Positions 1 through 25,725 of a DNA stretch of 25,725 nt are shown piece after piece. The notes below the pieces were generated by a model, which searched no databases, was not told the origin of the DNA, and saw only the letters and a list, made by a program, of their open reading frames with translations. Origin of the DNA: a virus; IMG/VR virus record IMGVR_UViG_3300042519_001270, positions 1-25,725 of that record. The stretch is one strand, 5' to 3'. How positions within the stretch are numbered: position 1 is the stretch's first letter; each line of letters begins with the position of its first letter. The position numbers and the translations under genes were made by a program.

Positions 1-178
1 AAACGCAGGGCGCAGATTTGGCTCTGTGAGCGGGTTCATTTTTTGAGTGGGGGCGCGGATATTGCGGCGCGGTTGTCTCTGTGAAGGAAATTTCGCTGAG
101 GGTTGTGGTTTTACCTCTAGCTATATAGCCAAGTATACAGACCGCAATCAAGCTCAAACCAGCCGAGGGTGAGAAATC
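1..178. other. Non-coding left edge upstream of the terminase genes
   Basis: I see no convincing gene here. The stretch holds a T6 run (38-43), a G/C-rich patch near 49-72, and the octamer CTCTGTGA twice (22-29 and 77-84, 55 bases apart). The right half is more AT-rich and contains a candidate promoter. The position just before the small terminase gene is where cos or pac recognition sites often lie in siphoviruses, but nothing here identifies one with certainty. Confidence 0.5.
110..139 (+). promoter_or_regulatory. Candidate promoter for the packaging/head operon
   Basis: A TTTACC hexamer (110-115) and a TATACA hexamer (134-139) are 18 bases apart, each matching four of six sigma70 consensus bases. 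Predicted transcription would begin near 146, leaving about 33 bases before the TerS start. The spacer contains a 10-base palindrome, GCTATATAGC (120-129), which could be a regulator site. Most of the surrounding sequence is GC-rich, so this AT-rich island stands out. No activity can be read from sequence. Confidence 0.4.
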
Positions 179-562
179 GTGAAAACTGAACCTAAAGAAA
201 TCACGCCTGCGCCTGCTCTTCCGGCCCGATGGGTGAAGGTCAGAGCAGAGGTCATCGCCAAACTCGGGGAGCCTTCGCTTTTGGATGTTGAGCTGGTGGA
301 TCAAATGATCGTGAACCTCGTGGAAGCTGAGACTGCTTTGAGGGTCGCTGCTCAGGAGCCTTACACCGCAGGCAGCCGGGATCAGCTTACCGAACACCCA
401 GGATTTCGTCTGGCCGCTCGATGCGAAGCGACCGCCCTGGCTATCGCAACCAAACTAGGAGTGATCGGTGCCGTCAGAGCTTCAGTCGAAGACGAAGAAG
501 ACGAAAAGCCGCAAGGTGTCGAAGACGAGCTTGCCGAAATCCGAGCGAGAAAAGCCGGATGA
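179..562 (+). CDS. Probable terminase small subunit (TerS)
   Basis: This 127-residue protein is called as the small terminase mainly from position: it directly precedes and overlaps the large terminase gene. TerS proteins recognise phage DNA and regulate the packaging motor. The predicted fold is mostly helical, with helices around residues 18-30, 38-60 and 75-95, which fits the family. I do not see a clear helix-turn-helix signature. The start is GTG at 179, with a GAGGGTGAG stretch just upstream as ribosome site. The C-terminal 25 residues are strikingly acidic (EDEEDEK near residue 105) and come from the same bases that encode the basic N-terminus of TerL in the other frame. Function is inferred from context; a generic small head-operon protein is the alternative. 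Confidence 0.7.
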   Translation: MKTEPKEITPAPALPARWVKVRAEVIAKLGEPSLLDVELVDQMIVNLVEAETALRVAAQEPYTAGSRDQLTEHPGFRLAARCEATALAIATKLGVIGAVRASVEDEEDEKPQGVEDELAEIRARKAG

Positions 563-2000
563 GCTTTCGACCTTTGAGCGGTTTTGCTCTCAGGTAATCC
601 TGCCAAGCGGTGAGGCTATGACGCTGGAGCCCTTCCAGCAGCAGCTGCTCACTGACTACTTCGAAGGCGTGAGGGAAACCCTCATCTTGATTCCAAAGAA
701 GAATGGGAAATCAAGCCTTCTGGCTGTGCTTTCGCTTTACCACCTGCTGACCACTCCCGACGCGGCCTGCTATCTCGGAGCATCTTCAAGGGAGCAGGCC
801 AAGATCATGTTTGACGAGGCGGTGAAGATAATCCGCCGAACTCCCTGGCTGACTGAACGCTCAGGCAAATACGGGGATGGACTGCTTCAGATCCAAGACG
901 GCTACAAGCGCATTTTGAACACTGCCGACTCTGGAGCCATGAAGGTATTGGCCGCAGATGCCAACACCGCAGACGGTGTTATTCCAACGCTGGCTTTGGT
1001 CGACGAGCTCCACCGCCACAAGACTTCTGACCTGTATGCGGTCTTTCGTGATGGGCTGGGACCACGCAAGGGCCAGATGATTACGATTTCCACTGCCGGT
1101 GATGACCTTGACTCACCGCTGGGGCGGATTCGCTCAGACGCTCGCAAGCTGCCGGGCTTGACCAGTGATGGTGCCTACCACTACGCCCGCTCAGGCTCGC
1201 TGGCCTATCACGAATATGCGCTAGAGCCAACTGCTGACCGCAACAACCTTGAGCTGGTCAAAAAGGCAAACCCCGCCAGCTGGCAGACAATGGAGGAGCT
1301 GGAGATTCGCCAAGAGTCTTCAACCATGCGCTCATGGGAGTGGGCCCGCTTTGCCTGCGGTGTCTGGGTTTATGGCGAAGACACAGCGATAACTGACACC
1401 GAGTGGCGCGGCTGCGCTGATCGAAAAGCCCGCATTCCAGACGGGGCGCAAGGCGTGATGGTCGGCATTGATGTTGGACTCAGGCGAGACACCACCGCGA
1501 TTGTGCCGGTGTGGCAGGAGAGTGAAGAGGCCCAGATTGTGGTTCACCCACCCGCGATCATTAGCCCGCCAGATGAAGGCGCAACAACCTTCAAAACCAT
1601 TCTGGCTGCCATTGAGAAGTTCGGAGCCAAGTGGTCTGACATGACGGTGGTGATCGACCCTAATGCTGGCGGTGAGATCCTTGCCGACCGCATCGAGAAT
1701 GACCTGGGCTTTGATGTGGTCATTCATTCGCAGCAGCCGCAGCCAATGGCCATGGCAGCCCAGCGGCTGGTTTCGGCAATCGGAGAAGGCCGGCTGATTC
1801 ACCCAGATGATTCCGAGCTAAACCGCCATGTGCTCTCAGCCACCGCCAAAACGGTTGGCGAGTCCTGGCGCTTTGACAAATCAAAGAAGCGCAATGTGCC
1901 AAACGATGGCGTGATTGCGCTGGCCATGGCCGTCAGCCAAGTGGTCGCACCTACTAACGCACCCAGTGTCTACGAAGAGAGAGAGATGGTGGTTTTGTGA
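468..2000 (+). CDS. Terminase large subunit (TerL), ATPase and nuclease
   Basis: TerL is the DNA packaging motor and headful/cos nuclease of tailed phages. The 510-residue length is normal for the P-loop terminase family. A Walker A motif, PKKNGKSS, lies at residues 76-83. Walker B with its catalytic glutamate is LALVDE at 175-180. The RNase H-like nuclease is indicated by D335 (GIDVG), D397 (VVIDPNAGG) and D480 (PNDGVIALA). The GTG start at 468 is chosen because AGGAG (457-461) sits six bases upstream; this gives a 95-base overlap with TerS. Later in-frame GTG (516) and TTG (531) codons lack such a site. The N-terminal 30 residues are lysine-rich and lie outside the conserved ATPase domain. 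Confidence 0.95.
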   Translation: MPSELQSKTKKTKSRKVSKTSLPKSEREKPDELSTFERFCSQVILPSGEAMTLEPFQQQLLTDYFEGVRETLILIPKKNGKSSLLAVLSLYHLLTTPDAACYLGASSREQAKIMFDEAVKIIRRTPWLTERSGKYGDGLLQIQDGYKRILNTADSGAMKVLAADANTADGVIPTLALVDELHRHKTSDLYAVFRDGLGPRKGQMITISTAGDDLDSPLGRIRSDARKLPGLTSDGAYHYARSGSLAYHEYALEPTADRNNLELVKKANPASWQTMEELEIRQESSTMRSWEWARFACGVWVYGEDTAITDTEWRGCADRKARIPDGAQGVMVGIDVGLRRDTTAIVPVWQESEEAQIVVHPPAIISPPDEGATTFKTILAAIEKFGAKWSDMTVVIDPNAGGEILADRIENDLGFDVVIHSQQPQPMAMAAQRLVSAIGEGRLIHPDDSELNRHVLSATAKTVGESWRFDKSKKRNVPNDGVIALAMAVSQVVAPTNAPSVYEEREMVVL

Positions 2001-2128
2001 CATACCTATTCTTCGCGGGCCTTGCCTGTGTAGTTGCTGGATTCGCTTGGATCTTCCCGCCAGCTGGCCTGATTGCCGCTGGACTTTTTGCCGTTGTCAT
2101 CGCCCTGAAGGTAGGTGAAGAGGCTTGA
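1997..2128 (+). CDS. Small hydrophobic membrane protein between TerL and portal
   Basis: A 43-residue open frame starts at GTG 1997, overlapping the TerL stop, and ends at 2128, overlapping the portal start. The sequence is almost entirely hydrophobic, with two probable membrane segments (residues 2-20 and 22-37) separated by a PP turn, and a short charged tail, KVGEEA. A TGGTGG stretch lies four bases upstream as a weak ribosome site. The tight overlaps on both sides support translation. I do not recognise a family. It could be a virion-associated or superinfection-related peptide, but nothing in the sequence decides this. Confidence 0.6.
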   Translation: MTYLFFAGLACVVAGFAWIFPPAGLIAAGLFAVVIALKVGEEA

Positions 2129-3249
2129 GCTTCCTAGACCGATTGCGCGGTGAAACGCGCTCAGCTCAGCTCGCAGCGCCACCAACATGGCTCATGGAGG
2201 CACTGAACCCTGGCGGCTCGCTGATTGGCAAGCCGGTTTCTGTTCAAAACGCTCTCGGGCTGGTGCCCATTTATTCAGCAGTCCAGCTCATCTCAGGCAC
2301 GGTTGCCACGATGCCGCTGAAGGTCTACAGAACCGTCAACGGTGAAACCACCGAAACCACCGGCCCAATGTCTGACCTGCTCCACTATCAGCCAAACCCA
2401 GAGATGGCAGCTGAAGAACTCTGGAGCATTGTGACCTCCCACCTGCTGCTCTGGGGCAATGCCTTCCTTTACAAAAAGCCGGGCCCGCTTGGAGTCTCTG
2501 AGCTTTGGCCCATCTCACCGAGGCGGGTTTCTGTTGCTCGAATCAACACGCAGCGGGTGTTCTATGTGGACGGCAAAACCTTTTCTGAGACTGAGATTCT
2601 CCAGATCCGTGGGCTTTCCGAAGATGGGCTGGTTGGATATTCGCCAATCCAAGTCAACAAGCAGGCGATTGCCAACGCCCTTGCCCAGCAGCGGTTCGTG
2701 GCTGAGTTCCTGAATGAAGGCGGCAGGCCGTCAGTCATCTTGCGCCATCCGAACCAGCTTTCAACGGATGCGGCCAAGCGGCTGAAGGCATCATGGGAGT
2801 CAGTTGGCTCAGGCGGGACTGCCGTGCTGGAAGAAGGCGTGGAGGTTGAGAAGTGGACGATGCCCCTGGCCGACGCTCAGTTTGTCGAGCAGCAGCAGTT
2901 CTCAGACTTGCGGATTGCTCAGATGTTCAACCTGCCGCCATCGAAGCTGGGTGCCAAGTCCGGTGACTCGCTGACCTACTCAACCACTGAGCAGCAGGCC
3001 AAAGCCTTCCTGACTGATTGCCTGAATCCCATTCTTGTCCGCATTGAAAACTCACTGCGGCGTGACGCAGACATTCTTCCTGTCGATTACCAGGCCGAGT
3101 TCCTTGTTGAAGGAATCCTGCGGCCCGATACCAAAACCCGCTTCGAGGCTTACAAGGTCGCACTCGAAGCTGGGTTCATGACAATCGACGAGGTTCGACT
3201 CAAGGAGAACCTTCCCACGTTAGGAGAAACGCAAAATGAGACCGAGTGA
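2125..3249 (+). CDS. Portal protein, HK97 family
   Basis: The portal is the dodecameric ring at the unique capsid vertex through which DNA enters and leaves. The 374-residue sequence shows the usual HK97-type pattern. An N-terminal segment, SAVQLISGTVATMPLKVYR, lies near residues 50-69. A central wing/stem region follows, containing YSPIQVNKQAIANAL. The late motif FNLPPSKLG comes before the long C-terminal helix. The TTG start at 2125 overlaps the stop of the preceding small gene by four bases, so translation is probably coupled. It lies between TerL and the protease, which is the standard order. The C-terminus (LPTLGETQNE) overlaps the protease start by 14 bases. Confidence 0.93.
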   Translation: MSFLDRLRGETRSAQLAAPPTWLMEALNPGGSLIGKPVSVQNALGLVPIYSAVQLISGTVATMPLKVYRTVNGETTETTGPMSDLLHYQPNPEMAAEELWSIVTSHLLLWGNAFLYKKPGPLGVSELWPISPRRVSVARINTQRVFYVDGKTFSETEILQIRGLSEDGLVGYSPIQVNKQAIANALAQQRFVAEFLNEGGRPSVILRHPNQLSTDAAKRLKASWESVGSGGTAVLEEGVEVEKWTMPLADAQFVEQQQFSDLRIAQMFNLPPSKLGAKSGDSLTYSTTEQQAKAFLTDCLNPILVRIENSLRRDADILPVDYQAEFLVEGILRPDTKTRFEAYKVALEAGFMTIDEVRLKENLPTLGETQNETE

Positions 3250-4012
3250 CCCACCGGCACCTCGCGGCCTCTGCGAGATTCGCGGCCTTGAGCTGCGTGA
3301 CGCTGAACCCGATCCAGACACTGGCGCAAACCGCTGGGAGTTCGTAGGACATGCTGCCGTCTTTGACTCACTCTCAGAGAACCTGGGGGGCTTCCGTGAA
3401 GTAATCAAGCGCGGAGCCTTCAAGGAAGTTCTGACCGATGACGTGCGGCTGCTGGTCAATCACGACCCGAACATGCCGCTGGCACGTGGCGAGCAGCTGG
3501 AGCTCACCGAAGATCCGACTGGGCTTCAGGTTAGGGCGATGATTCGTGAGGATCTTTCCTACGCCCGTGACCTTCGGATCAACCTGGAGGAAGGCAACGT
3601 CACGCAGATGAGCTTTGCCTTCGGCTCCGATGTGGAGGACGATTGGACCGAGGACGCGGACGGGCTGCTGGTGCGGACCATCAAGCGGTTCGGTTCACTG
3701 TTTGACGTTTCTCCCGTGACCTACCCGGCATACCCCGCGACTGACGCGGCGATTCGGGCGATCAACAGACTTGGCAGAGGTGACATGAACATCTCTGCCG
3801 AAGAGTGGAACGCGATTGACGCATTCCGCAGCACGCCGACTGAGGTGGACACAGAAGCACGCGACGATAAGGCTGACTCTCCAGAGCTTGTCGATGAGGT
3901 CGCTGTGTCTGAAGAGAGTACGGAAGTCGCAGACGACGAACGCGGAGCAGGTCTGACGACCGTGGCCGCATCACGTCGCATCTCACTACTGGCCAACAGA
4001 GCCAGGTCATAA
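3236..4012 (+). CDS. Prohead maturation protease, HK97/S78 family
   Basis: This serine protease of the HK97 prohead type trims the capsid delta domain and itself during head maturation. In 258 residues it shows the family signatures: GHAAVFDSLSENLGGFREVI near residues 38-57, the catalytic histidine in LLVNHDP (H76), and the catalytic serine in QMSFAFG (S126). The protease domain ends near residue 175. The rest (about 180-258) is acidic and low in complexity, probably a self-cleaved scaffold-like tail. The ATG at 3236 has AGGAG at 3222-3226 upstream. It is directly followed by the capsid gene, as expected. Confidence 0.92.
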   Translation: MRPSDPPAPRGLCEIRGLELRDAEPDPDTGANRWEFVGHAAVFDSLSENLGGFREVIKRGAFKEVLTDDVRLLVNHDPNMPLARGEQLELTEDPTGLQVRAMIREDLSYARDLRINLEEGNVTQMSFAFGSDVEDDWTEDADGLLVRTIKRFGSLFDVSPVTYPAYPATDAAIRAINRLGRGDMNISAEEWNAIDAFRSTPTEVDTEARDDKADSPELVDEVAVSEESTEVADDERGAGLTTVAASRRISLLANRARS

Positions 4013-4038
4013 CAAAGCAATCCGAAAGGAGAAACGCG

Positions 4039-5256
4039 ATGAGCGTTTCCATAATCGAAGACCTTCGCGCACGGCGCAAGGGACTTCTGGACGAGATGCG
4101 AAGCATCCAGTCCGCAGCCGAGGCCGCTGACCGCGACCTCACAGCAGAAGAGGCACAGGAGTTTGGGCGGCGCGAAAGTGATTTCGATGCCATCTCAGAG
4201 CGGGTTGACCGTCTTGAGAAGCTCGAAGGACTCGCAGTTGACAGCCACCGGGCGAACCCGGCGATGGTTGACTCTGACTCTGAGCCGACCGTTTCCGTCG
4301 ATCCGGCTGAGCAGCGTGAAGTCGAGATCCGCGCCTTCGAGAACGTCCTGCGTAACAAGGGCGACCTCAGCAAGCTGGCCAAGGAAGAGCGTGCCGCTCT
4401 CCAGGTCGGCACTGACTCAGAAGGTGGCTTCACCGTTCCTGACGCTTTCCTGCGCCAGATCGTTGAGTCCATGCGTGAGTTCGGTGTCATCAACGCCCTC
4501 GCCACCCACATCACCACGGGTGACAACGGCCAGCTGACCATCCCGACTGTTGCCTCCAACTCAACCGCAGCGTGGACCGCTGAAGAGGCCGCATTCACCC
4601 AGGCAGAAGGCACCTTCGGTCAGATCGTGCTCAACGCCTACAAGGTCGGTGTCATCTCCAAGATCAGCGACGAGCTGATTCAGGACAGCGCCTTCGACCT
4701 GCTGAGCTGGCTCGCCAAGGATCACGGCGAAGCTCTCGGGCTCAAGACCGGCGAGGCTTACGCCACCGGCGCTTCCAACTCGACCACCACCCCGAAGGGT
4801 CTGCTCAACAGGGCGACTGCTGGAGTGACCACTGCGGTCAACACCGGCTTCACCGCTGACGAGCTCATTGACCTGGTTCATTCGGTGACCTCGCCTTACC
4901 GGGCGAACGCCTCGTGGATCATCAACGATGCGACGGTCAAGATCGTCCGCAAGTTCCAGGACCAGGATGACCAGTACATCTGGCAGCCGGGACTCCAGGC
5001 CGGTACGCCTGACCTGCTGCTTGGCAGGCCGGTATACACCGACCCGCACGTGGACACGGTTGCGGCGACCAAGAAGGTTGCCATCTTCGGTGACATCGAG
5101 AAGGGCTACATCATCCGCGACGTGGAAGGTGTGACCGTGAAGGTGCTCAACGAGCTCTACGCAGCCGCCGGCCAGGTCGGATTCCGCACCTCGCTGCGGA
5201 CTGACGGCGATGTTCGTGACACCGCTGCTGTGAAGTCGCTGGTCATCAAGACCTGA
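4039..5256 (+). CDS. Major capsid protein, HK97 fold
   Basis: The 405-residue protein is the main shell protein. Residues 1 to about 75 form a charged coiled-coil delta domain (LRARRKGLLDEMRSIQSAAE and similar), the segment normally removed by the prohead protease encoded just upstream. The mature part begins around residue 95 and shows the HK97 pattern: GGFTVPDAFLRQIVESMREF, then KVGVISKISDELIQDSAFDL, then LGRPVYTDPHVD near the C-terminus. The ATG is preceded by AAAGGAG at an ideal distance, consistent with high expression. A strong hairpin follows about 20 bases after the stop. Whether subunits crosslink as in HK97 cannot be told from this reading. Confidence 0.95.
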   Translation: MSVSIIEDLRARRKGLLDEMRSIQSAAEAADRDLTAEEAQEFGRRESDFDAISERVDRLEKLEGLAVDSHRANPAMVDSDSEPTVSVDPAEQREVEIRAFENVLRNKGDLSKLAKEERAALQVGTDSEGGFTVPDAFLRQIVESMREFGVINALATHITTGDNGQLTIPTVASNSTAAWTAEEAAFTQAEGTFGQIVLNAYKVGVISKISDELIQDSAFDLLSWLAKDHGEALGLKTGEAYATGASNSTTTPKGLLNRATAGVTTAVNTGFTADELIDLVHSVTSPYRANASWIINDATVKIVRKFQDQDDQYIWQPGLQAGTPDLLLGRPVYTDPHVDTVAATKKVAIFGDIEKGYIIRDVEGVTVKVLNELYAAAGQVGFRTSLRTDGDVRDTAAVKSLVIKT

Positions 5257-5275
5257 TCGACGCTCACTAGGACTA

Positions 5276-5301
5276 GGACGGGGGGCACCAGCCCCCCGTC
5301 C
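5276..5301 (+). terminator. GC-rich hairpin after the capsid gene (terminator or attenuator)
   Basis: A perfect 11-base inverted repeat, GGACGGGGGGC / GCCCCCCGTCC, flanks an ACCA loop, 19 bases after the capsid stop. It is followed by only a short CCTTT stretch, not a real T-run. It may therefore attenuate transcription, protect the 3' end of capsid mRNA, or do both. Confidence 0.7.
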
Positions 5302-5327
5302 GAATCCTTTACAGACTGGAGCTCCAA

Positions 5328-5513
5328 GTGAAGATACGCATGAACACAGACTTTGGAACCGTGGATAAGAACTACCACGCAGGGCAGGAAGTAGACGCAG
5401 ACAAGGAAGAGGCCGTGGCGCTGATTGAAGCCGGCTACGCTGAACCAGTCGGTGCGGCACCGGCCAAACGCGCAGCGACTCGGAAGGCTCCAGCCTCCAA
5501 GTCTGACAAGTAG
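5328..5513 (+). CDS. Small head-region protein with lysine-rich tail
   Basis: This 61-residue protein has a short N-terminal beta-like segment ([11 protein letters not shown]). A small domain follows with the pattern [20 protein letters not shown], then an Ala/Lys/Arg-rich tail ([16 protein letters not shown]). The middle pattern, a beta turn and one helix ending in G-aromatic-x-E, recurs in many short phage structural-operon proteins and resembles the product of 9895-10062. GTG at 5328 follows GGAGCTCC. It lies between the capsid hairpin and the collagen-like gene. A role in head completion or decoration is possible but not shown. Confidence 0.7.
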
Positions 5514-5515
5514 AA

Positions 5516-6892
5516 ATGGCCTTCGTTCCTAGAGCCTGGGAGAACTGGCCCTCGCGGGAAACCCCGCTGGACGAGTTCAACCTGAATGACTTTGAGGACC
5601 GGATTGAATCCGCGTTTGATGAGATCGAGCTGACCCCAGGGCCAGCAGGAGCGACCGGAGCCACCGGCCCTAGCGGTCCTTCTGGGGCAGGGGGAGCAAC
5701 CGGGCCAAGCGGAGCCGCAGGCGCAACCGGCGCAACCGGCCCTAGCGGACCCACAGGACTTACCGGGGCGACAGGACCATCTGGCGTAACCGGGGCAGCA
5801 GGCGCAGATGGTGCCACCGGACCCACAGGAGTTACAGGCGCAACCGGACCAGCCGGAGCTACAGGACCAACTGGTGTGACTGGCGCAGCGGGTCCAAGCG
5901 GACCATCGGGACCAGCGGGCATCGCAGGAGCCACGGGACCGAGCGGACCCACAGGACTTACAGGCGCAACGGGACCGACAGGAGTAACCGGGGCTACCGG
6001 AGCGGCGGGAGCAAGCGGAACACCGGGTACGGCAGGAGCCACCGGACCCAGCGGCCCATCCGGTCCTGCGGGGGGCAGCGGCACACTTACCTTTGACTAC
6101 GGACCCCCGACTGATCCCGGCTCATCCGGTGATTACTACATCGAGATTGACGGCTCACCACTCTTTGATATTTGGACCTATGACGGTACTGATTGGGTTG
6201 ATTCGGGCATATCCTTTATTGCCTTCCCCGTTCCTCCGGGCGGCAGCACAGGCGAGGTTCTGGCAAAGGTTGATGCCGATGACTGGAATCTTGAATGGGT
6301 AGCGGCAGGCGGCGGTCCTTCTGGTCCTAGCGGTCCATCGGGACCAAGCGGCCCGGCAGGTAGCACCGGAGCAACGGGAGCAACTGGTCCTATTGTAGAT
6401 GCGACCAACCTCTCAGATACTTCGATATCGGTAAACTCTACTTCCGCCCAGACGATTGCCACTTTTATACCGAATACTGCTTTAGCTTCAGGGAAGGCAA
6501 TCGAAACAGAAGTAAAGGGATACCTGATAAACAACTCTGGGGCCGCAAGGACTTATGTATTCACCCTCGTAGTTGATGGAGTCACTTACCTGACCCACAC
6601 CGATGGCGCGACTCTCACAAACTCAGCCACAAACTTTTCGATTGTGGAAATATCTGCCGCCATTGTCACTCATTCTTCAGGCAGCGCCTATTTGCAGATG
6701 AGTATCAATCGCTACGCTCCTACTGCCGCAAATGCGAGACAGGCTATCGCCACGACTACATCAGGAGCGATTTATGCTTTGACAACAAATGACTTGACAG
6801 GCACTCCGACAATTCAAATAACTTGTCACGGCCAGAACACTACAGCTACGCAGACATTCCGGCGTAGGTTCCAGAAGAGCATCGTCATCTAG
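5516..6892 (+). CDS. Collagen-like phage fibre protein
   Basis: This 458-residue protein has an N-terminal non-collagenous segment (1-40) with the pattern [15 protein letters not shown], a likely oligomerisation or virion-attachment part. A long Gly-X-Y block follows (about 42-189, near 49 triplets, mostly GAT, GPS, GPT and GVT). Next comes a fibre-like module with the motifs [10 protein letters not shown] and [17 protein letters not shown], then a second short Gly-X-Y block (about 266-292). The C-terminal domain of about 165 residues is rich in beta-strand-forming residues. Phage collagen-like repeats are known to trimerise in fibres. It lies beside the capsid, not in the tail module, and just before a glycosyltransferase. 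No strong ribosome site precedes the ATG, so coupling to the gene upstream is likely. The C-terminal coding part is clearly lower in GC. Confidence 0.85.
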
Positions 6893-6903
6893 GTTCGGAA
6901 CCT
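6891..6903. repeat. 13-base palindrome at the end of the collagen-like gene
   Basis: AGGTTC-G-GAACCT overlaps the TAG stop of the collagen-like gene. As RNA it could form only a 5-base stem with a 3-base loop, so it is a weak terminator at best; as DNA it could be a protein site. It lies 20 bases before the glycosyltransferase start. Confidence 0.35.
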
Positions 6904-6922
6904 CGTAAAGGATCATCCAATC

Positions 6923-7954
6923 ATGAGATTCCACCTTCCAGCACTACCGGGGCAGCCAATCACAAAGGCTAACTCGACTTGCGCCTTCACGCAGAAGGTG
7001 AGGAAGTTCGCTGACATGATGGTGCCACGGGGCCATGAGGTAAATGTCTACGGCGATCCGCAGCACGATTCGCTTGGCGATCATGTGGCTTGCTACCCAG
7101 AGACAGCACCCCCGGCCTTTAGCCCGGAGGCTTGGGAAGAATACAACCGGAGCGCAGCCGCAGCAATCGCAGAAAGAGCAGAGCCGGGCGATATTCTCGG
7201 GCTTATCGGAGGCATATGCCAAGAGAGTTTGATGGCCTCATTGCCCTTCATGTACCCCGTAGAGTTCGGCATTGGCTACGGTGGGAGCTTCGCACCGTTC
7301 CGAATCTTCGAGTCCGTAGCGTGGCAACACACCACCTACGGACAACAGCGCGGCACTAACAGCGCAGATGGCAGCTTTTACCACGCCGTGATCCCGGCCT
7401 ACTTCGACCCGGACGAACACCCCAGGCACGAAGGCAAAGAGGACTACCTGCTCTACATCGGCAGGCTGGAAGAGCGCAAGGGCGTAGGAATCGCTGAGTC
7501 CGTGGCGCAGAAGCTTGGCAAGCGGCTCATCCTCGCCGGCGCGGGACCGCATCAGCCCACATACGGTGAAGCCATAGGCGTAGTCGGACCTGAAGAACGG
7601 GCGCGGCTTATGTCACAGGCAGAGGCAGTGCTGATGCCCACCACCTACATTGAGCCATTCGGCTTCGTAGCGGTCGAGGCCCAGCTCGCAGGCACCCCAC
7701 CGATCACGACGGACTGGGGAGCCTTCACCGAAACCGTCCAGCACAACGTAACCGGCTTCCGTTGTCACACCCTGGGGGAGTTCTGCGAAGCAGTACGACG
7801 GGCACCGGAGCTCAACGGCGACCAGCTCAGGCAATCTGCCATTGACCGCTACAGCTACGACGCCGTTGCCCCGCAGTACGAGACTTACTTCGACCGCCTT
7901 ACCACGCTTGGCGGTGACGGCTGGCACTCCGACCATGTACCGCAGGGCTTCTGA
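6923..7954 (+). CDS. Glycosyltransferase, GT4-like (GT-B fold)
   Basis: This 343-residue protein is predicted to transfer a sugar from a nucleotide-sugar donor. The C-terminal half has the GT4 hallmarks: the strand and loop LLYIGRLEERKGVGIAE with the phosphate-binding R/K residues, GKRLILAGAG, and an exact E-x7-E motif, EPFGFVAVE (E244 and E252), followed by LAGTPPITTDWGAFTE. The N-terminal acceptor domain starts MRFHLPALPG. It has no signal or membrane segment, so it would act in the cytoplasm. It follows the collagen-like gene by 30 bases, and its stop overlaps the next gene. The Ser/Thr-rich collagen-like protein is an obvious candidate acceptor, though capsid or host wall sugars are alternatives. 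The ribosome site (AAAGGA, about 12 bases upstream) is distant. Confidence 0.88.
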   Translation: MRFHLPALPGQPITKANSTCAFTQKVRKFADMMVPRGHEVNVYGDPQHDSLGDHVACYPETAPPAFSPEAWEEYNRSAAAAIAERAEPGDILGLIGGICQESLMASLPFMYPVEFGIGYGGSFAPFRIFESVAWQHTTYGQQRGTNSADGSFYHAVIPAYFDPDEHPRHEGKEDYLLYIGRLEERKGVGIAESVAQKLGKRLILAGAGPHQPTYGEAIGVVGPEERARLMSQAEAVLMPTTYIEPFGFVAVEAQLAGTPPITTDWGAFTETVQHNVTGFRCHTLGEFCEAVRRAPELNGDQLRQSAIDRYSYDAVAPQYETYFDRLTTLGGDGWHSDHVPQGF

Positions 7955-8187
7955 TGAGCGACCGCTACCCACGCCCAGGGCTGTTCCCCGGAGCCAACAT
8001 CTTCCCGAACCTGCCAGACCGACCCCGCTCAGGCGCAAGGCCGGACGCAACCGTGTCCATCCCGAACTTGACAGACAGCACAAGCAGGGCAACCACGCCC
8101 GACATTTACACACCGACGCAAGTAGGCACGGACTCAGACTGGAAAGCCGTATCGGGCAATGTTCACGTTCAGGCAATCAAGGGCTGA
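7954..8187 (+). CDS. Small Pro-rich protein with L/I-F-P hexapeptide repeats
   Basis: A 77-residue protein starts at ATG 7954, overlapping the glycosyltransferase stop by one base. Residues 9-22 contain a hexapeptide-like repeat (LFPGAN, IFPNLP), and a Pro/Arg segment follows. The C-terminal 30 residues resemble a short beta domain (DIYTPTQVG, WKAVSGNVHVQAIKG). The later small protein at 8271-8555 has a similar start. Families like this occur near head or tail fibre genes of actinophages as small unannotated proteins. No function is recognised. The gene ends exactly where a glycosyltransferase relic begins. Confidence 0.6.
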   Translation: MSDRYPRPGLFPGANIFPNLPDRPRSGARPDATVSIPNLTDSTSRATTPDIYTPTQVGTDSDWKAVSGNVHVQAIKG

Positions 8188-8234
8188 TGCGCTTTCACCT
8201 TCCAGCACTACCGGGCAAGAATCACTGCCGCTAG
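8187..8234 (+). pseudogene. Relic of a second glycosyltransferase start
   Basis: A 15-codon frame beginning at ATG 8187 repeats the first ten residues of the glycosyltransferase exactly (MRFHLPALPG), then diverges and stops at TAG 8232-8234. Twenty bases are identical between 8196-8215 and 6932-6951. Beyond that, shorter matching pieces (AATCAC, GCTA) can be aligned only with small gaps, as expected for a frame-decayed copy. The most likely reading is that a tandem second glycosyltransferase gene was lost, leaving its 5' end. A functional 15-residue peptide is a less likely alternative. Confidence 0.6.
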
Positions 8235-8270
8235 CAGCAGGGCGACCTTCGCAAGAACTTAGGAGGCCAC

Positions 8271-8555
8271 ATGCTCTTCCCAGAAATCCGGCTCTATCCA
8301 AGCTCCCAGCTGTACCCAGGGATGCCGCTGCCCCGTACTCCCACGACGGCAGTATTTACACCCGACGCATCCAGAGGAATCCCGCAGGCTGACGACATGC
8401 TTGCGGCAATGGCCGCGCTGCTCTCACAGACCCAGCCGGCTTCCGGCGATTCGGACGCGCTGCCGCAGGCCGACGCTTCGCAAAGTCTTGTCACTTCCAT
8501 CTCTACCCGTTCGGATATTGACAGCCGAACATCGGAGGCTCTGATTCTTGGCTGA
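8271..8555 (+). CDS. Small protein with L-F/Y-P hexapeptide repeats
   Basis: This 94-residue protein begins with three consecutive hexapeptides of the form L-F/Y-P-x-x-x (LFPEIR, LYPSSQ, LYPGMP) at residues 2-19. A Ser/Thr/Ala/Asp-rich region without obvious domains follows, containing a short helix near DDMLAAMAALLSQ. AGGAGG sits four bases before the ATG, one of the best ribosome sites in the window, so it is probably well translated. The N-terminus resembles that of the 77-residue protein upstream. I do not recognise a family; a small virion or fibre accessory is plausible from position only. Confidence 0.65.
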   Translation: MLFPEIRLYPSSQLYPGMPLPRTPTTAVFTPDASRGIPQADDMLAAMAALLSQTQPASGDSDALPQADASQSLVTSISTRSDIDSRTSEALILG

Positions 8556-8892
8556 TTACACGCTCAAACAAAACGACACATTTCCACCTCTTCGCATTCA
8601 GCTGCGGCAGGGCTCACCGCTTGTGCCGGTGGATCTGACCGAGGCTGAGGAGGTCATCCTTCACCTGGTCAAGTCAGACAACTCAGTGCGGATTGCCACT
8701 GACCCCTGCGAGATTGACGACGCAGAAGAAGGCTGGATATCGTGGACCCCGGCAACGGGCGATACGGCCTTTCCCGGCACCTACAACGCTGAGGCTGACA
8801 TTGACTGGGGAGCTGGGCAGAATCAGACCATCCCTAACACGGGCTACCTCTCCATTGTCATTGAACCTTCGCTTGACGCAGAGGAAGTCTGA
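8548..8892 (+). CDS. BppU-like N-terminal domain protein
   Basis: The 114-residue protein starts at TTG 8548 inside the end of the previous gene, with CGGAGG about nine bases upstream. The pattern is an N-terminal KQNDTFPPLRIQLRQGS, then VDLTEAEEVILHLVKSDN, WISWTPATGDT, GTYNAEADIDWGAGQ and a final NTGYLSIVIEPS. This resembles the beta-sandwich N-terminal domain seen in phage baseplate upper (BppU-type) proteins and many short structural proteins. In BppU proteins this domain attaches receptor-binding parts to the virion. Here it stands alone in the head-tail region, so it may be an adaptor for the collagen-like fibre or a separate minor virion protein; that is inference. Confidence 0.6.
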   Translation: MADYTLKQNDTFPPLRIQLRQGSPLVPVDLTEAEEVILHLVKSDNSVRIATDPCEIDDAEEGWISWTPATGDTAFPGTYNAEADIDWGAGQNQTIPNTGYLSIVIEPSLDAEEV

Positions 8893-9464
8893 TGAGTCAC
8901 ATCATCATTTCCGAGCCGGACAACGAGTTCACCGAGGCGGCGCTGGTCACGGTCGAAGAGGTCGAAGCATTCATTGCTGACATTGGGCTCACGGATCTTG
9001 ACGAGCCAGTGATTGAAAGCGCACGTGACACCGCCACCGCTCGGCTGGAAGATGCCTGCGGTGTCGCCTTCACTGAGCGCGAGCGGCAGGAAATCGCCTT
9101 CGGTCGAAATGACATAGCTCTGCTGGAGATGCCACGGGTGCTCCAGGTGCTCGAAGTTGACAACGAGGAAGTCAACGAAGGCCCATACCCAGACGGCCTG
9201 ATTCCGCTTGACGATGGCAAGCATTCAGTGCTCTATCGCCACGGCTGGGAAGTTACACCGCTGCCGATCAAGCGAGCGGTGCTGCTGCTGACCCGCCACT
9301 ACCTGACCATTGACCCGACTGACTTTGACGAGCGGGCCACTTCCAAGACAACCGAGATGGCCGCATGGTCGCTTGTCACGCCAGGAGTCAGGGGCGCAAT
9401 CTTCCCGATTCCCGAGGTCAACCAGATCGTCAGTGACTACGCCTACGCCACGCCAGTCGTATGA
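8892..9464 (+). CDS. Head-tail connector (gp6-like adaptor)
   Basis: This 190-residue protein has the all-helical pattern of HK97 gp6/SPP1 gp15-type adaptors: an N-terminal TVEEVEAFIADIG helix, then a long helix (PVIESARDTATARLEDACG). A beta segment follows (LLEMPRVLQVLEVDNEEV), ending in YRHGWEVTPLPIKRAVLLLTRHYL near residues 116-137. The adaptor ring docks below the portal. The start ATG 8892 overlaps the preceding stop (TGATG), and the stop overlaps the next gene. The order adaptor, then tail completion protein, then tail tube supports the call. Confidence 0.8.
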   Translation: MSHIIISEPDNEFTEAALVTVEEVEAFIADIGLTDLDEPVIESARDTATARLEDACGVAFTERERQEIAFGRNDIALLEMPRVLQVLEVDNEEVNEGPYPDGLIPLDDGKHSVLYRHGWEVTPLPIKRAVLLLTRHYLTIDPTDFDERATSKTTEMAAWSLVTPGVRGAIFPIPEVNQIVSDYAYATPVV

Positions 9465-9880
9465 GCGCAGTCCCCACAATCGAGAACCATCTGGAGGAAG
9501 TGCTGATTGAGGCGCTAGAGGACGAGCCGACCAAAGTGGTCTACGGCTACACCGAGGCCAAGGAGCTCGTGGCGATCTTCGGCGCAGACTTTGAGCGGAG
9601 CTTTCGGCTGCTTGGACCGCAGGAGGTTCCGCTTGAAGAGTCATTCCAGATAGAGCTGATCGTGGAGGCGATCACGCCATCTGGGAGGGACATGAAACCA
9701 GCTGCCGCGAGGTGCTGGGAAATCTTCGCAATCGTTGACGCTGCTGTTCGCGGCGATCATCACCTGGATGGAGTCTCATGGGATGCCCGCCTGACTAAAG
9801 GCACGCGGGAGTTTTTCCAGACAGACAAAGGCCAGGGCTGTCGAATAAGGACAACGCTCACGGGCACGGCCCGTATCTAA
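9461..9880 (+). CDS. Probable tail terminator / head-tail joining protein
   Basis: A 139-residue alpha/beta protein lies between the connector and the tail tube gene, where tail-terminator or completion proteins usually lie. Sequence features fit that class: an N-terminal helix (TIENHLEEVLIEAL), a strand with YGYTEA, a strand with FQIELIVEAI, a long helix (RCWEIFAIVDAAV) and a final strand (GCRIRTTLTGTARI). Such proteins form the hexameric ring that caps the tail and joins it to the head. The ATG at 9461 overlaps the connector stop by four bases. The call rests on position and predicted fold, not on a specific motif. Confidence 0.65.
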   Translation: MSAVPTIENHLEEVLIEALEDEPTKVVYGYTEAKELVAIFGADFERSFRLLGPQEVPLEESFQIELIVEAITPSGRDMKPAAARCWEIFAIVDAAVRGDHHLDGVSWDARLTKGTREFFQTDKGQGCRIRTTLTGTARI

Positions 9881-9894
9881 CGAAAGGAGCGACC

Positions 9895-10062
9895 GTGAAG
9901 GTTCGCTACGAAGAAGGGCCGGACTCGTTGCTAATCGCTGAAGTCGGCATCAAGGCTGACTGCGGCGAGGCTGTCGAAGTTCCGGCTGAGATCGGAGCCA
10001 AGCTCGTTGAGCAGGGCTGGATCGAAGTCAAGACCACTGCTAAGAAGAAGGAGAACGTCTGA
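9895..10062 (+). CDS. Small protein upstream of the tail tube, lysine-rich tail
   Basis: A 55-codon gene starts at GTG 9895 with AAGGAG (9884-9889) five bases upstream, and its stop overlaps the tail tube ATG by one base. The protein has two short beta segments (KVRYEEG, LIAEVG), a small domain with AVEVPAEIGAKLVEQGWIEV, and a basic end (KTTAKKKENV). Layout and motif resemble the protein at 5328-5513: a turn plus one helix ending in G-aromatic-x-E, followed by a Lys-rich tail. This suggests the same small phage domain next to two major structural genes. Function unknown. Confidence 0.75.
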   Translation: MKVRYEEGPDSLLIAEVGIKADCGEAVEVPAEIGAKLVEQGWIEVKTTAKKKENV

Positions 10063-11051
10063 TGCCGCACGGATCAGGACTTGATGCCCAGCTCGGCATC
10101 GGCAACGAAACAACCTACGGAACGAGGGTGGCACCCACCACCTACCTGCCGTTTGAGAGCGAGAGCCTTGCGCTCACGCAGGAGTACATCGCCAACCAGC
10201 CGCTCATGGCCGGAGTCATGGTTCAGCCTTCTGGCTACCACGTCAGCTCCACTCGTTCGGTTGAAGGCTCAGTCGAGATGCTGCTTCACGACCGGGGAAT
10301 GGGCAAGCTGTTCAACCTGCTCACCGGCTCGGCTGTCACATCTGTCACACCCAGCGGCGCGACGAACGCCCGCACACAGACGTTTCCGATTGGTCTGACC
10401 TCTCCGGTCGGCAAGTCAGTCTCGTTTCAGGTAGGCAGGCCCGACACCACCGGCACCGTTCGTCCATTCGACTACGCCGGCGCGAAGATCACTGAAGCCA
10501 CCATCTCCATCGAAGCAGGCGAAGCGGCAACGCTGAACCTGAGTATCGACGGACGCGACGAGCAGACCAGTCAGACGCTCGGCACTCCGACCTACTCGGC
10601 ATCCGCGAAGCCCTACGGCTTCAAGGACTGGTCGATCACAGTAGGTGGATCGGCTCAGGCCAATGTTCGCTCGCTGACCATCACGGTTCCGCTGAACATG
10701 TCCACCGACCGCTACCACCTGGGCAACTCCGGTGTCAAGGATGAGCCGCTGCTGAACGCTCAGAGTGAGCTGGCAATCTCAGCCACGCTGGAGTTCGCTT
10801 CACTGGCCGATCACACCCGGTTCAGGAACGAGTCGCTGGTGGCCCTGGTCGCCCGCGCACGGAACACCCTCATCGAGGGTTCGTCCTACTTCCAGACCGA
10901 GATCACAGTACCGGCTGCCAAGCAGATCAGCTCCAGCCCGGTTGTCGCCGGACCCGACCTCATCACTTCCGAGGTTGAGTTCCGCGCACTGTGGAACGGC
11001 ACGGATGCCCCCATGACCATCGTGAACACGAATACGGACACCGCTCTGTAG
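10062..11051 (+). CDS. Major tail tube protein
   Basis: The 329-residue protein forms the tail tube. The N-terminus, with GIGNETTYGTRVAPTTYLPF (residues 12-31), is typical of actinophage/Gram-positive siphovirus tube proteins. Later parts have alternating beta patterns (SVEGSVEMLLHDRGMGKLF; TEATISIEAGEAATLNLSID; WNGTDAPMTIVNT), consistent with the tube beta-sandwich and one extra domain. It lies after the tail completion gene and before the chaperone and tape measure genes, as expected. The start ATG at 10062 overlaps the previous stop. A gp10-like gene begins two bases after its stop, and a hairpin lies just inside that gene. Confidence 0.88.
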   Translation: MPHGSGLDAQLGIGNETTYGTRVAPTTYLPFESESLALTQEYIANQPLMAGVMVQPSGYHVSSTRSVEGSVEMLLHDRGMGKLFNLLTGSAVTSVTPSGATNARTQTFPIGLTSPVGKSVSFQVGRPDTTGTVRPFDYAGAKITEATISIEAGEAATLNLSIDGRDEQTSQTLGTPTYSASAKPYGFKDWSITVGGSAQANVRSLTITVPLNMSTDRYHLGNSGVKDEPLLNAQSELAISATLEFASLADHTRFRNESLVALVARARNTLIEGSSYFQTEITVPAAKQISSSPVVAGPDLITSEVEFRALWNGTDAPMTIVNTNTDTAL

Positions 11052-11053
11052 CG

Positions 11054-11581
11054 ATGGCCTATCGCCCGCACAGCACGGGTGACGGTTCTGCCCCCGCTCG
11101 ACCAAAGAGCGGGGGCGGGGCCAGTCGTGATCGTGCCATCCAGATCGTCGGGCTGGCACAGTTCCGGCGCGATCTGAAGAAGATTGACGAAGGACTCGCA
11201 AAGGAGCTCACAAAGTACCTGCGAGAGATCGGAAAGAAAACGCAGGGTGAGGCCAAGAAGCTCACGCCCATTGGCAAGCCGTACCAGTCCAAAGGCAAGA
11301 AGCACCGGCCTGGGACTCTTCAGCGTTCAATCCGCCTGTCTGTCAAGGCCAGGCAAATGTCTTTGTATTCCGATCTTCCCTACGCACCCGCGCACGAATG
11401 GGGCGCAAGGGGCCAGGCGGACGGTCGGATCAGGCCACGGGCCGAGTTCGGCGTGCCGCCTATGACCATCCCGCGCTCTCAGATGCTCGGGAAGGCTGTG
11501 CTCAGGCGCAGGCCGGAGATGGAGCAGGAACTCATGGACATGGTTGACCACCTTGCCCGCATCAACGGCTTTGACGACTGA
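11054..11581 (+). CDS. HK97 gp10-like tail component
   Basis: A 175-residue protein with the gp10/minor tail pattern: GLAQFRRDLKKIDEGLAKEL (residues 34-53), a helix with Lys/Arg, TPIGKPYQSKGKKHRPGTLQ then RSIRLSV, and YAPAHEWGA. Such proteins help join or complete the tail. The ATG at 11054, two bases after the tail tube stop, is preferred; there is no ribosome site, so re-initiation is likely. An upstream in-frame start at 10991 would sit within the tail tube gene. The first 25 residues (Ser/Pro/Gly-rich) are encoded by a perfect hairpin at 11090-11116, which is unusual within a gene. Its position after, and not before, the tail tube is also unusual. Confidence 0.75.
   Translation: MAYRPHSTGDGSAPARPKSGGGASRDRAIQIVGLAQFRRDLKKIDEGLAKELTKYLREIGKKTQGEAKKLTPIGKPYQSKGKKHRPGTLQRSIRLSVKARQMSLYSDLPYAPAHEWGARGQADGRIRPRAEFGVPPMTIPRSQMLGKAVLRRRPEMEQELMDMVDHLARINGFDD
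11090..11116 (+). terminator. GC-rich hairpin just inside the gp10-like gene
   Basis: A perfect 10-base stem, GCCCCCGCTC / GAGCGGGGGC, has a 7-base loop, GACCAAA. It begins 39 bases after the tail tube stop and lies in the beginning of the next gene. There is no T-run. It could attenuate transcription after the tail tube gene or stabilise the tube mRNA, and it must be read through by ribosomes translating the gp10-like gene. Confidence 0.5.
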
Positions 11582-11597
11582 CTAGAGATTTCCAAAA

Positions 11598-11640
11598 CGT
11601 GCCGGCCCCCGTCGTCTCGACAGGGCGGGGGCTCGGCACG
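11598..11640 (+). terminator. Large GC-rich hairpin after the gp10-like gene
   Basis: CGTGCCGGCCCCCG (11598-11611) pairs with CGGGGGCTCGGCACG (11626-11640), a stem of about 14 base pairs with one G-T wobble and one bulged base. The loop is 14 bases. It fills most of the 94-base gap between the gp10-like and chaperone genes. No T-run follows, so it may attenuate rather than stop transcription. Confidence 0.6.
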
Positions 11641-11675
11641 ACTGTTGAGAACTGTCGAATGAAAGTGAGTCACAA

Positions 11676-12020
11676 ATGAAAACACTGAACGCAGCCACTG
11701 ATCTGTTCGATCCGATTGAGGTTGATCTGTGGGGTCCGAAGTTTTCCGTACGCCAGCCCACCAGGGCGGTTGAGCGGAAGGTAGAGGAAGCCTTCAAGAA
11801 TCTGGAGGCGCTTGACGATGAGGCAGGCGAGGACGCGGCGCTCGAGGCACTGGCTGAGCTGCTGGACGTTCTGCTTGAGCCAATCGGTGACGAGGACGGC
11901 AAGAAGATTCACGCCAAGACCGTCGTGCGCCAGAAGTACAAGGCCGACGAAATCGGCTACGGGCATGTTGAGATGCTGTTCGAGCGCATCTCTGCGCTTC
12001 GTTCAGAACGCCCTACCTGA
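11676..12020 (+). CDS. Tail assembly chaperone (G-type, unshifted product)
   Basis: This 114-residue protein lies just upstream of the tape measure, the standard place of the lambda gpG-type chaperone that coats the tape measure during tail assembly. It starts MKTLNAATDLFDPIEVDLWG and shows an RAVERKVEEAFKNLEALDDE helix and an acidic helical middle (AALEALAELLDVLLEP), then AKTVVRQKYKADEIGYGHVE. The reading frame ends at TGA 12018-12020. A second frame continues in -1 to the tape measure start, giving a longer product listed separately. The ribosome site is weak (GAAAGTGAG further upstream). Confidence 0.85.
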   Translation: MKTLNAATDLFDPIEVDLWGPKFSVRQPTRAVERKVEEAFKNLEALDDEAGEDAALEALAELLDVLLEPIGDEDGKKIHAKTVVRQKYKADEIGYGHVEMLFERISALRSERPT

Positions 12021-12157
12021 GCAGGAGCGAGCGGCAGGAGTATTTCCTGCTGCGTCGCTACTGCGGTTTGTCCGTAGCGGAGGCCGAAAACCTTGCGCTG
12101 TGGGAACTTGAACTTCTCCTGGACGGAATACGCCAGGAGCTATCTGGAGGTGACTGA
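11676..12157 (+). CDS. Tail assembly chaperone, -1 frameshift product (G-T type)
   Basis: Downstream of the G frame, the -1 frame is open from 11972 (after a TGA at 11969-11971) to TGA 12155-12157, whose last A is the first base of the tape measure ATG. It encodes YFLLRRYCGLSV, then AENLALWELELLLDG and RQELSGGD, typical of the T-part of lambda G-T style fusions. It has no start codon or ribosome site of its own. The shift must occur between 11972 and 12022, giving about 160 residues. I see no canonical X-XXY-YYZ heptamer. The CCT ACC TGA end of the G frame, where CCT can re-pair as CCC, is one possible site. Confidence 0.75.
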
Positions 12158-15100
12158 TGGCGGCAAGACGCTCACGCGCTCTTGAGATCATTATGGGCAT
12201 GGACACATCTGGCGTTAGCGCCGGAATGCGTCGTGTCACGAAAGAGACTGGCGGGTTGTCGAAGTCCGCTGGTGTCGGATCTAGGGCAACTGATCGTCTG
12301 CGGTCATCGTTTTTAGGTGCGGCTGCCGCTGCTGGAGGTGCGGTGGCCGCATACTTGTCTGTGGCACAGGCAAAACAGGCAATCGTCACAACGCAGGAGC
12401 TGGCCCTGGCGACGATGGGGCTGGAGCGGAACCTTGGCATGGCTACGAAGGAGGCTTCACGCTGGGCTGCCGTAACGAGAGCCAGGGGCGTTGACTCCAA
12501 AGCCCTGACGATGGGCTTCACTTCACTTTCCAAAGCCGTTGAGGGTGCGAAGGCCGGCACCGAATCTTCCCTGAAGCCCTTTGCTGCGCTTGGCATCACG
12601 CAGGCCGACCTGACAAAGACCGGCGGCAACTTCTCGAAGCAGATTCTGCTGGTCGCTGACGCGCTCGGCAAGGCTGAAGGTTCATCCACCAGGCAGGCCG
12701 CAGCTTCCAAGATTCTCGGACGGGGCTATCAGACCATTCTTCCGATGTTCTCAAAGGGCGCAGCCGGACTTCAGGAGCAGCTGCGGTGGGCTGATGAGTT
12801 CGGCGCGACGATGGGCGGCGACACCGTAGACGCAATGAGCGACTTCACCAACGCACAGCGACGGGCGGAGGTCGCTGGCATGGGGCTCCAGATTGCGTTT
12901 GCTAAACATGCCACGCCTGCCATTACTGCCGCGCTCGACAAGTTCGGTGAGTTTGTCAAGATCATCAACTCAGGCGAGCTGACACGGGCACAGAAACTGA
13001 CCAGGCTCCGTGGTGAGTTCCAGAAACTTCAGCAGGACGTTGTGAAACTCGTGACCGACCTTGCCCCGCAGATAGCGCAAGGCGCGGGCGAGATCGGAGT
13101 GGCGCTGGCCAAAGGCATCGGGAAAGCCTTTATGGAAACCGGCCTGCTCGGGAAGGTGGCCCTGACAGCCTTTGTGCTGCGGTCATTCGGTGGAGTCGCT
13201 GCGATAGCTGCGGCGGGCAAAGTCTTTGGCACTATCTTCGGCGGGGCTGCCGCCACTGGCGCGGCTGGTGGATTGGCTGGTGGTGCTGCGGGGGGGGCTG
13301 GTGCCGCTGGTGCCGCTGGTGCCGCTGCTGCCGCTGGTGGATTGCTAAGCAAGGTCAAGAGTTTTGCCAAAACTGGAGCAGCGGTAACGGCACTGTTCGG
13401 CGGGCTTGAAATAGCCAACGCTGCCTTCAATCGAAGCGGGGGAGATGTACTCAGCCGTTTGGATGAGATTGACAACAGGGGCAAGGGTGTGCTGGGCACG
13501 ATGTCACGAGCTTTGGGTGGCGGCGACGGGGGGCCGCTGGAGTTTCTCAATCAAGGAGGACTCTCACAGCAGGGTGACATTGCTCACGACCTGAAAGACA
13601 CGCTGAACGAAATCGGCACCGCGAATAGGGAGCGGTATCAGGTGCTGAAGGGCCAAGCTAATTCACTAGCTGAGCAGCTCGACCTAACTAGGAAACAACG
13701 GAATGAAATACAAAACATCATCGGTGCGTCAAGGGTCGGCAGGCAGAATCAGCAAGCAGCAAGTATTCAGAGCGGCATGGAAACGATTAGCTCTGGTCAG
13801 CTGATCGGTCCCGACCTTCGGGCAGTAGTAGATCGTCAACTTCAGAGCATCTCCCAGACCTACAACAGATATACCCCGCAGTGGCGTAGCGCAGTGGAAG
13901 GGACTCTCAACGCTCAGATCCAAGCGACCCGAGATGCCTACTCAAAGGGCGGCAAGCTCACCCGCGAAGGCATCAAGCGCATTCAAGACATTATCGCCAG
14001 ACGGCAAAAGCTCATGGCTTCAGGCGATCCAGTCGGCATCGCCCGTGGCATTGCTAATGGATGGACGAAAGCCCGTTCGGTCAACCAAGTCAACATCCGT
14101 GGATTCATCCAGCGGCTGAACAAGATGACACCAGCGGCCAGGCAGACCGCTGGAGCATCCATGCTGGCCTACGCCCGTGAGCTCGACGCGAAAGGCAAGC
14201 TGCCTGACGGCACACTTCAGAAGCTCCGGTCCAAGTTCATCCGGCGCTTTGGACCCGACATGTGGCGCAAGATCCAGCAGGGCGCAGCCAGCGGACTTTC
14301 AGGCGTTGACAAGACGGCAAAGGACACCGGCAATAAGTTTGACGAAATGGCGAGCTCAGCGGTCAAGGCTCACAACCGCATCAAGCGGTCGGCATCATCG
14401 GTGCCGGGACCAGTCCGCACGGCTTACCAGTCGCTGGCAAACAGCGCGAACACCGCAGCGGATGCGTTCGGCTCCAATCAGAAGGTGAGCCTTTCCTTCC
14501 GTCGTGGTGGCGAACTCTCTCAGCCTGGTTCCAAGAGGCTCGTGCCGGCTGCCGTGTCGCCCGGTGAGCTGATTTCTTACAAGAGCCGTGAGATGTATGT
14601 GCCGGGACGACCCGAGCCACGCGACTCAGTGCTGATGTACCTGCCGATTGGGGCGAAGGTATTTACCTCAGACGGTCAGCGACGCTTGGCATCAGGTGCT
14701 TCCGAGACTGAGGCGCTACGCAGGCAGGCTCCACATTTCGGTGGCGGCGGCATGGTTGGCAATCTGCCCAGCCCGAAGCTAAGCGGAGGCGCTCGGGTTC
14801 CCACCGCCACAGGCCAGGCCGCGATTGACCGTGGCAAGTCACAAGCCCAGAAGTGGATCGAGCGCCTGAAGCCCAGCCTTCAAGGTATGGAGAAGCTGGC
14901 TGCCAAGTTCGGCCTCGACACGACCTCTGGCTATCGCGCAGGTGATGACGGCTACCACGGCGTGAACCGCGCAAGGGACTTCTCCAACTCAGACGGACCC
15001 ACGGCAGAGATGTTCAAGTTTGCCAACTACGTAGGCACCAACTTTGGGCAGCACCTGCTGGAGCTGATCTATACCCCGCTGGGCTGGGCAATCAAGAACG

Positions 15101-16452
15101 GTGCCAGGACTGCTCCCTATGCCGAGGCTGACCATTTCGATCACGTCCACGTAGCACTACGCAACGGCGGCAAGGTCACATCCAAGTCACCGATGAAGAA
15201 CAGAAAGCAGTGGGGTCCAAACCAGCTCCACACACTGGCATCCGCTGTCGGCATGTCTAACCCTGGGCTCATGACTCAGATTGCCCAGGCCGAGTCCGGT
15301 GGCAACGCGAAGCTCAACAACGCTGGCCTGAACTCTGACGGCTCTGTGGACTACGGCCTCTGGCAGATCAACAGCATTCACGGCAAGCCAGTCTCAGGGA
15401 TGCTGAACCCGATCCAGAATGCGCTCTATGCCAAGGAGATTCTCAACCGTGAGGGAATCGGCGCATGGTCTGCCTACAACAACGGGCGCTATTCAGGGTT
15501 TTCCGGCGGCAGGTTTGACAAGGAGTTCTATTGGGATCTGATCTACTCAGACGAGGCGCAGGACAAGGCCAAGGGTGGAGCCCGTAGGAAGGTCCGGCGT
15601 GCCAACGCTGTCGGCAAGAGGTTCAAGGAAAACGGTGGCAAGCCCGGCACCCGTGGCAAGGTCAAGGCTGCGATCAAGGCAGCCAAGCAATCACTGAGGC
15701 TCGCAAGAGCAGGCAACGTCGGTGGCGCTGGAAGGGCCGGCAGGAAAGCAACCGGGCTCACCAAGCAGGCCGGCGCTGGCATCGGTCAGGCCGCACCAGA
15801 CAACGCTCCAGCCAACGCTCCAACAAGACCGAGCGCATCTAGCTTCAAGGGGCTGCCTGGCTTCAAGAATCTGCCGGAAAGCATCAAGAAGCTGCTGACC
15901 ATGCCTGGCCTCTCGATGGAGGACAAGGTTGCCATCTACGAAAGGGCAGCCACCATTGCCGAGGGCACTGCTGGCAGCGCAGACGATGATGCGGTGCGCT
16001 CTGGCCAGCTGGCGCTTCAGACCGGCATTCGCAACAACGCGCTGAAGACAGCCAGGCGCACATCCAACTTCCTGAAGAACTACTCAGCAGAGGAACGGGC
16101 TAGGGACAGGGCAACTGTCAAGAATAAGAACGCATCAAAGGCTGCCCGCAAAGCGGCTCGGGCAAGACTCAACAGGCTCGGGAGCTCACCGGAAACCCGC
16201 ACCAATGCGCTGACCACGGCTGCCAGTGCTGAGTCTGAAATCGCCACATTGAAGGGCGGCTCAGAAGCATCGGTTGACCTGGCTACTGCGATGAAGGAAC
16301 TGGCCGAGGCCATCAAGGAGCAGAACCAGCTCCAATCATCTGTTCAAGCCACATCCTCCCGTGAGGCACTGCGGATGCTGTCTGACGTTATCTCAGGCCA
16401 GATCGTCGGCAAGCGCACTTCTGTCACTCAACCCTTAGGAGTCCGTTACTGA
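12157..16452 (+). CDS. Tape measure protein with M15-like peptidase and lytic transglycosylase domains
   Basis: At 1431 residues this is the largest gene. It sets tail length (roughly 0.15 nm per residue gives up to about 215 nm, less for folded parts). The N-terminus (MDTSGVSAGMRRVTKETGG) is typical of tape measures. A hydrophobic Ala/Gly-rich stretch (about 325-425) may cross the host membrane during injection. A VSPGEL/VPGRPEPRDSVL module lies at about 770-870. A metallopeptidase-like domain follows (about 870-1005): SGYR at 924-927, H934-x6-D941, and DHFDHVHV with H996/H998 as zinc ligands. Next is an SLT/lysozyme-like domain (about 1020-1110): catalytic-type E1046 in AQAESGGN, then YGLWQIN and SAYNNGRYSG. 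A basic linker and a helical C-terminus close it. Both enzymes would open the wall at infection. Confidence 0.93.
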   Translation: MAARRSRALEIIMGMDTSGVSAGMRRVTKETGGLSKSAGVGSRATDRLRSSFLGAAAAAGGAVAAYLSVAQAKQAIVTTQELALATMGLERNLGMATKEASRWAAVTRARGVDSKALTMGFTSLSKAVEGAKAGTESSLKPFAALGITQADLTKTGGNFSKQILLVADALGKAEGSSTRQAAASKILGRGYQTILPMFSKGAAGLQEQLRWADEFGATMGGDTVDAMSDFTNAQRRAEVAGMGLQIAFAKHATPAITAALDKFGEFVKIINSGELTRAQKLTRLRGEFQKLQQDVVKLVTDLAPQIAQGAGEIGVALAKGIGKAFMETGLLGKVALTAFVLRSFGGVAAIAAAGKVFGTIFGGAAATGAAGGLAGGAAGGAGAAGAAGAAAAAGGLLSKVKSFAKTGAAVTALFGGLEIANAAFNRSGGDVLSRLDEIDNRGKGVLGTMSRALGGGDGGPLEFLNQGGLSQQGDIAHDLKDTLNEIGTANRERYQVLKGQANSLAEQLDLTRKQRNEIQNIIGASRVGRQNQQAASIQSGMETISSGQLIGPDLRAVVDRQLQSISQTYNRYTPQWRSAVEGTLNAQIQATRDAYSKGGKLTREGIKRIQDIIARRQKLMASGDPVGIARGIANGWTKARSVNQVNIRGFIQRLNKMTPAARQTAGASMLAYARELDAKGKLPDGTLQKLRSKFIRRFGPDMWRKIQQGAASGLSGVDKTAKDTGNKFDEMASSAVKAHNRIKRSASSVPGPVRTAYQSLANSANTAADAFGSNQKVSLSFRRGGELSQPGSKRLVPAAVSPGELISYKSREMYVPGRPEPRDSVLMYLPIGAKVFTSDGQRRLASGASETEALRRQAPHFGGGGMVGNLPSPKLSGGARVPTATGQAAIDRGKSQAQKWIERLKPSLQGMEKLAAKFGLDTTSGYRAGDDGYHGVNRARDFSNSDGPTAEMFKFANYVGTNFGQHLLELIYTPLGWAIKNGARTAPYAEADHFDHVHVALRNGGKVTSKSPMKNRKQWGPNQLHTLASAVGMSNPGLMTQIAQAESGGNAKLNNAGLNSDGSVDYGLWQINSIHGKPVSGMLNPIQNALYAKEILNREGIGAWSAYNNGRYSGFSGGRFDKEFYWDLIYSDEAQDKAKGGARRKVRRANAVGKRFKENGGKPGTRGKVKAAIKAAKQSLRLARAGNVGGAGRAGRKATGLTKQAGAGIGQAAPDNAPANAPTRPSASSFKGLPGFKNLPESIKKLLTMPGLSMEDKVAIYERAATIAEGTAGSADDDAVRSGQLALQTGIRNNALKTARRTSNFLKNYSAEERARDRATVKNKNASKAARKAARARLNRLGSSPETRTNALTTAASAESEIATLKGGSEASVDLATAMKELAEAIKEQNQLQSSVQATSSREALRMLSDVISGQIVGKRTSVTQPLGVRY
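13290..13335 (+). repeat. G8 tract and 9-base tandem repeats in the tape measure gene
   Basis: Eight consecutive G bases (13290-13297) are followed by three exact copies of GGTGCCGCT (13300-13326) and a variant copy, GCTGCCGCT (13327-13335). They encode Gly/Ala-rich residues of the hydrophobic region, and the reading frame is intact here. Both elements are prone to slippage: the 9-base units in frame, the G8 tract out of frame. Confidence 0.8.
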
Positions 16453-18449
16453 TGGCACTTGAAACCCTGACGCTGACACCACCTACGGGATCAGCCATTG
16501 CTCTCAACGACGGCACGAAATGGGGCATGGAAGTTCTCGAGCTGGGCAACCCAGAACGTCGAGAGGATCTGGTTTCTTCCCTTGACGCTGACGGGGCTGT
16601 GCCTGCCAGGGTGTCGCCAAAGGGAACCCGCGAGGTCACGGCAAGGATCAGGCTGCTGGATGCGGCCAACATGAACGCGGCGCTCAACTCAATCGCCGCT
16701 GTCGAGAAGGTGCTGGAGTCAGCCGAGCGGCTGGCCGCAGGTGATTGGACGAACCCTGTGACGGATCTGGTGCGGCTGGTCTACACGCCCGCCGGCGCAA
16801 CGCAGTCTTACTCGCTGATTGTGCTGACGGCAGAGATCACCGACCTGCCGAAAACCCTTGACGGCGAATCTGCGGGCTGGTTTATCAACCGGCCCGTGGT
16901 CACGCTCAGGTTTGTATGTGACCCGTTCGCTTACGGCACCACAGGCACTACGCCTTTCACGACCAGCTTCCTAGATGCCACCACATCCGGCACACCGTTC
17001 GCCGCTATCGCTACGGTGGCAGGCGGCGCAGGCGAGGTTTCACCCTGGCTGCGGCTCAAGCTCAAAGACGTAGCCTCACCGAACCGTGTCCGCTCTCGGG
17101 TGATTGTCGGAATCAAGGAGGGCGAGGCTTCAACGGCTGCCAATGTAGCCACATCCGCCATGACCCTAGTGGCCGGATCACTGGCTTCCGGTGTCATCAC
17201 AACGACCTCGACCGTGTGGACGGTTTCAGCATCGCTGCCTTCTCAGAGCAGGACCGGCGCATTCAAGGTCTACCTCTCAGAAGCCACGTCATCGAGCGCG
17301 ACCGGCGGCTCTGTCCGGCTGACATGGGCTGAGTCTGGTGGCTCACGGCGCACTAACCCTTCAGCCACCGTCAACAACTCAGGAGTGACGGATGCCTACC
17401 TGGGGGAAGTGCTCACGGGCAGCTCGTGGACAGGCTGGATTGAAACCACTGGCACCGTGTCTTTCAAGGACTTAGTGCTGGTGCCTGCGGATTCAGTCGT
17501 GGAGATCACCGGCCCGGCAGCTGGCAAGCAGCTCAACGGAGCGGTGACGCTTCGAGATTCGCTAAGTGTCCTGATTTCCAGAGAGCTCAACGCGAAGAGC
17601 TTTGACCTTGGCAGCGGCTCCTGGTCAACTGTGGCAAGCGGCTGGACGGTTTCCTCTTCTGGCGCAACACGCACACCAGTTTCAATGAGCACACCCGTCA
17701 TCGCCACCGCAGGCACTGGCAATCCGATTGACCTTGACCTGCGCTGGCAATCAGAAACCCTCAGACCGTCCAATGGTGTCTCACTCGGCACGGGCGGACT
17801 TCTGACAGGGGCTGTGGCTCGCTATGTGGATTCCAATAACTTTGCCTGGGCTGGGTGGATCAACGACGGCACGGGACTACATTTCAACGCCCGGCCCTAT
17901 CTTCAGAAGCGAGTAGGTGGCACCTACAAAACACTGTGGGCAGGTGAGGTCGTTCCGTCCGCACTTTCGGGATTTACCGCTGACTGGAATATTCAGATGA
18001 CCGCAGACGGGCGCTGGTATATCGAAGTTGCCTTCGGGGGCGCATCTCAGTATGCGTCAGGCCAGGACGCTGACCTGGCTTCTGGCGCAACGCTAGGCAA
18101 TGTTTCAAGCGCCAAGGTCGGACTGATTGACCAGTACAGCCTTTCGACACCGACTATGGAGCGCAAGCTGCGGGACTTCCGCGTTTCGTCTTTGGTCGGT
18201 GTCACGCCACCACCAATCCCGGCAGGCGACACCCTCACGCTGTCAGGGCCAAAGATGGTGAACACCTCCGGTGCGGAGTACCCCTACATTGGCTCATCGG
18301 GCATCCAGATCAGGCCCGGTGCCAACAACAATCTGACCGTGATGACGCGGCGCTCTTCCGGCCTGCTGACTTCTGGCAACGGCACGACCGATCCTCTGGA
18401 CATTGACATTGACGGATACCCCCGGTTTCTGTCGGTGCCGAACGCATAA
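16452..18449 (+). CDS. Distal tail protein (Dit-like) with probable carbohydrate-binding insert
   Basis: This 665-residue protein directly follows the tape measure, the normal place for the distal tail protein. Residues 1-175 look like a Dit core (SAIALNDGTKWGMEVLEL, VSPKGTREVTARIRLLDA, INRPVVTLRFVCDPFAYG). Residues 190-375 contain one beta domain. Residues about 384-580 resemble a concanavalin/LamG-type jelly roll (VARYVDSNNFAWAGWINDG, DGRWYIEVAFGGAS, SAKVGLIDQY), a fold that often binds sugars. The C-terminus returns to a tail-type segment (PKMVNTSGAEYPYIGSSGIQ). The ATG overlaps the tape measure stop by one base. Dit proteins with such inserts are called evolved Dits and can take part in host binding. 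The domain call is by pattern only. Confidence 0.78.
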   Translation: MALETLTLTPPTGSAIALNDGTKWGMEVLELGNPERREDLVSSLDADGAVPARVSPKGTREVTARIRLLDAANMNAALNSIAAVEKVLESAERLAAGDWTNPVTDLVRLVYTPAGATQSYSLIVLTAEITDLPKTLDGESAGWFINRPVVTLRFVCDPFAYGTTGTTPFTTSFLDATTSGTPFAAIATVAGGAGEVSPWLRLKLKDVASPNRVRSRVIVGIKEGEASTAANVATSAMTLVAGSLASGVITTTSTVWTVSASLPSQSRTGAFKVYLSEATSSSATGGSVRLTWAESGGSRRTNPSATVNNSGVTDAYLGEVLTGSSWTGWIETTGTVSFKDLVLVPADSVVEITGPAAGKQLNGAVTLRDSLSVLISRELNAKSFDLGSGSWSTVASGWTVSSSGATRTPVSMSTPVIATAGTGNPIDLDLRWQSETLRPSNGVSLGTGGLLTGAVARYVDSNNFAWAGWINDGTGLHFNARPYLQKRVGGTYKTLWAGEVVPSALSGFTADWNIQMTADGRWYIEVAFGGASQYASGQDADLASGATLGNVSSAKVGLIDQYSLSTPTMERKLRDFRVSSLVGVTPPPIPAGDTLTLSGPKMVNTSGAEYPYIGSSGIQIRPGANNNLTVMTRRSSGLLTSGNGTTDPLDIDIDGYPRFLSVPNA

Positions 18450-20029
18450 TGAGCGCGGCTGACCTAAATGCGGAGATCCGGCTGCCGTCCGGTGAGGTCA
18501 TCCGCTGGGACTCGGCATCACCGGATGCGGGCAACCGTCCGCTCTCGCCATCGTTTGACACGGAATCAGGACGCGGTTTCTCCAGCGGTTCGGTTGTGCT
18601 TCGCAGGCCGACCGAACGAGATTACCCAGAGCTGGGACTTCTCAACGAGCTGACGCTGCGCTCAGGCACAGGCCGGATTGTCTACCAGGGACGGGCTCAG
18701 GGCATTCCAGTATCCGACCAGTTCTCACTTGACTGTGACGGTTGGATGAGCCACGGCGAGCAGCGGGAAATCACCGACTTCATCATTGACCGGGACGTTT
18801 CCGCCTGGGGCTCAGTCACGACTGCCCGCAAAGCTCTCAACGCTTCGACCATTCCGCAGGAAGCCGATTACAGCGTAGAGACAAAAACTGGATCGGTCAT
18901 CTTCACCGGCTCAACCGGCAAGGTCATTCCTGCCAACTCTCAGTCTGAAGCGGCCTACCGCGCACCGTCTGGCACATCCATATCCGCGCTGGCCTACAAC
19001 GGCTCACGGACGAACACGACGAACGTGGCGACTTCAACGGTGTCTGCTACCAACGAGGATCAGATAACAGGCTCGACCACATCGAACCTGACGCTCGACA
19101 GCACGGCACGGACAATCAACTTCACCGGCTCGCCAAAGGCGCTAGTGCTGACGGTCAAGGCTTCGACCCAGCACACGCCATCAGCCGCGTTGCCTTTCAG
19201 CCAGACCATGACCGCAGCGGTTTACGGGCAGCATGGCGTGCCGATCACTACCCGCGACGACGGCATGACGGGTTTCACCGCATCAGATGCCATCCGCTAC
19301 CTTGCCAACCGATACTGCCCGCAGTGGATCACCACCGGAATACAGCCGACCAGCTACCTGATTCCGCACGCAGTCTGGCGGGAGCCGACGACCCCGGCTG
19401 ACGCGATCCGCCAGCTCAACGGATACCACCTGTGGAAGCTCGGAGTCTGGGAGGACCGGATGCTGGACTTCTCACCGTATGACCTATCCGTGGCTGACTG
19501 GCAAGTGGCATCAGGCGTGGACGGCGTGCGAGTCGAATACCAAGGCGACACGACCGAGAACCTCTACAACGGAGTGGCCGTGTCTTTCACCGACGTAACG
19601 ACCAATGAACAAAAGCGGCTGACTCCCGACGATGCCAGCGGACTCAGGGACAATGCCGAGTGGATTGCGGCCAACCAGTGGGGAGATCAGGCTTGGCTGA
19701 ATATCGACGTGTCCTGGCCTGTGCCCCCAGATGACGCGGTTGAGATTGGAGCCGTCGCTTTGGCAAATGCTAACCAGGCCCGGCGACCTTCGACGATCAC
19801 CGTGCCGGCCTATGTCAAAGACATTCACGGCCACCGCTGGCCCAGCTCTTATGTCAGAGCAGATCAAACCGTCCTGGTCACAAACCAGCACACGCCCGTG
19901 CCGCGTCTAATAACCAGAACTTCGTGGTCGGACCACTCCCTGACGATCACCACTGACAATGCCATTGACACAATGGAAGCCTTCAATCAGCGGGTTTCAG
20001 GCGCACTGTCGGCAAGGGGAATCATATGA
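18449..20029 (+). CDS. Tail hub / Tal-like minor tail protein
   Basis: A 526-residue protein follows the Dit-like gene with a one-base overlap. Position and pattern fit the tail hub of siphoviruses: ADLNAEIRLPSGEVIRWD at the start, GRIVYQGRAQGIPVSDQFSL, and WMSHGEQREITDFIIDRDVS. Later blocks carry FTASDAIRYLANRYCPQW, TPADAIRQLNGYHLWKLGVW and a C-terminal beta domain. No collagen, peptidase or large fibre domain is seen. The next gene is already a holin-like gene, so no separate tail fibre gene lies downstream. Receptor binding must therefore sit in this protein, in the Dit insert or elsewhere. Confidence 0.75.
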   Translation: MSAADLNAEIRLPSGEVIRWDSASPDAGNRPLSPSFDTESGRGFSSGSVVLRRPTERDYPELGLLNELTLRSGTGRIVYQGRAQGIPVSDQFSLDCDGWMSHGEQREITDFIIDRDVSAWGSVTTARKALNASTIPQEADYSVETKTGSVIFTGSTGKVIPANSQSEAAYRAPSGTSISALAYNGSRTNTTNVATSTVSATNEDQITGSTTSNLTLDSTARTINFTGSPKALVLTVKASTQHTPSAALPFSQTMTAAVYGQHGVPITTRDDGMTGFTASDAIRYLANRYCPQWITTGIQPTSYLIPHAVWREPTTPADAIRQLNGYHLWKLGVWEDRMLDFSPYDLSVADWQVASGVDGVRVEYQGDTTENLYNGVAVSFTDVTTNEQKRLTPDDASGLRDNAEWIAANQWGDQAWLNIDVSWPVPPDDAVEIGAVALANANQARRPSTITVPAYVKDIHGHRWPSSYVRADQTVLVTNQHTPVPRLITRTSWSDHSLTITTDNAIDTMEAFNQRVSGALSARGII

Positions 20030-20322
20030 CCCCCGGCGATATTCACACCATCCTTGTCGAGCTGGGGCGCATCGCCACGAAGCTCGACGCACAGCAGGAG
20101 GCGCTGACGGAGATCCGCAGCGAAGTCAAAAAAACCAACGGGCGAGTGACCGAGCTCGAAGGCAGGGAGCAGGTTGACAAGGCGCTCATCAACCAGCGCC
20201 AGCAGCGCGACCAGCAGCACCGCGAGCAGATTGCCCGCTGGGTGGCACCGGCGGTCATCGGCTTTCTGGTTGTCATCGGTAGTGCCGCGACGGTGGCACT
20301 GCTGAATCTGGACAAGCTCTAA
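20026..20322 (+). CDS. Coiled-coil plus C-terminal membrane protein (XhlA-like, candidate holin)
   Basis: This 98-residue protein has a long amphipathic helix (residues 5-70) with the heptad-like pattern HTILVELGRIATKLDAQQEA, then one transmembrane segment, PAVIGFLVVIGSAATVALL (about 75-93), and a short end, NLDKL. This matches XhlA-type haemolysin/holin-related proteins of Gram-positive phages, which work with a small holin at lysis. It overlaps the tail hub stop (ATGA) and precedes the lysin genes. The alternative is a membrane-anchored accessory that positions the lysins. Confidence 0.65.
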   Translation: MTPGDIHTILVELGRIATKLDAQQEALTEIRSEVKKTNGRVTELEGREQVDKALINQRQQRDQQHREQIARWVAPAVIGFLVVIGSAATVALLNLDKL

Positions 20323-20337
20323 CAACAGGAGGGCCAA

Positions 20338-20874
20338 ATGGCCGCACCACTCTCCACTCTGCGGAACAAACTGCGGAGGCGCAAGTCTGCCCGCGAACGG
20401 CAGGCCAAGCTCTACCGCAAGAACCGCCGGCGCGGACACGCCAAGGCCGTCCGCACGCACAACGGCGCGATTGCCAAGCTGCGGAAGCTCATCAAGCGGG
20501 CAGTGCTTCGCAGGCCAGAGTCGGGAACGGGCCCGTGGCAGGGCTGCCAGTCCATCGCCACCAACGAGATCATTCCGATTGGCCGCAAGTGGGGCATCCC
20601 GGTCACATCGAGGAAACGCAGCGAGACTTACGGCAACCCGTCAAGCGATCATTACTTTGGGAACACCAACGCTTATGCGGTGGACTTCGGCACCGACTCC
20701 AACTACGCCTTCGGTGCGGCCATAGGCGATGCGCTCGGAGTGCCTTACAACGGCGCAGGCGACGATTACGCTGAGCACATCATCAGCCGGGCAGGGCGGC
20801 AGTTCCGCATCCAGATCATCTGCGGCACACACGGCACCGGCCCACACACCCACGTCGGAATCAGGCGAGTCTGA
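20338..20874 (+). CDS. Endolysin component: zinc peptidase with basic N-terminal domain
   Basis: A 178-residue protein with AGGAGGG (20327-20333) upstream. Residues 1-60 are very basic and probably helical (LRNKLRRR, RRRGHAKAVRTH, KLRKLIKR). The catalytic part (about 68-178) shows a metallopeptidase pattern: SDHYFGNTNAYAVDFG with H105 and D116 as likely zinc ligands, and the end THGTGPHTHVGI with H170/H172. This resembles M15-like peptidoglycan peptidases of actinophage lysins. There is no signal peptide, so a holin is needed. It precedes a lysozyme gene with the same N-terminal domain, so the endolysin seems divided over two genes. The bond cut (for example L-Ala-D-Glu) cannot be told. Confidence 0.8.
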   Translation: MAAPLSTLRNKLRRRKSARERQAKLYRKNRRRGHAKAVRTHNGAIAKLRKLIKRAVLRRPESGTGPWQGCQSIATNEIIPIGRKWGIPVTSRKRSETYGNPSSDHYFGNTNAYAVDFGTDSNYAFGAAIGDALGVPYNGAGDDYAEHIISRAGRQFRIQIICGTHGTGPHTHVGIRRV

Positions 20875-21578
20875 TGCTGACCAAGCTCAGGCAAAAGCTC
20901 AAGCAGCGCATCCGCTCACGCAATCGCCAGGTGGGAAAGTGGGAACAGACCAAGGCACCCGGTCACGCCAAAGCAGCCAGGGGCCATGTTCGCGCCATTC
21001 GCAAGCTGAGGCGCATCATCCGTCGAAAGACCGACGCATCAAACGCAACCCTCTCTAACAAGGGAGCCGCTTTCATCTCATCGTTTGAGGGTTTCTTCTC
21101 GAAGCCTTACAACGATCCGGTCGGCTACGCCACGGTGGGCTACGGGCATCTGCTCGGATACCGGCCAGTCAACGACGCTGACCGGCAGGGAGTCTGGATC
21201 AAGGGCCAAGACAAACCGGGACAGCTCACAGAGCGAGAGGCCCGGCAGCTGCTGCGCCAGAAGGTCGCTGCCGACTATGCGCCTGCGGTCAAGGCGCTGT
21301 TCGACAAAGGCGGGCCGCTCGAGGGCCAGTTCACTCAGGAGTTTTTTGACGGGCTGGTTTCGTTTGCCTTCAATCTCGGACCCGGCGCAGTCACACCCGG
21401 CACACCCGGCTTTGAGACTGTCGGCAAAGCCATCGACTCTGGCAACCGTCGAGCCATTGCCAGTGCCTTGCTGCTCTATCACAAGGCCGGCGGCTCTGCT
21501 TTGCCAGGGCTGACCCGCCGACGCAGGGCTGAGAATCGTCTAATCAGAACCGGGAACTACTCAACAGAGTTCCCCTGA
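20874..21578 (+). CDS. Endolysin component: T4-type lysozyme (GH24) with basic N-terminal domain
   Basis: This 234-residue muramidase begins with a basic helical region (1-55) alignable without gaps to that of the peptidase encoded just upstream. The GH24 domain starts near residue 60. Catalytic residues have the exact spacing of T4 lysozyme: E72 (SSFEGF), D81 (YNDPVG) and T87 (YATVGYGH). Later features are LTEREARQLLRQKV, FDGLVSFAFNLGPGA and LPGLTRRRRAENRL. It hydrolyses the glycan strand of peptidoglycan. The ATG overlaps the peptidase stop by one base, so the two are probably made in similar amounts. No separate cell-wall-binding domain is visible at the C-terminus, so the basic N-terminal region may serve this role. 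Confidence 0.9.
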   Translation: MLTKLRQKLKQRIRSRNRQVGKWEQTKAPGHAKAARGHVRAIRKLRRIIRRKTDASNATLSNKGAAFISSFEGFFSKPYNDPVGYATVGYGHLLGYRPVNDADRQGVWIKGQDKPGQLTEREARQLLRQKVAADYAPAVKALFDKGGPLEGQFTQEFFDGLVSFAFNLGPGAVTPGTPGFETVGKAIDSGNRRAIASALLLYHKAGGSALPGLTRRRRAENRLIRTGNYSTEFP

Positions 21579-21649
21579 TGGACCCCGTGCTTCTCGTGTT
21601 TGTCCTAGTGCTGATGGTCGCCAGTCATATCTCGAAAGGAAACCCGTGA
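21578..21649 (+). CDS. Tiny single-pass membrane peptide in the lysis cassette
   Basis: A 23-codon frame starts at ATG 21578, overlapping the lysozyme stop, and ends at 21649, overlapping the start of the following holin-like gene. The product, MDPVLLVFVLVLMVASHISK plus GNP, is one hydrophobic segment with a polar end. The end of this frame contains the ribosome site (GAAAGGA) of the next gene. It could be a real lysis-modulating peptide or a leader needed for coupling. Coupled overlaps at both ends favour translation. Confidence 0.5.
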   Translation: MDPVLLVFVLVLMVASHISKGNP

Positions 21650-21831
21650 GATCAATACTCAGAGCTTTCTACATTGAGCCAACCGTTGTGCTGCTCACTG
21701 CCAATGCCGTAGTAGCGGCCTTAGCTGCTGAGGGAATCATCGCCGGTTGGATCTCCGTAGTGGTCATCGCAGCCACTGCTCCAATCCTTCGCCACTTTGT
21801 CGAGCCGGTAGGAAGGCGCTCTGGCCGGTAA
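21646..21831 (+). CDS. Small two-segment membrane protein, candidate holin
   Basis: A 61-residue protein with two probable membrane segments, VVLLTANAVVAALAAEGIIA (about 14-33) and WISVVVIAATAPILRHF (about 35-51), a basic N-terminus (RSILR) and a basic C-terminus (GRRSGR). Size, charge and place immediately after the lysozyme fit a small class II-type holin. The GTG start at 21646 follows AAAGGA. Together with the coiled-coil membrane protein at 20026 it could form the holin system. Which of the two makes the lethal hole is unknown. Confidence 0.65.
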   Translation: MRSILRAFYIEPTVVLLTANAVVAALAAEGIIAGWISVVVIAATAPILRHFVEPVGRRSGR

Positions 21832-23056
21832 GCAGTCACTGGTTTTCGAGAGCCTGGACCTGGACGCGGTTGAAGCCCGCGTGCTGGAGTCGGGCATCGT
21901 CACGACCGCCACAGAGGTCGGTGTCTCGCCTGCTGGTCTGCGGAACAAGCTGCTGCGGGAAGGCAGAGCGACCAAGATAGGAGCGCCAGTCCCTAAAGGC
22001 GCTCAGACCTTGACTGTTGACGTAGAGAAGGGCGCGGATCTGAGCCCCGAGAAGCTGCTCAAGCGCGTCGGGCTTGACCCCGAGGGCTGGCGCGTCACCA
22101 ATGTCAAGGCGCGTGAGGGAACCTGGGGAAGCCCCGACGCACCTAACGAGCAGATCAGGCTGGAGATTTCCGCTCAGCCGATACTCGGAGGGCTGAAGCT
22201 GCCAGAGCTCAAGGGCTGGAAGCCGCTGCCGAAACCAAAGCCCCGAGAGACAACCGGACCCACGACTGCCGTTGTCTGCGGCGACCATCACGCCCCGCAC
22301 CACGACAAGACACTTCACCGGCTGTTTTGTACGTTCCTCGCAGAAGAGCAGCCGGATCTGATCGAGATCAACGGCGACCTGCTGGACTTCGCTGACATAT
22401 CCCGCCACCGGCAGATGCCAAAGCAGGGACCAGGCGGGGAGTACCCCTTCACCAACACGGTCAACGAGTGCCTCCAGTCGGGCTTCAACCTTCTGCTCGA
22501 TTACCGCACGGCCTGCCCTGATGCTCAGATCCGGCTCAAGTTCGGCAATCACGACATGCGGCTGTATTACGCACTGGTGGACAACCTCAAAGGGCTCTAC
22601 GACATCACTGTTGCCAATGAAGATACGCCGGCACTGTCACTGAGGAATCTGCTCAGGCTGGACGAGCTTCACGTCGAGCTGGTGGAGAAGGATTGGGACA
22701 AGGCCAAGACCCGCATCGGCAAGCGGCTCACCGCCCTTCACGGCTACTCGACCACCAAGAACCCCGGCGGCAAGATGCTCACCGAGCTTTCGGGCTCAAC
22801 CCTTCAGGGCCACAGCCACCGGATGTCTCTGCTCTACAGGACAGCGCACGACCCAGACGACGGAACCGAAACCCGGCTGGCCGGCGAGTGCGGCTGTATG
22901 TGTGAGATTGAGGACGGCCTCGGATATGCGAACTGCCCCGACTGGCAGCAGGGAGCCATGCTGGTCAAGACATGGCCGGACGATGATTTCACCGTGGCAC
23001 CGATTGTCTACCTGCCGGGGCGATTGCTTCTGCCAGACGGAAGGCGATACGCATGA
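21821..23056 (+). CDS. Calcineurin-like metallophosphoesterase with N-terminal HTH-like segment
   Basis: This protein has an N-terminal helix-turn-helix-like segment (VVEAR-type helix, then TTATEVGVSPAGLRNKLLRE). A basic/Pro-rich linker leads to a metallophosphoesterase domain with all main motifs: GDHH (D155, H157), INGDLLD (D186), GNHD (N243-D245) and GHSH (H331, H333). Substrate may be nucleic acid or a nucleotide; not determined. Start choice: a GTG at 21881 has no good ribosome site and would cut into the HTH. Open frame extends back to 21812, with AGGAAGG (21810-21816) five bases before CTG 21821 and no ATG/GTG/TTG between. I therefore propose CTG 21821 (411 residues), with GTG 21881 (391) as alternative. 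It overlaps the holin-like gene end. Confidence 0.8.
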   Translation: MAGKQSLVFESLDLDAVEARVLESGIVTTATEVGVSPAGLRNKLLREGRATKIGAPVPKGAQTLTVDVEKGADLSPEKLLKRVGLDPEGWRVTNVKAREGTWGSPDAPNEQIRLEISAQPILGGLKLPELKGWKPLPKPKPRETTGPTTAVVCGDHHAPHHDKTLHRLFCTFLAEEQPDLIEINGDLLDFADISRHRQMPKQGPGGEYPFTNTVNECLQSGFNLLLDYRTACPDAQIRLKFGNHDMRLYYALVDNLKGLYDITVANEDTPALSLRNLLRLDELHVELVEKDWDKAKTRIGKRLTALHGYSTTKNPGGKMLTELSGSTLQGHSHRMSLLYRTAHDPDDGTETRLAGECGCMCEIEDGLGYANCPDWQQGAMLVKTWPDDDFTVAPIVYLPGRLLLPDGRRYA

Positions 23057-23451
23057 GCCATTGCCGCTGCGAGCGACCCAGCCTGAATGACCGCAGACCA
23101 GACTTCTGCCGCAGGTGCGGTGTCAAGCACAACAGGCGCATCCTCTCCAGCGACACGACTCTGGCCGAGTTCCAGGCTGAGGTGGCAAAGCTGCCGGGCG
23201 TAACGCCTGGCATCTTCACTGACTCATTCCGCAGGGAGCGAGCCGGGCGGGTTGAGTTCGGCCTGAAGTATCTGGGGCGAGACAACTGCGCCGAAGGACT
23301 CGAAGAGGCAGCGGACGGCTTCAACTATGCCTGCTTTGCTTGGCTGAATGATCGGCGAGCTGGCACAGAAGCGATTGACCCCGAGCTGCTGACTGCGGCG
23401 CATCACTTCGCACTGGCGCACGCTGCTCTTGAGCGGAAGCGGCGGCAGTGA
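23053..23451 (+). CDS. Unknown protein with N-terminal zinc-binding cysteines
   Basis: This 132-residue protein begins with four cysteines in a C-x-C / C-x2-C arrangement (C4, C6, C19, C22), suggesting a small zinc site. The rest is probably helical (TLAEFQAEVAKLPG, RVEFGLKYLGRDNCAEGLEE, PELLTAAHHFALAHAALERK). The GLKYLGRDN-LEEAADG pattern resembles conserved short phage proteins of unknown function. The start overlaps the phosphoesterase stop by four bases, so it belongs to the same transcript. No function is assigned. Confidence 0.7.
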   Translation: MSHCRCERPSLNDRRPDFCRRCGVKHNRRILSSDTTLAEFQAEVAKLPGVTPGIFTDSFRRERAGRVEFGLKYLGRDNCAEGLEEAADGFNYACFAWLNDRRAGTEAIDPELLTAAHHFALAHAALERKRRQ

Positions 23452-23452
23452 G

Positions 23453-23743
23453 ATGGCAGCCAGCTACCAGTGCGGCAGTTGCCACACCTGCTGGCCGTAC
23501 TCGCCAAAGTATTCCAAGTGCCCTGAGTGTCAGCGTCCCTGTATGACCTGCTCAGTTCCCCGTCCGCTGACTATCGCCCAGGCGATAGACCGCCTGCGGA
23601 ACCTGGCCTTCATTCGTTACTGCGCTCAAAGAGAACAGCAGCGCACCGAGCTCGGGCATCTGTCACCGGAAGAGTTAGGCAGGCAGGAGGCCGCTGCCAT
23701 CATTGAGCAGGCCCGGCAGATCAGCGCACTTCCCGAGACATGA
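23453..23743 (+). CDS. Small zinc-ribbon protein
   Basis: A 96-residue protein starting at ATG 23453, just after the previous stop. The first 35 residues contain CGSCHTC, CPEC and CMTC, a zinc-ribbon-like cluster. The remainder is helical (TIAQAIDRLRNLAFIRYCAQ, then LSPEELGRQEAAAIIEQARQ). An in-frame TTG at 23429 would add eight residues (MSGSGGSE) but lies inside the upstream gene without better support. It is followed by the Holliday junction resolvase with a four-base overlap. It may bind DNA or RNA in replication or recombination, by context only. Confidence 0.65.
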   Translation: MAASYQCGSCHTCWPYSPKYSKCPECQRPCMTCSVPRPLTIAQAIDRLRNLAFIRYCAQREQQRTELGHLSPEELGRQEAAAIIEQARQISALPET

Positions 23744-24063
23744 GCAGGGGAGCGCAGGTCAGGGGCATCCAGAGGGAGCGCGACCTAGCCAACCAGCTTC
23801 GAGAGGAAGGCTGGTTTGTGCTGAGGGCGGCAGGATCACACGGGGAGGCCGACCTGATTGCCCTCCATGTCGGCAGGGAGCCGCGCATGATTGAAGTGAA
23901 GTCAACGACTCGCGGCCCGTTCGCAGGCTTTCCGCCGGCTGATAGGCGGCACCTGCTGGAATCAGCAAGCCAGGCCGGTGCTCAACCGTGGCTGGTCTGG
24001 TGGCCGAAGCGAAGCAAGCCGCAGTGGATTCCACCGAACGAATGGCCTGCTATCAAGTCGTGA
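23740..24063 (+). CDS. Holliday junction resolvase-like nuclease (PD-(D/E)XK)
   Basis: This 107-residue protein has the archaeal-Hjc-like resolvase pattern common in actinophages: RGIQRERDLANQL with E13, then GWFVLRAAGSHGEADLIAL with D38, and MIEVKST with E52 and K54, followed by RGPFAGFPPADR and the aromatic-rich PWLVWWPKR. These residues form the metal-binding PD-(D/E)XK core. It would resolve branched DNA during recombination or before packaging. It is the last rightward gene before a good terminator, and its start overlaps the upstream stop (ATGA). Confidence 0.85.
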   Translation: MSRGAQVRGIQRERDLANQLREEGWFVLRAAGSHGEADLIALHVGREPRMIEVKSTTRGPFAGFPPADRRHLLESASQAGAQPWLVWWPKRSKPQWIPPNEWPAIKS

Positions 24064-24088
24064 AGCAGTCCGTGATCTGTCCGTACAG

Positions 24089-24119
24089 CCCGTCACTCGA
24101 AAGAGCGGCGGGTTTTTTT
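24089..24119 (+). terminator. Rho-independent terminator after the resolvase gene
   Basis: CCCGTCACTC and GAGCGGCGGG form a 10-position stem with one mismatch and one G-T pair around a GAAA tetraloop, followed by seven T bases (24113-24119). It ends the rightward late transcript and also separates it from the convergent repressor gene. It is the only classical terminator with a clear T-run in this window. Confidence 0.85.
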
Positions 24120-24141
24120 GTGGGCAATCCCTAATCAGAGG

Positions 24142-24501
24142 TCAAAAGGATTCAGTGCCATCTTCTATGAGCTGGCGCAGCTCCCTCAGAGCGGTCATGG
24201 TTTCGTTTCTGGCCTCCTTCATCTGCTCGACGGCATCTTCCTGAGCGGTCCTGATTTCTCGGAGTTCCTCGAGCACCTCGCGCTGCTCGACAGGTTCCTC
24301 GCCGGTCAAAATCCACGAGGCATCCAGACTCAAAAACTCAGCCAACGCGAGAAGGTTGGTGCCCTTTGGCTCATCACGATCAGCAACCCAGTTGCCTACC
24401 GACTGAGCGGAGACTCCACAGTGGGTCGCTACCTGCTGCTGGGTTTTGCCCGCAGACTTAATTGCCTGCTTAATTCTTTGCCCTGGTGTCCTCGTTGGCA
24501 T
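24142..24501 (-). CDS. XRE-family phage repressor with C-terminal coiled coil
   Basis: The only leftward gene. The 119-residue product has an N-terminal HTH (about 6-66): PGQRIKQAIKSAGKTQQQ, VATHCGVSAQSVGNWVADR with the recognition helix, then LLALAEFLSLDASWILTGEE. Residues 69-115 are a charged coiled coil (VLEELREIRTAQEDAVEQMK and similar). There is no S24/LexA-type peptidase domain, so RecA-stimulated self-cleavage is not expected. The start at 24501 is chosen because GGAAAGG lies seven bases upstream on this strand. A TTG at 24567 would add 22 residues unlike the family. It faces the early operon across a 150-base control region and is the likely lysogeny repressor. Confidence 0.8.
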   Translation of the reverse strand: MPTRTPGQRIKQAIKSAGKTQQQVATHCGVSAQSVGNWVADRDEPKGTNLLALAEFLSLDASWILTGEEPVEQREVLEELREIRTAQEDAVEQMKEARNETMTALRELRQLIEDGTESF

Positions 24502-24542
24502 TTGCGCCTTTCCGCCGTCACCCCTGCCGGCTTCATTCAAGT

Positions 24543-24561
24543 GCCCTTCTTCGTGAAGGGC
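24543..24561. repeat. Inverted repeat upstream of the repressor gene
   Basis: GCCCTTC / GAAGGGC, seven perfect base pairs with a TTCGT centre, lies 42-60 bases before the repressor start on the minus strand. A TAGATT hexamer just upstream on that strand (24572-24567) could be the -10 box of the repressor promoter, which would put this element at the start of its leader. It may be an RNA hairpin in the leader or an operator. Confidence 0.45.
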
Positions 24562-24604
24562 TAACAAATCTAGCAGCCGGAAGTAAACCGCACCGCAAGT
24601 CGGC

Positions 24605-24617
24605 TTTCATCATGAAA
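24605..24617. promoter_or_regulatory. Putative repressor operator 1 (palindrome)
   Basis: TTTCAT-C-ATGAAA is a perfect 13-base palindrome (equally TTTCA-N3-TGAAA) midway between the divergent repressor and RHH genes. A related site lies exactly 40 bases further. Length and symmetry fit an XRE-type dimer site. Binding here has not been shown. Confidence 0.5.
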
Positions 24618-24639
24618 CCAAATCCGCCTAAAGTTGTGG

Positions 24640-24645
24640 TAAGGT
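24640..24645 (+). promoter_or_regulatory. Candidate extended -10 box of the early rightward promoter
   Basis: TAAGGT fits the actinobacterial TANNNT -10 pattern and is preceded by TG-N. Six bases separate it from the A of the ATG at 24652, so transcription would begin at or next to the start codon, giving a leaderless mRNA. No good -35 box is seen at the proper distance. The same bases include AAGG, which could instead be a ribosome site seven bases upstream if the promoter lies further left. Confidence 0.4.
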
Positions 24646-24655
24646 TTCACAATGA
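24645..24655. promoter_or_regulatory. Putative operator 2 over the early gene start
   Basis: TTTCA-CAA-TGA shares the TTTCA-N3-TGA form of the palindrome at 24605, with a weaker right half (TGAGC in place of TGAAA). The sites are 40 bases apart, close to four helix turns. It overlaps the start codon at 24652 and touches the proposed -10 box, so a bound repressor would block the early promoter directly. Confidence 0.4.
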
Positions 24656-24837
24656 GCACATCGCAAGGGAGCGAGGCGACCTACACAGTGGTTGTCGCAA
24701 CGAAGGTGGAACCGGACACACGGGACGCGCTGCGCCTGCTGGCCCGGTCCAATCATCGGAGCGCATCGGCTGAGGTTCGACTTGCCCTTCTCCGTCATTT
24801 GGATGCCGAAGTTGAAGCCAAGAAGGAGGCCGCATGA
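24652..24837 (+). CDS. Ribbon-helix-helix regulator (Cro/Arc-like)
   Basis: A 61-residue protein with the RHH layout: a strand (YTVVVATKV, residues 11-19), helix 1 (PDTRDALRLLARSN) and helix 2 (SASAEVRLALLRHLDAEVE). RHH proteins bind DNA as dimers through the paired strands. As the first gene rightward from the divergent control region it is placed like Cro. It could lower repressor expression or regulate the early operon. The start lies within the proposed operator 2, and the mRNA may be leaderless. Its stop overlaps the next gene, whose AGGAGG ribosome site lies within its 3' end. Confidence 0.75.
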   Translation: MSTSQGSEATYTVVVATKVEPDTRDALRLLARSNHRSASAEVRLALLRHLDAEVEAKKEAA

Positions 24838-25073
24838 GCGAGTTCGACTTCACACCAATCGTCTGCCTGGTGTCGCTGATTGTTTTGACGCTGTGGATTT
24901 TGCGGCAGGTCAAAGTGTTCCACGAGGCACCGACCGAGCAGCGAATTGACCAGCGGCTCTCAGCCCGTGAGATGGAGCTGACCGGGCCTGACTACCGGGA
25001 CCGCGTTGCTCCGTACTTCCGCAAGGTGTCAACCCGCAGGGAGATCGTCCGCAACATCACCGGAGCCGACTGA
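24834..25073 (+). CDS. Early single-pass membrane protein
   Basis: This 79-residue protein has one N-terminal membrane segment (FTPIVCLVSLIVLTLWILRQ, about 6-25). A charged cytoplasmic part follows (TEQRIDQRLSAREMELTG, then YRDRVAPYFRKVSTRREIVR). AGGAGG lies a few bases before ATG 24834. It is early-expressed by position and followed with a one-base overlap by another small membrane peptide. A superinfection-exclusion or membrane-anchoring role would fit but has no direct support. Confidence 0.65.
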   Translation: MSEFDFTPIVCLVSLIVLTLWILRQVKVFHEAPTEQRIDQRLSAREMELTGPDYRDRVAPYFRKVSTRREIVRNITGAD

Positions 25074-25150
25074 TGGAGCTGATGATTGTGGCCGCTCTCG
25101 GAGTTGCGGCAGTCGTGGTCTACCTCATCGGAGGCAAGCACCTTGATTGA
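25073..25150 (+). CDS. Tiny membrane peptide (25 residues)
   Basis: The frame from ATG 25073 overlaps the previous stop by one base and ends at 25150, eight bases inside the next gene. The product is one hydrophobic segment (MIVAALGVAAVVVYLIGG) with a KHLD end. The ribosome site of the following gene (GGAGG, 25130-25134) lies inside it. Tight overlaps support a real gene, but it could also serve only as a coupling leader. Confidence 0.5.
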   Translation: MELMIVAALGVAAVVVYLIGGKHLD

Positions 25151-25367
25151 CGAGATCGAAGAAGAGCTTCACAAGCGCATGGTCGAGGCAGTACAGACCG
25201 CCTGCGGAAACTTGGAAGACATGAGAATGCTGGCGCGAGACACCGCCAAGTACGTCGAGCGCAGCGGCATTCCCGGCACGTTTCACGCTGAAACCATCGG
25301 CCTGATTGAGCGGATTGAATCGCTTGAAGCCCGAATCAGTGAGTACGCCATTGAGGTGGTGGCATGA
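25143..25367 (+). CDS. Small helical early protein
   Basis: A 74-residue protein from TTG 25143, with GGAGG (25130-25134) eight bases upstream; this start is preferred over a far upstream one at 25086 that would run through the preceding gene in another frame. The sequence is all-helical and charged (MIDEIEEELHKRMVEAVQTA, then LARDTAKYVERSG, then IGLIERIESLEARISEYAIE with coiled-coil character). No family is recognised. The stop overlaps the following ATG (ATGA). Confidence 0.6.
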   Translation: MIDEIEEELHKRMVEAVQTACGNLEDMRMLARDTAKYVERSGIPGTFHAETIGLIERIESLEARISEYAIEVVA

Positions 25368-25558
25368 AGACCCACGAGAAGGTCATCAAGGCTCTTCACT
25401 ACGGGCAGCAGTCACCCTCTGAGATCAGCGTCAACTCGCTGCTGCCAGCCACTGAGGTTGTCAGCAGTCTGCGGAAGCTCCAGAACGAGGGCATGGTGGC
25501 GTACGAAACTGACCCTGATGGGCGGCGCGTCTACTACCTGACGGGCGTGGGCATATGA
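25364..25558 (+). CDS. Small winged-helix DNA-binding protein
   Basis: This 64-residue protein has the pattern of a minimal winged helix: helix 1 (EKVIKALHYG), helix 2 (SPSEISVNSLL), the recognition helix (PATEVVSSLRKLQNEGMV) and the wing (YETDPDGRRVYYLT). Such folds are found in MarR/ArsR-like regulators and phage replication initiators. It probably binds DNA in early regulation. Overlaps of four bases on both sides place it in the early operon. Confidence 0.65.
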   Translation: MKTHEKVIKALHYGQQSPSEISVNSLLPATEVVSSLRKLQNEGMVAYETDPDGRRVYYLTGVGI

Positions 25559-25725
25559 ACGTCGCAGACGCAAGGGTGACCGCATCTGCCTTCCATCAGT
25601 CGGGCATGTTTCCGAACATCAAGAACGAGGCCCAGGCTTACGTCTTGATTCTGGCTGGAGCGGAAATGGGAGTGGGACCGATGGAGGCGGTCAGCGGCAT
25701 CACGCTCATTCAGGGCAAGCCGACC
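25555..25725 (+). CDS. Start of a RecT-like phage recombination protein (partial)
   Basis: The ATG at 25555 overlaps the previous stop, and the frame stays open to the window end (57 codons, no stop). The segment GMFPNIKNEAQAYVLILAGA then EMGVGPMEAVSGITLIQGKP resembles the N-terminus of a widespread phage protein family annotated as RecT-like or hypothetical, found with recombination genes. Its place after early regulators and in a phage with a resolvase fits a recombination role. The rest of the gene is outside the window, so the call is tentative. Confidence 0.5.
   Translation, partial: MNVADARVTASAFHQSGMFPNIKNEAQAYVLILAGAEMGVGPMEAVSGITLIQGKPT

Follow-up and report, generated by a model that had tools for sequence, protein, structure and literature searches.

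The right end of IMG/VR virus record IMGVR_UViG_3300042519_001270 raises the question of what kind of immunity switch a phage would have when the gene facing its XRE repressor encodes, in place of a Cro-like protein, what is probably an RHH protein. The record, a virus fragment of 25,725 bases, was analysed over its whole length and is called the window below.

Layout of the probable immunity region and its two regulators

The genes at the right end, together with the regulatory elements predicted between and within them, are as follows (numbers such as L133 are our labels for loci in other contigs):

23740-24063, Holliday-junction-resolvase-like nuclease, first of the right-end gene series
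24142-24501, minus strand, immunity repressor of XRE type, 119 aa (HTH_3, P22 C2 and DicA matches, and a structure model)
24543-24561, inverted repeat with perfect 7-bp arms, GCCCTTC-N5-GAAGGGC, on the upstream side of the repressor start
24567-24572, minus strand, candidate -10 box of the repressor promoter, TAGATT (putative, from sequence)
24603-24619, predicted operator-like site 1, GCTTTCATCATGAAACC
24629-24634, plus strand, alternative -10 box TAAAGT, which would give an 11-nt leader (putative, from sequence; absent from the initial annotation)
24640-24645, plus strand, predicted -10 box TAAGGT (from sequence; 6 bases to the ATG)
24643-24659, predicted operator-like site 2, GGTTTCACAATGAGCAC, over part of the -10 box, the predicted +1 and the RHH start codon
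24652-24837, plus strand, 61-aa protein of the Cro slot, probably RHH (FitA-like_RHH below cut-off; alignment with the L163 and L164 proteins)
24834-25073, plus strand, small putative membrane protein, 79 aa, after the RHH gene (membrane helix by eye; L127 orthologue)
25143-25367, plus strand, small early gene, about 74 aa, containing site 3 (weak similarity to L133:4767-4997, E 0.0086)
25279-25295, predicted operator-like site 3, CGTTTCACGCTGAAACC, within the third of the early genes
25364-25558, plus strand, winged-helix-like protein, 64 aa, in the early operon (weak Pfam matches below cut-off; L133 counterpart, E 0.017)
25555-25725, plus strand, 5' part of a recombination-type early gene, truncated by the window end (orthologue L133:5182-5886, E 4.2e-16)

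The query for the small early gene at 25143-25367 was 25140-25367. The putative membrane protein is 34% identical to its L127 orthologue over 73 aa (E 3e-12), and the truncated recombination-type gene presumably encodes a RecT-like protein. The structural region of the window includes a collagen-like GXX-repeat protein (5516-6892).

The initial annotation had described an XRE repressor divergent from an RHH gene across 150 bases, and this was borne out: taking ATG 24501 as the start of the repressor, the two genes are 150 bp apart, and the RHH assignment is a probable one. GGAAAGG lies just upstream of this ATG, and the open frame of the repressor reaches TTG 24567. The inverted repeat at 24543-24561 could fold as a hairpin; the stretch 24501-24561 has a z of -1.7, which is not striking.

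Profiles and modelling show the repressor to be short, P22-C2/DicA-like and extended at its C-terminus by a long helix. It matches HTH_3 (7.4e-11), its closest solved structure in PDB is P22 C2 (4.6e-05; the top Foldseek match is also P22 c2, 8.5e-06), and the DicA model (NF007257) aligns to residues 2-113 (5.6e-15), scoring 55.3 bits against a curated cut-off of 101. The AlphaFold2 single-sequence model (pLDDT 87.7) contains five short helices and then one helix at 71-118, i.e. a predicted XRE helix-turn-helix followed by a C-terminal helix of about 48 residues. Neither Pfam nor NCBIfam shows a peptidase family for the 119-aa protein, and none is among its PHROGs matches listed (25 of 31), so the protein is, like DicA-type repressors, short and without a cleavage domain. 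DicA, at 135 aa, is described as shorter than the repressors of P22 and lambda (excerpt of PMC10448788). Because the window repressor is short in the same way, induction by RecA-driven cleavage seems unlikely here. Direct searches found no relative of the repressor in viral_contigs or genome_contigs; in the phages collection they returned 24 records, every one below 60% identity. No exact TTTCA-N3-TGA occurs in a 1,566-bp stretch surrounding the repressor gene of HannyBb, which was the top-ranked phage match.

The gene facing the repressor encodes a probable RHH protein, and this assignment rests mainly on its alignment with the L163 and L164 proteins, both of which pass RHH cut-offs (RHH_5, 27.1 vs 26, and RHH_1, 25.2 vs 20.5, respectively). 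The window protein itself has FitA-like_RHH as its best Pfam model (3.3e-05; 24.2 bits vs a cut-off of 27) and gave nothing in PHROGs or NCBIfam; PDB searches with it, by sequence and by fold, returned no RHH protein, and, modelled as a single chain, the window protein gave a poor structure with two helices (pLDDT 65.6). The corresponding L134 protein matched several RHH families, all below cut-off. Direct searches of viral_contigs and the phages collection found no relative of the window RHH protein. Among the open-access papers listed in searches on the subject, no title or opening of an abstract reports an RHH protein in a CI/Cro switch; one excerpt (PMC9703825) applies the term RHH to a ParG-like protein.

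Operator-like sites and the start of the RHH gene

Two TTTCA-N3-TGA sites had been reported 40 bases apart in the divergent region, and both are exact at the positions given: TTTCATCATGA at 24605-24615 and TTTCACAATGA at 24645-24655 (40 bp start to start). The count of two fell short, as a third exact copy lies inside the operon. The window thus holds three distinct exact TTTCANNNTGA sites (24605, 24645 and 25281), and the short motif is mildly enriched: three or more exact sites occurred in 2.7% of 300 dinucleotide shuffles (shuffle mean 0.64). Allowing one mismatch over the whole window gave no excess (17 matches, reached by 31 of 100 shuffles). The pair of sites alone is not significant, because the best intergenic 13-mer pair (11/13 identical) was equalled or beaten in 27 of 200 shuffles.

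A longer form of the motif, GGTTTCA-N3-TGA (GGTTTCANNNTGA), was defined from sites 1 and 2 themselves, to which it is common, and has one further exact copy at 25282-25295 and no other in the window; the shuffle mean for all exact copies is 0.06. All three copies fall within 24603-25295. Since two of the three define the motif, the independent evidence consists of the third copy and its place. Near-matches of GGTTTCANNNTGAR with up to two mismatches are spread through the window and not limited to the immunity region (21 against a shuffle mean of 11, with 16 lying no further right than 23181). Perfect dyads with arms of 6 bp are found at site 1 (TTTCAT-C-ATGAAA) and at site 3 (GTTTCA-CGC-TGAAAC), and site 2 has only partial symmetry. 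Dyad symmetry alone is not rare here, as the window contains nine 6-bp-arm dyads with a 1-base centre and nine with a 3-base centre. The centres of sites 1 and 2 are 40 bp apart, or about 3.8 helical turns, the centre of site 1 is about 41 bp upstream of the predicted +1, and the stronger halves of the two sites point towards each other. Site 3 may serve as an extra operator, as an elongation block or in the control of an internal promoter.

As the initial annotation had it, site 2 covers the RHH start codon (ATG, 24652-24654) and touches a TANNNT box, with base 24645 common to the site and TAAGGT. The further claim, that this box is placed for transcription to start at the ATG, agrees with the spacing: 6 bases separate TAAGGT from the ATG and the usual offset from a -10 box to +1 is 7 nt, so the predicted +1 is 24652, the A of the ATG. 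A TANNNT box stands 6-10 nt before the RHH start in all four RHH cassettes described below, and it is from these relatives that the placement draws most of its support. A sigma-70 scan of 23700-25725 gave no promoter on either strand and no -35 match.

Translation signals show a modest contrast. Pairing with the 16S tail is -4.8 kcal/mol at the RHH start (TAAGG, a weak Shine-Dalgarno match) and -5.0 at the repressor start, and the values for the next early genes are -11.0, -9.5 (a row 3 bases off the start), -11.3 and -6.5. A pairing of -5 or better was reached in 23 of 33 window rows, of which rows 23455 and 25146 are not true starts. At the GTG start of the L134 RHH gene the pairing is only -3.1. 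In mycobacteria, leaderless genes make up about 14% of the total (excerpt of PMC7148126).

Recurrence of the cassette in uncultured relatives

Using the neighbouring metallophosphoesterase, a scan led to four loci and an alignment to 27, with no relative in genome_contigs by the alignment; L163 and L164 were found by searching with the L134 repressor, and are therefore not independent of L134. The same contigs were counted once (L131 = L127, L130 = L126, L157 = L133 and L162 = L134). Among the relatives, L127 has orthologues of the window nuclease (60% identity) and of the small membrane-like protein, and L133 has those of the nuclease and of the recombination gene; each of the two carries an XRE (Cro-like) gene opposite the repressor. 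In L134 an RHH gene takes this place. Over all readable slots, RHH is found in four (window, L134, L163 and L164) and XRE in two (L127 and L133); L132 was placed in neither group (an XRE gene is present, and its neighbour L132:5543-5749 has no Pfam match). Run over the 27 loci plus L004 and L005, an XRE profile identified L131, L132, L133 and L134 (rows with E 0.054 and 0.24 were ignored), a partly circular result, as its seed proteins include those of L131-L134; an RHH profile over the same set identified only L134, itself one of its two seeds. A search by tblastn with the window repressor and RHH protein against L004-L125 gave nothing at E 1.

In the four RHH cassettes, the repressor always has a C-terminal tail beyond the HTH domain. 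The L134:10341-10730 and L164:2980-3411 repressors have nearly identical tails and different HTH parts, a sequence pattern as expected from domain exchange that would change immunity specificity. The distance from the end of TANNNT to the RHH start is 6 nt in the window, 7 in L134, 7 in L163 and 10 in L164, and the background for such a box at 6-10 nt is 27 of 2650 ATG/GTG codons in the four sequences, the four starts included. The RHH start is the first possible one in frame in the window, L163 and L164; for L134, GTG 10837 was chosen to match L163, with GTG 10798 and ATG 10816 upstream. TTGACT is common to L134 and L163, 16 and 17 bases before the box, respectively.

From the third base of the -10 box, L134, L163 and L164 each carry a 14-bp dyad with at most one mismatched pair. 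Those of L134 (CACTACCGGTAGTG, 7/7 pairs) and L163 (CATTACCGGTAGTG, 6/7) take in the start codon, and that of L164 (CAGTACGCGAACTG, 6/7) stops directly before it; dyads of comparable quality are found at 78 of 2648 starts. Site 2 of the window overlaps the same features, yet fails the dyad test that the three relatives pass. No clear second copy of the start-codon dyad was seen upstream in L134, L163 and L164 (best 8, 8 and 9 of 14 positions). L134 and L163 have 84% mean column identity over their aligned region, and because they are such close relatives, their unchanged promoter and dyad blocks are only mild evidence. Counted by lineage, the four RHH cassettes amount to two or three. In the L127 contig (L131) and L133, searching for exact motifs and dyads turned up no repeated operator in the immunity region.

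All six relative contigs tested contain an integrase, of the tyrosine type in the contigs of L134, L163, L164 and L127 and of the serine type in L133 and L005. No integrase is seen in the window record, which is a fragment; a temperate lifestyle is what we infer for the phage of the window. That cassettes of this kind are present in a few more uncultured phages suggests a familiar type of switch in a variant that recurs.

Looked for more loosely, the two-operator pattern occurs in at least 119 stretches of viral_contigs, mostly AT-rich. Reading the ORF lists of L086, L030, L110 and L041, we noticed no XRE repressor next to the sites, which in L030 and L110 fall within long coding frames. L086 (IMGVR_UViG_3300012005_000014) has six exact TTTCA-N3-TGAAA copies (2714, 6451, 8746, 9647, 9684 and 10911; shuffle mean 0.13), two of which precede the start codons of minus-strand ORFs by 21 and 28 bp; the copies would be possible phage-wide operators or partition sites. 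The L004 terminase is identical to the window terminase over 510 aa (window about 74-5850), and this protein identity points to the same or a very similar phage in another IMG/VR sample.

A probable variant of the CI/Cro-type switch and its alternatives

The initial annotation was correct in what it observed, though incomplete, and its interpretation is borne out in part. The locus is probably a variant of the CI/Cro-type switch. It has the divergent repressor and early regulator with operators between them, the operators being predicted from the motif, and differs in the Cro-slot protein, which by profile and alignment is probably RHH and not HTH. The account that we regard as the best explanation of the whole, and hold with reasonable confidence, is an immunity region of a temperate siphovirus in which the repressor occupies sites 1 and 2 and the RHH protein takes the Cro slot. 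The probably non-cleavable repressor would bind sites 1 and 2 as 17-bp dyad operators in the divergent region, and its long C-terminal helix probably oligomerises it, holding the sites 40 bp apart together. In the simplest reading, repressor bound at site 2, which overlaps part of the -10 box as well as the +1 and the start codon, would block initiation sterically. The early-operon mRNA would begin at, or a few bases from, the RHH start codon. Once the early operon is on, the RHH product most likely acts back, lowering the repressor or limiting its own operon. That it competes with the repressor for the same DNA is speculation; it could also autoregulate at site 2 or act elsewhere.

A more general form of the idea, which we offer only tentatively, is a mixed-fold switch in some uncultured temperate phages, where an RHH protein would serve as Cro and oppose an XRE repressor at a single operator. 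This would overlap both the -10 box and the start codon of an early mRNA without a leader, and would thereby control transcription as well as the first codon.

Several known systems share parts of this arrangement. DicA/DicC of the E. coli Qin prophage and P22 C2/Cro have, like the window, divergent genes for the repressor and the Cro-slot protein with operators between them (excerpt of PMC10448788), and they have a Cro-like HTH protein in the slot where the window has a probable RHH protein. The immB region of PY54 also has divergent repressor and Cro genes, and its cI and cro mRNAs are leaderless, with starts mapped at the AUG; its Cro is described as having a single site upstream of cI and not over the cro start, whereas in the window site 2 lies over the RHH start (excerpt of PMC4488713). 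Repressor gp33 of mycobacteriophage BPs uses palindromic operators at divergent promoters and copies elsewhere, as the window seems to; unlike the window, BPs has OR between -10 and -35, integration-dependent immunity and sites in five genome regions (excerpt of PMC4557955). Stoperator systems of the L5/phiC31 type have many (18-30) dispersed sites (same excerpt), compared with three exact sites in the 25.7-kb window fragment, all in one 0.7-kb stretch, which over this fragment goes against a dispersed pattern.

RHH repressors in phage decision control are represented by Arc and Mnt of P22 (immI); these form a second immunity region and are not known to occupy the Cro slot facing the prime repressor, so that they are like the probable RHH protein of the window in fold and unlike it in position.

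Which protein reads site 2 and whether the RHH gene belongs to the switch can be viewed differently. Site 2, like the start-codon dyads in the relatives, could be bound mainly by the RHH protein, which would autoregulate as FitA or CopG does, with the XRE repressor binding elsewhere. RHH proteins of the antitoxin type do autoregulate, and the dyad of L134/L163 differs from that of L164, where the RHH protein and the XRE reading head have both changed; the relatives do not tell the two readers of their dyads apart, because the RHH and XRE proteins change together. We consider this reading rather unlikely, given that lambda-type operators are odd-centred 17-bp dyads, which the window motif resembles, and that two of its copies, at sites 1 and 3, lie apart from the RHH start. 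Quite unlikely, in our estimate, is that the RHH gene is an antitoxin-like remnant or another early regulator outside the switch, with the repressor alone making up the switch. Its best Pfam model is indeed a FitA-like antitoxin, the FitA/VapB group being the nearest in Pfam, but no PIN toxin or other toxin gene is recognised directly after it, where FitAB and VapBC systems would have one: the protein at 24834-25073 has no Pfam match and an L127 relative in the same place. RHH moreover faces the repressor in four cassettes, and in two others XRE holds this slot.

The DNA elements can be questioned as well. Transcription may start further upstream, for example from TAAAGT at 24629-24634, giving a short leader in which TAAGG acts as a weak Shine-Dalgarno, and the overlap of operator and start codon would then be incidental. 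The pairing of TAAGG (-4.8 kcal/mol) is near that of the repressor and of several other window genes, which agrees with such a start; its probability is nevertheless low in our view, as the TANNNT box keeps its 6-10 nt spacing in 4/4 cassettes, the 16S matches of the next genes are stronger and the L134 GTG pairs only at -3.1. Finally, the TTTCA-N3-TGAAA sites might be chance or partition (parS-like) sequences, which we find very unlikely. We take GTTTCACGCTGAAAC to resemble a parS palindrome, and both the loose two-site pattern in at least 119 viral_contigs stretches and the near-matches across the window fit this possibility; however, parS palindromes have a 2-base centre and all three sites here have a 3-base centre, and three exact extended matches stand against 0.06 expected, two of them motif-defining and all in the immunity and early region. 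The parS and antitoxin readings were set aside on account of the 3-base centres and of the lack of a recognised toxin gene after the RHH gene, respectively.

The new part of the preferred reading, the temperate immunity region with the RHH protein in the Cro slot, is this RHH protein, which is found repeatedly together with an operator-like dyad where the start is of the leaderless type; a leaderless cro mRNA as such is already known from PY54 (excerpt of PMC4488713). If this reading is true, the second player of the classic phage switch would be replaceable by another fold with the layout kept, and an operator, a -10 box and a start codon placed within about 20 bp would make a small natural design. 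It would also aid the annotation of immunity regions in uncultured phages, in which such an RHH gene easily passes for a stray antitoxin.
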